Source of the DNA: an uncultured Ruminococcus sp.
GTDB taxonomy: Bacteria; Bacillota; Clostridia; Oscillospirales; Ruminococcaceae
Assembly: GCA_900318825.1 (NCBI GenBank)
Contig: ONMB01000017.1
Span: 1 to 64,000, forward strand
Length of the DNA stretch: 64,000 nt
Direction of reading: 5' to 3'
Shown: positions 1 to 64,000 of the stretch, in pieces
Layout of the letters: each line of letters begins with the position of its first letter
Numbering within the stretch: position 1 is the first letter of the stretch
Position numbers and translations under genes: made by a program
The notes under the pieces: generated by a model
Databases searched by the model: none
Seen by the model: only the letters and a program-made list of their open reading frames with translations
Told to the model about the DNA's origin: nothing

Positions 1-61
1 ACGCTATTAACGTATACACGAGTTCCAGTCGTGCGCCTTAGACCAGCTCAGCCATCTGTCC
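1..61 (-). tRNA. tRNA-Ser (GGA), 3' part cut by window edge
   Basis: Read on the minus strand from 61: a 7-nt acceptor arm (GGACAGA), a D-arm beginning TGGCTGAG, and an anticodon stem-loop with loop CTGGAAC, giving anticodon GGA (serine). The sequence then enters the long variable arm typical of tRNA-Ser and runs off the window, so the T-arm and 3' end are not seen. It lies 7 nt behind the tRNA-Leu gene and is presumably co-transcribed with it. Confidence 0.85.
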
Positions 62-68
62 ACTATGG

Positions 69-150
69 TGCGAGTAATGGGACTTGAACCCATACGTCTC
101 TCGACACACGCCCCTCAAACGTGCCTGTCTGCCTATTCCAGCACACTCGC
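69..150 (-). tRNA. tRNA-Leu (GAG)
   Basis: Complete class II tRNA on the minus strand. The acceptor arm GCGAGTG pairs with TACTCGC, the anticodon loop TTGAGGG gives anticodon GAG (leucine CTY codons), there is a long variable arm, and the T-loop GGTTCAAGTCC is intact. Position 69 supplies the discriminator base A. CCA is not encoded. A consensus promoter lies directly upstream. Confidence 0.92.
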
Positions 151-162
151 AATTACTCAATA

Positions 163-191
163 ATTATACACCAACAAATCACAAATGTCAA
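163..191 (-). promoter_or_regulatory. Sigma-A promoter of the tRNA-Leu/tRNA-Ser unit
   Basis: On the minus strand TTGACA (186-191), a 17-bp spacer and TATAAT (163-168): a full match to the vegetative consensus, ending about 12 bp before the tRNA-Leu 5' end. The strength fits a stable RNA gene. Confidence 0.88.
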
Positions 192-429
192 TACCCAATA
201 TAAAATATTTATTATATAACAAAATATGTAAATATATAATTTTGATACTTAACAATCATCATACGGTCATTAAAGCAAATATCACACATATATAAATTGA
301 AACAGACAATAGTTTTGCAGAATTACATATGCAGTTGTAGAATAAGATAGATAACATATCAACTTTGTCAGAAAGAATAGTCATATTGTACGATTTTTGA
401 GTTCTATGACATATTTTTGAAATAATCTA
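192..429. other. AT-rich intergenic stretch, nothing assigned
   Basis: Between the tRNA promoter and the spo0A promoter there is about 240 bp of very AT-rich DNA. I see no reading frame, no stable hairpin and no clear Spo0A box. TTTGTCAGAA near 364 only loosely resembles the 0A-box TGTCGAA. Confidence 0.5.
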
Positions 430-458
430 TTGAATATCGATGTTTTATGATGTATAAT
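430..458 (+). promoter_or_regulatory. Sigma-A-type promoter of the spo0A homologue
   Basis: TTGAAT (430-435), 17 bp, TATAAT (453-458). Transcription would start near 465, so the upstream ATG at 447 cannot be the start codon; the ATG at 501 with an AGGAG ribosome site is. I did not find a sigma-H type promoter. Confidence 0.75.
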
Positions 459-500
459 ATAGATACACTAAAAAATATACTAAATAACAGGAGACAAATC

Positions 501-1250
501 ATGAACAAAAACTCAGTAAAAATCTTAATAGGCGACGACTCAATCGAAACAGGAATCAAAATAGCATCTCATCTCCACAGTGAAGAGATATTCGCGTATA
601 CGCGCAAAAATGACTATAACGTCATCTTTAATGCTATTGTGAAAGATGAACCGGACATTGTGATCTGTAACCTCGTTTTCAATGAGACGGATTCACTCAT
701 AATGATCGATGATCTTAAAGAGATGAAAAAGAAGATCCCGGTCTACATTGTTATTTCCGACACAATTAATCCGTTTATTATACGTTTAGCCAAAGAAAAA
801 GGTGCACTATGCTGTCTGCCTCAGGACTTCTCGCTTTCCGATATTACCGAAGCAGTCAACAAGGCACGCAGTGTGCTCAAAACCGGCAAAGAGAGCGATA
901 TTGAGGTAATGGTTACTGAAGTCATTCACAAGCTCGGTGTTCCTGCACATATAAAAGGTTACCACTATCTGAGAAGTGCTATCATCAACTCACTCCTTGA
1001 CAGAAGCCTTATGGAATGTGTCACTAAGCTCCTCTACCCTACTATCGCTATGCAGTTCGACACAACTTCCTCCCGTGTTGAACGTTCTATCCGCCATGCT
1101 ATCGAGATAGCATGGGATCGCAGCGGAACTTCCGATTTTTATTCTTACTTTGGATATTCACCTTCCGCTCACAGATCAAAGCCCACAAATTCGGAGTTTA
1201 TCGCACTTATTACTGACTCTCTCAGACTTCAGCTGAAAAATCAGAAGTAA
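501..1250 (+). CDS. spo0A: Spo0A-like response regulator with degenerate receiver domain
   Basis: 249-aa homologue of Spo0A, the master regulator of sporulation. Residues about 1-125 form a receiver domain and about 140-249 the Spo0A DNA-binding domain. The recognition helix (SSRVERSIRHAIEIAW) and the C-terminal YFGY...KPTNSEFIALITD segment are well kept. The receiver is not: the acidic pocket Asp12-Asp13 remains, but by ungapped alignment to B. subtilis Spo0A the phosphoacceptor Asp56 is Asn57 here (codon 669-671), the switch Thr is Ser, and the conserved Lys-Pro pair is Gln-Asp. Phosphorelay activation in the usual way is therefore doubtful. The ATG at 501 follows CAGGAGAC and lies downstream of the promoter. 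SigF, SASP and a BofC-like protein elsewhere in the window suggest a sporulation programme exists. Confidence 0.88.
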   Translation: MNKNSVKILIGDDSIETGIKIASHLHSEEIFAYTRKNDYNVIFNAIVKDEPDIVICNLVFNETDSLIMIDDLKEMKKKIPVYIVISDTINPFIIRLAKEKGALCCLPQDFSLSDITEAVNKARSVLKTGKESDIEVMVTEVIHKLGVPAHIKGYHYLRSAIINSLLDRSLMECVTKLLYPTIAMQFDTTSSRVERSIRHAIEIAWDRSGTSDFYSYFGYSPSAHRSKPTNSEFIALITDSLRLQLKNQK

Positions 1251-1274
1251 ACTCCTCTACATAACAAACATTAA

Positions 1275-1310
1275 CTCCCCGAAGCAGTTCAGCCGGATTG
1301 CTTCGGGGAG
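1275..1310. terminator. Bidirectional terminator between spo0A and dcd
   Basis: A perfect 12-bp stem (CTCCCCGAAGCA, 1275-1286, with its complement at 1299-1310) and a 12-nt loop, between the convergent ends of spo0A and dcd. Confidence 0.8.
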
Positions 1311-1315
1311 CTTTA

Positions 1316-1852
1316 TCATTTCTTGTCAATGTCCATATATACTCTCGAACCTGTTGCACCTTTCTGTCCTTGATATTTGCCTTTGTATGGATTTAGTGCA
1401 GCACCGTCCATTTCTGCAAATACAAGCTGTCCGACACGTCTACCGGCTTGCAGTTCGATAGCACATCTGTTGGCATTGAACAATTCAAGTGTGATCTCGC
1501 CCTTGAACCCGGGATCTACCCAACCTGCATTCTGAATGAAAAGTCCCATACGTCCGAGAGAACTCCTTCCCTCAACAAAAGCTGTCAGATCATCTGGAAG
1601 CTCAAAGTATTCCATTGTTGTTGCAAGAACAAACTGCCCCGGCAATATCAGATATGTATCGGTAGTTATCGTATTATATTTTATCGGTTCATCAAGCGTG
1701 ATTATGCCGGAAGAAGTATCGCCGGCAACGCTGAAAGTGTTTCCGAGTCTTATGTCAACGCTTGCCGGCTGTATCTGCTCAGGCGTCAGCGGTTCTATCA
1801 CAAGCCGATTTTCATCGAGCATATTCATTATTTTTCTATCTGAAAGTATCAT
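1316..1852 (-). CDS. dcd: dCTP deaminase (possibly bifunctional with dUTPase)
   Basis: 178-aa dCTP deaminase making dUTP (or dUMP) from dCTP for thymidylate synthesis. The family signature is present: [11 protein letters not shown] (substrate-binding Arg/Ser), then the catalytic segment [16 protein letters not shown] with the essential Glu, then the trimer-packing C-terminal [17 protein letters not shown] resembles the deaminase/diphosphatase variants of Firmicutes and archaea, so bifunctionality is possible but not proven. The start at 1852 (MILSDRK) has a GGAG site. A 40-residue upstream extension is rejected because a consensus promoter lies inside it. Confidence 0.92.
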
Positions 1853-1888
1853 ATTCAAGCCTCCGCTCTTTCTATTATTATAGTAAAG

Positions 1889-1917
1889 ATTATACAGCAA
1901 CGTATGCCCTTTGTCAA
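1889..1917 (-). promoter_or_regulatory. Sigma-A promoter of dcd
   Basis: On the minus strand TTGACA (1912-1917), 17 bp, TATAAT (1889-1894): full consensus, placing transcription start near 1882, some 30 nt before the dcd ATG. Confidence 0.88.
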
Positions 1918-2001
1918 TATCTCTCCAGCTGACTCCCACCATTATAGATGTCAGCTCTTCCTCATATGACAATCCGGAGGTGATTTTCTTTATATAAACT
2001 C

Positions 2002-2030
2002 TTTACAAACCGCCCTGTTTCTGATATAAT
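2002..2030 (+). promoter_or_regulatory. Sigma-A promoter of lepA unit
   Basis: TTTACA (2002-2007), 17 bp, TATAAT (2025-2030) with a TG extension (TGA-TATAAT), 44 bp before the lepA start. Confidence 0.82.
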
Positions 2031-2073
2031 TATAATGATATATTATGCGAAGGCATAGAAAAGAGGTAACGCT

Positions 2074-3876
2074 TTGGCAAACGAAAAAATCAGAAATTTC
2101 TGCATTATTGCACATATAGACCACGGTAAGTCCACACTTGCCGACCGTATTCTCGAAAAGACCGAGACCGTTGCTATCCGCGATATGGAGGAGCAGCTCC
2201 TCGACAATATGGACATCGAACGTGAACGCGGCATCACTATCAAAGCCCGTGCAGTCCGCCTGAAATACACCGCTCAGGACGGTGAGGACTACATCTTCAA
2301 CCTAATTGATACTCCCGGCCACGTTGACTTCAACTATGAGGTATCACGTTCGCTCGCAGCCTGTGAGGGCGCTATTCTCGTCGTTGACGCTTCTCAGGGT
2401 ATCGAGGCACAGACGCTTGCCAACACCTACCTCGCTATCGAACACGATCTCGAGGTCGTTCCCGTCGTGAACAAGATAGACCTCCCCTCAGCCGATCCTG
2501 AAAGAGTCTGCGCTGAGGTCGAGAACGTCATCGGCATTCCGGCTATGGACGCTCCGCGTATCTCCGCAAAAATGGGCACTAATATCGAAGCTGTCCTCGA
2601 AAAGATAGTCACGGATATACCTGCACCAAAGGGCGATCCCGACAAGCCGCTCAAGGCACTCATCTTCGACAGCTACTACGATTCCTACAAGGGCGTTATA
2701 ATATATGTAAGAGTCAAGGAGGGCACGGTCAAGGTCGGAGACAATATCCGCCTTATGGCTACCGGTGCAGTCTTCAACGTTGTTGAAGCCGGCTTTATGG
2801 ACGCCTCCTCACTTAACAACAACGGCTTGCTCGAAGCCGGTGAAGTTGGCTATATTGCTGCTTCTATCAAGAGTATCGGCGACACGAGAGTCGGCGATAC
2901 CGTCACCAACGATGACCGTCCCTGCGATGAACCACTCCCCGGTTACCGCAAGGTCAACCCCATGGTCTTCTCAGGTATCTACCCGGCTGACGGTGCAAAG
3001 TACGGCGACCTCAGAGAAGCTCTCGAAAAGCTCCAGCTCAACGACGCTTCCCTTTCGTTTGAACCCGAGACCTCTATCGCACTCGGCTTCGGTTTCCGAT
3101 GTGGCTTCCTCGGACTCCTCCACATGGAGATAATCCAGGAGCGTCTTGAGCGAGAATATAACCTCGACCTCATCACGACCGCCCCGTCAGTTATCTACAA
3201 GGTAACTCTCACTAACGGCGAGGTCCAGTACATCGACAACCCCACAAATTACCCCGATCCTGCTCTCATTCAGTCCGCCGAAGAGCCTATGGTCAAGGCA
3301 AGCATACTCTCCCCTTCCGAATTCGTCGGCAATATTATGGAGCTCTGTCAGGACAGACGCGGCAACTTCAAGGATATGAAGTACCTCGATGACACCCGCG
3401 TTGAGCTGCACTATGAGCTGCCGCTGAACGAGATAGTTTACGATTTCTTCGACGTTCTCAAATCAAGGACAAAGGGCTACGCTTCATTTGACTACGAGAT
3501 GATGGGCTACTCGCCCTCGAAGCTGGTCAAGCTCGATATTCTCCTGAACGGCGACGTTGTGGACGCTCTCTCTTTTATCGTCCACACCGACAAGGCTTAC
3601 CCAAGAGCGCGTAAAATAGCTGAAAAGCTCAAGGATAACATTCCGCGCCAACTCTTTGAGGTACCCATTCAGGCTGCTATCGGCGGCAAGATAATCGCCC
3701 GCGAGACCGTCAAGGCTGTCCGCAAGGACGTTCTTGCAAAGTGTTACGGCGGCGATATCACCCGTAAGAAGAAGCTCCTCGAAAAGCAGAAGGAAGGTAA
3801 AAAACGTATGCGCCAGCTCGGTACGGTAGAAGTTCCGCAGGAGGCGTTCATGAGCGTTCTGAAGCTCGACAGCTGA
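2074..3876 (+). CDS. lepA: Elongation factor 4 (LepA), translational GTPase
   Basis: 600-aa EF-4, a ribosome-associated GTPase implicated in back-translocation and initiation under stress. G-domain motifs are clear: G1 AHIDHGKST at 13-21, DTPGH at 79-83, NKID at 133-136. The EF-G-like domains and the LepA-specific basic C-terminus ([19 protein letters not shown]) follow, at the usual family length. The start is TTG at 2074 after AAGAGGT; no ATG fits the conserved N-terminus better. The first gene of a likely unit with the two small genes and hemW; lepA followed by hemW is common in Firmicutes. Confidence 0.96.
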
Positions 3877-3887
3877 CAGGAGGTACT

Positions 3888-4316
3888 ATGTTCAATTACG
3901 TTATTCTCGGCTTGGCTTCACTGTTTTTCCTCGTTTCACTGATAACAGTCATCGCCGAGCCGCTCACCGGAAGAAATACCGCTCCCGGACGTTTCTTCCG
4001 CTATTTCAGGATAAGGTGCCGCGAATTCTCGCTTATGAACTTATGCGTCACAGCTCCGCTGCTCCTCTTGTGGGGACTCGCGGTCGGCGATGACAGTTTC
4101 CGCTTCATATGGCTGTTCATCGGCATACTTCTGCTCACTCTCATCTTGCTCCACGCACAGGCAATTTTCTGCCGGCGCAGGAAGCGCAGAAAGGCTGCAA
4201 AACTCGCTTTAGCCGGAATGACTCCGGTACTCCCGGAAACGACCGGAACTGCTCCACTGCTGAACGAGCTCCCTGAAAGCAAAAAACTCTCCGCCGACTC
4301 AGAAGAGAAGGCTTAA
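3888..4316 (+). CDS. Small membrane protein of unknown function
   Basis: 142 aa, not recognised. Three hydrophobic helices (about 4-22, 52-66, 73-92) are separated by short Arg-rich loops; a cytoplasmic basic stretch (CRRRKRRKAAK) and a hydrophilic Pro/Glu-rich tail follow. Starts 11 nt after lepA behind AGGAGGT, so probably co-translated with it and the next gene. Confidence 0.7.
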   Translation: MFNYVILGLASLFFLVSLITVIAEPLTGRNTAPGRFFRYFRIRCREFSLMNLCVTAPLLLLWGLAVGDDSFRFIWLFIGILLLTLILLHAQAIFCRRRKRRKAAKLALAGMTPVLPETTGTAPLLNELPESKKLSADSEEKA

Positions 4317-4330
4317 AGAAAGGATATATT

Positions 4331-4663
4331 ATGAGTATCTACACTTGTCCCTGCTGCGGAAAAAAAGGCTTCAATCCGTACACAAAGGGTATGGCTGGAA
4401 AAATGAATTCCAAAGGCAGACCTTGCAAGCACTGCGGCAAGCTCTGCGTAAACGGCAAGGGCGCGACCGTTTTCAACGCCATTTTCAGCCTTATAATGCT
4501 GGTCTGCTTCGTTACGCTCTTCCTCATCTCCCAGAACTACGACTTCCTCGCAAGACGTGAATTTCCGCTCATGCTGCTCATGCTGCTCGCTGAATTCGTC
4601 GTACCGAGACTCGTTAACGCTTTCTTCTTCAAGATGACTCAGTCGATAAGACGAGACTTCTGA
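4331..4663 (+). CDS. Zinc-ribbon membrane protein of unknown function
   Basis: 110 aa. The N-terminus has two CxxC pairs (CPCC at 6-9, then CKHC) forming a likely zinc ribbon; two transmembrane helices follow (about 47-66 and 78-95). The fold matches the many short 'zinc ribbon plus membrane' proteins of Firmicutes with no known role. The stop codon overlaps the hemW start (TGATG), suggesting translational coupling. Confidence 0.72.
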   Translation: MSIYTCPCCGKKGFNPYTKGMAGKMNSKGRPCKHCGKLCVNGKGATVFNAIFSLIMLVCFVTLFLISQNYDFLARREFPLMLLMLLAEFVVPRLVNAFFFKMTQSIRRDF

Positions 4664-5757
4664 TGAACGACCTCGGTATCTATATCCATGTGCCGTTCTG
4701 CGGCAGAAAATGCCCATACTGCGACTTCTACTCCGTTCCCTATACAGCCGGAGCTGTCGCCGGCTACGCTGCTGCTGTCCTCAGAAATATACGGCGCTAC
4801 TCAGAACCGGAACGTGCTGTTTCTACGCTGTATTTTGGCGGCGGAACTCCTTCGCTCCTCACCACGGAACAGCTCGGCAGCATCATATCTGAGGTACGGA
4901 ACTGCTTCCGGTTCGCAGACTCTGCTGAGGTAACTCTCGAGGCGAACCCGAATACCCTGACTCACGAAAAACTCTCCGGACTGCGCATCGCAGGCATAAA
5001 CAGGCTGTCGATAGGAGTACAGTCGCTGCTTGATGACGAGCTGAAAATGCTCGGCAGGACTCACTCCGCTGAACGTGCTAAAAAAGCCGTCCGTGACGCA
5101 GCCGCTGCCGGTTTTGAGAATATCTCCTGCGACCTGATGATAGCTCTCCCCGGGCAGGATGAGGAAAAGCTCCGGCGTTCTGCTGAGAGACTTGCGGCTC
5201 TGCCCATACAGCACATCTCCGCATATATCCTCAAGCCCGAGGCCGGAACTCCCTTCGCCGACAGCGAGCTCCTGAAAGAGCTCCCCGACGACGATCTATC
5301 CGCGGAGCTCTACCTCGAAACAGTCCGCATTATGGCTGAAAACGGCTTTGAGCAGTACGAGATCTCGAATTTCGCCCGCAAAGGCTTCGAGAGCCGTCAC
5401 AACTGCCGCTACTGGAAATGTGAGGATTACCTCGGGATCGGTCCTGCCGCACACTCCTGCTATCACGGAAAGCGCTTTGCCGTTCCGCGAGATATAGAGC
5501 AATTCATCAAGTCAGACTCCCAGACAGAAAACATTACCGACAACTCGCCATGCGGCTTTGAGGAAGCTGCAATGCTCCGGCTGAGACTCACAGAGGGACT
5601 CGACCTGAACGACTTCCCCGAACACCGCGCGTCTATCGAAAAAAAAGCCCCTGCTCTCGCAGAGGCTGGCTATATCCGTTTCGACGGCAGAAGGCTCTCC
5701 CTCACTCCGGAGGGATTCCTCGTTTCAAACGCCGTCATCGGTCAGCTTATTTTCTGA
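4663..5757 (+). CDS. hemW: HemW-type radical SAM protein (heme chaperone)
   Basis: 364-aa radical SAM protein of the HemN/HemW family. The [4Fe-4S] ligands are Cys13, Cys17 and Cys20 (CxxxCxxC) and the SAM-binding GGGTP follows near residue 65. The HNxxYW motif (HNCRYW) marks the HemW heme-chaperone group rather than true coproporphyrinogen dehydrogenase. A HemW C-terminal domain completes it. Often misannotated as 'oxygen-independent coproporphyrinogen III oxidase'. Convergent with sigF, two bases away. Confidence 0.92.
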   Translation: MNDLGIYIHVPFCGRKCPYCDFYSVPYTAGAVAGYAAAVLRNIRRYSEPERAVSTLYFGGGTPSLLTTEQLGSIISEVRNCFRFADSAEVTLEANPNTLTHEKLSGLRIAGINRLSIGVQSLLDDELKMLGRTHSAERAKKAVRDAAAAGFENISCDLMIALPGQDEEKLRRSAERLAALPIQHISAYILKPEAGTPFADSELLKELPDDDLSAELYLETVRIMAENGFEQYEISNFARKGFESRHNCRYWKCEDYLGIGPAAHSCYHGKRFAVPRDIEQFIKSDSQTENITDNSPCGFEEAAMLRLRLTEGLDLNDFPEHRASIEKKAPALAEAGYIRFDGRRLSLTPEGFLVSNAVIGQLIF

Positions 5758-5759
5758 TG

Positions 5760-6416
5760 CTACTCCAGAAGCTCCTTTCGCATCTGCGTCAGGAGCTTCT
5801 TTTCGCGCCTTGACACCTGCACCTGCGTCATTCCCAGCGCCTGAGCAGTCTTTGCCTGTGTCAGCTCGCGGAAGTAGCGGAGCTCAAGCAGCGCCCTGTC
5901 ACGCGGTTCAAGCCGGCTCATTATCTGCCGCAGGGCAAGCACGTCAACTATCCCCTCGTCCGGCGATTCCGTCGGAACGTCTATCTGCCCCTCGTCCTCG
6001 GAGGAAGTGAGGGACATAAGCGGCTGACAGACGCACAGGGCTTCTGCAACAATTGGCTCATTCTCTCCTGAAAGTGCCGCCAGCTCAGAGAGCGTAGGTT
6101 CTCTGCCGCTCTTCTGCCGGAATTCCTCGCAGATACGCTGGATACGCACTGAGAGCTCCTTTAGGCTGCGGCTAATGCGTATGCTGCCGCCGTCACGGAA
6201 AAGCCGCTTGATCTCGCCAAGTATCACCGGTACGGCATATGTCGAGAACCTCACGCCGCGCTCAGGATCAAATGCCCGAACCGCCTTCATGAGCCCCACG
6301 CAGCCGGCAGAGTAAAGGTCGTCGTACTCTATACCACGCCCGCGGAACTTGTTCGCGCACAGGTGAACGAGCCCGAGGTTTTCCTCAGCGGACGGTGCTA
6401 TGACTTCAGTCGCCAT
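5760..6416 (-). CDS. sigF: Sporulation sigma factor SigF
   Basis: 218-aa sigma-70 family factor of the forespore group (SigF/SigG). Region 2 has DLYSAGCVGLMKAV, FDPERGVRFSTYAVPVILGEIKR and the -10-recognition segment; ISRSLKEL opens region 3, and the C-terminal helix-turn-helix is AKTAQALGMTQVQVSRREKK. Shorter than B. subtilis SigF (255 aa), mainly at the N-terminus. Position after spoIIAA-spoIIAB identifies it as SigF rather than SigG. Its start overlaps the end of spoIIAB by 11 nt. Confidence 0.92.
   Translation of the reverse strand: MATEVIAPSAEENLGLVHLCANKFRGRGIEYDDLYSAGCVGLMKAVRAFDPERGVRFSTYAVPVILGEIKRLFRDGGSIRISRSLKELSVRIQRICEEFRQKSGREPTLSELAALSGENEPIVAEALCVCQPLMSLTSSEDEGQIDVPTESPDEGIVDVLALRQIMSRLEPRDRALLELRYFRELTQAKTAQALGMTQVQVSRREKKLLTQMRKELLE
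5767..5803 (+). terminator. hemW terminator embedded in the sigF 3' end
   Basis: AGAAGCTCCT (5767-5776) pairs perfectly with AGGAGCTTCT (5791-5800), followed by a short T-run, in the direction of hemW. The whole hairpin lies inside the last codons of sigF on the other strand (encoding KKLLTQMRKELLE), so one sequence serves both purposes. Confidence 0.65.
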
Positions 6417-6843
6417 GATAAGATAGCCTTTTCCGCATAGTCACGGTCGTGCCTTTTCCGGCAGCGCTCCTGACAGACAGCTTGTCCATAAACGACTGCA
6501 TCACCGAAAATCCAAGCCCGGAACGTTCCTCCTCCGGAGCCGTCGTGAAAAGCGGCTCCATAGCCTTGCTTATGTCAGGGATACCGCAGCCGCGATCCTT
6601 GACTCTTATGTATATCTCACGGTCTTTCAGCAGCTTGACCGTCAGCTCAATAGTGCCGGAAGTTCCACGGTATGCGTGAACAACTGCGTTCGTGACCGCT
6701 TCCGAGACAGCCGTGCGTATGTCGGAAAGTTCCTCGACGGTCGGATCTGTCTGTATCAGGAACGACGACACCACCGCTCTCGCCGCACTCTCGTTCACCG
6801 AAAGCGACGGCATTGTGAATTTTATCGAATTGATTACTTCCAT
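6406..6843 (-). CDS. spoIIAB: Anti-sigma F factor SpoIIAB (serine kinase)
   Basis: 145-aa GHKL ATPase that holds SigF inactive and phosphorylates SpoIIAA. N-box EAVTNAVVHAY (48-58), G1 box VKDRGCGIPD (81-90) and G2 box GLGFSVMQSF (109-118) are all intact. Length and motifs match the family closely. Middle gene of spoIIAA-spoIIAB-sigF, 20 nt after spoIIAA. Confidence 0.95.
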   Translation of the reverse strand: MEVINSIKFTMPSLSVNESAARAVVSSFLIQTDPTVEELSDIRTAVSEAVTNAVVHAYRGTSGTIELTVKLLKDREIYIRVKDRGCGIPDISKAMEPLFTTAPEEERSGLGFSVMQSFMDKLSVRSAAGKGTTVTMRKRLSYHGD

Positions 6844-6863
6844 ATTCTCCTCCTTGATAAGCC

Positions 6864-7169
6864 TCAGTTTACCTTAACTATGCGCTCTATGCCGGACAGC
6901 TTCAGGACGCGCCTGATGTACGGCTGAGGATTGCGCACCTCGAGTATCCCGCCGCACTCCTTCATCAGCTTGCTGCGTCCCATTATGAGTCCTATGCCTG
7001 AGCTGTCCATAAACGTTATCTTCCCCATGTCTATCGCGAGCGACCGCGGCTGTGCAGCGACTATGTAACGGTCGAGCTCATCGCGCACCGCTCTTGCATT
7101 GTGATGATCTATTTCGCCGCTGAGCACGGCAACTGCCGTTCCGCGGTCTGATCTTATATCTACCTTCAT
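6864..7169 (-). CDS. spoIIAA: Anti-anti-sigma F factor SpoIIAA
   Basis: 101-aa STAS-domain protein. Unphosphorylated SpoIIAA binds SpoIIAB and frees SigF. The regulated serine lies in the conserved MDSSGIG loop (residues 54-60). The start at 7169 (MKVDIRSD) is set by GGAGGT 5 nt upstream; a 9-residue longer frame has no such site. Promoter not identified: I see no clean sigma-A or sigma-H pattern upstream. Confidence 0.93.
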   Translation of the reverse strand: MKVDIRSDRGTAVAVLSGEIDHHNARAVRDELDRYIVAAQPRSLAIDMGKITFMDSSGIGLIMGRSKLMKECGGILEVRNPQPYIRRVLKLSGIERIVKVN

Positions 7170-7284
7170 CGTGTTACCTCCGTTCTTCTCTGTCACTATA
7201 TTACCACCTTTCAGCCGCAGAAGCTGTCGGATACGGTCGGCTGAGGAAAATTTTTTCAGTGCAGGCGGTTTATACCGGAAACAC

Positions 7285-7313
7285 TTGAAAATACAGCCCG
7301 GAAATGATATAAT
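7285..7313 (+). promoter_or_regulatory. Sigma-A promoter of the flavin reductase gene
   Basis: TTGAAA (7285-7290), 17 bp, TATAAT (7308-7313), with a TG extension; start codon 34 bp downstream. Confidence 0.8.
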
Positions 7314-7346
7314 ATCAATGATATTTTTTTGAAGTCAGGTGAATGT

Positions 7347-7952
7347 ATGTCTAAACAATTCTGGAAGGGCAGCGCTCTGCTTGCCCCTGTCCCCGCCGCA
7401 CTCGTTTCCTGCGGCACAGTCGACTCCCCGAACGTCCTTACGATAGGCTGGACCGGCATCGTCTGCACACGTCCGGCTATGACCTATATATCGGTGCGCC
7501 CCGAACGTTTTTCCCACGACATTATCAAGAACAGCGGCGAATTCGTCATCAATCTCACCACCTCCGCTATGTGCAGGACTACTGACTTCTGCGGCGTGAA
7601 AAGCGGAAAGGATACCAATAAATTCAAGGTCTGCGGTCTCCACGCCGCTCCTGCACATGAGGTCAGCGCCCCTCTTATCGAGGAGTGTCCGGTGAGTCTT
7701 GAGTGCCGCGTGACCGAGTCAAAGCTGCTCGGCTCGCACACGATGTTTCTTGCGGAGATAGTCGGCATCGACGCCGATGAACGCTTCATCGACAGCAAGG
7801 GTAAGCTCAACCTCCAGCAGTGCGGTCTCATGGCTTACGCTCACGGCGAATACTTCGCCCTCGGCAGAAAGCTCGGCGACTTCGGCTTCTCAGTGCGCAA
7901 AAAGAAGAAGCACCGTCCTCAGCCGCCGAAAAAAGGGCCCGTCACGAAGTAA
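7347..7952 (+). CDS. Flavin reductase-like (FMN split-barrel) protein
   Basis: 201-aa protein of the flavin reductase-like family. The pattern PVPAALVSCG...NVLTIGWTGIVCTRPAMTYISVRPERFSHDII, then EFVINL, is the typical FMN-binding split barrel; the tail is very basic (KKKKHRPQPPKKG). Such proteins bind FMN and are often NAD(P)H:flavin reductases or uncharacterised flavoproteins; the substrate cannot be told. ATG at 7347 follows AGGTGA. The end overlaps the convergent BofC-like gene by 11 nt. Confidence 0.82.
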   Translation: MSKQFWKGSALLAPVPAALVSCGTVDSPNVLTIGWTGIVCTRPAMTYISVRPERFSHDIIKNSGEFVINLTTSAMCRTTDFCGVKSGKDTNKFKVCGLHAAPAHEVSAPLIEECPVSLECRVTESKLLGSHTMFLAEIVGIDADERFIDSKGKLNLQQCGLMAYAHGEYFALGRKLGDFGFSVRKKKKHRPQPPKKGPVTK

Positions 7953-8286
7953 TGTCGCTGATATAGCTCCTCAGCTCGGCTTCTGTCGAAAAAGCTATGC
8001 CCTCTTCAAGGCGCTCGCGGTCGAGCTCCGGAAGCAGTGCCGTGTCAGCATCAATGTACATATACGGCTCACTTTTGCCGGTGCGGAAAACTCCTATCCT
8101 GCCGTTGTACTCCCTGACCGTGTACGGATATGACTGCCTGCTGCTCTCCGCCGCTGCTATCTTAGTTTCAATGCGAAGCTCTCGGTTGCTCTGCCCGAGT
8201 GAGCATATCATTATCACCGCCGAAGCCGCAAGTGCTGTGAACAGCGTCAGGAATATCTTCAAACGCATTTTTTCTACCATTTTCAT
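7942..8286 (-). CDS. BofC C-terminal domain-like exported protein
   Basis: 114 aa with an N-terminal membrane anchor or signal (about 7-28) and one small domain: YTVREYNGRIGVFR...PELDRERLEEGIAFSTEAELRSYISD. This matches the C-terminal domain of BofC, the forespore intermembrane protein that restrains the SpoIVB/sigma-K checkpoint in B. subtilis; similar single-domain proteins are widespread in clostridia without known function. A sporulation role is plausible but unproven. Confidence 0.7.
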   Translation of the reverse strand: MKMVEKMRLKIFLTLFTALAASAVIMICSLGQSNRELRIETKIAAAESSRQSYPYTVREYNGRIGVFRTGKSEPYMYIDADTALLPELDRERLEEGIAFSTEAELRSYISDITS

Positions 8287-8368
8287 TTCACCTCTGTTGT
8301 CGAAACGTCTTATTTATTATCTCCGTTTTTCCCTATATTATACAATATGACGGTTTTAAAAAAAACGC

Positions 8369-8397
8369 TTAACATCTACGGCAAAATGTGATATAAT
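8369..8397 (+). promoter_or_regulatory. Sigma-A promoter of the class A PBP gene
   Basis: TTAACA (8369-8374), 17 bp, TATAAT (8392-8397) with TG extension. Start of transcription near 8404 argues against the TTG at 8411 as start codon. Confidence 0.82.
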
Positions 8398-8470
8398 GTA
8401 AGTTGTATAATTGTCTGAAAAATCTGTGAAAGGAGCCGCGCCGTTCCTATGTGAACGGTACTCTTGTACA

Positions 8471-11137
8471 ATGAACGATAATAATTTTGATATGCAGCAT
8501 AAGTCCGGTGAGCAGACGCCGCACCGCGATAACGGCAGCCGTCCGCCCTACCCGGAACGCCCCAATGGAGCTCCTCAGCCTTACCGTCAGGTCAGGACCG
8601 CTCCAAGACCGCCAAAAAAGAAAAAGAACAAAGCCCTTGTGATACTCAAGAAGCTCTTTGCAGTAGTGGCTACCACTATGCTCTCACTGCTCCTCGTTAT
8701 CATCATCACAAGCACTATCGTCGCTACCGCTCTGACGGTCTACGTCCTCGACTTTATGGAGGACTCAACAAGCATCACTCTCCAGGACCTCGAAGCCGGA
8801 AGCGATACCCACTTCTACCGTACCGAGATAGATGAGAACGGCGAAGAAAAATTCGTCGAGATACACCGCGTCAAGAACGGCGTTCAGCGTATCCCTGTCT
8901 CTATCGACAGAATACCGCAGCACGTCCGCGACGCCTTCGTTTACACCGAGGACGAGCGTTTCTACACCCACGACGGTGTTGACTACAAGCGTACTTTCTC
9001 AGCATTCGTGAATATGTTCATGCATATCTACGATACCGAACAGGGTGGTTCTACTATCACTCAGCAGCTCATCAAGAATATCACCGGCGACGATGAACAC
9101 TCGCCTCAGCGTAAGATACGCGAGATATTCTCAGCGATGCAGCTCGAAAAAACCTACACCAAGGACGAGATACTTGAAGAATATCTCAACTACATCGGCT
9201 TCGGCGGCGCTGTAAACGGTATCCAGCTCGCTTCACTGAAGTATTTCGGAAAGAATGTCGATGACCTCACTACTCCGGAAGCCGCAGTTCTTGCAGCTAT
9301 CCCCAAGAGCCCTGAGGAATACGGTCCTTTCACCGAATATGTAAACAAGTACGGCGAAAAGGTCAGCGGCCGAGACGTTAACCGCGAGCGTCAGAAGTAC
9401 GTTCTCTACAAGCTCTACGAAAACGGCGCTATCACCTACGACCAGTACCAGGAATACCGCAATACTCCCCTTATCTACACCGACTCCGATGAATACAAGG
9501 CTCTCCACCCCGAAACAACTGCCGAGGAACTCATCGAAAAGGATAAGGTCAACTCATGGGAAGTCGATGCCGTTTATCACGAATTCTTCAGGATCATGAA
9601 GGAAATGTACGATGTTGACGACGACTCAGAAGCCCTCAAGCGCATAAACAAGGGCGGTTATAAGGTCTACACCACCATCGACAAGGAAATGCAGGACTAT
9701 GTAAGTGAGAAGTTCCTTGATCTCAGCAACCTCGTTGACGTTAATTCAGTTGTGAGAGTCGTTGACGCCGACGGCGACGGCGAGCCCGAGGAATTCAAGC
9801 CGCACGTTGGCTTCGTTGCACTCAACTACGACGGAAGCGTCCGCGCTATCGTCGGTCAGTGGGGCGAGAAAAAGGATTCCCTCGTTACAAACTACGCAGA
9901 CTATGAGCCCCGTCCGGTAGGTTCAACTATCAAGCCTGTTGCCGGATATGGCTGCGCTATCGAAAACAATAAGGTACACTGGGGTACTGTGCTTCAGGAT
10001 AAAGCTCCGTATGTTTTTGAAGGAAAGCCCTGGCCTGACAACTACGACGGTACACCGACAGGCGGTTCACACCCCCTCTACTACTTCCTCCAGAACTCTG
10101 TAAATACTGCTTCCGCTCAGCTTGTAAAGATGTGCGGTGAGGAAACTGTTTATAAATTCTGTACCGAAAAGCTCGGTCTGAGAATGGATCCCGATCACGA
10201 TATGAGCCCTTCACCTCTTTCGATCGGTCAGCTCCGTCACGGTCTTACTCTCGAAAACCTCGTAAACGCTTACATTCCTTACGGTAACGAGGGTATTTAC
10301 AGCGAGGCTCACATCATCACAAAGATCGAGGACGCTAACCAGCAGGTCATCTACACCAACGACGGCAATGCCCGCGAAGCTATGGCTCCCGAATCTGCAT
10401 GGGTAATGAACCGTCTCATGAAGACCGTTGTTGACGGCGGTACTGCTTCACGCTTAAAGCTCAATAACAAGGTAGTTGTCGGTAAGACAGGTACTACCGA
10501 GAACTGGTGGGACCTCGCTTTCGTAGGACTCACAAGAGACTTCGTAAGCGGCGTAACGATCGGTTACGATAAGAACATAGAAGGAGTTCAGCTCCCCCAC
10601 TACCTCCAGTCACCATTGCTCTGGTACAATATCATCGGCGAATACGCTGATACTCACTTCAGCAACACTCCCAAGGACTTCGATCCTGTCAAGACAGTCA
10701 TCGAAGCACCTATGTGCTCTTCTTCCGGTATGATAGCAAATCAGGGCTGTCCTCACGGAATAGTCGGCTACTGGAAGCCCGATAACGCTCCTACCTGCAA
10801 CGGCGGTCACTATGTTGCTCCGGCTGCGGGCGAGGGCGACAATAACGGCGGCGAAGGCGGCGGTGACAACGGCGGCGATAATGCCGGCGGCGACAATAAC
10901 GGCGGCGAAGGCGGCGGTGACAACGGCGGCGATAATGCCGGCGGCGACAACGGCGGTGGTGCTGCTGGCGGTGACAACGGTGGCGGTAATGCCGGCGGCG
11001 ACAACGGTGGCGGTGCTGCTGGTGGTGGTGAAGCTGCCGGAGGAAATGCTGGCGGTGACAACGGCGGTGGTGCTGCCGGCGGTGGTGAAGCTGCCGGAGG
11101 AAATGCTGGCGGCGGTGACGCAGGCGGCAATGAATAA
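8471..11137 (+). CDS. Class A penicillin-binding protein (transglycosylase/transpeptidase)
   Basis: About 888-aa bifunctional murein synthase. A Pro-rich cytoplasmic tail precedes one membrane helix (about 58-90). The GT51 transglycosylase has its catalytic Glu in TEDERFYTHDGVD (about 160), then GGSTITQQL and RKIREIFSAMQLEKTYTK. The transpeptidase has STIK (nucleophile Ser485), SVN (near 542) and KTGTTE (near 671). The last ~100 residues are Gly/Asn/Ala/Asp repeats. ATG at 8471 is the best start, although it lacks an adjacent ribosome site; the only strong one (AAAGGAG, 8430-8436) faces an ATG-TGA start-stop at 8449. Confidence 0.93.
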   Translation: MNDNNFDMQHKSGEQTPHRDNGSRPPYPERPNGAPQPYRQVRTAPRPPKKKKNKALVILKKLFAVVATTMLSLLLVIIITSTIVATALTVYVLDFMEDSTSITLQDLEAGSDTHFYRTEIDENGEEKFVEIHRVKNGVQRIPVSIDRIPQHVRDAFVYTEDERFYTHDGVDYKRTFSAFVNMFMHIYDTEQGGSTITQQLIKNITGDDEHSPQRKIREIFSAMQLEKTYTKDEILEEYLNYIGFGGAVNGIQLASLKYFGKNVDDLTTPEAAVLAAIPKSPEEYGPFTEYVNKYGEKVSGRDVNRERQKYVLYKLYENGAITYDQYQEYRNTPLIYTDSDEYKALHPETTAEELIEKDKVNSWEVDAVYHEFFRIMKEMYDVDDDSEALKRINKGGYKVYTTIDKEMQDYVSEKFLDLSNLVDVNSVVRVVDADGDGEPEEFKPHVGFVALNYDGSVRAIVGQWGEKKDSLVTNYADYEPRPVGSTIKPVAGYGCAIENNKVHWGTVLQDKAPYVFEGKPWPDNYDGTPTGGSHPLYYFLQNSVNTASAQLVKMCGEETVYKFCTEKLGLRMDPDHDMSPSPLSIGQLRHGLTLENLVNAYIPYGNEGIYSEAHIITKIEDANQQVIYTNDGNAREAMAPESAWVMNRLMKTVVDGGTASRLKLNNKVVVGKTGTTENWWDLAFVGLTRDFVSGVTIGYDKNIEGVQLPHYLQSPLLWYNIIGEYADTHFSNTPKDFDPVKTVIEAPMCSSSGMIANQGCPHGIVGYWKPDNAPTCNGGHYVAPAAGEGDNNGGEGGGDNGGDNAGGDNNGGEGGGDNGGDNAGGDNGGGAAGGDNGGGNAGGDNGGGAAGGGEAAGGNAGGDNGGGAAGGGEAAGGNAGGGDAGGNE
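10838..11137 (+). repeat. Gly/Asn/Asp-rich repeats in the PBP tail
   Basis: In-frame low-complexity DNA. An identical-looking 54-bp unit (18 residues, beginning DNNGGEGGG) occurs twice in tandem at 10838-10891 and 10892-10945, followed by degenerate GGDNGGGAAGG and GGGEAAGGNAGG blocks. It encodes a flexible extracellular tail and is likely to vary in length by slippage. Confidence 0.85.
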
Positions 11138-11151
11138 TAAAAGGTGATATT

Positions 11152-12267
11152 TTGAACGATACAATGAGACTATGCTGTCCCTGCCACTTCGGGCTGGAAA
11201 GCGTACTGAAATATGAGATCATGAAGATCGGCGGTACTGACCTGAAAGTCAGCGACGGAAAGATCAGCTTTACCGGCGATGCAAACATTCTCGCAAGGGC
11301 AAACCTCTGCCTTTCAACTGCTGAAAGAGTCCTCATCGAGCTCATTGAATTCAGAGCCGAATCCTTCGAGGAACTCTTCCAGGGCGTCAGAGCTATCGAG
11401 CTCGAACGTTATATTGCTCCTACTGACGCATTTCCCGTAAAGGGATACTCGCTGAATTCGGCGCTCCACAGCGTTCCGGACTGCCAGTCTATCATCAAAA
11501 AGGCTGCCGTTGAACGTCTCAAAGCCAAGTACGGCATAAGCTGGTTCGATGAGACCGGTCCGGCTGTACAGATAAAGTTCAGCATTCTCAAGGACATAGT
11601 TACGATATACCTCGATACGAGTGGAACAGGTCTCCACAAGCGCGGTTACAGGCGGAATTCAAACGCCGCTCCGATAAAGGAAACTCTCGCAGCCGGTATC
11701 ATCGACCTCGCAAGAGTACGTCCCGATTCGGTCGTATGCGATCCTTTCTGTGGAAGCGGTACTATCCTCATCGAGTCCGCACTGAGAGCGCTCCGTATCG
11801 CTCCGGGCATCAACAGGCGTTTTGCCGCTGAAAAGTGGTCGTGCTTCAAGCCCGAGATATGGCGCGAGGAACGCAGCCGTGCTATCGAGAACGTTGACCG
11901 TTCCGCTGAATTCCACGGTATCGGCTTCGATATCGACGACGCAGCAGTTGCACTCGCTCTCGACAACGCTCACAAGGCTGGCATCAAGTCCCGCGTGACT
12001 ATCGAACAGGCCGACATCACCTCCTTCCGTCAGCCGGAAAACTCAATAGTTATCTGCAATCCCCCCTACGGTGAAAGACTCCTCGAGCTCCGCGAAGCTG
12101 AGGATATATACAAGAAAATGGGCAAGGTCCTCGGCAAGTGCGGCAGCCGCCAGACCTATGTCATCTCCCCTCACGAGCAGTTTGAGCAGTTCTTCGGTGA
12201 AAAAGCCCGCAAAAGACGTAAGCTCTACAACGGTATGATAAAGTGCCAGCTCTATATGTATTTCTGA
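11152..12267 (+). CDS. THUMP-domain RNA methyltransferase (RlmL N-terminal-like)
   Basis: 371-aa class I SAM-dependent methyltransferase of the RlmL/Trm14 group, expected to make N2-methylguanosine in 23S rRNA or tRNA. An N-terminal ferredoxin-like/THUMP region (about 1-160) precedes the Rossmann domain with DPFCGSGTILIESA (motif I) and the catalytic NPPYGERL (motif IV). The start is TTG at 11152, 5 nt after AAAGGTGA; an ATG lies four codons later. Follows the PBP gene by 14 nt. Confidence 0.88.
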   Translation: MNDTMRLCCPCHFGLESVLKYEIMKIGGTDLKVSDGKISFTGDANILARANLCLSTAERVLIELIEFRAESFEELFQGVRAIELERYIAPTDAFPVKGYSLNSALHSVPDCQSIIKKAAVERLKAKYGISWFDETGPAVQIKFSILKDIVTIYLDTSGTGLHKRGYRRNSNAAPIKETLAAGIIDLARVRPDSVVCDPFCGSGTILIESALRALRIAPGINRRFAAEKWSCFKPEIWREERSRAIENVDRSAEFHGIGFDIDDAAVALALDNAHKAGIKSRVTIEQADITSFRQPENSIVICNPPYGERLLELREAEDIYKKMGKVLGKCGSRQTYVISPHEQFEQFFGEKARKRRKLYNGMIKCQLYMYF

Positions 12268-12275
12268 TGTAAACT

Positions 12276-13517
12276 ATGGATATTATTATTATCGCGATCG
12301 GCTTAGTCCTCATTATACTCATGGTGCTCCTGCTGATGCGCACAGGAAGCAACAAGAATATTAACAAGGAGCTGCAGAAGTTCGCTGAGAGCATCAGAGC
12401 CGGAAATGAAGCTGCTGACCGACAGCTGCGTTCCGAGATAACCTCAAACGTTCAGCTCAGCGTCAAGAACCTCGGCGACGTGCTGAGCAATAATCAGAAG
12501 GCTGCCGGCGACGCTGTCAGCGCACAGCTCGCTTTACTCGAAAACCGCTTCAAAACTCTCGAAAGCCACAACGAGGAAAAGCTCGAGGCTATACGCGCAA
12601 ATATGACCAGACACCTTGCAAGTATGCAGGACGAAAATACCCAAAAGCTCAACGCCATTCAGACCACTGTGAACGAAAAACTCGAGAGCAAAATGAACGA
12701 ATCGTTCAAGCTCGTCAGCGACAGGCTCGAACAGGTCTACAAGGGACTCGGTGAGATGCAGACGATAGCTTCCGGTGTCGGTGACCTCAAAAAGGTCCTC
12801 TCGAACGTCAAGAACCGCGGTATTCTCGGTGAGATACAGCTCGGCGCTATCCTTGAGGACATACTCGCTCCGGAACAGTATGAGCGCGAGATACCCACTA
12901 TCCCCAACAGCACCAACCGCGTTGAATTTGCAATCCGTCTCCCGGGCGCTGATGACGGCAGATGTGTTTACCTCCCGATCGACTCAAAGTTTCCGGGAGA
13001 TACATACACGGCTCTTCAGGACGCCTATGACTCCGGCGATGCAGAGGCTATCAGCAATGCAAAGAAGCAGCTCGCTGCCGTTGTCAGAAAGTGCGCCAAG
13101 GACATTCACGAAAAATACGTTGAACCGCCTTATACCACCAACTTCGGCATAATGTTCCTCCCGTTCGAGGGGCTCTACTCGGAAGTCGTGAACAGCGGTC
13201 TGATCGAAGTACTCCAGCGCGAACACAACATAAATGTTGCAGGTCCTTCAACTATGGCTGCCATGCTAAATTCCCTGCAAATGGGCTTCCAGACGCTTGC
13301 TATCCAGAAGAAGAGCAGTCAGGTATGGGAGATACTCGGCGCCGTCAAGGCTGAATTCCTTACATTCAGCAAGGTCCTCGAAGACACTCAGAAGCATATC
13401 AAAAAGGTCGATGACGATCTCGAAAAGCTCGTCGGAGTCCGCACACGTCAGATAAACCGCAAGCTCAGCAAGATCGAAGCTGCCGAGCTCCCGGACGATC
13501 TGATCTCAGAAGAATAG
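12276..13517 (+). CDS. rmuC: RmuC family protein
   Basis: 413-aa RmuC-like protein. An N-terminal membrane helix (1-23) is followed by a long coiled coil (about 30-165), then the RmuC nuclease-like domain with NVKNRGILGEIQL, YLPIDSKFPGDTY and the C-terminal KKVDDDLEKLVGVRTRQINRKL. RmuC limits DNA inversions at short inverted repeats in E. coli; the biochemical activity is unsettled. Starts 8 nt after the methyltransferase. Confidence 0.92.
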   Translation: MDIIIIAIGLVLIILMVLLLMRTGSNKNINKELQKFAESIRAGNEAADRQLRSEITSNVQLSVKNLGDVLSNNQKAAGDAVSAQLALLENRFKTLESHNEEKLEAIRANMTRHLASMQDENTQKLNAIQTTVNEKLESKMNESFKLVSDRLEQVYKGLGEMQTIASGVGDLKKVLSNVKNRGILGEIQLGAILEDILAPEQYEREIPTIPNSTNRVEFAIRLPGADDGRCVYLPIDSKFPGDTYTALQDAYDSGDAEAISNAKKQLAAVVRKCAKDIHEKYVEPPYTTNFGIMFLPFEGLYSEVVNSGLIEVLQREHNINVAGPSTMAAMLNSLQMGFQTLAIQKKSSQVWEILGAVKAEFLTFSKVLEDTQKHIKKVDDDLEKLVGVRTRQINRKLSKIEAAELPDDLISEE

Positions 13518-13520
13518 CAA

Positions 13521-13543
13521 AAAGCTCCGTTCATCGGAGCTTT
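13521..13543 (+). terminator. Terminator after rmuC
   Basis: Perfect 9-bp stem AAAGCTCCG / CGGAGCTTT with a 5-nt loop; T-rich tail. Confidence 0.82.
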
Positions 13544-13557
13544 ATTTATAACGTATT

Positions 13558-14232
13558 ATGAATATTGGTTTTAAAGAGAAAATACTGCATTTCTTCTTCC
13601 CGACGAGATGTCCGGTATGCGGAGAGTTTATCTGCCCGGAGGAACTCTTCTGCGAGAAATGTGCAGGAAGAATAACCCCTTTTACAAGTGAATTCACGGT
13701 GAAAGGCGCAGACGGTTTCACTGCTGCATTTGTCTATGACGAAAATATCTCGCCGGCAGTTATACAGATGAAGCGCGGTGTATGCGGAAACGCCGACCGC
13801 GCACTCGGTCTGCCGCTTGCAGAAAAGCTCAAAGATAACGGAACCGCTGCAGCTGTGGATATTATAGTACCAGTCCCTATGCACAGAAGTGCCAAACGTG
13901 AACGCGGCTTCAATCAGGCGGAACTGATAGCTGCTGTTATCGGTAAGGAGCTGAATATCCCTGTTGCAGCAGACTGTGCCGTCAAACTGCGCAAAACTGC
14001 CGCTCAGAAGGAGCTCGACCGTATCCACAGAATGAATAATCTCCGGAACGCTTTCAGGATAGTTCGTCCTGAACTCGTCAAAGGCAAAACTGTTCTCGTC
14101 GTTGACGACGTTTGCACTACCGGCAGCACTCTCGCCGAACTTGCTGGCATTCTGCGGAAGGCGGGAGCAGTCAGAATATTCTGTGCCGCTTCTTGCAAAA
14201 CTCCGCTCGTCATGCAGAATGAACAGCAGTAA
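13558..14232 (+). CDS. comF: ComF family phosphoribosyltransferase-like protein
   Basis: 224 aa. An N-terminal zinc finger (CPVCGEFICPEELFCEKC, residues 16-33) precedes a phosphoribosyltransferase-fold domain with the PRPP loop VLVVDDVCTTGST (about 181-193) and the ComF signature RERGFNQAELIA. In B. subtilis ComFC acts in DNA uptake during transformation; in other bacteria homologues (GntX) have unclear roles. No other competence gene is in the window. No good ribosome site precedes the ATG at 13558. Confidence 0.9.
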   Translation: MNIGFKEKILHFFFPTRCPVCGEFICPEELFCEKCAGRITPFTSEFTVKGADGFTAAFVYDENISPAVIQMKRGVCGNADRALGLPLAEKLKDNGTAAAVDIIVPVPMHRSAKRERGFNQAELIAAVIGKELNIPVAADCAVKLRKTAAQKELDRIHRMNNLRNAFRIVRPELVKGKTVLVVDDVCTTGSTLAELAGILRKAGAVRIFCAASCKTPLVMQNEQQ

Positions 14233-14274
14233 CGCACGCAAATGTTTCCGCAGAGCAACAAATTTCCCCTGAAT

Positions 14275-14303
14275 TTGACATTTTCTGAGTTTTGCGCTAT
14301 AAT
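14275..14303 (+). promoter_or_regulatory. Consensus sigma-A promoter of the amidohydrolase gene
   Basis: TTGACA (14275-14280), exactly 17 bp, TATAAT (14298-14303): a complete consensus match, about 28 bp before the start codon. Confidence 0.9.
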
Positions 14304-14330
14304 AGTCTTTGTTATTCAGGAGGTACAGAT

Positions 14331-15140
14331 ATGAAAAAGGATATTTATGAAAAATATGAGATAATCGACGCCCACTCCCACATTTTTCCGGAGAAAATAG
14401 CCGAGATCGCTACTGAGAGCATCGGTAATTTCTACGAAATGCCTATGACAGGCTACGGAGTCAGCGAAAAGCTGATAGAAAGCGGCAAAAAGATCGGCGT
14501 TTCACGCTACCTCGTCTGTTCGACCGCAACTACTCCACACCAGATAAGTGCAATCAACCACTTCATCAGCACTGAGTGTGAGGCACACCCCGAATTCTAC
14601 GGCTTCGGAACTACACACGCCGATTCAGAGAACCTCAACGCTGACATTGAAGAGATCATCTCCCTCGGTCTGCACGGTGTAAAACTACACCCCGATTTTC
14701 AGAAATTCAACGCAGATTCCCCAGAGGCGTACAAGATATATGAGCGCATCGAAGGAAAGCTCCCGCTCCTTATACACTGCGGCGACAACCGCTACGACTT
14801 TTCAGCACCGCACCGCATTGCTAATATCCACAAGGATTTCCCCAAGCTCAAGATACTTGCTGCCCACCTCGGCGGCTATCAGCGCTGGGACGATGCAGAA
14901 AAGCTCCTCGTTGCAAACGATACGCTGAAATTCGATGTCAGCAGCTCGCTCGCGTTTATGTCGCCGGAAAAAGCTGCTCACCTCATACATACCTACGGCA
15001 GTGAAAACTGCTTCTTTGGCTCAGACTTCCCTATGTGGAGTCACGAGGACGAGCTCGAACGCTTCTTTGCTCTCGGTCTGACCGAGGAGGAGAACCGTAT
15101 GATACTCGCCGAGAATTTCAAGCGCTTTCTCGGATTATGA
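14331..15140 (+). CDS. Amidohydrolase (TIM-barrel metal hydrolase, PF04909 type)
   Basis: 269 aa. The metal-binding HSH of strand 1 is IIDAHSHIF (11-19). Later barrel motifs are GVKLHPDFQKFN, LLIHCGDN, KILAAHLGGY and the terminal FGSDFPMW with the catalytic Asp. This is the amidohydrolase-2 family (decarboxylases and hydrolases); substrate unknown. ATG at 14331 follows AGGAGGT. It has its own promoter and terminator. Confidence 0.88.
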   Translation: MKKDIYEKYEIIDAHSHIFPEKIAEIATESIGNFYEMPMTGYGVSEKLIESGKKIGVSRYLVCSTATTPHQISAINHFISTECEAHPEFYGFGTTHADSENLNADIEEIISLGLHGVKLHPDFQKFNADSPEAYKIYERIEGKLPLLIHCGDNRYDFSAPHRIANIHKDFPKLKILAAHLGGYQRWDDAEKLLVANDTLKFDVSSSLAFMSPEKAAHLIHTYGSENCFFGSDFPMWSHEDELERFFALGLTEEENRMILAENFKRFLGL

Positions 15141-15147
15141 TAACAGC

Positions 15148-15172
15148 AAAGCCGCACATCAAGTGCGGCTTT
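15148..15172. terminator. Bidirectional terminator between amidohydrolase and nspC
   Basis: Perfect 10-bp stem AAAGCCGCAC / GTGCGGCTTT, loop ATCAA, T-run on the plus strand and A-run before the stem. It can end both the amidohydrolase and the polyamine operon. Confidence 0.87.
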
Positions 15173-15181
15173 TTCAGCATA

Positions 15182-16321
15182 TTACAGTCTTTCGCGGAAG
15201 TCCTCATAGCCGAATTTTCTCAGCTCTGTGACGCTCCCGTCCTCCCTCAGCAGCATTATCGCCGGCAGCGGCATACCGTTGAAGGTGTTGTTCTTGACCA
15301 TGGAATATATCGCCATATCGCCGAATATCAGCTTATCTCCGACTTTCAGCGGCTCATCGAAGGAATACTCCCCGATAGCGTCACCGGCAAGGCAGGTCTG
15401 TGAGCCAAGACGGTAGGAGTACGCTTTCTCGCCTCTCTCTCCCGAGTCCTTAAGCGGCGGACGGTACGGCATTTCAAGCACGTCCGGCATGTGACAAGCA
15501 GCCGATGTATCCAGTATAGCGATAGGCATATCGTTCTCGATTAGGTCAAGGACCTCCGTTACAAGCCAGCCGGCATTAAGCGCGATCGCTTCTCCGGGTT
15601 CGAGATAGACCTCCAGCCCGTACTTCTCCTGCATACGGCGGATACAGCGTTCAAGGCGCGGTATATCGTAATCTGCACGGGTTATGTGATGACCGCCTCC
15701 GAAGTTCACCCACTCCATATCCGCAAGAATATCGCCGAACCTCTCCTCGACAGCTTCAAGAGTTTTCTCGAGGTCATCGGAATTCTGTTCGCAGAGCGTA
15801 TGGAAGTGCAGTCCGGTAACGCCGCGGAGATCGTCGGTACGGAAATTCTTTCTCGTGATGCCGAGCCGCGACTTCGGTGAACATGGATCGTAAATATCGT
15901 GCCCCTCCTGAGTTGAAAACTCAGGGTTTATGCGCAGTCCGATCTTCTTTCCGGCAGCAAGTACGCGGTCGCGGTACTTATCAAGCTGCGTGAAGGAATT
16001 GAAGATGATGTGTCCGCAGCAGGAGATTATCTCGTCGATCTCACTCTCACGGTAAGCAGCCGAAAAAACGTGATTTTCCCTGCCCATTTCCTCATAGCCC
16101 AGCTTCGCCTCGAAGAGTCCGCTGCAAGCCGTACCTGCGAGGTACTCCCCTATCATCGGGTAGAGGTGATAGCACGAAAAAGCCTTCTGTGCGAGCAGTA
16201 TCTTAGCGCCTGTACGCTCCTGAACTCCGCGGAGTATCTCAAGATTTGTCCTCAGCTGAGCCTCGTCAATGACGTAACACGGCGTCGGCAGCCCGCTGAG
16301 TATATCTCTTTTCCCGTTCAT
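15182..16321 (-). CDS. nspC: Carboxynorspermidine/carboxyspermidine decarboxylase
   Basis: 379-aa PLP enzyme of the alanine-racemase fold, the last step of the aspartate-semialdehyde route: carboxyspermidine (or carboxynorspermidine) to spermidine (norspermidine). The PLP lysine is Lys46 in LLAQKAFSCY; the HFHTLCEQN, FGGGHHIT, EPGEA and substrate-site CHMPDVLE segments match NspC. Last gene of the polyamine operon; its ATG overlaps the ybjQ stop by one base. Partner of the dehydrogenase at 16704-17906. Whether C3 (norspermidine) or C4 (spermidine) products dominate depends on the diamine; speA-speB would supply putrescine. Confidence 0.94.
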   Translation of the reverse strand: MNGKRDILSGLPTPCYVIDEAQLRTNLEILRGVQERTGAKILLAQKAFSCYHLYPMIGEYLAGTACSGLFEAKLGYEEMGRENHVFSAAYRESEIDEIISCCGHIIFNSFTQLDKYRDRVLAAGKKIGLRINPEFSTQEGHDIYDPCSPKSRLGITRKNFRTDDLRGVTGLHFHTLCEQNSDDLEKTLEAVEERFGDILADMEWVNFGGGHHITRADYDIPRLERCIRRMQEKYGLEVYLEPGEAIALNAGWLVTEVLDLIENDMPIAILDTSAACHMPDVLEMPYRPPLKDSGERGEKAYSYRLGSQTCLAGDAIGEYSFDEPLKVGDKLIFGDMAIYSMVKNNTFNGMPLPAIMLLREDGSVTELRKFGYEDFRERL

Positions 16322-16632
16322 CAGACAAACTTTACAGCTGTGCCGTAAGCAACGACCTCAGCAGCTGACTGAGCGACCTCTGAAGAAACGTACCTGAAAC
16401 CAACAACAGCATCGGCACCCATGCTCTGAGCCTGAGCGATCATTCTCTGCTTTGCGATACTGCGGGCTTCGTTCATCATTTCAGTGTAGCCCTTGAGCTC
16501 GCCGCCCACGAGGTTCTTCAGACCTGCCATAAAATCTCTGCCGAAATTCTTTGTCTGTACCGTTGCTCCCTCAGCCATTCCGATGATCTCAAGTGTTTTT
16601 CCTGCGATGTAATCTGTTGTTGTAATGAGCAT
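16321..16632 (-). CDS. YbjQ/UPF0145 family protein
   Basis: 103-aa heavy-metal-binding-like small protein: LITTTDYIAGK...ARSIAKQRMIAQAQSMGADAVVGFRY...GTAVKF is the whole-family pattern, thought to form pentamers; function unknown. Start at 16632 chosen because the family begins at this Met, although a frame of four more residues exists. It sits between the two carboxyspermidine genes. A hairpin (CCGCAGGC 16662-16669 with 16681-16688) lies just upstream without a T-run. Confidence 0.85.
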   Translation of the reverse strand: MLITTTDYIAGKTLEIIGMAEGATVQTKNFGRDFMAGLKNLVGGELKGYTEMMNEARSIAKQRMIAQAQSMGADAVVGFRYVSSEVAQSAAEVVAYGTAVKFV

Positions 16633-16703
16633 TTTATTCACCATTCCTTTTTATACTATTTCCGCAGGCAGCCAAAGACCGCCTGCGGTTAGAAACATTA
16701 TTA

Positions 16704-17906
16704 TCAGTCGACGAGTGTGGGATCGAAGTCCTCTTCCCACGGGAGTCCCCACTTGTTGAGAGCTTCCATGAACGGATCGGGATCGAATTCCTCGATGTTG
16801 TAAACACCAGCCTTTTTCCATGTGCCGGTCATTATCATCATTGCACCGATCATTGCAGGTACGCCTGTTGTGTAGGAGATAGCCTGTGAACCAACCTCCT
16901 TGTAGCACTCCTGATGATCGCAGATGTTGTAGAGGTAGTAGTTCTTATCCTTGCCGTCCTTCTTACCGCGGAAGATACAGCCGATGTTTGTCTTGCCGAC
17001 TGTTCTCGGACCGAGTGAAGCAGGATCCGGAAGAACTGCCTTCAGGAACTGGAGCGGTACTATCTCCTTGCCCTCGTACATTATAGGCTCGATAGAGGTC
17101 ATACCTACGTTCTCAAGGCACTTGAGATGTGTGAGGTAGCTCTGACCGAATGTCATGAAGAAACGGATACGCTTGATGCCCTTGATGTTGAGTGCGAGTG
17201 ACTCGAGCTCCTCGTGGTGAAGAAGGTACATATCCTTCTCGCCTACGCCCTTGAAGTTGTACACGCGCTTGATCTCCATAGGCTCGGTCTCTACCCACTT
17301 GCCGTCCTCGATGTAGCTGCCCTTTGCGGACACCTCACGAATATTTATCTCGGGGTTGAAGTTAGTTGCGAACGGGTAGCCGTGATCGCCGCCGTTGCAG
17401 TCGAGGATATCAATGTAGTTGATCTCATCGAACTGGTGCTTCATTGCATAAGCTGAGAAAACGCCGGTAACGCCGGGATCGAAACCGCTTCCGAGAAGAG
17501 CTGTTATGCCAGCCTTTTCAAATCTCTCGCGGTATGCCCACTGCCACTTGTACTCAAACTTTGCAGTATCGAGCGGCTCATAGTTTGCGGTATCCACATA
17601 GTGAGTCTTGGTTGCGAGACAGGCGTCCATAATTGTGAGATCCTGATAAGGAAGAGCAAGGTTGAGCACAACGTCCGGCTTGTAGCTGTTGATGAGAACA
17701 ACGAGCTCGTCAACATTGTCAGCGTTCACCTGAGCAGTCTCGATGACTGTCTTTGTGGTGGGCTGGAGCTTCTCCTTGAGCGCGTCACACTTGGACTTTG
17801 TACGGCTCGCGATCATTATTCCCTCAAAAACCTCGCTGTTCTGGCAGCACTTGTGGATAGCAACGGAAGCAACTCCTCCGCAGCCGATTATCATACATTT
17901 TCCCAT
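16704..17906 (-). CDS. Carboxyspermidine (carboxynorspermidine) dehydrogenase
   Basis: 400-aa member of the saccharopine dehydrogenase family. It condenses aspartate semialdehyde with putrescine (or diaminopropane) reductively to the carboxy-polyamine that NspC decarboxylates. NAD(P)-binding GCGGVASVAIHKC (9-21) opens the Rossmann fold; ASRTK, the TANYEP loop and GSGFDPGVTGVFSAYA are typical of CASDH rather than lysine-pathway enzymes. Start behind AAGGAGGT. Linkage to nspC makes the assignment firm. Sometimes misnamed saccharopine dehydrogenase or Lys1. Confidence 0.93.
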   Translation of the reverse strand: MGKCMIIGCGGVASVAIHKCCQNSEVFEGIMIASRTKSKCDALKEKLQPTTKTVIETAQVNADNVDELVVLINSYKPDVVLNLALPYQDLTIMDACLATKTHYVDTANYEPLDTAKFEYKWQWAYRERFEKAGITALLGSGFDPGVTGVFSAYAMKHQFDEINYIDILDCNGGDHGYPFATNFNPEINIREVSAKGSYIEDGKWVETEPMEIKRVYNFKGVGEKDMYLLHHEELESLALNIKGIKRIRFFMTFGQSYLTHLKCLENVGMTSIEPIMYEGKEIVPLQFLKAVLPDPASLGPRTVGKTNIGCIFRGKKDGKDKNYYLYNICDHQECYKEVGSQAISYTTGVPAMIGAMMIMTGTWKKAGVYNIEEFDPDPFMEALNKWGLPWEEDFDPTLVD

Positions 17907-17920
17907 TGATTTATACCTCC

Positions 17921-18481
17921 TTAGAATTCATAAGCATCTTTTTTCTTATAGCATATCATCAGTACAGCAGCGGCAAAAACTACCGAGGCAGTTGCGATCA
18001 GTCCGAAAAGCCGTACATACATACCGTCTTTTACTTCAACTGTGCGGGCAGCTTCAAGTGTACCGCCCTCATCAACATCCGAGCTTTTCATAATACTATC
18101 GTAATTGGTGTCCCAATTCTTCAAGTAAGCGACCTTTACCTTATCGCCGACCTTGTCATTAGAACTGCGCGGAATATAGAACTCCATAGTCTGACCGCCG
18201 GCAAAGGTCACATCAACTGTGCATACACGATAAAAATCCAGTATCGTCAACGGTTCATAATTACTTCCGTTAAGCGTTTTGAAGCCCTTTATCGTGACTT
18301 CCGCGACTGTATAGCTGTCGGGATCCATTCTGTAGTCCTCATAGTCCTTGTTCACCCAGTCCTTACCGAGCGAGGCGTTTGCACCAGCCAGTATAGCTGT
18401 AACGAGCGCAATTACAAGAGCTGCGATAAACAGAGTTTTCTCCCGTCTGTTTTTTAATATTTTCCCCATTATTTCCCCCAT
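17921..18481 (-). CDS. DUF3592-like membrane protein
   Basis: 186 aa. Two transmembrane helices (about 15-35 and 155-178) flank an extracytoplasmic domain with the pattern VTFAGGQTMEFYIPRSSNDKVGDKVKVAYLKNWDTN, similar to DUF3592 proteins. Function unknown. It sits inside the polyamine operon between speB and the CASDH gene, so a role in transport or envelope response is conceivable but unsupported. Confidence 0.65.
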   Translation of the reverse strand: MGEIMGKILKNRREKTLFIAALVIALVTAILAGANASLGKDWVNKDYEDYRMDPDSYTVAEVTIKGFKTLNGSNYEPLTILDFYRVCTVDVTFAGGQTMEFYIPRSSNDKVGDKVKVAYLKNWDTNYDSIMKSSDVDEGGTLEAARTVEVKDGMYVRLFGLIATASVVFAAAVLMICYKKKDAYEF

Positions 18482-18505
18482 TAATTTTCCTGCTTATCAG
18501 TCACA

Positions 18506-19357
18506 TCATGACATCGCAAGCAGCATTTCGCGTATTATCTTGCAGGCAACTGCCGTCGAAACTCCGCTCTGGTCATAGACCGGACTCAGCTCATTCACGT
18601 CGCAGCCAACTATATTCAGACTGCTGCAAACGAGAGTCACCGCTCTGCGCAGCTCGTCAAAGGTGACTCCACCAGCTTCGGGAGTACCTGTGCCGGGGAA
18701 TACCGACGGATCAAGGACGTCAAGGTCGAGCGTGAAGTAGACGTTCTTTCCCCTGAGCTTCTCTACGACCTCCTCAAGCCCGTCAAAGCTGAACTTGTGC
18801 ATCTCGGTATGCTCATCGGCAAAGCGGAACTCGTCACGGTCGCCGCTCCTGATACCGAACTGGAAGATATGTCCGTCGCCGAGAATGTCCCAGCAGCGGC
18901 GCAGTACGCAGGCGTGGGACATCTTCTGTCCGAGGTAGTCCTCACGGAGATCAGCGTGAGCGTCAAAGTGTACGATGTAAAGGTCATCGTACTTCTCCCT
19001 GACCGCCATTACCGAACCGAGCGTCACAAGGTGCTCGCCGCCTATCATGAAAGGCACCTTGCCGTCTGAAAGTATCATATCTGAACGCATTGCTATATCA
19101 GCGACCGCACGGTTCGTGCTTCCGAACGGCAGCTCTATATCTCCGCTGTCAAAATATGAGTAGTCGAGCATATCCTTGTCCTGATACGGGCTGTAAGTCT
19201 CGATGCCGAAGCTCTCGTTTCTTATTGCGGACGGACCGAACCTCGTTCCCGGACGGAAGCTGGTCGTTCCGTCAAAGCCTGCGCCGAAGAGAACTATCTT
19301 CGCATCTTCATACTCGCTGTCGCAGGCGATAAAAGTCTGTACATTCTTATTCAACAT
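18506..19357 (-). CDS. speB: Agmatinase
   Basis: 283-aa ureohydrolase hydrolysing agmatine to putrescine and urea. The binuclear Mn ligands are in GGEHLV, HFDAHADLR and LDLDVLDPSVFPGTGTPE, all intact. GTR-FGPSAIR at the N-terminus is also typical. Overlaps speE by 11 nt, so likely coupled. Together with speA it gives the arginine-agmatine-putrescine route. Confidence 0.94.
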   Translation of the reverse strand: MLNKNVQTFIACDSEYEDAKIVLFGAGFDGTTSFRPGTRFGPSAIRNESFGIETYSPYQDKDMLDYSYFDSGDIELPFGSTNRAVADIAMRSDMILSDGKVPFMIGGEHLVTLGSVMAVREKYDDLYIVHFDAHADLREDYLGQKMSHACVLRRCWDILGDGHIFQFGIRSGDRDEFRFADEHTEMHKFSFDGLEEVVEKLRGKNVYFTLDLDVLDPSVFPGTGTPEAGGVTFDELRRAVTLVCSSLNIVGCDVNELSPVYDQSGVSTAVACKIIREMLLAMS

Positions 19358-20198
19358 CTTTCAGAAGCTCCTCAACATAATTTGGCAGCGCGAACGCTCC
19401 GACGTGCAGGCGCGGATTGTAGTAGCGCGTTTTCAGCCCGAGCATATTCCACTTTGTTCCGTTGTAATCGGCTGTCGGGTGGTACTTCTTTGAAGCAAAT
19501 CCGAAGAGCCAGTGTCCGGAGGGATAGGTCGGGATATGTGCCTGATATACCTTGCTTATCGGGAAGCTCTCCACTATACGCTTGTGGGAACGCTGCATAG
19601 CTGCCGCGTCCTCTGCATAAAACGGGCTCTCGTGCTGGTTTACCATAATACCGTCATCGTGCAGAGCCTTGAAGCAGCTTCCGTAGAATTCCTTTGTGAA
19701 AAGTCCCTCTCCCGGTCCGAAGGGATCGGTCGAGTCAACGATTATAACGTCGTACTGGTCTGTGCAGCGGCGTATGAACTTAACGCCGTCCTCATAGTAA
19801 ACGTGTACCCTCGGATCATCAAACCGGCAGGCTGTCGTCGGGAGATACTGCTTGCTGACCTCCACAACGAGCTCATCTATTTCGACAAGGTCGATGTTCT
19901 CGACTGAGGAGTACCTTGTCAGTTCCCTCACGACTCCTCCGTCGCCTGCACCGATAACGAGGATATTCTTCGGGTTAGGGTGAACAGCCATGGGAACGTG
20001 GGTTATCATTTCGTGGTAAATGAACTCGTCCTTCTCCGTAAGCATCATATAGCCGTCGAGCGTGAGAAAACGCCCGAACTCCTTCGAGTCAAACACGTCT
20101 ATACGCTGAAACTCACTGTTTCCGCTGTAAAGCTGGTGATCCACTTTGATCGAGAATTTTACATTCGGAGTATGACGCTCCGTAAACCATAGTTCCAT
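19347..20198 (-). CDS. speE: Spermidine synthase (polyamine aminopropyltransferase)
   Basis: 283-aa aminopropyltransferase moving the aminopropyl group from decarboxylated SAM to putrescine. Key segments: EFIYHEMITHVPM, GAGDGGVVRE (nucleotide loop), the VEIDE acidic residue, DSTDPFGPGEGLF (catalytic Asp and gatekeeping loop) and the C-terminal W-FGFASK. Full-length. Start set by GGAGGT. With speD in the same operon the substrate is in place. Confidence 0.95.
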   Translation of the reverse strand: MELWFTERHTPNVKFSIKVDHQLYSGNSEFQRIDVFDSKEFGRFLTLDGYMMLTEKDEFIYHEMITHVPMAVHPNPKNILVIGAGDGGVVRELTRYSSVENIDLVEIDELVVEVSKQYLPTTACRFDDPRVHVYYEDGVKFIRRCTDQYDVIIVDSTDPFGPGEGLFTKEFYGSCFKALHDDGIMVNQHESPFYAEDAAAMQRSHKRIVESFPISKVYQAHIPTYPSGHWLFGFASKKYHPTADYNGTKWNMLGLKTRYYNPRLHVGAFALPNYVEELLKDVE

Positions 20199-20233
20199 AG
20201 ATTACCTCCGTTCTTCAGGACCGCTCATACGGT

Positions 20234-20698
20234 TCACTTATCGTCTCTGTCAGCACCCTTCATTGCTATCCTGAGATATACAGGTGTAAGAAGGAATGCA
20301 AGCAGGAAGCCCACGATGAGTCCGATACCGAGCGAGCTGATGAACGCCGGAACGAACTTCATAGGTTCGCCGTGCTTCTTTGACATATTGTAAGCAAACG
20401 TTATCATCGCAAGAGTCATAACAGGTGTGAAGATAAGGTCTACGATAAGGCTTTCAAGACATCTTGCGCCGTTGCTGCCCTCCTCAAGTCCGCACTTGCG
20501 GCAGGCAGCCTTCCCGATAGATCCTATCGGCACAAACAGGCAGATAATAAGGCAGATCAACGTGCTGATGATAAAGCTCGAGATAAATCCGACTGGTGTG
20601 AAGTGTCCTGATGTGATGTTTCCGATGAGAGACATACAAAAACTCATTGTTACGCCCATAAGTATGCTCATTTTTCTTCCGGCTTTTTTCATATTCAT
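20234..20698 (-). CDS. Four-helix membrane protein of unknown function
   Basis: 154 aa with four hydrophobic helices (about 10-27, 36-57, 82-104, 116-140); a small Cys pair lies in CRKCGLEEG. Hydrophobic pattern only loosely resembles DUF2798 proteins. Good ribosome site (AAAGGAGG). Its position between speA and speE suggests co-expression with polyamine synthesis; any role as transporter would be a guess. Confidence 0.6.
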   Translation of the reverse strand: MNMKKAGRKMSILMGVTMSFCMSLIGNITSGHFTPVGFISSFIISTLICLIICLFVPIGSIGKAACRKCGLEEGSNGARCLESLIVDLIFTPVMTLAMITFAYNMSKKHGEPMKFVPAFISSLGIGLIVGFLLAFLLTPVYLRIAMKGADRDDK

Positions 20699-20752
20699 AA
20701 CTGTACCTCCTTTATCTCCCCAAAGTTGATGGATATCCCTGATCCCTGTGCC

Positions 20753-22216
20753 TCAGTCCTCTGCAAGGACGTTGAGACGTTCGATGTTTATATCCTCTGT
20801 GCCTGTCATCTGACAGCCCTTTTCCTTGGCATATCTGATATACTCGATTATCTCCGGAGTTATCAGCTCTCCCGGAGCGAGTATCGGTATACCGGGCGGA
20901 TAGCACATAACGAACTCCGTACAGACATTGCCGGCTGCTTCATCAAGAGGAAGTGAGCGCTTCTTTGCGTAAAAAGCCTTGCGCGGCGGTTCTGCGACTA
21001 CCGGATTGATGTACTCCTGTGTGAGCATACCTGTTCCGGACTTGCCGAAGCGTCTCTTTATCTCGGACATTGCACTGATAAGACGTTCGATATCGCGCTT
21101 TCTGTCGCCTACGGAGATGTAAGCGAGGATATTTCCGATGTCTCCGAATTCTATCTGTATATCATATTCGTCCCTGAGAAGGTCGTAGACCTCTATGCCG
21201 GCAAGTCCGATCGGCAGGGTGTGTACCGACAGCTTGGACACATCGAAATCATATATACTGTCGCCGTTGATGAGCTCGCTCGAAAAAGCGTAATATCCGC
21301 CGATCGAGTTGATCTCCTCGCGGGCGTACTGTGCCATTTCAACTGTTTTTGCAAATATCTCCCTGCCGCTGAGAGCAAGTCTCTTGCGGGAGATATCCAG
21401 ACTTGAGAGCAGCAGATAAGAAGCGCTCGTGGTCTGGGTGAGATTGACTATCTGTCTCATATAATCGGCATTTATGCGCTCGCCCATAAGCAGGAAGGAG
21501 CTCTGTGTGAGACTTCCGCCTGACTTGTGCATACTTGCCGAGGATATATCAGCTCCCGCAGCCATTGCCGGCACCGGAAAGCCCTCGCCGAAATAAAAGT
21601 GCGTACCGTGAGCCTCGTCGGCAAGCACGAGCATACCGTGAGAATGTGCAAGTTCAGCTATGCGCCTGAGGTCTGAGCAGATGCCGTAGTATGTGGGATT
21701 GTTCACAAGAACTGCCTTTGCATCGGGATTTTCTTCGATAGCCTTCTCTACCTGAGATACCGACATACCCAGTGCGATACCGAGCTGGCGGTTCACGTCC
21801 GGATCAACATAGACCGGCACAGCACCGGTGAGTATCATAGCGTTGATAGCGCTTCTGTGAACGTTTCGCGGCATAATGATCTTGTCGCCCTCCTTGCAGG
21901 CGTACATTATCATACTCTGAACGGCAGAGGTCGTTCCGCCGACCATGAAGAAAGCGTTTGCCGCACCGAAAGCCTGTGCTGCAAGATCCTCCGCGTCCCT
22001 GATGACCGACACCGGGTGGCAGAGATTGTCGAGGGGCTTCATCGAATTCACATCGACGTTCATACAGTCCTCGCCGAGGAACTCTGTGAGCTCCATATTT
22101 CCGCGTCCCCTCTTGTGTCCTGGGACGTCGAAGGGCACTACCCTCATACGGCGGAATTTCCGAAGCGCTTCGTATATCGGAGCGTCAACCTGTGAAAGAG
22201 CCATTTCCGTAAACAT
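20753..22216 (-). CDS. speA: Arginine decarboxylase, Orn/Lys/Arg decarboxylase family
   Basis: 487-aa fold-type I PLP decarboxylase of the B. subtilis SpeA/Cad group (no N-terminal wing domain). PGHKRGRG (32-39) near the start, LADEAHGTH (198-206) and the PLP lysine Lys231 in [10 protein letters not shown] are typical, as is the C-terminal [11 protein letters not shown]. Arginine is the likely substrate because speB follows; lysine or ornithine cannot be excluded from sequence alone. Start may be ATG 22216 or 22204; both overlap the end of speD. Confidence 0.9.
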
Positions 22217-22967
22217 TCCTTCCGCTGAAAATTTCTATCATCTCTCTCTTCAGAGCTGTTGTTATCTCCAGTCTGCGCTGGGGAGGGAGCTCATTCACAT
22301 CTGTGTTGAAGAGGTAATTCTGAAGGTCAAGCTCCTTGATGAGCATTTTTGTGTGGAACATATTCGCCTGATAGACGTTTATGTCCACGGCATCATAGCG
22401 AAGCAGAGTCGCATCGTCGATATAGTCCTGAATGGAGGTTATATCGTGGTCTATGAAGAGCTTTTCGCCGTCGAGGTTTCGTGTGAAGCCTCTTACGCGG
22501 TAGTCCATAGTGATTATGTCTGAGTCAAAGCTGCCGATAAGGTAATCGAGAGCAGTGAGCGGTGTTATCTTTCCGCAGGTAGCAACGTCGATATCAACGC
22601 GGAAAGTTGCGATACTCGTATCAGGGTGGAATTCCGGATAGGTATGCACTGTAACATGGCTCTTGTCAAGATGAGCGACTATCTCATTTCCGCCGGCTGG
22701 TATCATAGTGTCGTCGGCTATAAGGAAGGTCGCGGAAGCTCCCTGCGGATCGTAGTCCTGACGCGAAACGCTGAGCACCTGAGCACCTATCATCTCCGTA
22801 AGGTGAGTCATAATATCCGTAATTCTCTCGGAATTATACTGCTCGTCAACATATGCTATATACTCCTGCTGAGCCTTTGCAGTCTTGGCATAACAGACGT
22901 CATATATGTTGAAGCTCAGTGATTTTGTAAGATTGTTGAAGCCATAGAGCTTTAATTTATTTTCCAT
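22185..22967 (-). CDS. speD: S-adenosylmethionine decarboxylase proenzyme
   Basis: 260-aa SpeD of the E. coli-like long class. The pyruvoyl-forming self-cleavage site is Lys102-Ser103 in [13 protein letters not shown]. It makes decarboxylated SAM for SpeE. The start at 22967 ([10 protein letters not shown]) has GAGGTG 5 nt upstream; the longer frame upstream reads through a terminator-like hairpin and is rejected. First gene of the polyamine operon, behind a long structured leader. Confidence 0.94.
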
Positions 22968-23219
22968 ATCACACCTCAAAAAAACACGTACAGCCTTATC
23001 AGCCATACGTGTTATCCGATCATATGTCAACTGCACAGATTGACTTGGTTTCAGAGTCTATATAAGCAAGATAACTCCACCTTTTACTACTCTTATTGAC
23101 CTTTCACAAGCTGATGAAAACTTATAAAAACATATCGGCGCACAGCCGAATCAATAAGGCAACAGAAGTTGCCAGCCGGTACACCGGCGGTCTTGCTTTG
23201 AAACCGAAGCAATTTTACT
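22968..23219 (-). promoter_or_regulatory. Structured 5' leader of the polyamine operon (candidate riboswitch/attenuator)
   Basis: About 250 nt between a strong promoter and speD. In order on the minus strand: hairpin TTGCTT/AAGCAA (23193-23212), GCCGG/CCGGC with a 4-nt loop (23175-23188), GGCAAC/GTTGCC with a 4-nt loop (23158-23173), TCGGC/GCCGA (23135-23149), then near the gene an 8-bp stem AACACGTA/TACGTGTT (22983-23013) followed at once by seven T. The last looks like an intrinsic terminator placed just before the speD ribosome site. I cannot match it to a riboswitch class I know. Confidence 0.6.
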
Positions 23220-23225
23220 ATACAT

Positions 23226-23254
23226 ATTTTATCATATTCCGACATTGTTGTCAA
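23226..23254 (-). promoter_or_regulatory. Sigma-A promoter of the polyamine operon
   Basis: TTGACA (23249-23254), 17 bp, TAAAAT (23226-23231) on the minus strand. It overlaps the stop region of the preceding yfhO-like gene by a few bases only, so speD is transcribed independently. Confidence 0.82.
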
Positions 23255-23258
23255 GAGT

Positions 23259-25847
23259 TTATTGCAAATTCTCTTTCTTTTTCCTTTTAATATCAAAGGC
23301 TGCAGAAACGATGAGCAGAAGAGCTCCTGCGAATATACCGCACATCGTCACTCTGAGTCCCGTTACGCGCATAGGAGCGTGATATTCGAGCACGATGCAA
23401 TGCTCACCGGCGGTTATCGGGAAACCGATGAAGGCCAGGTCTGTGCGGTAGTAATCGACCTTTTCGCCGTCCACCTTCACCTCGAAGTGCTTGTCATACG
23501 GTATCGAGAAATTGAACCAGCCGTCCTTGCGGACATTGATAGTACCGCTGATGCTGTCGCCGATATGCTCTTCCTTATCAATTATTAGAGCGTCCTTGTT
23601 ATCCATAGTCCTGCTGAGAACGCTGCCGTCCATAGTATAAGCCTCAAGACCGGAAATATTATAGTTGCCGGCAGAAAAGTCCATTTTCAGCTCGGTTATC
23701 GGTTCATTCGAGGAGATAATGTAAGAGAAAGCATAATTGCCGTTATTGTACTTCCAGTTTGGATCGGTGAGCTTGTTCTTGACGCCGTTAACCGTCAGGA
23801 TAACGTCCGCCTGATGTGAGAGCTTTCCGATGCGGTTGTCCGCAAAAGCCGTTACTATGAGCACCTTGCCGTCAACCGGCTTTTCAAGAGGAAGAACAGC
23901 GTGTATGGGCTTTTTCGAGTTGATAGTAAAGGTCCTGTTGCTGTAAATAATTCCCTTTGTATCAGAAAGATCGCCGAAATCTATATCAAGCCTCTCTGTG
24001 CTCTCCGGGAAACGCGCTTCTCCCTCCATATCAGCCGGGATTATGACGTTGTCGAGGAGAGCCTCCTGCTGGAGCTCCCACTGAAGGTGCTTGTAACGCT
24101 CCGCAGACATCGCGTTCGCACAGGCATAGCCGAGCGGGAGCGCGTAGTCATTCTTCAGGACGCGGTAATCGCCCGACTCCGCTACCTGCCGCTCGCCGAA
24201 CATCTCATCGTCAGTTCTGACAAGTCTGTAACGGCAGCCCATCAGTGTATTGAAAACGATATTGCGCGGCTGCTTATGGATAGCATTGTTGCGCGTACCG
24301 ATCTCGCTGCCTGACGAATAGAAGCGGAAATCCCTGAACTTAGGATTGCTCAGCGATGAGTAGATATTCGTAGTGAGGTAGTCGGTGCGGTATATCTGGT
24401 TGACCGTCATACTCAGTGAAGCGTCCTCTGCAAAGCGGTATAAGTCAGTGTCCTCGTCGAGAATGCCATCAACGAGCTCTTTCTGCGTACTGCTGTAAAG
24501 CTCATCGAGAGTGGACTTCTTCACAAAGGTATCCATAGCGTTCGACACTATACATATCGAGAATGAGAAAACTATTGCCATTACAACGACCGCTCTCAGT
24601 CGCTGCTTCTTCACGCATATATATATCGTAAGTATCGTGAATACTGTATCAACGATGACTATTATGAACTGGCTCTGTGAAAGTGAACCCTGCGTCAGCG
24701 AGAGAACGGCAGTTATCGCAAAGACTATGACCGTGAACCTCAGGTCGACCTGTTTGTCCCTCAGGCGGTTGAAGAAGCGTCCGCATATTATCAGCAGCAG
24801 CGGTATGAACGGTATGAAAGCCTTTCCGTCAACGTACATCGTTCCGTTCATCAGATATACTACAAGCGGAAGTAGTATGCAGCTCGCCATAACTCCTGCG
24901 AGGAAGCGCTCGGAACGAGTTCCGTTCCTGAGAAGAGCGATTATCGAAACAGGTGAAAAGCAGCTCATTCCGGCTGAATAAGGCGAATAGAGCAGTACGC
25001 TGAAATTAACGACCGGTATTATCAGGCTCGTCAGCGATACATCGACCGAGGTAGATGCTCTTCCCGATACTATCGCAGCAAGCGACGGCATCCAGAAATG
25101 TGCAGCACAAACGCAGCCAATGACCGCAAATACGCACTTCTTCCACATCTTTCCGATTATGGCTTTTACCTTTATCTTCTGATCCTGCTCGATGCAGTTG
25201 AACACCATATATATGCCGACTGCCGCAAATGCGCCCACACTGTAAAAGTAGCTCGTGCAGACCATGCAATAGCTGAAAAGTCCCATCAGAAAGCAGTTCA
25301 GCGCACAGTCCCTGCCGCGCACCGTAAATAAGAGTGCCATCAGGAACGGATAGTAGTTCACGAACATTATGTGCCTGTGGCTGTGGAATATCAGCGGTCC
25401 GGCAAAGAGGAACATCAGTCCGAGCAGCAGGGGCATCATACCGCTGAAATGGCGCTTGAAGAAGTAGTAGCTCATCAGCGCCGAAACGAGTATCCCTGCC
25501 ATACTTATCGCCTGAACATACACCGCCATATTCACAGACGGCATAAAATACGCCGGAAGGTAAAGAGGATTAGCTATGCCATAATAGGCAAAGTTGTAGA
25601 TATTCTGTCCGCCTCCGAGCTGTATGGCAAAATCCGGATGATGGTCACCGGTCCCAAAGAAGCGCATACGGAGGTATTCCGGTATCATAAAATGCTGGCT
25701 GCTCCAATCCATATCAGAACCCCAAACCACGCCGTGACGCAGTACAAACAGATTGAGAACAACTACAAACAGGAATGCTCCGGTAATAACAGAAACCGAG
25801 AATAAATCAGGTCTTCTGCTGTAAGCGTTTCTCAGACGCTTTATCAT
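23259..25847 (-). CDS. YfhO family membrane protein (GT-C type glycosyltransferase-like)
   Basis: 862-aa multi-pass membrane protein of the YfhO family. The N-terminal half has a first helix (about 18-38), the exposed GSDMDWSSQHF segment with acidic residues typical of GT-C enzymes, and roughly a dozen helices. An extracellular beta-rich domain (about 560-830) follows and a last helix (about 833-852) precedes a basic tail. B. subtilis YfhO is involved in glycosylation of lipoteichoic acid. The exact sugar acceptor here is unknown. Last gene of the CYTH-to-mutS2 unit. Confidence 0.82.
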   Translation of the reverse strand: MIKRLRNAYSRRPDLFSVSVITGAFLFVVVLNLFVLRHGVVWGSDMDWSSQHFMIPEYLRMRFFGTGDHHPDFAIQLGGGQNIYNFAYYGIANPLYLPAYFMPSVNMAVYVQAISMAGILVSALMSYYFFKRHFSGMMPLLLGLMFLFAGPLIFHSHRHIMFVNYYPFLMALLFTVRGRDCALNCFLMGLFSYCMVCTSYFYSVGAFAAVGIYMVFNCIEQDQKIKVKAIIGKMWKKCVFAVIGCVCAAHFWMPSLAAIVSGRASTSVDVSLTSLIIPVVNFSVLLYSPYSAGMSCFSPVSIIALLRNGTRSERFLAGVMASCILLPLVVYLMNGTMYVDGKAFIPFIPLLLIICGRFFNRLRDKQVDLRFTVIVFAITAVLSLTQGSLSQSQFIIVIVDTVFTILTIYICVKKQRLRAVVVMAIVFSFSICIVSNAMDTFVKKSTLDELYSSTQKELVDGILDEDTDLYRFAEDASLSMTVNQIYRTDYLTTNIYSSLSNPKFRDFRFYSSGSEIGTRNNAIHKQPRNIVFNTLMGCRYRLVRTDDEMFGERQVAESGDYRVLKNDYALPLGYACANAMSAERYKHLQWELQQEALLDNVIIPADMEGEARFPESTERLDIDFGDLSDTKGIIYSNRTFTINSKKPIHAVLPLEKPVDGKVLIVTAFADNRIGKLSHQADVILTVNGVKNKLTDPNWKYNNGNYAFSYIISSNEPITELKMDFSAGNYNISGLEAYTMDGSVLSRTMDNKDALIIDKEEHIGDSISGTINVRKDGWFNFSIPYDKHFEVKVDGEKVDYYRTDLAFIGFPITAGEHCIVLEYHAPMRVTGLRVTMCGIFAGALLLIVSAAFDIKRKKKENLQ

Positions 25848-25886
25848 TTTTTCACCCCATTCTTTATATCAAGAAATTATCCCTCA

Positions 25887-28277
25887 TCATTTGAGTTCGG
25901 CTATTGTAACGCCGTCCTCGCCCTCGCCGAAGAGTCCGAGACGGAAGCTCTTAACCGAAGGGTGTGCCTTCAAACGGCGGTGTACAGCCTGTCGGAGCAG
26001 TCCTGTACCCTTGCCGTGGATTATAGTTATTGTTGAAATATTCGACATCACAGCCTGGTCTATGAACGAATCGAGCTGGTAAACTCCGTCATCACAGGCA
26101 CAGCCGCGTATGTCAAGCTCCATTTTGCCGCGGCGCTCAGCCTTTACGCCTATCTTGTTCATCTTACGTCCCGGCTTTACCGGTTTGCTGCCGTAGGTGA
26201 CCTTTTCAGGCTCTTCAAGACGGAGTCTTGAGATGTTCATTTTAGTTTTCATAACGCCCATCTGGACGTATACGAACTCGCTGCCGTCAGGATCGCCGGA
26301 AATTATTCCCTTACGCTGGAGATCGACAACGTATACCGTGTCGCCGCGGCGCAGCTTTCTCGGCAGAACGTAGTCCGCGTTTGGATCGCGCTTGTCAACG
26401 GGATTTGCTGCATCGTACATCTTGTTGAAGCTCTGCTTGGTACGCGATTTCATACCGGAAACGTTCACGCTGAAATCCTTCTTGTCCTTTTCCTTGCGCA
26501 ACTTGTCGAGCTCATCAAGCAGCTCGTTGGACTCAGCTTTGGTCTGCTCGATTATGGTCATTGCACGCAGACGTGCCTTTTCGAGCTCGTCTGCCTTGAA
26601 TTTTTCAAGCTCCTCGCGCTCCTTGCGGAGGGTTTCCTCGTGCTCGGCAGCAAGAGCTTTCAGGCGGCTGATCTCAGCCTTCTGGCGCTCAAGCTCAATA
26701 CGCGAAGCCTCGAGCTTGCCGATGACCTCCTCGAGACGGGTATTCGCCTCGCTTACACGCCCCTTTGCGTCCTCAATTATATCCGAGGGCATACCGAGGC
26801 TCTCGGATATGGCGAAAGCGTTGGATTTTCCGGGCGAACCCACGATAAGACGATAAGTAGGACGGAGAGTCTCGATATCGAATTCGCAGGAAGCGTTCTC
26901 GACGTTCGGGCTGTCTATCGCAAAGACCTTGAGCTCCTGATAGTGAGTTGTGACCATTATCTTGGCTCCGCTCTCCATAAGACGGCGGATTATCGCGACC
27001 GCAAGTGCCGCACCCTCTACCGGATCGGTTCCGGAACCGAGCTCGTCAAGCAGCACGAGCGAGTTCTCGTCCGCAGTTTCGAGTATCTCAATGACCTTGT
27101 TAGTGTGAGACGAGAAGGTAGAGAGGTTCTGCTCGATGCTCTGACTGTCGCCGATATCGGCAAGGATATGGCGGAATATCGAGATACGGCTGCCGTCCGC
27201 GACAGGTATCATGAGACCGCACATCGTCATTGCGCTGAGAAGTCCGGCAGTTTTGAGAGCGACTGTCTTACCTCCGGTATTCGGACCGGTTATGATGAGA
27301 GTCTGATACTCCTCGCCGAGCGAAAGATCTACCGGAACGGCTTTATTCTTATCAATGAGCGGATGACGCGCCTTTTTCAGGAACATTCTTCCGTCATCGG
27401 TTATCTCGGGCAGTGAGCACTTCAGCTTCGCCGCAAGATTTGACTTGGCAAAATAGAGGTTGAGTTCGGTGCAGACGCGGTAGTTCTCACAGAGTATATC
27501 CGCGTATTCACCGCAGTTTGCGCAGAGTTCGCGTATGATACGCTCTATCTCCTCCTGCTCTTTTCCCTCAAGGATTCTTATATCATTATTTGCTTCCACG
27601 ATAGCCATAGGCTCGATGAAAATGGTCTGACCGGTAGCCGAGGTATCGTGTATAAGTCCGGAGACCTGTCCCCTGTACTCCGATTTTACGGGAAGAACGA
27701 ACCTTCCGTCACGGATAGTTACCGCGCTCTCCTGGAGATACTGCTGGGTGGTCTTGTTCTTTATCATCTTGTCAAGAGTCTCGCGGAGCTGCATACCGGC
27801 ACGGTTTATCTTGCGGCGTATCGCAGCGAGTTCCGGACTTGCCGCGTCTGATATCTCTGTCTCGGAGATTATCGAGCGTTCGAGCTTTTCGAGCAGCCAG
27901 TCGTTCGGCATAAGGCGCGAGAACAGATAGTCAAGGTCTGTTTCAACGTTCTCGCAGCGGCTGTACCAGTCGGCGAGTCCCTTTATCTGACGGAGCATTG
28001 CTGCAATGTCCATAAGGTCGCGCAGCGAGATGACCGCCCCTGACTTCGCACGGGCAGCCGATGAGCATATATCCTTGAAATTGCTGAAAGGCGGAGTTCC
28101 GTACTGTACAGACAGCGCAAAAGCCTGAGAGGTCCTCAGGCATTCCTTTCTGACTGCTGCAAGGTCAGTATCCGGACGTACAGCGAGCGCCATACGTCTC
28201 GTCTCCTCATTGGAGGTGAGATCCGCAAGCATTTCGAGAATTTTATCAAGTTCGAGTGTTTTCAGGTATTTATTCAT
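25887..28277 (-). CDS. mutS2: Endonuclease MutS2
   Basis: 796-aa MutS2. The MutS core/clamp comes first, then the ABC-type ATPase with Walker A TGPNTGGKT (about 330), LLDELGSGTDPVEG (Walker B) and STFSSH. A long charged coiled coil (about 510-610) leads to a C-terminal Smr nuclease domain with LDIRGC and HGKGTG. MutS2 suppresses homologous recombination and rescues collided ribosomes in Firmicutes. The Smr motif has LDIRG in place of the common LDLRG, a mild change. Follows recO. Confidence 0.95.
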   Translation of the reverse strand: MNKYLKTLELDKILEMLADLTSNEETRRMALAVRPDTDLAAVRKECLRTSQAFALSVQYGTPPFSNFKDICSSAARAKSGAVISLRDLMDIAAMLRQIKGLADWYSRCENVETDLDYLFSRLMPNDWLLEKLERSIISETEISDAASPELAAIRRKINRAGMQLRETLDKMIKNKTTQQYLQESAVTIRDGRFVLPVKSEYRGQVSGLIHDTSATGQTIFIEPMAIVEANNDIRILEGKEQEEIERIIRELCANCGEYADILCENYRVCTELNLYFAKSNLAAKLKCSLPEITDDGRMFLKKARHPLIDKNKAVPVDLSLGEEYQTLIITGPNTGGKTVALKTAGLLSAMTMCGLMIPVADGSRISIFRHILADIGDSQSIEQNLSTFSSHTNKVIEILETADENSLVLLDELGSGTDPVEGAALAVAIIRRLMESGAKIMVTTHYQELKVFAIDSPNVENASCEFDIETLRPTYRLIVGSPGKSNAFAISESLGMPSDIIEDAKGRVSEANTRLEEVIGKLEASRIELERQKAEISRLKALAAEHEETLRKEREELEKFKADELEKARLRAMTIIEQTKAESNELLDELDKLRKEKDKKDFSVNVSGMKSRTKQSFNKMYDAANPVDKRDPNADYVLPRKLRRGDTVYVVDLQRKGIISGDPDGSEFVYVQMGVMKTKMNISRLRLEEPEKVTYGSKPVKPGRKMNKIGVKAERRGKMELDIRGCACDDGVYQLDSFIDQAVMSNISTITIIHGKGTGLLRQAVHRRLKAHPSVKSFRLGLFGEGEDGVTIAELK

Positions 28278-28303
28278 AGTTGTTCCTTAAAGCTGCCGTG
28301 CTT

Positions 28304-29044
28304 TCACAGCAGCGATTTATAGAAGTCAAGAGTTCTGAAGCTGCGTTCGAGGTGGTGTTTCAGGTAGGCTTCTGAGAGCTCCGCAAGCACCGACATCGAA
28401 TTGTCAGAGACTCTGAAATTGAAAAGCCTGTCAAAATCAGTCAGTACGATATGTCTTACCGCATTGAGCACAGGCAGTGTGATCTTGTAATAATTTTCGC
28501 CGTTTTCTGTGAAGCAGTCAGCGCAGTAGAAGCTGCCGTCGTCAATGCAGAAAAAAAGCTCCTCCGGCTCGAATGCTCCGCAGCCGAGGCACATTATGAT
28601 GTTAGGCATATAGCCTATCTCCGACATCAGACGCAGCTCGAAGATAGTCTTGAGCTGAGCTTCACTGCGGGTTCCTTTTTCGAGAAAGTGCAGGCAGTTC
28701 AAAAAGAGCCTGAGAATATCCGCAGACTGTGCCTCAGGATTTATGCAGTCTCTTAAAACGTCGGCGAAATAAGAGGCAAGCGAGATCCTGCTGAGCGAGT
28801 TTCTCAGGTCGTAAAAAATATGTATCGGCTCCGCGCTGTTGAGGAAGAAGCGTTCTCCCTTCTGGTTTAGGCAGAAGCGCGAATATGCAAAAAGCTGAGT
28901 GGAGCTGCCCGATTTTCCGGTGATCTTCCTTGCACCCTTGACGGAAACCTCGAGAACTCCGCTCTCTTTTGTCAGTATATCAATAAATTTGTCCTGTTCG
29001 CCGACAATCCTCTCCCTGAGGACTATTCCTTCCGATATTATCAT
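28304..29044 (-). CDS. recO: DNA repair protein RecO
   Basis: 246-aa RecO, which loads RecA with RecR on SSB-coated DNA. The OB-fold N-terminus (IISEGIVLRERIVGEQDKFIDILTKESG) is followed by the helical domain with a four-Cys zinc site (CLGC ... CADC, about 160-183). Start ATG 29044 after AAAGGAT. The preceding yqzL-like gene overlaps its first 65 nt. Confidence 0.93.
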   Translation of the reverse strand: MIISEGIVLRERIVGEQDKFIDILTKESGVLEVSVKGARKITGKSGSSTQLFAYSRFCLNQKGERFFLNSAEPIHIFYDLRNSLSRISLASYFADVLRDCINPEAQSADILRLFLNCLHFLEKGTRSEAQLKTIFELRLMSEIGYMPNIIMCLGCGAFEPEELFFCIDDGSFYCADCFTENGENYYKITLPVLNAVRHIVLTDFDRLFNFRVSDNSMSVLAELSEAYLKHHLERSFRTLDFYKSLL

Positions 29045-29132
29045 TTTCAGTATCCTTTTGTGCCGAATACCGGAGATAATCTTCTATACTTCCGCTGACG
29101 GCAAATTTATCCCATAAAACGTCACTGTTCAT
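28980..29132 (-). CDS. YqzL-like small protein
   Basis: 50-codon reading frame not found by length-limited ORF calling: MNSDVLWDKFAVSGSIEDYL then RYSAQKDTEND, ending at 28980. It has a GAGGTG ribosome site 5 nt before the ATG at 29132. The N-terminal pattern (W-x-x-F-x-x-x-G-x-x-x-x-Y-L) is that of YqzL, the tiny protein encoded between era and recO in Bacillus and many clostridia, and here it lies exactly between those two genes. It overlaps recO by 65 nt in another frame. Function unknown. A shorter true product with readout into recO cannot be excluded. Confidence 0.72.
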   Translation of the reverse strand: MNSDVLWDKFAVSGSIEDYLRYSAQKDTENDNIGRNSPQGEDCRRTGQIY

Positions 29133-29196
29133 ATCTGCACCTCACAAGAACTTACTGTATGTATTCTGTTCCGTATGAGGCGGAAAATAAGTGGAA

Positions 29197-30090
29197 TTAC
29201 TTGTCAGAAAGTCCGAAGTTGCGTATGATTCCCTCGCGGTTGCGCCAATCCTCCTTGACCTTCACCCAGCACTTGAGGTTGACCTTTATCTGGAAGAAGT
29301 CCTCAAGCTCGATACGGGCAGCAGTTGAAGCCTTCTTGAGCATAGCTCCGCCCTTTCCGATGACGATGCCCTTGTGGGACTCCTTCTCGCAGTAGATCAC
29401 CGCGGATATGTCAAGTATGTCCTTGTCCTCACGCTCCGACATCTCCTCGACTCCGACTGCGATGCCGTGTGGTACCTCGTCGCTGAGCAGAGTGAGCAGC
29501 TTTTCGCGTATCATCTCGGCTGCAAGGACCTTTTCGGGCTGGTCGGTTATCATATCGTCCGGGAAGTAGTGCGGCGACTCCTCCGCGAGCTTGATTATTT
29601 CATCAAGAACTATGTCTATGCCGTTGTTCTCAGTAACGCTCACCGGTACGATCGCCTGAAAATCAGCCTTTGAGGTGAAGTCCGCGATCACAGGAGCAAG
29701 ATCGTTCTTGTTTCTGAGGAGGTCTATCTTGTTGAGGACCAGTATCACCGGCATCTTTGAAGCATTCATCGACTTCAGCAGGTTGAGCTCCTGCTCGTTG
29801 ATCTTCTTGGTGCAGTCCTGCATAAAAACGACAGCGTCGATGTCGCTGACTGACTCCTTGACGGTATTGAGCATATGTTCGCTGAGCTTGTTCACGGGCT
29901 TGTGGAGTCCGGGAGTATCGAAGAATACGAGCTGAACGTCGTCAATATTGCGTATGCCTGTGATACGGGTACGGGTAGTCTGGGGCTTGCTGCTGACCGA
30001 AGCTATCTTCTCACCGATGATAGCGTTGAGCAGCGAGGATTTTCCGGCATTTGTACGTCCGGCGATAGTAACGAAGGCTGTTCTGGACAT
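29197..30090 (-). CDS. era: GTPase Era
   Basis: 297-aa Era, needed for 16S rRNA 3'-end maturation and 30S assembly. G1 GRTNAGKSSLLN (11-22), G3 DTPGLHKP, G4 NKID, then the KH domain with VIGKGGAMLKK that binds the rRNA 3' end. Its start overlaps the ybeY stop (TGATG). Confidence 0.96.
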   Translation of the reverse strand: MSRTAFVTIAGRTNAGKSSLLNAIIGEKIASVSSKPQTTRTRITGIRNIDDVQLVFFDTPGLHKPVNKLSEHMLNTVKESVSDIDAVVFMQDCTKKINEQELNLLKSMNASKMPVILVLNKIDLLRNKNDLAPVIADFTSKADFQAIVPVSVTENNGIDIVLDEIIKLAEESPHYFPDDMITDQPEKVLAAEMIREKLLTLLSDEVPHGIAVGVEEMSEREDKDILDISAVIYCEKESHKGIVIGKGGAMLKKASTAARIELEDFFQIKVNLKCWVKVKEDWRNREGIIRNFGLSDK

Positions 30091-30602
30091 CAGTTATTGT
30101 CTCCGTTCACAACGAAAGTTACGTCGCGTGAGATGCCGAGCTTTTCGAGCACGGACTCCTCCTTTTCGCGCATGATGCGCTGGTCGAGCTGACTTGTCTC
30201 GTGGTCGTAGCCGAGGAGGTGGAGCATTGAGTGTACAGTCAGGAAGCCTACCTCTCTCTCGAGGGAATGACCGTAGTTCTGAGCCTGCTTTACAGCAGTT
30301 TCGAGTGAGATAACTACGTCGCCGAGCTGTACTGCGCCTGTCTCGGGGTTCACCTCAACAGTACCGTCCTCGCTTGTGAGCGGGAATGAGAGAACGTCAG
30401 TAACACTATCCTTGTTTCTGTATATCTTATTGAGGTTCTTTATCTCGTTGTTGCTTACGAATGAAACGCTTACCTCGGCGTCCTTGCCGAAGTTCTCAGT
30501 TGTGAGGACAGCCTGACAGCAGCGTCTGATGAGCAGACGTATGCCGACCGGTACCTTCACCTCTGTCTGATTGTTCTTAACGTAGACCTTTAGTTTAGCC
30601 AT
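30090..30602 (-). CDS. ybeY: Endoribonuclease YbeY
   Basis: 170-aa zinc metallo-RNase for 16S rRNA maturation and ribosome quality control. The active site HSMLHLLGYDH has three zinc-binding His; SVTDVLSFPL is also a family mark. Overlaps phoH by 8 nt. phoH-ybeY-era is a standard cluster. Confidence 0.95.
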   Translation of the reverse strand: MAKLKVYVKNNQTEVKVPVGIRLLIRRCCQAVLTTENFGKDAEVSVSFVSNNEIKNLNKIYRNKDSVTDVLSFPLTSEDGTVEVNPETGAVQLGDVVISLETAVKQAQNYGHSLEREVGFLTVHSMLHLLGYDHETSQLDQRIMREKEESVLEKLGISRDVTFVVNGDNN

Positions 30603-31566
30603 TATTATTTTTTCTCCCTTCGCTGAATTTTTCGTATGCTTTTATTATGTCCTGAACGAGTCTGTGGCGCACAACGTCCTTTTCAGTAAAGCGGTGTATG
30701 CCGATATCGTCAATGCCGCGGAGGACTCTGAGTGCTTCAACGAGTCCTGATCTTCTGGCGTCCGGAAGGTCGATCTGGGTGATATCGCCGGTGATGACCA
30801 TACGGCTGTCGTTTCCGAGGCGTGTGAGGAACATTTTTATCTGCTCTGAAGTCGTATTCTGGGCTTCATCAAGGATTATGAACGCTTCGTCGAGCGTTCT
30901 GCCTCGCATATAGGCAAGAGGTGCAACCTCGATAATGCCCTTCTCCATATACCTCGCGAAGCTCTCTGCACCGAAGAGGTCAAAGAGAGCATCGTAGAGC
31001 GGTCTGAGGTACGGATCAACTTTATCCTGAAGATCGCCCGGCAGGAAGCCCAGCTTTTCGCCGGCTTCGACCGCGGGACGAGTCAGTATTATCTTTTTGA
31101 TCTTATGCTCGCGGAAAGCCTTTACAGCCATTGCAACTGCAAGGTAGGTCTTTCCGGTACCGGCTGGTCCTATGCCGAGGACTATGGTATTGTCCCTTAT
31201 CATCTCGACATAGCGCTTCTGTCCGACGGTACGCGCCCGGAGTATCTTTCCGGAAGCTGTAACGCATATTCCGTCGCCGCCGAGCTCCTCGAGCTGCTGT
31301 TCGGCGCCGTCAGCGACCATGGAGGTAACATAGCGGACAGTCTGCTCGCTGAGAGCCTGACCTTTGCCGCTTATCGTGAGCAGAGCACGGACGGCTCTTG
31401 CAGCGTTCTCGACGTTTTCCTGCTCGCCGATGAGTTTTATGCCGCCGTCGCGGCTGACCATAAGAACGTCGTATTCTTTCCTGATACGTCCGACATTGTC
31501 GTCAAGGCTTCCGAACACAGCCGAAAGCTGCTCAGGTGAGCTGACTGTCAGAAATTTTTCTGCCAT
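30595..31566 (-). CDS. phoH: PhoH family ATPase
   Basis: 323-aa PhoH-like P-loop NTPase related to helicase ATPase domains and linked to RNA metabolism. Walker A GPAGTGKTYLAVAMAV (about 132-147) and Walker B FIILDEAQNT are intact, followed by GDITQIDLP. The N-terminal domain resembles a KH-like extension. Start at 31566 after CGGAG. Confidence 0.93.
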   Translation of the reverse strand: MAEKFLTVSSPEQLSAVFGSLDDNVGRIRKEYDVLMVSRDGGIKLIGEQENVENAARAVRALLTISGKGQALSEQTVRYVTSMVADGAEQQLEELGGDGICVTASGKILRARTVGQKRYVEMIRDNTIVLGIGPAGTGKTYLAVAMAVKAFREHKIKKIILTRPAVEAGEKLGFLPGDLQDKVDPYLRPLYDALFDLFGAESFARYMEKGIIEVAPLAYMRGRTLDEAFIILDEAQNTTSEQIKMFLTRLGNDSRMVITGDITQIDLPDARRSGLVEALRVLRGIDDIGIHRFTEKDVVRHRLVQDIIKAYEKFSEGRKNNNG

Positions 31567-31590
31567 TGAATTACTCCGTTTCGTATCTTA

Positions 31591-32103
31591 TCATGCTCCG
31601 GAAAGCTGTTCCGGAAAAGCGCCTGCGGTTGCGAGAGCGGCGTTTGAATACTTCTTATCTGACGAAACGTCTCTTATCACGCGGACGTTGTCCGGAAAGT
31701 CTATCTTCTGCTCCGGAGAACGCAGTTCGAGCTCCATAATGGCAAGCTCGCCGGAGAATGGATAGGTATCGAGTTCAAAGAGCTGGTCGTGGTAATCAAA
31801 GCAATAGCGCACCTTTTCCACAGGTGAAAATCTTTTATCGGTCTGTCCCAGCAGATCGCGGTATTCCCTTTCGGTTATCTCATACTCATTCTCCTCGCGA
31901 GTAACGTCTGTGAGAAAGACCTTTTCGGTATAGGTGTATTTCACTGAACCGTTTTCGTCTATTCTGCGGACTCTGCGCTGGGAATGGTTCTCTCCGCTGC
32001 TGAGGTAGGTCTGAGTTATCGCTATTCTTCTTCTGACATTGAGGCTGTCCAGATCGGGCAGTTCAACGAGAAATTTTCTTTCGATCTCAAGTCCTTTTGA
32101 CAT
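31591..32103 (-). CDS. CYTH domain protein (triphosphate tunnel metalloenzyme)
   Basis: 170 aa. EIERKFLV at 6-13 is the CYTH signature; alternating charged strands (RRVRRID, YTYTEK, EYEITEREY, FELDTY, IMELEL) build the tunnel that binds triphosphate and metal. Bacterial relatives are mostly inorganic triphosphatases; some are adenylate cyclases or thiamine triphosphatases. First gene of the phoH-era-recO-mutS2 unit. Confidence 0.85.
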   Translation of the reverse strand: MSKGLEIERKFLVELPDLDSLNVRRRIAITQTYLSSGENHSQRRVRRIDENGSVKYTYTEKVFLTDVTREENEYEITEREYRDLLGQTDKRFSPVEKVRYCFDYHDQLFELDTYPFSGELAIMELELRSPEQKIDFPDNVRVIRDVSSDKKYSNAALATAGAFPEQLSGA

Positions 32104-32157
32104 ATTTAAATGTACTCCCGAAAAACAGATAATTACGGCTGTTTAAGCCGCACTTAT

Positions 32158-32186
32158 ATTATATAACTTTTTTTGATGATTGTCAA
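32158..32186 (-). promoter_or_regulatory. Sigma-A promoter of the CYTH-phoH-era unit
   Basis: TTGACA (32181-32186), 17 bp, TATAAT (32158-32163) on the minus strand. In the ~50-nt leader two short stems compete for one arm: CGGCT/AGCCG and AAACAG/CTGTTT (the latter followed by T), a weak attenuator-like arrangement. Confidence 0.85.
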
Positions 32187-32228
32187 CAAAAATTTCAGAT
32201 TTTTCTGTTAAAAATGCTGTAACCTAAC

Positions 32229-32963
32229 TCAATCATACTTTCTCTTGATGCCGAGCATTATCTCAAAGGGCAGTGCAGCATCTTCTTCGAGCTTCTCGGC
32301 GTAGTCAGAACTCATGCTGAGACTGAGCATATCGTCCTGAAGCATTTCCGAAAATCCCACAATAAACCTACCGCTTTCATAAGTGAATGAAGCACCTGTC
32401 CTTTCAGCAAAATTAGTGCAGACGCTCCTGATGTAGTTTCTGAAATAGGCATCGTCCTCACCGACCGCTCCTGCTTCTCCGGCAGGTTCGGTGAATATCT
32501 TTATCAGACCGCCGGAACGTTCTGCACCGACGTTCAGCTCAGCTCTGCCGCAATGGTCGATAACGTCCCTGACACCACAGAGGAGGATATACTCGATAAG
32601 AGTCCTGTCTCCCTTGACGAACTGTCCCTGCTCGCCTGTACGGGTAAGATTTATGGTATCGCCGGCAAATTCCCTGCACCTCTCGACGAATTCGTCAAGA
32701 AGCTCGTCCACAGGAACTACTCTGATACTTATATTCTTTGCAGAAAGCATACCGTTCAGCTCGATCGCTCTGACGATCTGTGAACAGCAGTTTCTGATAT
32801 TGTCGAGTTCAGAGAGCCCGCCCTCAGTATCCGCGACCATAGGCTCAACATTCTCGCAGGAATTGAGTATGCCGGACACGGCAAGCGAGACGACACTTTT
32901 GTTTGAAGCGTCGCTCCCGCGGAGGACGCTTCTGAACATCATCGCTTCAAAATCATTATTCAT
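32229..32963 (-). CDS. Degenerate histidine-kinase-like protein, function unknown
   Basis: 244 aa from the ATG at 32963 (AAAGG upstream). No membrane segment. Residues about 75-230 resemble the end of a DHp helix and a GHKL ATPase (EYILLCGVRDVIDHCGRAELNV in the N-box place, then a strand pattern and FAERTGASFTYESGRFIVGF like the last strands), but the usual Asn of the N-box and the glycine boxes are missing and no phosphorylatable His motif stands out. It may be a catalytically dead sensor or scaffold. TATAAT at 33031-33036 (minus strand) is the likely -10. Low certainty on family. Confidence 0.5.
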   Translation of the reverse strand: MNNDFEAMMFRSVLRGSDASNKSVVSLAVSGILNSCENVEPMVADTEGGLSELDNIRNCCSQIVRAIELNGMLSAKNISIRVVPVDELLDEFVERCREFAGDTINLTRTGEQGQFVKGDRTLIEYILLCGVRDVIDHCGRAELNVGAERSGGLIKIFTEPAGEAGAVGEDDAYFRNYIRSVCTNFAERTGASFTYESGRFIVGFSEMLQDDMLSLSMSSDYAEKLEEDAALPFEIMLGIKRKYD

Positions 32964-33172
32964 TTCAACGCAGCCTTTCTGTTGGTTGGATCGTGAAACA
33001 TATAAAAACGCCAAAATGTATCACACTATTATTATACTACATTTTATATAAAAATGGAATAGCAATTTCAGCCTTAATGTTACAATTGATTTTTACAAAA
33101 TTCTCCGTTTTAAAGCCGCACAAATTGTGCTGTCTGCACATTTTGTAAAAATCCTGTTATTTTTTTATCTAA

Positions 33173-34302
<1,130 letters not shown>

Positions 34303-34325
34303 TTCCATTAGACGGACATTATTTA

Positions 34326-34354
34326 AGGACGTTCCCTCGGGAGCGTCCTTTTTT
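34326..34354 (+). terminator. gap terminator
   Basis: Stem AGGACGTTCC / GGAGCGTCCT with one G-T pair, then a run of six T. Confidence 0.87.
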
Positions 34355-34399
34355 GCACATAAAAAAATGAGCGGCTCATAACGAACCGCCCGGATCTTA

Positions 34400-34984
34400 T
34401 TATTCATCGCATCTGATCTCAACGCCCCATAAGGAACCTTTTATATAGCCTTCCTTATTACCGCCGTCAAAACGGAATACTACATACTTAATAGTTTTTC
34501 CGTCTGCATCTTTGAGACAGTATTTGAAGTTGGGCTCACCGGAATCCGAACCAACAGTTTCAGTCGGCTCACCATATGCAGCCTTGACTTCTTCACGGGT
34601 AGATTTGCCGATAACTATATCCTTTGCAAGCTTAGCCTCTGCATCGTTGAAGCCATAATAGCACTGCAAACATTTTACCTTGTCAGTGTCCTTTTGGTCA
34701 GTACCTACGCTTATGCAGCTGCCGTCAAGTGCAAGATTATTGTAACTTCCGCCTTTTTCAGAAGATGTCCAACCGTCATTATTCAGCGTTTTAAGTGAAC
34801 AGGGCAATGTAATTACGTTGCCGCCGAGAGAGATCTGACAGTCAAAAAGCTCGTCGCTGAGTTCAGCAGGTGCTTTCTCAGCCTCAGTTGTCTCCTCAGG
34901 CTCAGAACTTGTATCAGCCTCTGTTGCAGCATTTTCCTCTGTTGCAGCATTACCTGAAGTTGCCGCGGCGGATTTATTTCTCCG
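34400..34984 (-). pseudogene. N-terminally truncated lipoprotein-like gene
   Basis: An open frame of 194 residues with no credible start; an in-frame TAG lies at 34985-34987. The remaining sequence is a Ser/Thr/Glu/Ala-rich spacer (AATEENAATEADTSSEPEE) followed by a small domain (VIGKSTREEVKAAYGEPTE ... FDGGNKEGYIKGSLWGVEIR) like SmpA/BamE-type lipoprotein modules. It resembles an exported lipoprotein that lost its signal peptide. The breakpoint coincides with dispersed repeat copy A (34971-35019). The TTG at 34807 has no ribosome site. A +1 shift near 34972 would extend the frame a little (NSSGE), so the 5' end may also be frameshifted. Confidence 0.65.
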
Positions 34985-35019
34985 CTACTGTTGCCATTTC
35001 TGCAAATATATGGTATAAT
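34971..35019 (+). repeat. Dispersed promoter-bearing repeat, copy A (promoter of the rhodanese/PP-loop gene)
   Basis: 49-bp sequence 45/49 identical to 40524-40572 (opposite strand). It contains TTGCCA (34991-34996), 17 bp, TATAAT (35014-35019) with a TGG extension, 35 bp upstream of the 35055 start. The repeat's left end lies within the decayed lipoprotein frame. Confidence 0.8.
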
Positions 35020-35054
35020 TAATTAGTCGAATATATTGCAAACGAGGTCATAGA

Positions 35055-36179
35055 ATGAACGATCAGATCACACCTCAGGAGCTGAATAAACTCGCTCCCG
35101 AAACATATACTGTCATCGACATACGCGACCGTGCTGCTTTCAGCTACGGTCACATCAAGGGCTCTGTCAATATCCCGGCTGATGAGCTCAGGAACGCTTC
35201 CCTCCCCGAGGACAAGCTGCTCGTCATCTGCTGCAAGAGCGGTATCATAAGCGCCGATATCACAGACGAGCTCCGTGAAAAAGGTCTCAACGCCGTGAAC
35301 CTCGCCGGCGGCTATATAGACTGGCTCCGTATAAAAATGGAGAACCGCCAGATCACTGAGGACGTCGAGCTCAGTATCCGGAAAAAATTCAAGAAAACCA
35401 TATGGTGCAAGTTCACCAAGGCGATCAACGAGTACAAGCTCGTAAATCCCGGTGACCGCATCGCTGTCTGTATCTCAGGCGGCAAGGACTCCATGCTTAT
35501 GGCAAAGCTCTTTCAGGAACTCAAACGCCATGATAAGTTCCCATTTGAGGTGAAGTTCCTTGTAATGGATCCCGGTTATAGTCCCGCAAACCGCCGTCTC
35601 ATCGAAAAAAATGCCGAGTCTATGTCAATACCGATAGAGATATTCGAGTCTGACATTTTTGACTCCGTTTTCAATATTGAAAAGAACCCCTGCTATATCT
35701 GTGCGCGTATGCGCAGAGGCTACCTGTACAGCCGCGCAAAGGCTCTTGGCTGCAATAAGATTGCACTCGGTCACCACTTTGACGACGTCATCGAGACAAT
35801 TCTCATGGGTATGCTCTACGGCGGTCAGGTCCAGACTATGATGCCCAAGCTCCACAGCACAAACTTTGAGGGCATGGAGCTTATCCGTCCGCTGTACCTC
35901 GTCAGAGAGGACGAGATCAAACACTGGCGCGACTATAACGACCTCCACTTTATCCAGTGCGCCTGCAAGTTCACCGAAAACTGCACTTCCTGTGACAAGG
36001 ACGGTCAGTCAGTTTCCAAGCGTCTCGAGGTCAAAAACCTCATAGCCGATCTGAAAAAAATAAACCCTCAGGTCGAGAAGAACATATTCCGCAGTGTCGA
36101 AAACGTCAACCTCAGTACCATTATCGCCTACAAGCAGCACGGCGAAGTTCATAACTTCCTCGATACCTACGATCTCTGA
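35055..36179 (+). CDS. Rhodanese/PP-loop ATPase fusion, TtcA-like tRNA thiolation protein
   Basis: 374 aa. Residues 1-95 are a rhodanese domain with active-site loop CKSGIIS (Cys60), which can carry persulfide sulfur. Residues about 105-374 are a TtcA-like adenylating domain: PP-loop SGGKDS (141-146), CYIC (213-216), GHHFDDVIETI and later Cys residues (CACKFTENCTSC) that could bind an iron-sulfur cluster. TtcA makes 2-thiocytidine at tRNA position 32. Fusing the sulfur donor to the thiolase suggests a self-contained sulfur relay. The exact tRNA position is inferred. Driven by repeat copy A. Confidence 0.82.
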   Translation: MNDQITPQELNKLAPETYTVIDIRDRAAFSYGHIKGSVNIPADELRNASLPEDKLLVICCKSGIISADITDELREKGLNAVNLAGGYIDWLRIKMENRQITEDVELSIRKKFKKTIWCKFTKAINEYKLVNPGDRIAVCISGGKDSMLMAKLFQELKRHDKFPFEVKFLVMDPGYSPANRRLIEKNAESMSIPIEIFESDIFDSVFNIEKNPCYICARMRRGYLYSRAKALGCNKIALGHHFDDVIETILMGMLYGGQVQTMMPKLHSTNFEGMELIRPLYLVREDEIKHWRDYNDLHFIQCACKFTENCTSCDKDGQSVSKRLEVKNLIADLKKINPQVEKNIFRSVENVNLSTIIAYKQHGEVHNFLDTYDL

Positions 36180-36265
36180 TTTTCATTTTTTTCCTTTAAT
36201 AATCTTTTTTTATGAAGTCATAATACTATCACGGCATCAAAATCAATCCAAAGGAGATCAAAACA

Positions 36266-36469
36266 ATGGCAAATAATAATGGAAACAGCAACAGCGGTAC
36301 TATGACTCAGAAGGGCAGAGAGGCTCTCGAAAGATTTAAGATGGAATCAGCTTCCGAGCTCGGCGTAAACCTCAAGCAGGGCTACAACGGCGATCTCACT
36401 TCCCGTGAAGCCGGCTCTATCGGCGGACGTATGGTCCAGAAGATGATCAATTCCTATAAGATGCAGTAA
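36266..36469 (+). CDS. Small acid-soluble spore protein, alpha/beta type
   Basis: 67-aa DNA-binding SASP that protects spore DNA. After a Asn-rich start the family core is clear: a GPR protease site region (MESASELGVNL, 26-36) and the helix 2 signature LTSREAGSIGGRMVQKMI. Strong ribosome site AAAGGAG. CATAATA at 36219-36225 fits a SigF/SigG -10 (CATnnTA); no convincing -35 is seen. Its presence supports real endospore formation. Confidence 0.93.
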   Translation: MANNNGNSNSGTMTQKGREALERFKMESASELGVNLKQGYNGDLTSREAGSIGGRMVQKMINSYKMQ

Positions 36470-36487
36470 CAGACCTGCATAAAAAGA

Positions 36488-36509
36488 GGGACGCTCAGCT
36501 GAGCGTCCC
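36488..36509 (+). terminator. SASP gene terminator
   Basis: Perfect palindrome: GGGACGCTCA (36488-36497), GC, and its complement (36500-36509), then TTA. Confidence 0.8.
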
Positions 36510-36585
36510 TTATGCTATTATGTTGATTGAAGCGCCGTCCGCCTACATTTTCACAAGACGTCGCAGTCGTCGTCCCAATCAACAC

Positions 36586-36607
36586 GGGACGTCGAGGACG
36601 CCGTCCC
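36586..36607. repeat. REP-like hairpin element
   Basis: GGGACG ... CGTCCC palindrome with a GC-rich core (GAGGACGC), immediately 3' of degV. It shares the GGGACG/GGCGTCCC theme with two hairpins at 38698-38755, suggesting a dispersed intergenic repeat family. Confidence 0.5.
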
Positions 36608-37480
36608 CTACTTATTCTTTCTTCTGACAAGAACAGCTACGATATCAGGTCCGATATTCGCGGATACCACAGCGCCGATATTTCCATACATCTCAGCCTT
36701 TCTGCCGGTACGCTTGATGAGCTCCTTCTCTATCTCCTTGGCAAGAGTATCGTCTCTGCCATGAAGAATGAGGTACGGTGTCTGCGGAGTCATATTCTTC
36801 TCGGCTATCTCAACCAGCTTAGGAACGATATTCTTCTCGCCTCTGATCTTGTCAACAGTATCAGTAGTACCGTCAGCAAAGAGGATAACCGGCTTGAGTC
36901 CGAGGAGCTCTCCGGCAAAAGCCTTTGCTGCTGAGATACGTCCGGACTTTCTTGCATACTTCAGGTTATACGGAACTGCATATATACCGCATACATTGAA
37001 CCAGTCCTCAAGATATGCAACTATCTCCTCAGCCTCTGCACCCTTCTTGATACGCTTCATAGCTTCCATTATCGGGTAGCCGTAGAAAACTGTGTAGCAC
37101 TTGGAGTCGAGGTTGAAAATGCGCATTTTGTCCTTTGCTTCGGGAGTTGACTCATAGAAATCCTCCTTAGCAACGAGTGAATTGTTGTAGGTACCGGAAC
37201 CGTTTGAGTTTATAGAAACGCTGATAACGTCAGTGTAACCCTGCTCGAAAAGCTCCTTGTAAGCCTCCTCGAACCTTAACGGCGAGATCTGTGAGTGCTT
37301 CGGTATCTCGTCGGTATTGGACATTATCTCGTAAACTTCCTGCGATGACTTGTCGAATATCTCATGGAAAGTCTCTCCGCCGACTGTTACCTCAAATGGC
37401 AGTACCTTTATTCCGAGTTCTTCTATGACCTCCTTCGGAAGGTCGCAGCAGCTGTCTGTGAGTATCATTATCTTTGACAT
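36608..37480 (-). CDS. DegV family fatty-acid-binding protein
   Basis: 290-aa DegV/FakB-type protein, which binds a fatty acid for phosphorylation by FakA. N-terminal LTDSCCDLP and the lipid-site segments SVSINSNGSGTYNNS (about 92-106) and YARKSGRISAAKAF match. Ligand unknown. Start behind AAAGGAG. Confidence 0.92.
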   Translation of the reverse strand: MSKIMILTDSCCDLPKEVIEELGIKVLPFEVTVGGETFHEIFDKSSQEVYEIMSNTDEIPKHSQISPLRFEEAYKELFEQGYTDVISVSINSNGSGTYNNSLVAKEDFYESTPEAKDKMRIFNLDSKCYTVFYGYPIMEAMKRIKKGAEAEEIVAYLEDWFNVCGIYAVPYNLKYARKSGRISAAKAFAGELLGLKPVILFADGTTDTVDKIRGEKNIVPKLVEIAEKNMTPQTPYLILHGRDDTLAKEIEKELIKRTGRKAEMYGNIGAVVSANIGPDIVAVLVRRKNK

Positions 37481-37493
37481 AGTTTATTCTCCT

Positions 37494-37991
37494 TTACCAT
37501 TCATATTTTATTAGCTTTCCCTCTCGCGAAAGATCGGGGTAATCCCATTGTCTGAGTATCTCGTAAGCCGCTATGGCAACGGAATTCGAGAGGTTGAGAC
37601 TTCTCAGCTCGTTCCTCATCGGTATCCGGACGCAGCTGTCAGGATTATCGTGGAGAAGCTCCTCCGGGAGTCCCTTGTCCTCTCGCCCGAAAACTATATA
37701 GGCATTGTCAGGATACTCCACTTCACTGTGGACCTTGCGTCCCTTAGTTGTGAAATAGAAAAAATTCCCGTTTTTGTTCCTTCTGAAAAAGTCGTCGAGA
37801 CTGTCATAATAGGTCAGGTCGAGCTTGTCCCAGTAGTCGAGACCGGCACGTTTCAGATGCTTGTCCGTAACCTCGAAGCCAAGCGGTCTGACGAGATGCA
37901 GCCTTGCACCGGTGACAGCGCAGGTACGCGAGATATTCCCGGTATTCTGCGGTATCTGTGGTTCAACAAGAACGATGTTAAGATTATACAT
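37494..37991 (-). CDS. trmL: tRNA (cytidine/uridine-34-2'-O)-methyltransferase
   Basis: 165-aa SPOUT methyltransferase of the TrmL (CspR) family: VLVEPQIPQNTGNISRTCAVTGARLHLVRPLGF at the start, VFGREDKGLPEEL, and the knot-forming RIPMRNELRSLNLSNSVAIAAYEILRQ at the end. It methylates the wobble base of tRNA-Leu. Confidence 0.93.
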   Translation of the reverse strand: MYNLNIVLVEPQIPQNTGNISRTCAVTGARLHLVRPLGFEVTDKHLKRAGLDYWDKLDLTYYDSLDDFFRRNKNGNFFYFTTKGRKVHSEVEYPDNAYIVFGREDKGLPEELLHDNPDSCVRIPMRNELRSLNLSNSVAIAAYEILRQWDYPDLSREGKLIKYEW

Positions 37992-38077
37992 TTTTATCCC
38001 TCTTGTATATCAGCCGCTCATACGCACACAATAACCCCGGCAGGATACTGCCGAATACTTTTCACGGAGCGACCATT

Positions 38078-38251
38078 ATGGATATGAGATCATTTGCAAA
38101 GAGTGCGGCTGCCGGAGCAGTCGTCGGCTTTGCTTACTACGCTATTTCAGCCGCCGGTCCTGTTCAGAAATTCAGCATAAAACGCGACGCCAACAAGACT
38201 CTCAAGGCGGCAGGCCACCTGATAAGCGACCTTAAATCAGTCGTTATGTAG
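38078..38251 (+). CDS. Small one-helix membrane protein, unknown
   Basis: 57 aa from ATG 38078 with GGAG upstream: MDMRSFAKSAAAGAVVGFAYY carries a glycine/alanine helix (7-30) and then a basic amphipathic stretch (KFSIKRDANKTLKAAGHLISDLKSVV). Similar short proteins occur in clostridia with no function. Its 3' end overlaps ruvX by 8 nt. Confidence 0.62.
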   Translation: MDMRSFAKSAAAGAVVGFAYYAISAAGPVQKFSIKRDANKTLKAAGHLISDLKSVVM

Positions 38252-38675
38252 CGGATATACCGGAATTTCTCCTGTATCCGAGATAGCTCTCGAGGATAAT
38301 AGTTGCTGCGACGGCGTCAACTACGGCTTTGCGTTTCTTACCCCTTGTGTTGGTCACATTCAGGAAGTTATGCGCCGAGACCGTCGTACAGCGCTCGTCC
38401 CAGAGCTTTACGGGGCAGTCGATGAGCTCACCGAGCTTTTCCGCGAACAGCTGACACTTCTCAGCTCGTTCGCCGACTGTTCCGTTCATATTTTTCGGGT
38501 AGCCCACGACTACCTCCTCGGCTCGCTGTTCCTTTGCAAGGGCAGCGGTCTTTTTTATACATTCGTCGAAATCCTTTTCGTTGATGACTGTAACCGGCGA
38601 AGCGATCATTTCGCTCTTTCCGCAAACGGCAATGCCTGTGCGCGAGTCGCCGAAGTCAACGGACATTATTATCAT
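38244..38675 (-). CDS. ruvX: Pre-16S rRNA nuclease / Holliday junction resolvase-like protein
   Basis: 143-aa YqgF/RuvX RNase H-like protein. The conserved acidic residues are in MSVDFGDSRTGIA, the mid Glu in VVVGYPKNMNGTVGERA, and DERCTTVSAHN plus the C-terminal DAVAATIILESYL. Acts in 16S rRNA 5'-end maturation in E. coli. Confidence 0.92.
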   Translation of the reverse strand: MIIMSVDFGDSRTGIAVCGKSEMIASPVTVINEKDFDECIKKTAALAKEQRAEEVVVGYPKNMNGTVGERAEKCQLFAEKLGELIDCPVKLWDERCTTVSAHNFLNVTNTRGKKRKAVVDAVAATIILESYLGYRRNSGISAT

Positions 38676-38697
38676 AATTTTTTCCTTTTATTGCAGG

Positions 38698-38755
38698 GGA
38701 CGGCGTCCCATTACATATTAATCGTTCAAAACGGAACGCCGGTGACGGCGTTCCC
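38698..38755. repeat. Two REP-like hairpins between pyrD and ruvX
   Basis: GGGACG-G-CGTCCC at about 38698-38711 and GGAACGCCG / CGGCGTTCC with loop GTGA at about 38733-38754, both GC-rich and edged by CTAC/GTAG-like bases as at 36586. No T-run on either strand, so a terminator role is doubtful. Likely dispersed repeats. Confidence 0.6.
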
Positions 38756-38769
38756 TACAAGCTAACGGT

Positions 38770-39684
38770 TCAAGTCCACGGCTTTACAGTGCCGATGATG
38801 TCGCGGACGGAAGCGATGCCCTTGCTGTCGAGGAATTCGTTCATCTCCTCAACAATGCGTACCGGCGCATAGGGATCGGTGAAGATAGCCGCTCCGACCT
38901 GAACTGCGCTCGCACCTGCCATCATAAGCTCGATAGCGTCGCGTCCGGAGGAGACTCCGCCCATACCGATGACCGGTATCTTGACAGCGTTTGCTACCTG
39001 CCATACCATGCGCACGGCTATCGGGAATACCGCCGGACCACTCATACCGCCGACATTGTTGCGGAGTATCGGACGTCCGGTATTTATGTCTATCCTCATT
39101 CCGAGGAGAGTATTTATCAGCGAAACCGCGTCAGCACCGGCAGCCTCGACAGACTTTGCGATGTCAGCGATGCTCGTAACATTCGGCGAGAGCTTTACCA
39201 CAAGGGGCTTGGTTGTGACCTTGCGAACCTGACGTGTCACCTCAGCAGCCATTTCGCAGCTTGTTCCGAAAGCAGCTCCGCCCTGCTTGACGTTCGGGCA
39301 GGAGATGTTGAGCTCTATCATATGAACGTCGGTAGCTTCGAGCTTTTCAGCTACCTGCGCACATTCCTCCGGAGTCGAGCCGGCAATATTTGCAAGGACT
39401 ACAAGATCCTTCGTGAGCAGATACGGCAGCTCAGTCTCTATAAAATGGTCGATACCGGGGTTCTGAAGTCCGACCGAGTTGAGCATACCCGAGGGAGTCT
39501 CGGCAATTCTCGGAGCGAGGTTGCCTGTTCTTAGGTGGAGGGTAGTTCCCTTTGTAGCGATACCGCCGAGCTTATCGAGCGGGAAGAGCTCCTCGTATTC
39601 CCTGCCGTAGCCGAACACGCCGGAAGCCGGGATTATCGGGTTTTTAAAGTCTACGCCGCAGACTTTTACAGAAAGATCAGCCAT
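38770..39684 (-). CDS. pyrD: Dihydroorotate dehydrogenase, class 1B catalytic subunit
   Basis: 304-aa FMN enzyme oxidising dihydroorotate to orotate in pyrimidine synthesis. IIPASGVFGYG, LNISCPNVKQGG (catalytic-base Cys), SPNVTSI and GMGGVSSGRDAIELMMAGASAVQVG are typical. The Cys in place of Ser and the neighbouring pyrK show the NAD-dependent 1B heterotetramer. Confidence 0.95.
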   Translation of the reverse strand: MADLSVKVCGVDFKNPIIPASGVFGYGREYEELFPLDKLGGIATKGTTLHLRTGNLAPRIAETPSGMLNSVGLQNPGIDHFIETELPYLLTKDLVVLANIAGSTPEECAQVAEKLEATDVHMIELNISCPNVKQGGAAFGTSCEMAAEVTRQVRKVTTKPLVVKLSPNVTSIADIAKSVEAAGADAVSLINTLLGMRIDINTGRPILRNNVGGMSGPAVFPIAVRMVWQVANAVKIPVIGMGGVSSGRDAIELMMAGASAVQVGAAIFTDPYAPVRIVEEMNEFLDSKGIASVRDIIGTVKPWT

Positions 39685-40454
39685 TACCAGAGCACCTCCT
39701 CAGCCTTGAATACGGGGCCGTCCTTACAGACATGCGCGAAATATTCCTCGTCGTTTCTCACAGTGCGGCAGGCACAGCCGAGACACGCACCGATACCGCA
39801 AGCCATTCTCTCCTCAAGCGAGATCTCGCAGAAGACGCCGTTTTCTTTACATATAGCCGCAACACCCTTTAGCATGGGCATAGGACCGCAGGCGTAAACT
39901 GCTCCGATACCGCTCTTTGCAGCAAGCTCCCTGAGCGACTCGGTAACAAAACCGTGTATGCCGGCAGAACCGTCGTCCGTACAGAGTATAGTCTCAGCGC
40001 CGGTCTTTTTGAAATCGTCCTGGAGTATCACCGCAGAAGCGTTCCTGAAGCCGCTTATCACAGTGGCATTTCCGCCGTATATCTGTGCAAGAGGCAGCAT
40101 AGGAGGAGTACCGATACCGCCGCCGATAAGAACGACCTTTCCGAAGCTGCTGTCAACCGTGAAGCCGTGACCGAGAGGCGCAAGCATATCCACAAGGTCA
40201 CCCTCGTTGAGCTTGGCTATCTCGGCAGTTCCCTCGCCGCGTATCTCGAACACGATGCGGAGAGTACCCTTTTCCTTGTCAATACCGCAGATAGATATAG
40301 GTCTGCGGAGAGTGAAGCCGTTTGCCCTGATGTGGACGAACTGTCCCGGCTGAGCGACCTCAGCAACTTCAGGACATTGTATCGTGAAGCTGTATATTTC
40401 TTTTGCTATGGCAGTTTTCCGGGTTATTATGTATTTCCCCTGAGTATATTTCAT
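39684..40454 (-). CDS. pyrK: Dihydroorotate dehydrogenase electron transfer subunit
   Basis: 256-aa FAD/[2Fe-2S] protein passing electrons from PyrD to NAD. FAD site LRRPISICGID, the NAD-domain GGGIGTPPMLPLA, and cluster cysteines in MACGIGACLGCACRT...HVCKDGP. Start at 40454 (MKYTQGKY) follows AGGAGGT; an 11-residue longer frame is rejected. Overlaps pyrD by one base. The promoter is repeat copy B. Confidence 0.94.
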   Translation of the reverse strand: MKYTQGKYIITRKTAIAKEIYSFTIQCPEVAEVAQPGQFVHIRANGFTLRRPISICGIDKEKGTLRIVFEIRGEGTAEIAKLNEGDLVDMLAPLGHGFTVDSSFGKVVLIGGGIGTPPMLPLAQIYGGNATVISGFRNASAVILQDDFKKTGAETILCTDDGSAGIHGFVTESLRELAAKSGIGAVYACGPMPMLKGVAAICKENGVFCEISLEERMACGIGACLGCACRTVRNDEEYFAHVCKDGPVFKAEEVLW

Positions 40455-40523
40455 AGCTACCTCCTGTACGCCAATATTTCCTGTCAATTATATCGTAAGA
40501 TAAATATAATGTGGTTTGCATTC

Positions 40524-40572
40524 ATTATACCACATTTTTGCAGAAATAGCAACAGTCGCGGAGAAATAAATC
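40524..40572 (-). repeat. Dispersed promoter-bearing repeat, copy B (pyrK promoter)
   Basis: On the minus strand this 49-bp element holds TTGCTA, a 17-bp spacer and TATAAT (40524-40529) with TGG extension, and gives pyrK a ~65-nt leader. 45 of 49 bases equal copy A. Confidence 0.82.
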
Positions 40573-40619
40573 AGCAGTATTCATGTATAGCGCGAACAAG
40601 GCTGCGCGGACTCCGCGCC

Positions 40620-40649
40620 TATACCACATTTTTGCAGGAATAGCAGCAG
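40620..40649 (-). repeat. Partial copy C of the promoter-bearing repeat
   Basis: 30 bp, about 95 bp from copy B in the same orientation, 28/30 identical to it, but truncated at TATA so the -10 is lost. A GC-rich hairpin (GGCGCGGA/TCCGCGC) separates the two. Confidence 0.7.
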
Positions 40650-40689
40650 CCTGAGCGAAAAAAGCTATCAACCGACCATTTTTTGACAC

Positions 40690-40718
40690 TTGACAAAATC
40701 GAATGTATGTGCTATACT
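40690..40718 (+). promoter_or_regulatory. Sigma-A promoter of dinB
   Basis: TTGACA (40690-40695), 17 bp, TATACT (40713-40718). GAACATTTATTC just downstream (40727-40738) is loosely dyad; I cannot support a LexA site (no CGAAC-N4-GTTCG). Confidence 0.8.
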
Positions 40719-40767
40719 ATCATCAGAACATTTATTCGGAACTAATGTTTGAAACGAGGTGGCCTAT

Positions 40768-42003
40768 ATGAAACGCAGCATACTCCATGTGGACTGTAAC
40801 AACTTCTTCGCTTCCGTCGAGAGCGTCTACGATCCTTCACTGAGAGAAGTCCCCTGTGCCGTAGCAGGTTCCAAACAGGACAGGCACGGTATCGTTCTCG
40901 CCAAAAATGAGCTTGCAAAGAGGTTCGGCATCAAGACCGGCGATACAGTCTGGCAGGCTATGGAAAAATGTCCCGGTCTTAGGACGGTCGAGCCGCATTT
41001 TGACCGATATAACAAGTTCTCGAAGCTGTTCAAGGGGGTATGCTTCGAGTATACTGACCTCCTCGAGAGCTTCGGCATTGACGAGTGCTGGCTCGACGTA
41101 ACCGGCAACCGCAAGGATGCCGTCACGATCGCCGAGGAGATACGCTGCTGCGTGAAAAACGCCTACGGACTGACGGTCTCGGTAGGAGTCAGCTTCAACA
41201 AGATATTTGCCAAGCTGGGCTCGGATATGAAAAAGCCGGACGCCGTCACCGTGATAAGCGAGGACGATTTCCGCGAAAAAATATGGGGACTTCCCGCCGA
41301 GGATATGCTCGGAGTCGGAAGAGCTACCCTGAAATGCCTGCGCAGTCACGGCGTTTACACAATAGGCGAGATAGCCGATACCGGTCCTGAAACTCTCTGC
41401 TCGTGGCTTGGAAAGTCCGGCGACGAACTCTGGAAATACGCTGCCGGACTCGATAATTCGCGCGTTATGCGCTTCGATGAAAAAACACCGCCGAAATCTG
41501 TAAGCAGCGGCTATACTCCCTACCGTGACCTCGAAAACGAGAACGACGTCCGGATACTGATATACGCACTCAGCGAAAATGTCGCCGCACAGCTCCGAAA
41601 GCACGGGCTCTGCTGCCGGACTGTCTCCATAAACGTCAGGGACAAGCAGCTGAACCACGTCTGCCGGCAGGGACATTTCAGCAGCAGTATCGCGGACAGC
41701 TCCCGGATAGCCGAAAAAGCCCTGGAGCTTTTCAGAAGCTGCTGCGGAACATCTGCGCCCGCCCGAAGTCTCACTGTATGCGCTTCCGATCTTGTACCGT
41801 ACAGCGAGGAAGTACAGCTCGATCTATGGGGCGAAACTCAGCGTGAGGAGCGCCGTGACAGCATAAACCGGGCAGTTGACGCTATACGCCGCCGCTACGG
41901 TTACAGCGCGGTCTGCCACGCTGTGATAATGCAGGACAAACGGCTCGGTATGTTCGATCCAAAAGAAATAGGCGACGCTCACCCGGTCGGCATAAGGCGC
42001 TGA
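40768..42003 (+). CDS. dinB: Y-family DNA polymerase IV
   Basis: 411-aa translesion polymerase. Catalytic acids: Asp9 in HVDCNNFFASVE and the SFGIDECWLDV pair near 105; then VGVSFNKIFAKLGSDMKKPDA (finger/palm), helix-hairpin-helix LGVGRATLKCLRSHGV, and a little-finger domain. Start ATG 40768 after GAGGTG. Lacks an obvious beta-clamp peptide apart from LDLWG near residue 353, which could serve. Confidence 0.93.
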   Translation: MKRSILHVDCNNFFASVESVYDPSLREVPCAVAGSKQDRHGIVLAKNELAKRFGIKTGDTVWQAMEKCPGLRTVEPHFDRYNKFSKLFKGVCFEYTDLLESFGIDECWLDVTGNRKDAVTIAEEIRCCVKNAYGLTVSVGVSFNKIFAKLGSDMKKPDAVTVISEDDFREKIWGLPAEDMLGVGRATLKCLRSHGVYTIGEIADTGPETLCSWLGKSGDELWKYAAGLDNSRVMRFDEKTPPKSVSSGYTPYRDLENENDVRILIYALSENVAAQLRKHGLCCRTVSINVRDKQLNHVCRQGHFSSSIADSSRIAEKALELFRSCCGTSAPARSLTVCASDLVPYSEEVQLDLWGETQREERRDSINRAVDAIRRRYGYSAVCHAVIMQDKRLGMFDPKEIGDAHPVGIRR

Positions 42004-42005
42004 AG

Positions 42006-42875
42006 CTACCGCCGTGAACGCAGATACTGCCGGAGGGCGATCAGCCCGGTCAGCAGAAAGAGCAGTCCGCCCGAAACTGCAAGCGGAACAGGCAGCTTTA
42101 CCGGAGCATTTTCCGACTCTGCCGGATCAAATACCGCAGAGGCTTCCAGAACATCAGAAAACTTTATCCCATTGGCAGAGGCGTACTCCTCCGCCGCAGA
42201 ACCGCCGCAGCCGAGAATGGTCAGCGGAGACTTTTTTTCGCCCTGCTCAAAGCCTACCGCCTCACTGCCTATGAAGGTTACAGACGACGGTATATAGACA
42301 TTTTCCATAGAACGGCACATATAGAAAGCTCCCAGCCCTATCGTTCTGAGCCTGCCGCTGAGCGAGACGTAATTAAGAGAAGTACAGCCGCAGAAGCAGA
42401 ATTTTTCTATCACCGTCACGCTCTGAGGTATGACAACTTTGCCAAGCGAGGTGCAGCCGCGGAAACATGAATCCGGAAGAATTCCGAGCGAGTCAGGGAG
42501 AACGATCTCTCTGAGTGAAGTGCAGTTTGAGAAGCAGCCCATGCCAAACTCATCTGTTCCCACCGGAAGAACGACCTTCTCAAGCGAAGTACAGCCGAAA
42601 AACGCGTGATGACCTATGGTCTTCACGGTCGCGGGCACAGTGATGCTTTTCAGTGAAGTGCAGCGGTAAAAGGCATTATCTCTTATCCCGACGACGGGAC
42701 AGTCCTCGATATACTGCGGTATATCTATGTTATCGGGTTCACCACTGAAACCGGTTATCGTGACATTTCCTCCGATGACGGTATATGTGCAGCCGCTTAC
42801 CTCGCTGCCGTGTGCCGGCAGAGGGACTGCAAGCAGAATAACGGCAATAAGCGGCAGAATTGCGAGTTTTTTCAT
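42006..42875 (-). CDS. Exported leucine-rich repeat (BspA-type) protein
   Basis: 289 aa. A signal peptide (1-23), then about six BspA/LRR_5 repeats of ~23 residues (for example NAFYRCTSLKSITVPATVKTIG, with CTSL in most), then a hydrophobic helix (about 262-282) followed by RQYLRSRR, a membrane anchor. Surface adhesion or binding protein of unknown ligand. Its ribosome site lies in the inverted repeat at 42882-42923. Confidence 0.87.
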   Translation of the reverse strand: MKKLAILPLIAVILLAVPLPAHGSEVSGCTYTVIGGNVTITGFSGEPDNIDIPQYIEDCPVVGIRDNAFYRCTSLKSITVPATVKTIGHHAFFGCTSLEKVVLPVGTDEFGMGCFSNCTSLREIVLPDSLGILPDSCFRGCTSLGKVVIPQSVTVIEKFCFCGCTSLNYVSLSGRLRTIGLGAFYMCRSMENVYIPSSVTFIGSEAVGFEQGEKKSPLTILGCGGSAAEEYASANGIKFSDVLEASAVFDPAESENAPVKLPVPLAVSGGLLFLLTGLIALRQYLRSRR

Positions 42876-42881
42876 ACATAC

Positions 42882-42923
42882 CTCCTGAACAGACTATATA
42901 TTGATTTTATGCCTGTTCAGGAG
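42882..42923 (-). promoter_or_regulatory. Inverted repeat over the LRR gene ribosome site
   Basis: CTCCTGAACAG (42882-42892) and CTGTTCAGGAG (42913-42923), perfect 11-bp arms, 20-nt centre. On the minus strand the gene-proximal arm contains the AGGAG ribosome site. A weak promoter (TTGTGA, 18 bp, TAAAAT) would put the distal arm between -35 and -10, so it could be a DNA operator instead of an RNA hairpin. Confidence 0.5.
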
Positions 42924-43089
42924 CATCTCACAAGGAAAATATTTCTGCGTTTTCCGTGCAGTTACGACATTTTCTGAGTTGAAGCGAGCGAAAGTCCGCC
43001 GGAGCTCCAAAAAATCCTGCCGGAAAATAAAAAAAAGCCGCAGGATTTGCTTGCCGATAATGTCGTTTTAAGGTATTTCCCTCCGGCTA
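42924..43089. other. Intergenic region with one hairpin
   Basis: No gene seen. An imperfect hairpin AAATCCTGCCGG / CCGCAGGATTT lies around 43008-43045 with an A-rich loop. Function unclear. Confidence 0.4.
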
Positions 43090-43118
43090 TTGCTATTTTT
43101 CAACTTTTATGGTATAAT
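43090..43118 (+). promoter_or_regulatory. Promoter of the cysteine hydrolase gene, similar to the dispersed repeat
   Basis: TTGCTA (43090-43095), 17 bp, TATAAT (43113-43118) with TGG extension. From -35 to -10 it shares about 20 of 29 bases with repeat copy B, including the unusual TTGCTATTT start. Confidence 0.75.
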
Positions 43119-43180
43119 GTATAGGATTATTGCTCTATGAACTAAACTCATCGATCCAACTACTCTTTCAGGAGGCAACT

Positions 43181-43702
43181 ATGAAACCAGCTCTTCTCGT
43201 CATTGATATGCAGAACGACTACCTTTACGAAAAAAGAAAGCCGAAGTTCAGCTATGATACCCCGGCTCTCACCGCCGCTGTCAACAAGCTGATACACAAG
43301 TACCACGACGACGGCTGTGACGTCATCTACATACGCCACATAATCCAAAACCTCCCTACAAACCGCCTGCTGTTCGGCTTTTCGATAGCCGGTACAGAGG
43401 GCGCGGAGCTTTACGGCGGACTCGATATCGTCTCCGACTACTGCTTCGACAAGCTGCTCGGTGACGCACTCACCAACAAGGAGCTCCTCGCTATGATACA
43501 GCAGAAGGGCTACGAAGCTCTGCACATCTGCGGCCTTGACGAATGCGGCTGCGTGACCTCAACAGCTCTCGGTGCTGCAAAGAGAGGTTTCCGCGCCGAG
43601 ATAATCCGCAGCGGCACTGTCTCGGTATTTCCCGAAAAGAAGATCGCCAAAGCCCGCGCAAAACTCGAAAAAGCCGGCGTCACTTTCATCGACGTCACTT
43701 GA
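43181..43702 (+). CDS. Isochorismatase-family cysteine hydrolase
   Basis: 173 aa. Catalytic triad: Asp in LLVIDMQNDY (Asp9), the mid Lys region, and Cys in LHICGLDECGCVTSTALGA. The family includes nicotinamidases and isochorismatases; a metal-binding DxHxxxxH of nicotinamidases is not seen, so the substrate is open. ATG 43181 follows AGGAGG. Confidence 0.87.
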   Translation: MKPALLVIDMQNDYLYEKRKPKFSYDTPALTAAVNKLIHKYHDDGCDVIYIRHIIQNLPTNRLLFGFSIAGTEGAELYGGLDIVSDYCFDKLLGDALTNKELLAMIQQKGYEALHICGLDECGCVTSTALGAAKRGFRAEIIRSGTVSVFPEKKIAKARAKLEKAGVTFIDVT

Positions 43703-43726
43703 AGTTAAGATCCAAAGGAAGATATT

Positions 43727-45652
43727 ATGCTTGCAAGCCTTACGAACATAAACAAATTCTATAACGGAAATCAGGTGCTCAACAACGTTTCCCTGACTAT
43801 CGACGAAGCTGACAAAATAGGGCTCGTCGGAAACAACGGCTGCGGTAAGTCCACCCTGCTGAAGATCCTCACAGGCTCGGTCGAACCCGACCGCTTCACC
43901 GAAAAGGACGGTATCATTTCTCTCGCCGCAAAGACTACTATCGGCTACCTCGAACAGATGGGCGGTCTCGACTCCGAGAGCACCGTCATCGAGGAGATGC
44001 GCAAGGTCTTTGAACCTATCCACCGTGCTATCGACCGTCTGCGTGAGATCGAGATAGAGATAGAAATGGGCGACAACTCCGCTGCCGACGAGTATCAGCA
44101 GCTCTCCTCGTGGGTGGAAGCCAATGACGGCTACAACACCGACGTTAAAATACGCACTATCCTAAATGGTATGGGCTTCACCGAAAATGAGCTCAACCGC
44201 ACTGTTTCCGGCTTCAGCGGCGGAGAAAAGACCCGTCTCTGCATATCAAAGCTGCTCCTTGAGGAACCCAACCTCCTCATTCTCGATGAGCCCACCAACC
44301 ACCTTGATTTCAAGACCATAATGTGGCTCGAGGACTACCTCCGCACTTACCGCGGCGCTGTCCTCATCGTTTCACACGACAGATATTTCCTCGACCGCCT
44401 ATGCACCTCTATCTGCGAGATCGAACGCGGCACTCTCACACGCTACCGCGGCAATTACTCAGCATTTGTCAGACTGCGCGAGGAAAACGATGCTCGCCGC
44501 GAAAAGGAATACGAGCTCCAGCAGAAGCAGATCGCCAAAATGGAGGACTATGTTGCAAGGAACCTCGTCCGCGCTTCAACAACGAAAATGGCTCAGAGCC
44601 GCCGCCGTCAGCTCGAAAAGATAGAGCGTATCGAGAAGCCCTTCCACGATACAAAGTCTGCAAAGATACACTTCACCTATGCTGCCGAACCGCCGATAGA
44701 CGTCCTCAAGGTCAACAACATTGACATTTCCGTCGGCGAAGGCACAAAACGCAAGACCTTGCTCAGCAACGTCAGCTTTGAAGTCCGCCGCGGCGAAAAG
44801 GTCGGCATCATCGGTGACAACGGCATTGGCAAATCCACGCTCCTGCGCATTATCCAGGAACAGCTCCCCCACTCCGGTACTGTCCGCTGGAATTCCAATA
44901 TCAAGATCTCTTACTTTGAACAGGAAAGCACTCAGCTAAACCGCGAGCTCACAGTTATGGAGGAGCTCCACAGCCGCTATCCTTCACTCTCCGACCTCGA
45001 AGTCCGCAATCTGCTCGCTCAGGTCAGACTCGTCGGCGAGAACGTTTTCAAGGAGACCGGCGTTATCAGCGGCGGTGAACGTGCAAAGCTCTGCTTCGCC
45101 ATTATGATGCAGGAACACGGCAACGTCCTCATTCTCGACGAGCCTACCAACCACCTCGATCTCTCCTCAAAGGAGGCTATCGAAGAAGCTCTCGAGGAGT
45201 ACACCGGTACAATAATCTTCGTTTCCCACGACCGTTATCTGCTCAGCAAGATCGCCGACCGTCTCATCGAACTCACAGCAGACGGTTACCGCTGTCACAA
45301 CTACGGTTTCAGCAAGTACCTCGACGTTCTCCGTGAGGAACAGGCTGAGGAAAAGCGTATCGCTGACGCTGAAAAGCAGCAGAAGGCTTATGAAGCTGCA
45401 AAGGAAAAGACCGGCAAGGCTTACCGCAGCAAACAGCAGAGAAGTGCCGACGCTGCCCGTAAAAACGAGATGCGCCGCATCGAAAAGGAGATCGACGACC
45501 TTCAGGTTCAGATCGACGCTCTCACCGAGGAGATCTCCAAAGAGGAAGTTTACAGCGACTACGAGCTGATGAACCAGAAATGCTCAGAAATAGACCAGCT
45601 AAAACAAAAGATCGACGAGGATCTCGAACTCCTCATCGAACTCGACAGCTGA
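43727..45652 (+). CDS. ABC-F family ATPase (ribosome-associated)
   Basis: 641 aa with two ABC ATPase domains and no membrane segment. Walker A motifs: GNNGCGKST (36-44) and GDNGIGKST (about 363); signatures FSGGEKTR and ISGGERAKL; both DEPTNHLD Walker B motifs. A linker (P-site tRNA-interacting region) and a C-terminal coiled coil (about 545-640) complete it. Closest in layout to YdiF/Uup-type EttA relatives. Antibiotic resistance function cannot be inferred. Confidence 0.92.
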   Translation: MLASLTNINKFYNGNQVLNNVSLTIDEADKIGLVGNNGCGKSTLLKILTGSVEPDRFTEKDGIISLAAKTTIGYLEQMGGLDSESTVIEEMRKVFEPIHRAIDRLREIEIEIEMGDNSAADEYQQLSSWVEANDGYNTDVKIRTILNGMGFTENELNRTVSGFSGGEKTRLCISKLLLEEPNLLILDEPTNHLDFKTIMWLEDYLRTYRGAVLIVSHDRYFLDRLCTSICEIERGTLTRYRGNYSAFVRLREENDARREKEYELQQKQIAKMEDYVARNLVRASTTKMAQSRRRQLEKIERIEKPFHDTKSAKIHFTYAAEPPIDVLKVNNIDISVGEGTKRKTLLSNVSFEVRRGEKVGIIGDNGIGKSTLLRIIQEQLPHSGTVRWNSNIKISYFEQESTQLNRELTVMEELHSRYPSLSDLEVRNLLAQVRLVGENVFKETGVISGGERAKLCFAIMMQEHGNVLILDEPTNHLDLSSKEAIEEALEEYTGTIIFVSHDRYLLSKIADRLIELTADGYRCHNYGFSKYLDVLREEQAEEKRIADAEKQQKAYEAAKEKTGKAYRSKQQRSADAARKNEMRRIEKEIDDLQVQIDALTEEISKEEVYSDYELMNQKCSEIDQLKQKIDEDLELLIELDS

Positions 45653-45653
45653 A

Positions 45654-45680
45654 AAAAGCTCCGGTAAAAACCGGAGCTTT
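45654..45680. terminator. Bidirectional terminator
   Basis: AAAAGCTCCGG / CCGGAGCTTT, 6-nt loop, T-rich both ways; between the ABC-F and dockerin genes, which converge. Confidence 0.87.
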
Positions 45681-45687
45681 TATTTGT

Positions 45688-47430
45688 TTATCTTGCAAGG
45701 AAAACAAGCCTCTTCAAGAGTATAACATCAAAAACATTTACTCTGCCGTCGCCGGTCACATCGCAAGACATATCGTATTCACCTCTTCCGAGTACGACTC
45801 TCACGCAGCTGATAACATCTGCGATGCTCACCTCGCCGTCACAGTTCACATCACCCTCCATGTACTCCCAGCTAAAAGTTGTAGGCTCGGTAGTAACTTC
45901 GGTTTGCGTTGTGTTCTCGGTAACCGTTGTGGTGAGCTCTGTTGTAGTCTCGGGAACCGTCGTAGTGAGCTCTGTCGTAGTCTCGGAAACCGTCGTAGTG
46001 AGCTCTGTCGTAGTCTCGGGAACTGTCGTTGTGAGCTCTGTCGTAGTCTCGGGAACTGTCGTTGTGAGCTCTGTTGTAGTCTCGGGAACTGTCGTTGTGA
46101 GCTCTGTTGTAGGCTCAGGCTCAGTAGTTGTAGCCTCTGTTGTAGTCGTTGTGGTAGTCTCTTCTGTTGTGGTCGTTGTTGTGCTCGTAGTAGTCTCTTC
46201 AGTAGTTGTTGTCTCAGCAATTGTAGTTGTTACATAATATGAAAGAGGATCGAAATCATTCTCAGAAAGCGTCGGGTACTGGAGGTAGGTTATACCGTAA
46301 TCCGGATCGGGATAGTGCTTTACGTTATTCTTGGAGCCCTTGAGGAAATACTTGTAATAAACCTCTCTGCCGTTTACGCCGTCACAGTCGTCCCATGTAA
46401 CATCAACGCTGTACCAGTTGCCGTCCTCCATCTGGACGTAATTCCACATATGACCAGCTTGTGTATCCTCGTCAAAGTTTCCGAAAACGCATACACACGG
46501 TATGTCAAGACGGTCACAGATGAGCTTGAAGGCTTCTGCGTAGCCCTCACAGACTACCGGAGGAGTTACTATTGCTCCGATAGGTGTGGACATGAAAGGC
46601 GACTCAAAGTCATTGTCATAGCTGGTATAATAGGATATCTCATCGTGAATCTGCTTGAGCATATCGTAGCGTGTTCCCTGCTCGGGGAGCATACGTTCAA
46701 CAGCCTGTTCGAGCTGTTCACGGTAGTTGTTGATATTGTCAAGAGCATAATTGGTATCGCTATTCAGCGAACCGAACGCTTCATAACAGTCATAATTAAT
46801 GGTAACTGAGTTTACAGTAAGAGAGTATTTTTTATGTCCCTGCATAACTTCCCAATAATTATTGGAAACTAACTTAGCATTCTTGAGACCAAGTGATATC
46901 TTGGAAGGATCTATCCAGAAAAGCTCAGGTATATCAAGCATAGCGGAGTCCATACCCGGTTTGCATTCAGCCCATAGCAAGTCGAACAATTCATTCTGTT
47001 CATCGTCAGAAATGCTTCTGCTGCTTACTTCAACACTGACGGTAGAATCAAGTGCGATGCCGAAAGAGCCTATACCTTCATCACTGACAGCAGTCGGAGC
47101 GATGAGTTCTGAAAACTTGTTGTAGACCTTTTCGTTTGTACCGGTCAGGAAGTCGCCGTAGCGGTATGCACCGATGTTGTTGTTGACAAGTACATCAGGT
47201 CTCTTAGGCATAAGAGATGACAGGTCGATAGCCTCGTCATAGCTCATAGTAAGCTCGTCCACATCACCTGTTCCATTGCTGCCGTTAATGAGTTCCGAAA
47301 CCGCTTCGCTCAGAGTTCCCCCATCTGAAGCAACAGTTACTTCGGAAGCCGCAGCTGTAAAGGCAAACTCACCCGCACCAAGAGTTACCGTAAACACACA
47401 AGATAAAAATAATGAGAATACTTTTTTCAT
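45688..47430 (-). CDS. Secreted transglutaminase-like protein with C-terminal type I dockerin
   Basis: 580 aa. Signal peptide 1-29 (start 47430 after GGAGGAA). The transglutaminase-like core has Cys in VVCEGYAEAFKLICDRL, His in AGHMWNYVQ and Asp in YSVDVTWDD. A Thr-rich linker with 11-residue repeats (VPETTTELTTT) follows. The last ~55 residues are a type I dockerin with two calcium loops (GDVNCDGEVSIADVISCVRV and CDVTGDGRVNVFDVILLKRL). The protein should dock on a cohesin-bearing scaffoldin, so a cellulosome-like system is expected elsewhere in the genome. The core may be a protease or cross-linker; the target is unknown. Confidence 0.92.
   Translation of the reverse strand: MKKVFSLFLSCVFTVTLGAGEFAFTAAASEVTVASDGGTLSEAVSELINGSNGTGDVDELTMSYDEAIDLSSLMPKRPDVLVNNNIGAYRYGDFLTGTNEKVYNKFSELIAPTAVSDEGIGSFGIALDSTVSVEVSSRSISDDEQNELFDLLWAECKPGMDSAMLDIPELFWIDPSKISLGLKNAKLVSNNYWEVMQGHKKYSLTVNSVTINYDCYEAFGSLNSDTNYALDNINNYREQLEQAVERMLPEQGTRYDMLKQIHDEISYYTSYDNDFESPFMSTPIGAIVTPPVVCEGYAEAFKLICDRLDIPCVCVFGNFDEDTQAGHMWNYVQMEDGNWYSVDVTWDDCDGVNGREVYYKYFLKGSKNNVKHYPDPDYGITYLQYPTLSENDFDPLSYYVTTTIAETTTTEETTTSTTTTTTEETTTTTTTEATTTEPEPTTELTTTVPETTTELTTTVPETTTELTTTVPETTTELTTTVSETTTELTTTVPETTTELTTTVTENTTQTEVTTEPTTFSWEYMEGDVNCDGEVSIADVISCVRVVLGRGEYDMSCDVTGDGRVNVFDVILLKRLVFLAR
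45920..46115 (-). repeat. 33-bp tandem repeats in the dockerin protein linker
   Basis: Six GAGCTC sites spaced exactly 33 bp apart (45934, 45967, 46000, 46033, 46066, 46099) mark the units, which encode VPETTTELTTT with one Pro-to-Ser change. Copies are near-identical, so copy number is likely variable. Confidence 0.93.
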
Positions 47431-47529
47431 AACGATTCCTCCGTTTCCAAAACAATATTCCCTATCCCCTGATATATATCTATATTCGGTATTCATATAC
47501 CTTGATGTACTTCCCCGTACTATAAATAT

Positions 47530-47558
47530 ATTATAACAAGTTATACTGTATTTGTCAA
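47530..47558 (-). promoter_or_regulatory. Sigma-A promoter of the dockerin protein gene
   Basis: TTGACA (47553-47558), 17 bp, TATAAT (47530-47535) on the minus strand; leader about 95 nt. Confidence 0.87.
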
Positions 47559-47706
47559 GAACTATGGATAACTTTTGTCATTAATCCACAATGAGCAGCA
47601 GCTTTTTCAGGTGCTTTTGACAAGACATAATCCGGTATATAGGCATATAATGCCGAAAACACCAAAAAACAGGCTTTTTCCTGCCTGATATTTGTTATAT
47701 TGTCAC
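47559..47706. other. Divergent intergenic region
   Basis: Between the two divergent promoters there is about 150 bp with no gene; GCTTTTTCAGGTGC and ATAATGCCGAAAA stretches show no strong dyad. Nothing assigned. Confidence 0.4.
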
Positions 47707-47735
47707 TTGCAAAACTCGTTCCGCTATGCTATACT
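47707..47735 (+). promoter_or_regulatory. Sigma-A promoter of the aminotransferase gene
   Basis: TTGCAA (47707-47712), 17 bp, TATACT (47730-47735) with TG extension. Confidence 0.75.
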
Positions 47736-47803
47736 TTTATTTGGCAAAAATTTGTCATAGTTTATTGATATTATTCTGAAAGTTTGAAAGGTGAGGTACC
47801 TAA

Positions 47804-49081
47804 ATGAATTTGTCTCAGATGAACAAGGAGCAGCTCATCAGCTTCAAGAACGAAACCGAAGCTCTCTACAACGATTTCAAGGCGCAAGGTCTATGTCTTA
47901 ATATGTCAAGAGGCAACCCCTGCAAGGAACAGCTCGACCTCAGCGTTGATATGCTCAAGGTCTTTGATGACGGAGAGTTTATCACAAAGAGCGGCATAGA
48001 TGTACGCAACTACGGAACCCTCGACGGCATTCCCGAAGCTAAGGAGTTCTTCTCTGAGATGATAGGCGTTGATACTGATGAGATCATCATCTTCGGCAAT
48101 TCAAGCCTCAACGCTATGTACTTCTCCATTCAGCTTGCTTATAATAAGGGCTTCAACGGCTGCAAACCGTGGTCTGCATACGATAAGGTGAAGTTCCTCT
48201 GTCCCGTTCCCGGCTACGACAGACACTTTAAGGTAACTGAGTTCTTCGGCGTGGAAATGATAAACGTTCCCATGACTTCCACAGGTCCTGATATGGATAT
48301 GGTCGAGAAGCTCGTTTCCGAGGACGAAACTATCAAGGGTATTTGGTGCGTTCCGCAGTATTCTAATCCCGAGGGAGTCTGTTACAGTGACGAGACTGTA
48401 AAGCGCTTTGCAGCTCTCAAGCCTGCCGCTAAGGACTTCCGCATCTTCTGGGACAACGCTTACTGTATCCACCACCTCACCGACTCCCCCAAGCCCATTC
48501 TCAATATCCTCGATGAAGCAAAGAAGGCTGGCAACGAGAACATCGTTTACATTTTCGGTTCTACTTCAAAGGTAACATTCCCCGGTGCAGGCGTTGCAGT
48601 AATGGGTTCGAGCCGTGCAAACATCGAAGAGCTCAAGAAGGCTCTCGGCATCAGCATCATCGGCTACGATAAGATGAACCAGCTCCGTCACATAAAATTC
48701 TTTGGTACATTCAAAAATATGTGCGAGCATATGAAAAAGCATATGGCAATAATTGCTCCTAAGTTCCAGATAGTATGCAATTCTCTCGAAAAAGAGATCG
48801 CTCCTCTCGGTATCGGCAGCTGGACTGAACCCAAGGGCGGTTACTTCATCTCGTTCAATGCTCTACCCGGCTGTGCAAAGAGAATAGTGCAGCTCTGTGC
48901 AGAAGCCGGTGTTACGCTCACAGGTGCAGGTGCTACCTTCCCCTACGGCGTTGATCCCGAGGACAAGAATATCCGTCTTGCACCTACTTTCCCGCCTGTT
49001 GAGGACCTCAAAAAGGCCGCTTACCTCTTTACTGTCTGCGTAAAGCTCGCAAGCGCTGAGAAGCTCCTCTCTGAGATGTAA
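47804..49081 (+). CDS. Aspartate aminotransferase-like PLP enzyme (PF12897 type)
   Basis: 425-aa fold-type I aminotransferase. LNMSRGNPCKEQLDLS at 33-48, DVRNYGTLDGIPEAKEFF, GNSSLNAMYF, the VPQYSNPEGVCYSDE substrate loop, DNAYCIHHL (PLP Asp) and the PLP lysine in FGSTSKVTFPGAG. This subgroup makes aspartate/oxaloacetate transamination in several bacteria; specificity is inferred. Single-gene unit with its own promoter and terminator. Confidence 0.88.
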   Translation: MNLSQMNKEQLISFKNETEALYNDFKAQGLCLNMSRGNPCKEQLDLSVDMLKVFDDGEFITKSGIDVRNYGTLDGIPEAKEFFSEMIGVDTDEIIIFGNSSLNAMYFSIQLAYNKGFNGCKPWSAYDKVKFLCPVPGYDRHFKVTEFFGVEMINVPMTSTGPDMDMVEKLVSEDETIKGIWCVPQYSNPEGVCYSDETVKRFAALKPAAKDFRIFWDNAYCIHHLTDSPKPILNILDEAKKAGNENIVYIFGSTSKVTFPGAGVAVMGSSRANIEELKKALGISIIGYDKMNQLRHIKFFGTFKNMCEHMKKHMAIIAPKFQIVCNSLEKEIAPLGIGSWTEPKGGYFISFNALPGCAKRIVQLCAEAGVTLTGAGATFPYGVDPEDKNIRLAPTFPPVEDLKKAAYLFTVCVKLASAEKLLSEM

Positions 49082-49097
49082 TATAATTAAGTATATA

Positions 49098-49117
49098 AGA
49101 GGACGTCCGCGTCCTCT
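49098..49117 (+). terminator. Aminotransferase gene terminator
   Basis: AGAGGACG / CGTCCTCT, loop TCCG, then five T. Confidence 0.87.
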
Positions 49118-49311
49118 TTTTGTATATGCCAGCCTTACAAAACTGACACTCATTTTCACACTGCTGTCATAAATGTGAAAAATCTTACACAGAACATTTC
49201 GCAAAACTTAACATTCATTGCAAATTTATTTCACATAGCACGGGTATACTATAACCATAGTCTGAAAGACAGCTTCAGAAAAAAAATACTACGAAAAGGA
49301 TCGTGAATATT

Positions 49312-50712
49312 ATGATGAACAATTACACACCCAATGATTTCAATAGTGAGAACGAGACAAATGTAAGAGAGTTCACTACGGATTCCAATATCAATAATAA
49401 AAAGAGCAAGAAGCGCATCGCCGCTCTTATGACTGCAAACCTTATGGCTATGGCTTTAGTATCTGCCGGAACAGTCGGTATATACCGCGCCGTTGACAAA
49501 AAAGACTCCGAAACCAAGATAATCACAGAATATGTTGACAAGACCACTTCCACAACCGCAGCAGCTTCTCCTATGGGACTTATCGACATGGCTGCCGCAG
49601 AGGAATCAGGCGGTCTCACAACAGAGAGCGTAGTTCAGAAGCTCCTCCCCTCCGTTGTAGGCATCAAGTCTGAATTCGAGGTAGCAGCTCATCAGAGCAT
49701 AGAGGATTTCTTCGGATTTGGCTTCGGATACGGCGGTCAGCAGGAACAGCAGCCCTCAACTCAGACTGCAACAGCTACCGGTACAGGCGTCATCATATCT
49801 GAGGAAGGCTACGTTGTTACAAACGCTCACGTTATCTACGACAGCGAGCACAGCGCCGGTCTTTCCAAGAAGATCTCAGTTATCCTCAACGACGACTCAA
49901 GTCACGAGGCTAAGGTCATCGGATATGACACAAGCAGCGACCTTGCAGTCCTCAAGATAGAGGCTGAAGACCTCACAGCTGCCGAATTCGGCGACAGCGA
50001 CGCTCTCCAGCTCGGCGAGTCAGTTATCGCTATCGGCAATCCTCTCGGCTTCAAGAATACCGTTACCACAGGCGTTGTTTCAGGCAAGGACAGAAACGTT
50101 TCCGTAAACGACGAGTCACTCAGTCTCCTCCAGACCGACGCCGCTATCAACTCAGGCAACTCCGGTGGTCCTCTCCTCAACAAGTACGGCAAGGTCATAG
50201 GTATCAACTCCTCCAAGATGTCCTCCTCATACTCTGAGGCTTCAATAGATAATATCGGCTTCGCTATTCCCTCCAACGACGTTGCAAGGATAGTAAAGGA
50301 CCTCATCGACAACGGTCACATCACAAACAAGTGCAAGCTCGGCATAAGCTGCCGTGACGTTGACGAGTCAATGGCAAATGCTTACAATCTCCCCGTCGGC
50401 GTATACGTTATCAAGGTAAACGAGGACAGTGCTGCTGAGAAAGCAGGTCTGTGCTACGGTGACATCATCACAGCAGTTGACGGCGTTGAGGTAAAGAGCG
50501 TCGCTCAGCTCAACAACCATAAGAACAAGCACGAACCCGGTGACACTATCGAGCTCACTATCACAAGAAGCGGCAAGGAGCAGAAGGTAAAGCTCGTGCT
50601 CGACGAAGCTGACGACGAAGAAGCCTCGACCGAAGAAGCTACTGAAGAAGAGGAAGAAACAACTGAAGCATCTACTGCAAAGAGAAGACCTTCTTCACCT
50701 TTCTTCAACTAA
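49312..50712 (+). CDS. HtrA-like serine protease with PDZ domain
   Basis: 466 aa from ATG 49312 (AAAAGGA upstream). A cytoplasmic N-terminus is followed by one membrane helix (about 40-60), the S1C protease with triad His in TNAHVIYD, Asp in SSDLAVLKIE and Ser in INSGNSGGPLLN, one PDZ domain (about 345-435) and a Glu/Thr-rich tail ending SSPFFN. Envelope quality-control protease in the HtrA/DegP class. Confidence 0.94.
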   Translation: MMNNYTPNDFNSENETNVREFTTDSNINNKKSKKRIAALMTANLMAMALVSAGTVGIYRAVDKKDSETKIITEYVDKTTSTTAAASPMGLIDMAAAEESGGLTTESVVQKLLPSVVGIKSEFEVAAHQSIEDFFGFGFGYGGQQEQQPSTQTATATGTGVIISEEGYVVTNAHVIYDSEHSAGLSKKISVILNDDSSHEAKVIGYDTSSDLAVLKIEAEDLTAAEFGDSDALQLGESVIAIGNPLGFKNTVTTGVVSGKDRNVSVNDESLSLLQTDAAINSGNSGGPLLNKYGKVIGINSSKMSSSYSEASIDNIGFAIPSNDVARIVKDLIDNGHITNKCKLGISCRDVDESMANAYNLPVGVYVIKVNEDSAAEKAGLCYGDIITAVDGVEVKSVAQLNNHKNKHEPGDTIELTITRSGKEQKVKLVLDEADDEEASTEEATEEEEETTEASTAKRRPSSPFFN

Positions 50713-50774
50713 GCTCCCACTATAAAATGTATTCCCACCTTTAATTGTAAGTAATATTTCCTTTTCCTCTCAGA

Positions 50775-50795
50775 CGGCAGCCTTTTTGGCTGCCG
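50775..50795 (+). terminator. htrA terminator
   Basis: CGGCAGCC / GGCTGCCG, 5-nt T loop, then a T-run. Confidence 0.87.
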
Positions 50796-50813
50796 CTTTT
50801 TTTGCCTTAACTC

Positions 50814-50842
50814 TTTACAAAACGACTCAAATGATGTATAAT
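50814..50842 (+). promoter_or_regulatory. Sigma-A promoter of thrH
   Basis: TTTACA (50814-50819), 17 bp, TATAAT (50837-50842). Confidence 0.82.
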
Positions 50843-50891
50843 GTTAAAAGTAAGACAATCTTACTCAATCTATTTCTGGAGGAATTATTTT

Positions 50892-51494
50892 ATGTATATC
50901 ACCTGTCTCGACCTTGAAGGCGTACTCGTACCCGAAATCTGGATCGCTTTTGCTGAAGCAAGCGGTATCCCCGAGCTCAAGAAAACTACCCGTGATGAGC
51001 CCGATTACGATAAGCTCATGAAGTGGCGTCTCGGTATCCTCAAGGAGCACGGTCTCGGTCTCAAAGAGATCCAGGACACTATCGCAAAGATAGATCCTAT
51101 GCCCGGCGCAAAGGAGTTCCTCGACGAGCTCCGCTCTATCTGTCAGGTGATAATCATCAGCGATACATTCTCTGAGTTTGCTGCTCCCCTTATGAAGAAG
51201 CTCGGCTGGCCGACCATCTTCTGCAACTCACTCGAAGTAGCTCCCAGCGGCGAGATCACAGGCTTCAAGATGCGCTGCGAGCAGTCCAAGCTCACTACCG
51301 TAAAGGCTCTCCAGTCTATCGGCTTCGAGACTATCGCAAGCGGCGACAGCTACAACGACCTCGCTATGATAAAGGCAAGCAAGGCTGGCTTCCTCTTCAA
51401 GAGCACCGACAAGATCAAGGCTGATAATCCCGAACTCCCCGCTTTTGAAACTTACGGCGAGCTTATGGCTGCCATAAAGAAGGCTATGGACTGA
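50892..51494 (+). CDS. thrH: ThrH-type phosphatase (phosphoserine phosphatase/homoserine phosphotransferase)
   Basis: 200-aa HAD hydrolase. The nucleophile motif is CLDLEGVLVPEIWIAFAE, the ThrH-specific DLEG variant of DxDxT; motif II Ser in IIISDTFSEF; motif III Lys near MRCEQSKL; motif IV GDSYNDLAMI. In Pseudomonas ThrH dephosphorylates phosphoserine and can transfer phosphate to homoserine. ATG 50892 follows GGAGGA; 17 upstream residues are rejected. TraB-like gene follows 37 nt later. Confidence 0.93.
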   Translation: MYITCLDLEGVLVPEIWIAFAEASGIPELKKTTRDEPDYDKLMKWRLGILKEHGLGLKEIQDTIAKIDPMPGAKEFLDELRSICQVIIISDTFSEFAAPLMKKLGWPTIFCNSLEVAPSGEITGFKMRCEQSKLTTVKALQSIGFETIASGDSYNDLAMIKASKAGFLFKSTDKIKADNPELPAFETYGELMAAIKKAMD

Positions 51495-51531
51495 TAAGCA
51501 GTCCTATTTCAATGATAAAGGATCTGGATAT

Positions 51532-52620
51532 ATGAAAATCAAAAGAACTGCCGCTCTGCTTTCAGCTCTTGTTCTCACCTGCTCCGCTGTATCCTGCGAA
51601 GAGTACGTTGAGTCGTCAGAGAGCAAAAAGAGCAAAGGCTTACTCCATTCCATTACCACGACCGAAGCAGTATCAGAAACTGAGACCGAGTCCGAAAGCA
51701 CCTCCGAAACCGAAAGCAATACCGAGGATAGCTCCGAACCGGCTTCCGTGAGCTCATTCATCACAGATACCACCCCGGAACCTGCTATGTGGAAGGTCAC
51801 CGATCCGGCTACCGGAAACCACCTGAACCTCCTCGGCACTATCCATATCGTGGATCTCAACGAGATAACTCTCCCCGACTATATCCTCGAAGCATATGAC
51901 GAATGTGAGGGAGTTGCAGTCGAGTATGATATGTCCGAGGTGACGTCCGATATGGCACAGATACAGGAGCTCGCTTCGTATCTGGTCTATACTGACGGCT
52001 CCAAGATAACCGACCACATCTCTCCCGAAGCCTACGCCAATGCAAAGAAGCTCCTCGAGGACGCAAACGTATACAATCCGATCTACGACAACTACAAGCC
52101 CGGTGCATGGCTGGACATTATCCAGACCGCTGCAAGCTCAAATGTCGAAGGTGTAAAAGCTGCCGGATTTGAGGGCTACTTTACGGATAAATGCAGAGCT
52201 GACGGCAAGGAAGTAGTGAACATCGAGTCGTTGAAGATACAGGCGGAGGCTCTTACCGCTTACAGCGACGACTACGCCGACTATCTCATAAAGAATTACA
52301 AGGTCGAGGACGTTGATCCGGAAACACAGAATGAACAGCTCAAGTTTATGTACGACAAGTGGTCAACTGGCGATATAGACTGCTTCGTTGAGCTCTTTAC
52401 GGACAACAGCGCTGTTCCCGACGACCTCAAGGACGATCAGGAGGATTTCAACAACAAGATGCTCTTCGACCGAAACAAGGGCATGGCGGAAAAGGCTTCC
52501 GAGTACCTCAAAGAAGGCAAACAATACTTCTTTATGGTAGGAAGTGCTCATTATGCCGGTGACAAGGGCGTCGATGACATTCTCAAGGACATGGGATACG
52601 AAGTTGAACGTGTAGCATGA
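51532..52620 (+). CDS. TraB/GumN family lipoprotein-like protein
   Basis: 362 aa. N-terminal signal with a probable lipid-attachment Cys22 (SAVSC), a Ser/Glu/Thr-rich linker (25-75), then a TraB/GumN domain: WKVTDPATGNHLNLLGTIHI (GxxH motif), a central EYDMSEV and the C-terminal MVGSAHYAGDKGVDDILKDMGY. Family members are proposed metalloprotease-like (Tiki fold); the Gln/Glu ligands are not obvious. Function unknown. Confidence 0.82.
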   Translation: MKIKRTAALLSALVLTCSAVSCEEYVESSESKKSKGLLHSITTTEAVSETETESESTSETESNTEDSSEPASVSSFITDTTPEPAMWKVTDPATGNHLNLLGTIHIVDLNEITLPDYILEAYDECEGVAVEYDMSEVTSDMAQIQELASYLVYTDGSKITDHISPEAYANAKKLLEDANVYNPIYDNYKPGAWLDIIQTAASSNVEGVKAAGFEGYFTDKCRADGKEVVNIESLKIQAEALTAYSDDYADYLIKNYKVEDVDPETQNEQLKFMYDKWSTGDIDCFVELFTDNSAVPDDLKDDQEDFNNKMLFDRNKGMAEKASEYLKEGKQYFFMVGSAHYAGDKGVDDILKDMGYEVERVA

Positions 52621-52630
52621 TCTTACATCA

Positions 52631-52652
52631 GGGGCGGATATTGATCCGTCCC
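52631..52652 (+). terminator. Terminator after the TraB-like gene
   Basis: GGGGCGGAT / ATCCGTCCC with one G-T pair, loop ATTG, then TTTATTTG. Confidence 0.8.
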
Positions 52653-52764
52653 TTTATTTGTCCCGTCAGAACAACAGCCCTGCACACGTTTTGCCGCAGA
52701 CCGCATATAATGGAATGTACCCTGTTCAGGCTGTACTGCACAGTTCCGGTCAGGGGGGATACAA

Positions 52765-53004
52765 TTGACAGTATGTATTGCGGAAATGCCCTCTTACACC
52801 TATGCGGTGAAAGGAAAAAAGCTGCTGAAAGCAAGAGGGTATCCCTGTGAAATAAAGAGAAATGAACGTCCCGGAAGCGGAGGCTGCGGATTTTCCCTCA
52901 TCATAAAGGAAAGATGTCCGGAAGCGCTTGAGATACTCAGATTATATGCCGTTCCCTACACCAACGTCCGCGGAGGAGGGACTGACGATGACGGTAAACT
53001 TTGA
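52765..53004 (+). CDS. DUF3343 protein, candidate sulfur/selenium carrier
   Basis: 79 aa. Single small domain: YAVKGKKLLKARGYPCEIKRNERPGSGGCGFSLIIKE, the DUF3343 pattern with the conserved GGCGF cysteine and a second Cys at 28. DUF3343 genes often neighbour cysteine desulfurases or selenium genes, as here (17-nt overlap with the next gene). Start TTG 52765 after GGGGGGA; an ATG at 52786 would remove seven residues. Confidence 0.78.
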   Translation: MTVCIAEMPSYTYAVKGKKLLKARGYPCEIKRNERPGSGGCGFSLIIKERCPEALEILRLYAVPYTNVRGGGTDDDGKL

Positions 53005-54118
53005 CAATGCAGCAACTACCTTCCCTAAGCCCGAAACCGTAAGGCGTGCGGCTGCTGAAGCAGTCAGGCAACTCGGCGGAAATGCCGGCAGAGGCGGGCA
53101 CTCTCTCGCTATGAAGAGCTCCTCGGCAATCTACTCCGCAAGAGAGACCGTTGCCGCTTTTTTCGGAGCTCAGCCGGAAAACACCGTATTTACCCTGAAC
53201 TGCACCTATGCTCTGAATATGGCTATACAGGGCATTATGAACGGCGGCGGCCATATGATAATCAGCTGTCTTGAACACAATTCAGTAGCTCGTCCGGCAG
53301 CCGCTCTCGCTTCATCAGGAAAGATATCGCTGTCGGTCGCAAAGGTCTACCCGGACGATGACCAGACGGTCGAGAGCTTCCGCAGACTGATACGCAAGGA
53401 TACAAAAGCAATAGCCTGCACCCTCGCAAGCAACGTCACCGGACAGATACTTCCGTGGAAGCGCATAGGCAAGCTCTGCCGCGATAACAATATCTGCTTC
53501 ATCGCCGACGGAGCCCAGGCTTGCGGCGTTGTTGAAGTAAAACTGAGCGACGGTATCAATATCCTCTGCACAGCAGGTCACAAGGGACTTTACGGTCTCA
53601 CCGGAACAGGTATTCTCCTGAGCGACGGAAGTTACCGCATAGAGCCCATTATACAGGGCGGCACCGGTACTGCTTCCACAGACCTCACACAGCCGCTGCT
53701 GCTCCCGGAAGCCCTCGAGAGCGGCACGCTAAATATACCCGGTATAATGTCGCTGAAAGCCGGCACAGAGTTTGTCAACGGGCTCGGGACCGAGAAGATA
53801 TACAGGCACGAGACAGCCGTATGCAGCCGTTTTATCAATGAGCTCGAAAAGCTGCCCGGAGTTACGGTATTGAGGGAGAGCTCAGCTTCCTACGTCCCGA
53901 TCGTTTCGTTCACGATAGACGGCATACCGCCAGAAACAGCTGCCGCAAAGCTGTCCGAAGCCGGTTACTGTCTGAGAGCCGGCTACCACTGCGCCGCTCT
54001 CGCTCACAGCTGTCTCGGCACCGAAAATGGTACTATCCGCTTCGCTCCGTCGATTTTCAGCCGTGAAAGCGACGCCGCTGCACTTGCAGCAGAAATAAAA
54101 AAGATGTTAAGAGATTAA
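52988..54118 (+). CDS. Cysteine desulfurase family protein
   Basis: 376-aa class V aminotransferase of the NifS/SufS-like group. N-terminal FDNAATTFPKPETV, substrate loop GGNAGRGGHS, the PLP lysine in CTAGHKGLYGLTGTG and the persulfide-forming Cys in RAGYHCAALAHSCLG. Expected to hand sulfur (or selenium) to a carrier, probably the DUF3343 protein. Start ATG 52988 after GGAGGAGGGAC; a 20-residue upstream extension is rejected. Confidence 0.9.
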   Translation: MTVNFDNAATTFPKPETVRRAAAEAVRQLGGNAGRGGHSLAMKSSSAIYSARETVAAFFGAQPENTVFTLNCTYALNMAIQGIMNGGGHMIISCLEHNSVARPAAALASSGKISLSVAKVYPDDDQTVESFRRLIRKDTKAIACTLASNVTGQILPWKRIGKLCRDNNICFIADGAQACGVVEVKLSDGINILCTAGHKGLYGLTGTGILLSDGSYRIEPIIQGGTGTASTDLTQPLLLPEALESGTLNIPGIMSLKAGTEFVNGLGTEKIYRHETAVCSRFINELEKLPGVTVLRESSASYVPIVSFTIDGIPPETAAAKLSEAGYCLRAGYHCAALAHSCLGTENGTIRFAPSIFSRESDAAALAAEIKKMLRD

Positions 54119-54135
54119 AAAATTCGCAAAAACTA

Positions 54136-54163
54136 TTGAAATTCTCTGAATTTGTGGTACAAT
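54136..54163 (+). promoter_or_regulatory. Promoter of cdaA-cdaR
   Basis: TTGAAA (54136-54141), 16 bp, TACAAT (54158-54163) with TGG extension. The ~150-nt leader contains one hairpin (GAGGGA/TCCCTC, about 54172-54210) and no known riboswitch. Confidence 0.7.
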
Positions 54164-54319
54164 ATTAATATGAGGGATTGTGCAGTCAGCCAAATGTAAG
54201 CTCTCCCTCATTACATAATAAGTTAATACTTGCAATGTTTTTTACGGAGCGCGATACATAAACAGCGCTGCCGTCAATGTGTAGAGATCAGAAAGAACCG
54301 AGAAAGGAAGTGAACCATT

Positions 54320-55195
54320 ATGTCGCTGCATGATATCAAAGATGCTTTTCTCAGTATTATCAGCACTCTTCAGTTTATAGACGTCATCGACGTGGCTATC
54401 CTCGCCTACGTCATTTACATATTACTCAAGCTAATTCGCGAAACACGAGCCGGTCAGCTCGTCAAAGGTATCGTCCTACTTGTAGCAGGATACTTTATAA
54501 GCGATTTCCTTGAGCTCAAAACAGTTACATACCTCCTCAAGCAGACTCTCGACAACGGTCTTATCGCTATGATAATCCTCTTCCAGCCGGAGCTGAGAAG
54601 AGTCCTCGAAAAAGCCGGCCGTACCAAGTTCGGCGTGAGGATGTTCGGTATCGGTCAGAGCGCCGATGAGACGGAACAGATGTGGGAACCCGCTATCGAA
54701 GCTATCTGCGACTCCTGCGTAGAACTCTCCGCAACTCTTACCGGTGCGCTGATAGTCGTTGAACGTCAGGTGAGGCTCGGCGAACAGATCGAGACCGGCA
54801 CCCTGCTCAACGCTACCCCGAGCAAAGAGGTGTTCGGCAATATATTCTACCCCAAAACTCCCCTTCACGACGGCGCTGTCATCATGCGCGACGGCATAAT
54901 TCTTGCCGCTGCCTGCTTCCTGCCAAAGCCTCAGAAGGACGAGCAGATCAACAAGCGACTCGGTTCACGCCACAGAGCCGCTATCGGTATGAGCGAAAAC
55001 TCCGACGCTATCGTTATCGTCGTTTCAGAGGAGACAGGTCAGATATCTGTCGCTATGAACGGAGTCCTCACAAGAGACTACACCCACGATAAGCTCAAGA
55101 ACCTCCTCAACAAGGAACTCTTCGAGCAGAACGAGCTCTCTATCCCAGGCAAGAAACTCTTCTCCTCTCATTCCGAAAGGAGGAAAAAGGATTGA
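54320..55195 (+). CDS. cdaA: Diadenylate cyclase CdaA
   Basis: 291-aa membrane c-di-AMP synthase. Three N-terminal helices (about 15-35, 45-60, 65-85) anchor the DAC domain with the DGA motif (184-186) and RHR motif (about 217-219). It controls potassium and turgor and cell-wall homeostasis. AAAGGAAG site. Overlaps cdaR by 4 nt. Confidence 0.95.
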   Translation: MSLHDIKDAFLSIISTLQFIDVIDVAILAYVIYILLKLIRETRAGQLVKGIVLLVAGYFISDFLELKTVTYLLKQTLDNGLIAMIILFQPELRRVLEKAGRTKFGVRMFGIGQSADETEQMWEPAIEAICDSCVELSATLTGALIVVERQVRLGEQIETGTLLNATPSKEVFGNIFYPKTPLHDGAVIMRDGIILAAACFLPKPQKDEQINKRLGSRHRAAIGMSENSDAIVIVVSEETGQISVAMNGVLTRDYTHDKLKNLLNKELFEQNELSIPGKKLFSSHSERRKKD

Positions 55196-56529
55196 CAGTT
55201 TTTAAAAAGATCAAATCAAAGCTCCTGAAAGGCGCTCAGAATAACCTTTCACTGGCTATATACTCCATTATCATAGCGATACTGCTATGGTTCGTTATCT
55301 CAATGACCTTCTACCCGTCGGTGCCTAAGACTATCGAGAACGTTGCCGTCAGCTATGACATAAGCGGAACTCCTGCCTCAGAAAGCGACCTTGCCATTAT
55401 AGACTGCGATGTCGATACAGTCAAGGTCAGACTAAAGGGCAGCCGTACTCAGGTCGGCAAACTCAACTCTGACAGCCTTTCTGCTTATATCGACGTCAGC
55501 AACATCACTACCCCCGGCAAAAAGACCGTTCCTATCAAGGTAAAGAGTACCAGCAGCATAAACTATGAGATCGATTCGATAGTTCCCTCTGCCGCAACTG
55601 TCACATTCGACAAGTTTGTAACAAAGGAACTCCCGATAAAGCCTCAGATACCCAAGAACGTCCAGCTTGCCGAAAACAAGATAATCGAATCTGACGGCGC
55701 TGTCTGCGAACCTGATGTTATTTCAATAACCGGTCCGTCCGCACAGCTTGACAAGATCACAAACGTATACGCAATTTCAGAAAAGCTGTCTGCCAGCTCG
55801 GAACAGCTTAGTGCGTCATTCACCACACAGTCTGATGCTATCAAGCTCTACGACAAGGATGGTTCAGAGATCTACAACGACAAGATCACATTTGACCAGA
55901 CCAACTTCCTCATAAAGGTACCTGTACTCACCAAGAAAACTGTACCGCTCAGCTATCAGCTCAATGCGCCAAAGGGCTTCGACACAGAATGGCTCAAAAA
56001 CCGCATCTCGCTCTCAGCAGATACTATCATACTCGCTTCCGGAAACGCTCAGACCGAGCTCCCGGATACATTCGATATCGGAAGCATCAAGCTCAACGAC
56101 ATAGGTCTTGACTACTCGCCGACATTTGATATAAGCTCGAGCTTCGATGAGAAAAACCTCAAGAACCTCAGCAGCTTCAATAATGTCACTATCAAATTCG
56201 ACAGCACAGACCTTGAGTCAAAGAACTTCTACATCAATAATTTCAACGTCCTGAACAAGCCTTCCGGAAACTTTGATTACAACGTTATCACAGACGCTAT
56301 CAAGGTAACTGTCATAGGACCTAAGGAGACGCTCAGCGAGCTCACATCAAACGACTTTACTGCCGATGTTGACCTCCTTGTGAATGATACTACGCTCTCC
56401 TCGGACAACAAATTCACCGCTGATGTAACGGTAAGCTGTTCAGCACACCACAGAGTATGGGCTGTCGGCAAATACACGGTCCAGATACTCAAGACCTCCA
56501 AGGAAGCTACTTCCGAAAGCACTAACTAA
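55192..56529 (+). CDS. cdaR: CdaA regulator CdaR (YbbR domains)
   Basis: 445 aa. One N-terminal membrane helix (about 20-38), then four YbbR repeats on the outer face (each with a pattern such as VKVRLKGSRTQVGKLNSDSLSAYIDVS). CdaR modulates CdaA. Start TTG 55192 after AGGAGGAAAAAGG. glmM, the usual next gene, is absent here. Confidence 0.93.
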   Translation: MTVFKKIKSKLLKGAQNNLSLAIYSIIIAILLWFVISMTFYPSVPKTIENVAVSYDISGTPASESDLAIIDCDVDTVKVRLKGSRTQVGKLNSDSLSAYIDVSNITTPGKKTVPIKVKSTSSINYEIDSIVPSAATVTFDKFVTKELPIKPQIPKNVQLAENKIIESDGAVCEPDVISITGPSAQLDKITNVYAISEKLSASSEQLSASFTTQSDAIKLYDKDGSEIYNDKITFDQTNFLIKVPVLTKKTVPLSYQLNAPKGFDTEWLKNRISLSADTIILASGNAQTELPDTFDIGSIKLNDIGLDYSPTFDISSSFDEKNLKNLSSFNNVTIKFDSTDLESKNFYINNFNVLNKPSGNFDYNVITDAIKVTVIGPKETLSELTSNDFTADVDLLVNDTTLSSDNKFTADVTVSCSAHHRVWAVGKYTVQILKTSKEATSESTN

Positions 56530-56541
56530 TGATACATTCCC

Positions 56542-56568
56542 AAACAGCCGGCATTGCGCCGGCTGTTT
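56542..56568 (+). terminator. cdaR terminator
   Basis: Perfect 11-bp stem (AAACAGCCGGC, 56542-56552, and its complement 56558-56568), then TCTTTT. Confidence 0.87.
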
Positions 56569-56712
56569 CTTTTAAGTTCGTGAGATATACAGCCAGTATT
56601 ATTAAAGTAACTATTTACAAATATGTACATTTCACAAGTAAAAAAATACTGTTTTTTCGGACATTTTCACAAATGTTCACAATTTGTTAACATATTCCAG
56701 CGCGTAATGTGA

Positions 56713-56978
56713 TACAATAATGTTATGCAATTTGCGGTCGCAAACTCTCCTTTCTTCTGCTGTTTCACCGTATGTTGCATACGGTTTTCCTACAATAACA
56801 AACTTCCAGAGAAAACTTCCGGGCAATGACAGTCCGGTCGTTTTCATTTATACGCAAATATCGGGACTGCCCTCTCTGAGCAGTCCCGATGCTATATCAA
56901 AGCAGCCGTCCGGAAAGCACCTTTCGTCCTGAAGCTATTCACGGGCATCATACCACTTCCGGACGGCACTTCGTTTTT
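56713..56978 (+). ncRNA. Candidate small RNA 1
   Basis: No protein-coding sense. A promoter-like TGTGATACAAT (-10 TACAAT, 56713-56718; no good -35) precedes about 255 nt rich in dyads: TTTGC/GCAAA near 56729, CCGTATG/CATACGG near 56770, a perfect 11-bp stem 56860-56870/56880-56890, and a distant pair GCCGTCCGG (56905-56913) with CCGGACGGC (56959-56967), followed after 6 nt by five T (56974-56978). No match to tmRNA, SRP, RNase P or 6S that I can recognise. Confidence 0.5.
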
Positions 56979-57147
56979 GCTGCTTATTCTATTTTATGCT
57001 GAAATGCCTGAAAGGTACAAAGAAATTTCTTACAATCAGCAGTCACAAAAATAGTATTGTAATTCTTGTCAGAATTATGTAACTCCCTTAAATCTTTGTG
57101 TAAGCAAAACTATTCCAAAATGTATCAGAGCTGAAAACTCACTGTTA

Positions 57148-57176
57148 TTGCATTATTGCGCTCTATGGATTATAAT
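57148..57176 (+). promoter_or_regulatory. Promoter of candidate small RNA 2
   Basis: TTGCAT (57148-57153), 17 bp, TATAAT (57171-57176). Confidence 0.7.
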
Positions 57177-57182
57177 TAGAGC

Positions 57183-57344
57183 ATAGGATATACAAGGTTA
57201 TATCAAACACCATTTCTCTATCACGCTCCCTCATACCTCCGGAGCGTTAAAAGGCAGCCGCCGGTCCGCACACTGCCGGCGCTGCCATACACACACCTTT
57301 CAGATATTATAGAAAGACCGGCAGCCAATAGACTGCCGGTTTTT
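57183..57344 (+). ncRNA. Candidate small RNA 2
   Basis: About 160 nt between a good promoter and an intrinsic terminator. Stems: GATATA/TATATC (57187-57204), ACGCTCC/GGAGCGT (57223-57247), GGCAGC-C-GCCGG with CCGGC-GCTGCC (57253-57286), and terminator ACCGGCAG/CTGCCGGT (57317-57340) plus T5. No reading frame over 20 codons with a ribosome site. Independent of glgB, which runs the other way. No known class recognised. Confidence 0.6.
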
Positions 57345-57345
57345 C

Positions 57346-59151
57346 TCATTCTTCACCGCCGCTCTTTTCAAGCAGGAACATCATTCCAGTGAACGGCGGG
57401 ATATTCAGTTTTATCTTGTCATCAATGTATGTGTAGTCGCTCTTGTCATCGGGAGTTTTTCCGCTGAAGCTCTGCCAGTCAGAGTCAAGCAGGAGCGTCA
57501 GTTTATAGTCCTTGCCGACTGTAACAGAATAATCCGCCTGATACCAGTCCGAGAAGTTCAGCACAGCCAGTATGTCGCCGTCAGCACTCTTTCGCCTTAT
57601 AGCGTAGACACAGCGCATAGCCGAATTGCAGTCCTCCCAGCAGAAGTTGGTTGGATCGTAGTCGTAGTGGAGCGCGGTATATTTCAGGTATATTTCGTTC
57701 AGGCGGCGTATGTACTCACGGAACGAATCGTGCATAGGGTATTTCAGCATTTCCCAGTCCTGCTGACGCTTCTCGTCCCACTCGCGGAGCTGCGCGAATT
57801 CGCTGCCCATAAAGTTGAGCTTCTTGCCGGGGTGGACTATCATATACATATACAGAGCCCTTGCCTGCGGAAATTTCTCAGGATACTGCCCGTTCATCTT
57901 CTGAGCGACGGTGGCCTTTCCGTGAACGACCTCATCGTGTGAGAGCGGCAGTATGAACCGCTCATTGTAGAAATACAGCATGGAGAATGTCAGCTTGTGG
58001 TAGTCCCTTGTGCGGTACATCGGTGCGCTCTGGAAATACTCAAGCGTATCGTGCATCCAGCCGAGGTCCCACTTGTAGTCGAAACCGAGTCCGCCCTCAA
58101 GAACCGGAGCCGTTACCTTCGGATAGGACGAAGAGTCCTCCGCAGCGATTATAGCCGATGGGTGTCGCGCTTTCAGACCGGCATTCATAGACCTCAGAAA
58201 GCCGATAGCCTTGAGGTTCTCTCCCCTGCCCTCTTCACCGTTCCAGTAGATCATATTTCGTACAGCGTCCATACGCAGCCCATCAAAGTGGTAAACGCTC
58301 AGCCAGTAATTCGCCGCAGACTGTATGAAGCTCTGGACTTCACCTCTGGAATGGATAAAGTTGCGGCTTCCCCACTCGTTATAGCCTATGTCATCGGTCG
58401 GGTGCTCATAGAGCTTCGTGCCGTCGTACTCGGTCAGCCCGTAGTGATCGACGGCGAAGTGTACAGGCACAAAGTCCACGATGACTCCTATGCCGCGGCT
58501 GTGGCATTTATCGACCAGTTCCATGAGCTGCTCTGGAGTTCCGTACCTTGACGTCGGCGCAAAGAAGCCGGTAGCCTGATACCCCCATGACTCGTCACAG
58601 GGATGCTCGCCGAGCGGCATGAGTTCGATGTAATTGTAGCCGTACTTGCAGGCATAATCCGCAAGCTCATCGGCTATCTCCGAGTAGCTGTACCAGCCCT
58701 CCTCGTCCTCATCGGACTTTTTCCTCCATGAGCCAAGGTGTACCTCGTAGATATTCATAGGCTCGCTGCGGCGGTCGGTACGCTTTTCGAGCCATTCCAC
58801 GTCGCTGAACTCGTAGCCCTCTATGCTCCGCACAACAGAACACGTTCCCGGACGAAGCTCCGCGCCAAACGCATAGGGATCGGCGTGATCTATGAAGCTG
58901 CCTTTCTTGTCGTAGATACGGTACTTGTACCGCATACCCTCCTCAGCATCAGGGAGAGTTATCTCATATGACCTGCCGTCGATGATCTGTTCCATGGGCA
59001 GTTCCTTCCAGTCGGAGAGATCGCATATAAGCGATACCTTGGAAGCATTGGGCGCGTATGTCCTGAAAACAACGCCTTCTCCGGTGATATGAGCGCCGTA
59101 GAACTCATAAGCCTCGAACTCATAGCCCTTGTAAAACTTCATTATGTCCAC
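57346..59151 (-). CDS. glgB: 1,4-alpha-glucan branching enzyme
   Basis: 601-aa GH13 branching enzyme for glycogen. An N-terminal CBM48 (about 10-95) precedes the barrel with YIELMPLGEHP, VIVDFVPVHF (region I), GLRMDAVRNM (nucleophile Asp), AAEDSS (acid/base Glu) and LSHDEVVHG. Shorter than the E. coli enzyme because of the short N-terminus. GTG 59151 has AGGAG at the right distance; ATG 59142 is the alternative. Confidence 0.93.
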   Translation of the reverse strand: MDIMKFYKGYEFEAYEFYGAHITGEGVVFRTYAPNASKVSLICDLSDWKELPMEQIIDGRSYEITLPDAEEGMRYKYRIYDKKGSFIDHADPYAFGAELRPGTCSVVRSIEGYEFSDVEWLEKRTDRRSEPMNIYEVHLGSWRKKSDEDEEGWYSYSEIADELADYACKYGYNYIELMPLGEHPCDESWGYQATGFFAPTSRYGTPEQLMELVDKCHSRGIGVIVDFVPVHFAVDHYGLTEYDGTKLYEHPTDDIGYNEWGSRNFIHSRGEVQSFIQSAANYWLSVYHFDGLRMDAVRNMIYWNGEEGRGENLKAIGFLRSMNAGLKARHPSAIIAAEDSSSYPKVTAPVLEGGLGFDYKWDLGWMHDTLEYFQSAPMYRTRDYHKLTFSMLYFYNERFILPLSHDEVVHGKATVAQKMNGQYPEKFPQARALYMYMIVHPGKKLNFMGSEFAQLREWDEKRQQDWEMLKYPMHDSFREYIRRLNEIYLKYTALHYDYDPTNFCWEDCNSAMRCVYAIRRKSADGDILAVLNFSDWYQADYSVTVGKDYKLTLLLDSDWQSFSGKTPDDKSDYTYIDDKIKLNIPPFTGMMFLLEKSGGEE

Positions 59152-59174
59152 AGATCATCAACTCCTGTCATTTC

Positions 59175-60809
59175 TCAGCTGTAATTCTTTGCCAGCCTGT
59201 AATCGACCGCTCCGGTAAACGGATCAAAGAAGATATCCTCGTTGTCCTTATCGGCAACAAGGTAAGAATTCTTGTAGAATACCGGCACAAAGCCTGATTT
59301 GTCAAGTATCGCGTGTTCAGCCGCAGTACACTTCTCCGCAGTCTCGGATACAGAAGTGCAGCTGAGCAGTTCATCGAGGTGCTTAACACCGTCGGAAGCA
59401 GACTTGAGATGAGCGTCGCTCTCAAAGTTTTTGAAAACGGAGTAAGCAGCGCTCATATCGCCTCTAAGAGGGTAGAGTGCGAGCGAGAAGTCGTTCTCGT
59501 CAAGACGCCTGTAAAATTCGTCCTCAGAAACGTCCTCAATGCCGATATAGATGCCGAGAACGTCCTGCCAGTCCTGCGTTATGAGGTGAAGATAAGAGGA
59601 ATTGACCGTATCGGCGCAGACCATTATCTTAACGTTTTCAAATGAACCGACACCGAGCTCGTTCTTTGCTCTCTGGATAAGATCCTTTGCCTTTTCGGGA
59701 TCGTATACGTTAAAGACCCTGTCCGAAGCCATTTCCCTGTAACTGCGTCCGGCAAGTCTTGCAGCCGGCGGTATGATGCCGTATGCAGCCTGTATATCGT
59801 CGCTCAGCTCATCTGCAAGCTGTTCCCTGTTGACAGAGAGCGCAATGGCTTTCCTGAGAGCAGCACTCGAAAAATAGCCCTTCTTGTCGTTGAATATAAA
59901 CCCGAGCGTAGTAGCGCTCTTGCTTGTTATGTTGTTATTCTTTGAGCTGTCAGAACCGCTGAATGTCGTGAAGCACTCGATCTCGGAGTCCTTGAAGCAC
60001 TCGCGGACGTCCTCCTCATTATTCTGGATAGTGAAGCTCAGATACGACGGTATGACCTGATAATCGAGGTTAGTATTGACGTCGTTCCTGCGCATATAGA
60101 GTATGTTGTGGTGACCGTAGGGATCAAACATCCACTGGCGCATATAGAACGCCCCATTGGACATCACAGACTTGTCGTTGAGCCCGTAAGTTCCCTTGGT
60201 GGACTCGAAGAACTCCTTGTTGCAGGGGTATGAAGGTGCAGCCGCAAGCAGATTGAGGAATTCCGATGAAGGGTGATCGAGCTTTATCTCGAGCGTGTAG
60301 CTGTCCTTGGCGGTCACGCCTGCTGTAAGCGCGTCGAGCTGTCCGCTGATGATCTTTTTTCCGCCCTTTATGCAGGAGTAGTATTCAGCGTAGGGCGACT
60401 GCATATGCGGATCAAGCACTCTCTGGAGCGCAAAGACGTAATCTTTGGCAGTTACCGGAAAATACTCGTTCTTCTCGATAATATCGTTGCCGTTTTTATC
60501 TATGAACCAGTAGTTGTCCTTCCTGAGCTGGAAGGTATAGGTCAGACCGTCGTCGGAGACCGTATATTTCTCTGCGTTGCAGCAGCTTATATTGCCGTTG
60601 TCATCGGTCTTCATCAGACCGCTGTACATATTTTTTATGACCGTATTTGACGAGGGATCGCTGGCGTACTGAGGATCGAGACTCTTTGGGTTGCCTTGGA
60701 GCGGAGCGTCGTACATATGCCCTGCACCGTCTCCCCTGTCCTTGCTTCCGCAGCCGGCAGCAGCTGACGCGAGCATCACCGCGCACAGCATAAGGGGTAT
60801 CTTTCTCAC
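59175..60809 (-). CDS. ABC transporter substrate-binding lipoprotein (peptide/nickel type)
   Basis: 544 aa, SBP_bac_5 family. Lipobox SAAAGC with Cys20, then NPKSLDPQYASD, YTFQLRKDNYWF, PVTAKDYVFALQRVLDP, LRKAIALSVNREQLADEL, all typical. Start GTG 60809 after AAGGAG. Likely binds oligopeptides; no permease or ATPase genes are nearby, so it may be an orphan or pair with a distant system. Confidence 0.92.
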   Translation of the reverse strand: MRKIPLMLCAVMLASAAAGCGSKDRGDGAGHMYDAPLQGNPKSLDPQYASDPSSNTVIKNMYSGLMKTDDNGNISCCNAEKYTVSDDGLTYTFQLRKDNYWFIDKNGNDIIEKNEYFPVTAKDYVFALQRVLDPHMQSPYAEYYSCIKGGKKIISGQLDALTAGVTAKDSYTLEIKLDHPSSEFLNLLAAAPSYPCNKEFFESTKGTYGLNDKSVMSNGAFYMRQWMFDPYGHHNILYMRRNDVNTNLDYQVIPSYLSFTIQNNEEDVRECFKDSEIECFTTFSGSDSSKNNNITSKSATTLGFIFNDKKGYFSSAALRKAIALSVNREQLADELSDDIQAAYGIIPPAARLAGRSYREMASDRVFNVYDPEKAKDLIQRAKNELGVGSFENVKIMVCADTVNSSYLHLITQDWQDVLGIYIGIEDVSEDEFYRRLDENDFSLALYPLRGDMSAAYSVFKNFESDAHLKSASDGVKHLDELLSCTSVSETAEKCTAAEHAILDKSGFVPVFYKNSYLVADKDNEDIFFDPFTGAVDYRLAKNYS

Positions 60810-60867
60810 TGTTATCTCCTTTTTTCCGTATATTGAACACGTCCCCCTTGCGGGGGACGGAAGTTTT

Positions 60868-61917
60868 TTAGTTTAAGCTGACTGTTACGATAAAACCGTC
60901 AGAATTGTTGCCTGAAACTGTAAACGTCTTGTTCTGCGGTACGGGAACATCAGTATTTCCCTCAGCAGAAGCAGATACATAGTAAACCTGATAGTAGGAT
61001 TGTCCGGAAGTTATTTCGAGGGGCGCTGTATTAGTATATGACTTCAGCTTTTCAATATACTCCTCAAGGCAGAGTCCGTTCTGCTTCATATATACAGCAT
61101 GGGGCTTGCCGACATAGCGATAGGTCTGAGTTCTCGGATGCTCACCTGTGATCTCTTCCTTGCCGTCGGGGAATCTTACGATAAAGCCGTACTCAGCAGC
61201 ATTCTCGTCGAGCCAAGCATAGTCGCCTCTCGGTGAGTAGTAGCCCGAGCTTGAACCGTCCTTCGGGAAAATGCCGAGGTCGAAGGTCCTTGCGGTATGG
61301 TAGTCTGAACAGCCGCCCTTAAATCCGGAATTGCCGTTATTGTACTTGTCATTCTGCTCCTCAAGTGTGCGGTAGCCGCCGATGACTGTGAGGTCAGTAT
61401 TCTTCTTAGCCTCATAGAAGCCCTTCATCCAGTTGTCGAGGCTGGCGAGAGTCTCCTTGTCGAGCTTTACAACATAATCACACACATTGTAATACTCATT
61501 TGATCTGTTATTGTAGAGTGTTAAAGGCTCTGTGTCGCCTTCCTTGAACTTGTACTCGTGGTCTGCATTTACGAGGATGAGGTTGCCCGTGTAGACATCG
61601 TCTCTTGAATGGCTCTCAACAACAAAATCGGAAGAAGTGGTCTTCATATCCTCTATCGAGCTGATGAGGAGCGAATCTGTCTGCTTGCTCGTGTCGAGGT
61701 TATCAACGATCGAGGACTGTGCTGCGGTAGTGCCTGTCGTGGAAGTATCGCTGCTATCGGACTTCTTATCGTCCTTTGAACAGCTCTTCACACACGAAGT
61801 AAGTATAACTATAAGCACGACGAGGACGAGTGCTGCTGCAACTATCCTGTCGTATCTGATCTTGTATCTTTTGGCGGACTGCCTCCTGCGATTTCTGCGC
61901 TGGCTGCCGTTACTCAT
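60868..61917 (-). CDS. M15-type D-alanyl-D-alanine carboxypeptidase (VanY-like)
   Basis: 349 aa. Very basic N-terminus (RRNRRRQSAKRYK), one membrane helix (about 27-45), a Ser/Thr linker, then an M15B domain: VIGGYRTLEEQN, zinc-binding SDYHTARTFDLG, RFPDGKEEITGEHPRTQ and the last His in GKPHAVYM. Trims peptidoglycan stem peptides; vancomycin resistance is not implied. After the peptidase domain ~60 residues have no clear family. Confidence 0.88.
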   Translation of the reverse strand: MSNGSQRRNRRRQSAKRYKIRYDRIVAAALVLVVLIVILTSCVKSCSKDDKKSDSSDTSTTGTTAAQSSIVDNLDTSKQTDSLLISSIEDMKTTSSDFVVESHSRDDVYTGNLILVNADHEYKFKEGDTEPLTLYNNRSNEYYNVCDYVVKLDKETLASLDNWMKGFYEAKKNTDLTVIGGYRTLEEQNDKYNNGNSGFKGGCSDYHTARTFDLGIFPKDGSSSGYYSPRGDYAWLDENAAEYGFIVRFPDGKEEITGEHPRTQTYRYVGKPHAVYMKQNGLCLEEYIEKLKSYTNTAPLEITSGQSYYQVYYVSASAEGNTDVPVPQNKTFTVSGNNSDGFIVTVSLN

Positions 61918-61995
61918 AAAAATCTATCTCTCCTTAGAACATCTGCCGTAGAACAGCAGACTGCAATTATTAATGATATTACATCAATCTTAATT

Positions 61996-62024
61996 ATTAT
62001 ATCACATTTTTTTGCAAATGTAAA
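61996..62024 (-). promoter_or_regulatory. Sigma-A promoter of the carboxypeptidase gene
   Basis: TTTACA (62019-62024), 17 bp, TATAAT (61996-62001) on the minus strand with TGA extension. Confidence 0.82.
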
Positions 62025-62039
62025 GGATTTTTTTGATTT

Positions 62040-62828
62040 TTAGTCCAGAGCCTCCCTTATCCGGTATCTGAAGTCCGTCGGAGTGCAGCCCTTGTGCTGC
62101 TTGAACTGCCGCATAAAGTAGGAGTCACTCTCGTAGCCGCACTGTTCAGCTATCTCACTGACCGACATATCGGTGTTTTCAAGGAGATCAGCTGCGGCTG
62201 AGAGTCTGCTTTCGATGACGTCCTGGCGGCAGGTCACACCGAATGCTGCAAGGTATATCCGGTGGAAATATGTACGACTTATCCCCATTTCATCTGCAAG
62301 AGCTCCTGAGTCCCACTCACTCGTCGGATCCTCATATATAGACTCGCGGATAGCTTTCAGCTCTGAATACCGCGGAATACGTTTTCCGGCAGCGGGAGCT
62401 GTGTTCTCAGCAGAATTTCCCACAACGAGAAGTATGAGCCGCATTGCAAGCTCCGAAAACTCCGCAAACTCCTTCCCCTTATATGTGGACTGCACCTTCA
62501 GGCACTTGAGTATGCCGGATATGACGAAATCATCAGTGACCTTCACAGGTTCGCCGGACACGATGCCGACTGATGCGAGGTACTGCTTTTCGGCTGCTGT
62601 CAGACGGAATGCCACAAGGTCATATCGCATAGGCTGACCATCTGCACTATGTATTCTGCCCTCAGAACCTGCGTTTATCAGCACAGCACAGTTTTCCTCA
62701 ATAGTTACGGACTCTTTTCCGCTCGTAAAAGTCACAGGCGATCTGAAAAAAACAAAGGCATTTCCCGAACCTGTCTCGCCGCTCAGTGACTCCTTACGGC
62801 AGCCGATGCGTATCTTGCTGATCTTCAT
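62040..62828 (-). CDS. AraC family transcriptional regulator
   Basis: 262 aa. The first ~140 residues look like a cupin-type sensor (ligand unknown). Two helix-turn-helix motifs follow: ALADEMGISRTYFHRIYLAAFG and VSEIAEQCGYESDSYFMRQFKQHKGCTPTDFR, the standard AraC/XylS ending. Lone gene; target not deducible. Confidence 0.92.
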   Translation of the reverse strand: MKISKIRIGCRKESLSGETGSGNAFVFFRSPVTFTSGKESVTIEENCAVLINAGSEGRIHSADGQPMRYDLVAFRLTAAEKQYLASVGIVSGEPVKVTDDFVISGILKCLKVQSTYKGKEFAEFSELAMRLILLVVGNSAENTAPAAGKRIPRYSELKAIRESIYEDPTSEWDSGALADEMGISRTYFHRIYLAAFGVTCRQDVIESRLSAAADLLENTDMSVSEIAEQCGYESDSYFMRQFKQHKGCTPTDFRYRIREALD

Positions 62829-62851
62829 ACCGTCACCCCCTTGATAGTGTC

Positions 62852-62880
62852 ATTATACCATAATCACGCCAATAAATCAA
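62852..62880 (-). promoter_or_regulatory. Promoter of the AraC regulator gene
   Basis: TTGATT (62875-62880), 17 bp, TATAAT (62852-62857) on the minus strand with TGG extension. Confidence 0.78.
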
Positions 62881-62902
62881 CATATTAGGTGCAGAACAAA
62901 AA

Positions 62903-62928
62903 AGGAAGCGGACTTTCGTCCGCTTCCT
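62903..62928 (-). terminator. Terminator of the hydrogenase gene
   Basis: AGGAAGCGGAC / GTCCGCTTCCT with loop TTTC; on the minus strand it is followed by six T. Confidence 0.9.
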
Positions 62929-62943
62929 GTCATATGGCAACGA

Positions 62944-64000
62944 TCATATCTCGTTAACCTTTCTTGCAACATAAGATGTGTGAAGAACCTCGTGTGCCTT
63001 GTGGCTGCCGGGCTTCTCAAAGAACTCCTCGTAAACCTGCTTGATAGCGGGGTTCTCGTGAGACTGTCTGAGAGGCATAGACTTGTCAAGATTGTAGAGG
63101 ACCTTAGCTCTCTCAGCTCTGATGTCAACGAAGTTTCTGATTCCCATGGGAACCTGAGGCTGACCGCCGCCGTTTACACAGCCGCCGGGACAAGCCATGA
63201 TCTCGATGAACTGAGCGTCACAAGTGCCGTTCTTGATGCTGTCGAGAACTTCTCTTGCGTTGGAAAGTCCGCTTGCAACTTCAACATTTACGCTGAGGTC
63301 GCCAACGTTGTAGGTAGCCTTCTTGATACCCTCAGTACCGCGTACCTCAGGAAGATCTGTTACAGTCTGACCTGTGAGTGTATGAACAGCTGTTCTGAGA
63401 GCAGCCTCCATAACACCGCCGGTAGCACCGAAGATAACACCTGCACCGGTAGAAATTCCGAGCGGATCATCAAACTTCTCATCGGGGAGAGAGTTGAAGA
63501 GGATACCAGCGCGCTCGATCATTCTGCCGAGCTCACGAGTTGTGAGAGAGTAATCAACATCGGGAACGCCAGCAGCGCTCTGATCCGGTCTGCCGATCTC
63601 GAACTTCTTAGCTGTACAAGGCATGATGGATACCATAACGATATTCTTAGGATCGAGTCCCATCTTCTCAGCGTAGTATGTCTTAGCTGTTGCACCGAAC
63701 ATCTGCTGAGGTGACTTACAGCTTGAAAGGTGGGGAAGGAGCTCAGGATAGTAGTGCTCACAGAACTTTACCCAACCGGGTGAGCATGATGTGATGAGCG
63801 GGAGAACGCCGCCGTTCTGAACGCGCTCAACGAACTCGTTAGCCTCTTCCATGATAGTGAGGTCAGCAGCAAAGTCTGTATCGAATACCTTGTCAAAGCC
63901 GAGGCGTCTGAGAGCAGCAGCCATCTTGCCTTCAACGTTTGTACCGATAGGATTGCCGAAGCACTCACCGAGACCTGCACGAACAGCAGGAGCTGTCTGA
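62944..64000 (-). CDS. [FeFe] hydrogenase large subunit, 5' end beyond window
   Basis: C-terminal part (at least 351 residues) of an iron-only hydrogenase. The frame stays open to the window edge, with TAPAVRAGLGECFGNPIG upstream of the first Met, so ATG 63924 is internal. H-cluster motifs: TSCSPGWVKFCEHYYPE (L1), MPCTAKKFE (L2), EIMACPGGCVNGGGQP (L3), all Cys present; the small-subunit-like tail ends HTSYVARKVNEI. Produces or uses H2 with ferredoxin or NAD(P)H; N-terminal cluster domains are out of view, so the type (HydA or HndD/electron-bifurcating) is open. Confidence 0.95.
   Translation of the reverse strand, partial: QTAPAVRAGLGECFGNPIGTNVEGKMAAALRRLGFDKVFDTDFAADLTIMEEANEFVERVQNGGVLPLITSCSPGWVKFCEHYYPELLPHLSSCKSPQQMFGATAKTYYAEKMGLDPKNIVMVSIMPCTAKKFEIGRPDQSAAGVPDVDYSLTTRELGRMIERAGILFNSLPDEKFDDPLGISTGAGVIFGATGGVMEAALRTAVHTLTGQTVTDLPEVRGTEGIKKATYNVGDLSVNVEVASGLSNAREVLDSIKNGTCDAQFIEIMACPGGCVNGGGQPQVPMGIRNFVDIRAERAKVLYNLDKSMPLRQSHENPAIKQVYEEFFEKPGSHKAHEVLHTSYVARKVNEI

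Follow-up and report, generated by a model that had tools for sequence, protein, structure and literature searches.

Three kinds of described elements come nearest to the repeat reported here: the putative mobile promoters, promoter-carrying MITEs such as the Correia elements, and the STAR elements. In 2012, Matus-Garcia et al. reportedly described as putative mobile promoters short (50-100 bp), near-identical stretches of promoter DNA that precede unrelated genes of one genome, and van Passel et al. are said to have treated putative mobile promoters in 2014. Correia elements and other promoter-carrying MITEs are non-coding, occur in many copies and contain sigma-70-like promoters able to serve neighbouring genes (PMC10969869). 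The STAR elements of staphylococci are described as intergenic repeats at species-specific places whose loci expand and contract and whose mode of spread is unknown; they consist of a 14-bp core with spacers and have no function described there (PMC3532100). REP/REPIN-RAYT systems comprise dispersed hairpin-forming repeats of high copy number with local amplification (PMC8049555). Full-text searches of a collection with few subscription papers gave, among the papers listed, no recognised description of the Ruminococcus unit.

The starting point was the window, i.e. the whole analysed stretch of 64,000 nucleotides, in which the initial annotation had proposed a dispersed 49-bp repeat with its own promoter at 34971-35019 (plus strand, copy A) and 40524-40572 (minus strand, copy B). 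Ungapped window scans bore out the agreement of the two copies at 45 of 49 bases; about 2e-13 pairs as good as this are expected in the window from base composition. The next-best places, 40620-40649 and 43090-43118, reached 32-36 of 49 and the remaining matches listed at most 29, so that chance or plain promoter consensus was rejected as the source of the likeness. The -35 and -10 elements assigned to the rhodanese/PP-loop gene and to pyrK are present as well, about 35 bp 5' of the ATG for copy A (TTGCCA-17-TATAAT, 34991-35019) and about 70 bp 5' of it for copy B (TTGCTA-17-TATAAT), both with extended -10 elements. The two matching promoters are members of a family of palindrome-plus-promoter modules that stand, singly or in tandem, before unrelated genes across Ruminococcus, a genus of rumen and gut bacteria, and whose presence changes from one close relative to the next. 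The length of 49 bp had to be revised: the homology of copy B extends further and fits the 94-position family model end to end, the unit measures 94-95 bp, and the 49 bp are its right half only. What had been taken for a third partial copy without a -10, at 40620-40649, is instead the promoter P0 that received the unit of copy B; the palindrome of the unit begins within the -10 region of P0, TATAGG, and the 17 bases TGCAAAAATGTGGTATA are common to P0 and to P1, the promoter of copy B. The supposed diverged relative at 43090-43118 is one of 24 exact-core promoters of the genome; it is a single promoter and, like copy A, matches the whole-unit model weakly (Table 1).

Table 1. Features of the window around copies A and B.
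Feature	Position	Strand	Basis
Copy B, complete unit of 94 bp with palindrome, stem region and promoter	40525..40618	-	Family model R1 positions 1-94, 89.3 bits
Palindrome GCGCGGAGTCCGCGC of copy B	40604..40618	-	Read from sequence; stem family-wide
Promoter P1 of copy B	40524..40552	-	-35 TTGCTA 40552-40547; extended -10 TATAAT 40529-40524
Promoter P0, 5' of copy B unit (CTGCTA-17-TATAGG)	40618..40646	-	Read from sequence
Copy A, single promoter of the class plus the unit's right half	34971..35019	+	-35 34991-34996; -10 35014-35019; whole-unit model 32 bits
Single promoter of the class, TTGCTATTT..TATAAT	43090..43118	+	Exact core; whole-unit model 30 bits
PyrK-like gene (dihydroorotate dehydrogenase electron transfer subunit), after copy B	39684..40454	-	Pfam DHODB_Fe-S_bind, FAD_binding_6; start codon read from sequence
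Rhodanese + PP-loop protein gene, after copy A	35055..36179	+	Pfam Rhodanese, ATP_bind_3
Isochorismatase-domain protein gene, after the 43090 promoter	43181..43702	+	Pfam Isochorismatase

The full unit of 94-95 bp consists of a 15-bp palindrome, a CGCGG...CCGCG stem and then a sigma-A-like promoter of the form TTGCTATTT..TRTGNTATAA. Since it lies directly 3' of the -10 of an upstream promoter, units stack with a 94/95-bp period. As a side observation, 94 bp corresponds to about nine helical turns. In this genome a palindrome like GCGCGGAGTCCGCGC followed by GCCTTGTTCGCG was found at six places with at most three mismatches (C31, C35, which is copy B, C44, C20 and twice at C29), mostly immediately 3' of an upstream -10. 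Among the first examples, drawn from three genomes, the distance from palindrome to TATAA was 94-97 bp in 18, and one further start had no recognisable end. Alignment A1 of the first units was used to build a covariance model of the family. The fetched DNA held 122 distinct arrays, made up of best matches and fetched loci rather than a random sample, with one unit in 73, two in 36, three in 11 and four in 2 of them; 117 of the 144 full units were 94 or 95 bp long and 72 of the 122 arrays stood immediately after a -10-like TATAA.

A hairpin near the unit end, a feature of REP/REPIN-RAYT and of IS200/IS605-derived elements, is present. Its 6-bp stem was perfect in 88% of 153 units compared with 21% when the arms were shuffled, and in 50% compared with 10% among the 32 distinct 15-mers. 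Over the 153 units the stem occurred as GCGCGG, GCGGCG, GCGGGG, GCGCAG, GCGGAG and other variants, with next to no change in the centre GWGYC or in the outer GC...GC. The 144 full units showed no terminal inverted repeats, their ends matching on average at 1.46 of 15 positions (1.78 after shuffling), and on this ground a classic MITE was rejected. An ORF start preceded by an RBS lay within 150 bp downstream of 76 of the 97 arrays with full flanks; the same test gave 26 in the divergent upstream direction and 30 for a control position within the gene. With looser settings, 107 of 112 arrays had a start downstream and 72 of 112 a divergent one. Sequence and position suggest that the units act as promoters of the downstream genes. 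These genes are unrelated; by eye, the products of others that follow units in this genome look like membrane proteins, a secreted protein and a sigma factor. No array holds a Met-initiated open stretch of more than 68 codons, and this longest one was not taken for a gene.

The core TTGCTATTT-N(10-16)-TATAAT occurred 24 times in the genome (a 2.02-Mb draft, 84% complete) and not once as a reversed-pattern control, and the unit model found 40 places at E<=1, nine of them above 50 bits. At E<=0.01 it matched 35 of the 60 genus genomes (counting this one), and the richest had at least 69 hits; up to 70 candidates per genome were scored under strict filters, and the copy numbers are therefore lower bounds. 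In an order-wide draw of 295 genomes, in which up to 14 candidates per genome were scored under strict filters, matches at E<=1e-4 were confined to this genome and a second member of its genus, with none in the 293 others. Counts of the bare core followed unit counts over the 60 genus genomes (Spearman 0.78): the 25 genomes without unit matches had a mean of 1.3 cores and at most 3, the 13 with at least 10 unit matches a mean of 18 (range 1 to 42), and 47 genomes outside the genus 13 in total by hand count. Scanning named genomes yielded 75 stretches, of which many came from Ruminococcus flavefaciens (SAb67, ND2009, YRD2003, ATCC 19208 and YL228). In the record 'Alistipes sp. NALB_7813_19', locus L222 had 75% DNA identity to the C44 locus of this genome on both flanks; we think that this record may be mislabelled. 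Plasmid and phage collections queried with one four-unit array (L141) gave no match.

Compared with the systems introduced above, the unit appears to work like a mobile promoter combined with a variable-number intergenic repeat. Near-identical promoter DNA before unrelated genes is found here as in the mobile promoters; the fixed 94-bp period, the tandem arrays, the covarying palindrome and the defined -10 junction set the Ruminococcus unit apart from the mobile promoters as reportedly described. With the Correia elements the unit shares its non-coding nature, its many copies and a predicted sigma-70-like promoter, but it is devoid of terminal inverted repeats, its promoter forms its own end and it stacks in tandem. 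Like the STAR elements, it is an intergenic repeat at species-specific places with loci that expand and contract; unlike them, its repeat unit holds a full predicted promoter aimed at a gene, and the published 14-bp core consensus of STAR was not seen by eye in alignment A1. REP/REPIN-RAYT repeats are likewise dispersed, hairpin-forming, of high copy number and locally amplified, but the Y1 transposase was not found in seven carriers of the Ruminococcus unit, among them the four richest in hits bar G062. Both MITEs and REP/RAYT systems thus have defining features that were looked for here and that the family does not show.

Comparison between relatives revealed turnover. We take G064 to be ND2009, G054 YRD2003, G009 RGIG6790, G060 RGIG6044, G076 SAb67 and G062 USPA_maxbin.103 (USPA); locus L245 belongs to G076 and L207 to G077, and the places in G077 coincide with those in G062. 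PyrK homologs were present in 60 of 60 genus genomes, with at least 71% identity in 52. Among 30 ortholog loci, a strong unit (86-89 bits) stood before pyrK only in this genome and in RGIG6044, and the other loci gave at most 25 bits; locus L179 came without upstream DNA. Two loci differed by exactly one unit among close relatives within R. flavefaciens. At the first, ND2009 carries two units (188 bp) where RGIG6044 and SAb67 carry a single one (94 bp), with flanks at 89-97%; at the second, RGIG6044 carries three (288 bp) where ND2009 carries two (193 bp), with flanks at 89% and 77%. Variation of the tandem unit number between relatives at one locus, a STAR-like feature, is hence present at two loci. 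At a third variable locus the differences between three genomes were 91, 124 and 34 bp and thus not whole units, and at least five other orthologous array pairs were of equal or nearly equal length. The pair L259 and L157 was dropped as a case of unit loss because the array of L259 stood where its contig starts, with a left match of 63 bp; L259 and L242 were not located in the anchor-based locus comparison.

Six loci of G060 or G064 (loci A-F), chosen because no array matching on both flanks had been found in relatives, were compared by eye in their upstream regions. Clean pairs of filled and empty sites were obtained for three of the six (C, D and E); draft short-read assemblies may misplace repeats. 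At locus C, one unit is present in ND2009 and none in USPA (95%), SAb67 and RGIG6044 (79-81%). At locus D, RGIG6044 has one and SAb67 (99%), ND2009 and USPA (93%) and G066 (81%) have none; of the further genomes, G051 has one unit and G019 at least two. Locus E carries two units in RGIG6044, none in SAb67, USPA and ND2009 (92-96%) or G051 (75%), and one in G019 (69%). By eye, the gene-proximal promoter at loci C and D matches that of the empty site and the upstream promoter is foreign, whereas at locus E the local promoter lies on both sides. SAb67 has units at all three of the loci A, B and F, USPA at A and ND2009 at none; here the upstream flanks did not align and clean pairs were not obtained. 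Close relatives with no unit to several at one gene form a natural allelic series for studying promoter spread without an obvious transposase, and the same series offers a basis for testing whether unit copy number tunes expression.

The 94-95-bp non-coding units form a genus-wide family, and we consider it probable, if only by a little, that they are gained and lost locally and spread by recombination through shared promoter blocks. The first unit of most arrays stands just 3' of the -10 (TRTGNTATAA) of an existing promoter, so that the addition of a unit leaves a promoter on both sides of it, one of them next to the gene. Slippage or unequal exchange between copies in tandem may add or remove units locally. 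Ectopic recombination or template switching, via blocks that the units have in common with ordinary promoters (CCGCG..TTGC, TRTGNTATAA), may carry them to new genes, and copies may afterwards convert one another. Of the promoters in an array, the one next to the gene would be active; those further upstream, where a GC-rich palindrome occupies the expected start site, would be weakened or held in reserve. Promoter spacers were more alike between neighbours within an array than between arrays (0.76 versus 0.53), and the likeness of the palindrome end was 0.79-0.87 between loci of one genome and 0.73 between genomes, which indicates that the palindrome half is common to loci and the promoter half largely local. 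The breakpoints, moreover, differ between loci C and D and locus E, as recombination would have it. We read these two patterns together as recombination via promoter blocks with local slippage. Against it stands that many receiving promoters have only TRTGNTATAA in common with the unit, which is short for homologous recombination, and that a CCGCG-like block 5' of the -35 was found in only 33 of 68 of them. The third variable locus, with its differences other than whole units, and the orthologous arrays of equal length also count against this reading. As for the cassette that the initial annotation called small and mobile or recombining, further copies do occur in the genome and in relatives, before unrelated genes and with filled and empty orthologous sites; the idea of a recombining promoter cassette holds at its core but not in its extent, 'recombining' fits the family better than 'mobile', and no classic mobile element was recovered. 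With spread by recombination, Ruminococcus, and the fibre degrader R. flavefaciens with it, would have a means of duplicating promoters and exchanging them among its genes.

A possible but rather unlikely alternative is that an unrecognised transposase reads the hairpin, perhaps as single-stranded DNA in the manner of IS200/IS605 or REP/RAYT, and places the unit immediately 3' of TRTGNTATAA; the right end of the unit being the same target, tandem stacking would follow. The covarying palindrome with its conserved GWGYC centre, a left junction that is the same at many loci, the filled and empty sites between relatives and the very shortness of the sequence shared with receiving promoters would all agree with this. 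TRTGNTATAA is found at both edges, and where spacers are unrelated the base N of TGNTATAA was the same on both sides in 15 of 22 low-identity cases (11.4 in within-genome shuffles, p 0.047), which faintly suggests that a short target is duplicated; for a duplication of set length, the differing breakpoints at loci C-E have to be set beside it. The survey of carriers covered PF01797 (Y1). It detected Y1 in the carriers G054, G062, G019 and G066 but not in the other 7 of 11 (G000, G009, G060, G064, G008, G004 and G075; drafts, in which loss after spread is conceivable), and of these seven G009, G060 and G064 are among those richest in hits; G061, G048 and G047 have Y1 but no unit hits. A Y1-type REP element is accordingly not supported. 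The lack of terminal inverted repeats likewise speaks against a transposase, and the foreign promoter upstream at loci C and D is not the arrangement expected from insertion.

On a more speculative line, to which we give limited credence, the unit would be a self-spreading promoter: its palindrome would fold in single-stranded DNA, an enzyme of the host, as yet unrecognised, or else the replication fork would copy it into other extended -10 boxes, and arrays in fixed phase might tune expression by copy number throughout the genus. We disfavour, as quite improbable, an ordinary regulon in which one regulator binds the palindrome and promoters are alike by shared regulation and descent, with no spreading of DNA. 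The position of units before genes and the strongly conserved promoter core would suit it, but the palindrome changes in sequence with pairing kept within single genomes, the downstream genes are unrelated, orthologous promoters of near relatives are devoid of the unit, and pyrK is preceded by a strong one at 2 of 30 loci. Least credible of all is a structured RNA or attenuator family with an incidental promoter: a two-helix structure did pair 94% of the cells of A1 versus at most 55% when slid, but in A1 a change of both partners is seen in just two pairs, a number that does not exceed that of shuffles, helix 2 is without covariation, the folding energy of four units was not consistently better than that of shuffles (z 0.11, -0.72, -1.36 and -2.40), a known Rfam family was rejected because the window gave no match and seven array loci a tRNA only, and a transcript from the preceding promoter would begin within the palindrome.

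At three of the fetched Ruminococcus loci (L207, L146 and L314), the terminator hairpin of the upstream gene was seen by eye to occupy the position of the unit's palindrome. The unit may have originated as a terminator-promoter pair. Such cases involve either the leading unit of certain arrays or an empty site, an orthologous locus without the unit in a relative. In the unit-carrying genome G009, a second 14-bp palindrome, gcggcgtgtcgccg, lies immediately 5' of the unit's own palindrome at loci L122, L119, L130 and L051, and hairpins may therefore be added by themselves.

Within the window, the ORF divergent from copy A, the single promoter preceding the rhodanese and PP-loop gene, stays open into the left edge of that copy. 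Its translation begins RRNKSAAATSG, and both a start codon and a signal peptide are absent. The ORF looks like a secreted-protein gene with its 5' end cut at the beginning of the repeat, a break that may date from the arrival of copy A. It had no homologs among the fetched loci and all Pfam matches were below the cut-off.

Features noted elsewhere in the window and beside copy A
Feature	Position	Strand	Description
ORF beside copy A	34400-34984	-	
Repeats	45908-46147		about seven of 33 bp; code for Thr-rich linker
Protein with linker	45688-47496	-	dockerin-like domain at its end (by eye)
Duplication	33353-33404		26 bp, tandem, perfect
GAPDH-like ORF, parts	33194-33460; 33382-34302		

By eye, the duplication appears to lie inside a GAPDH gene; it divides the ORF in two, reflecting either a frameshift or an assembly fault.
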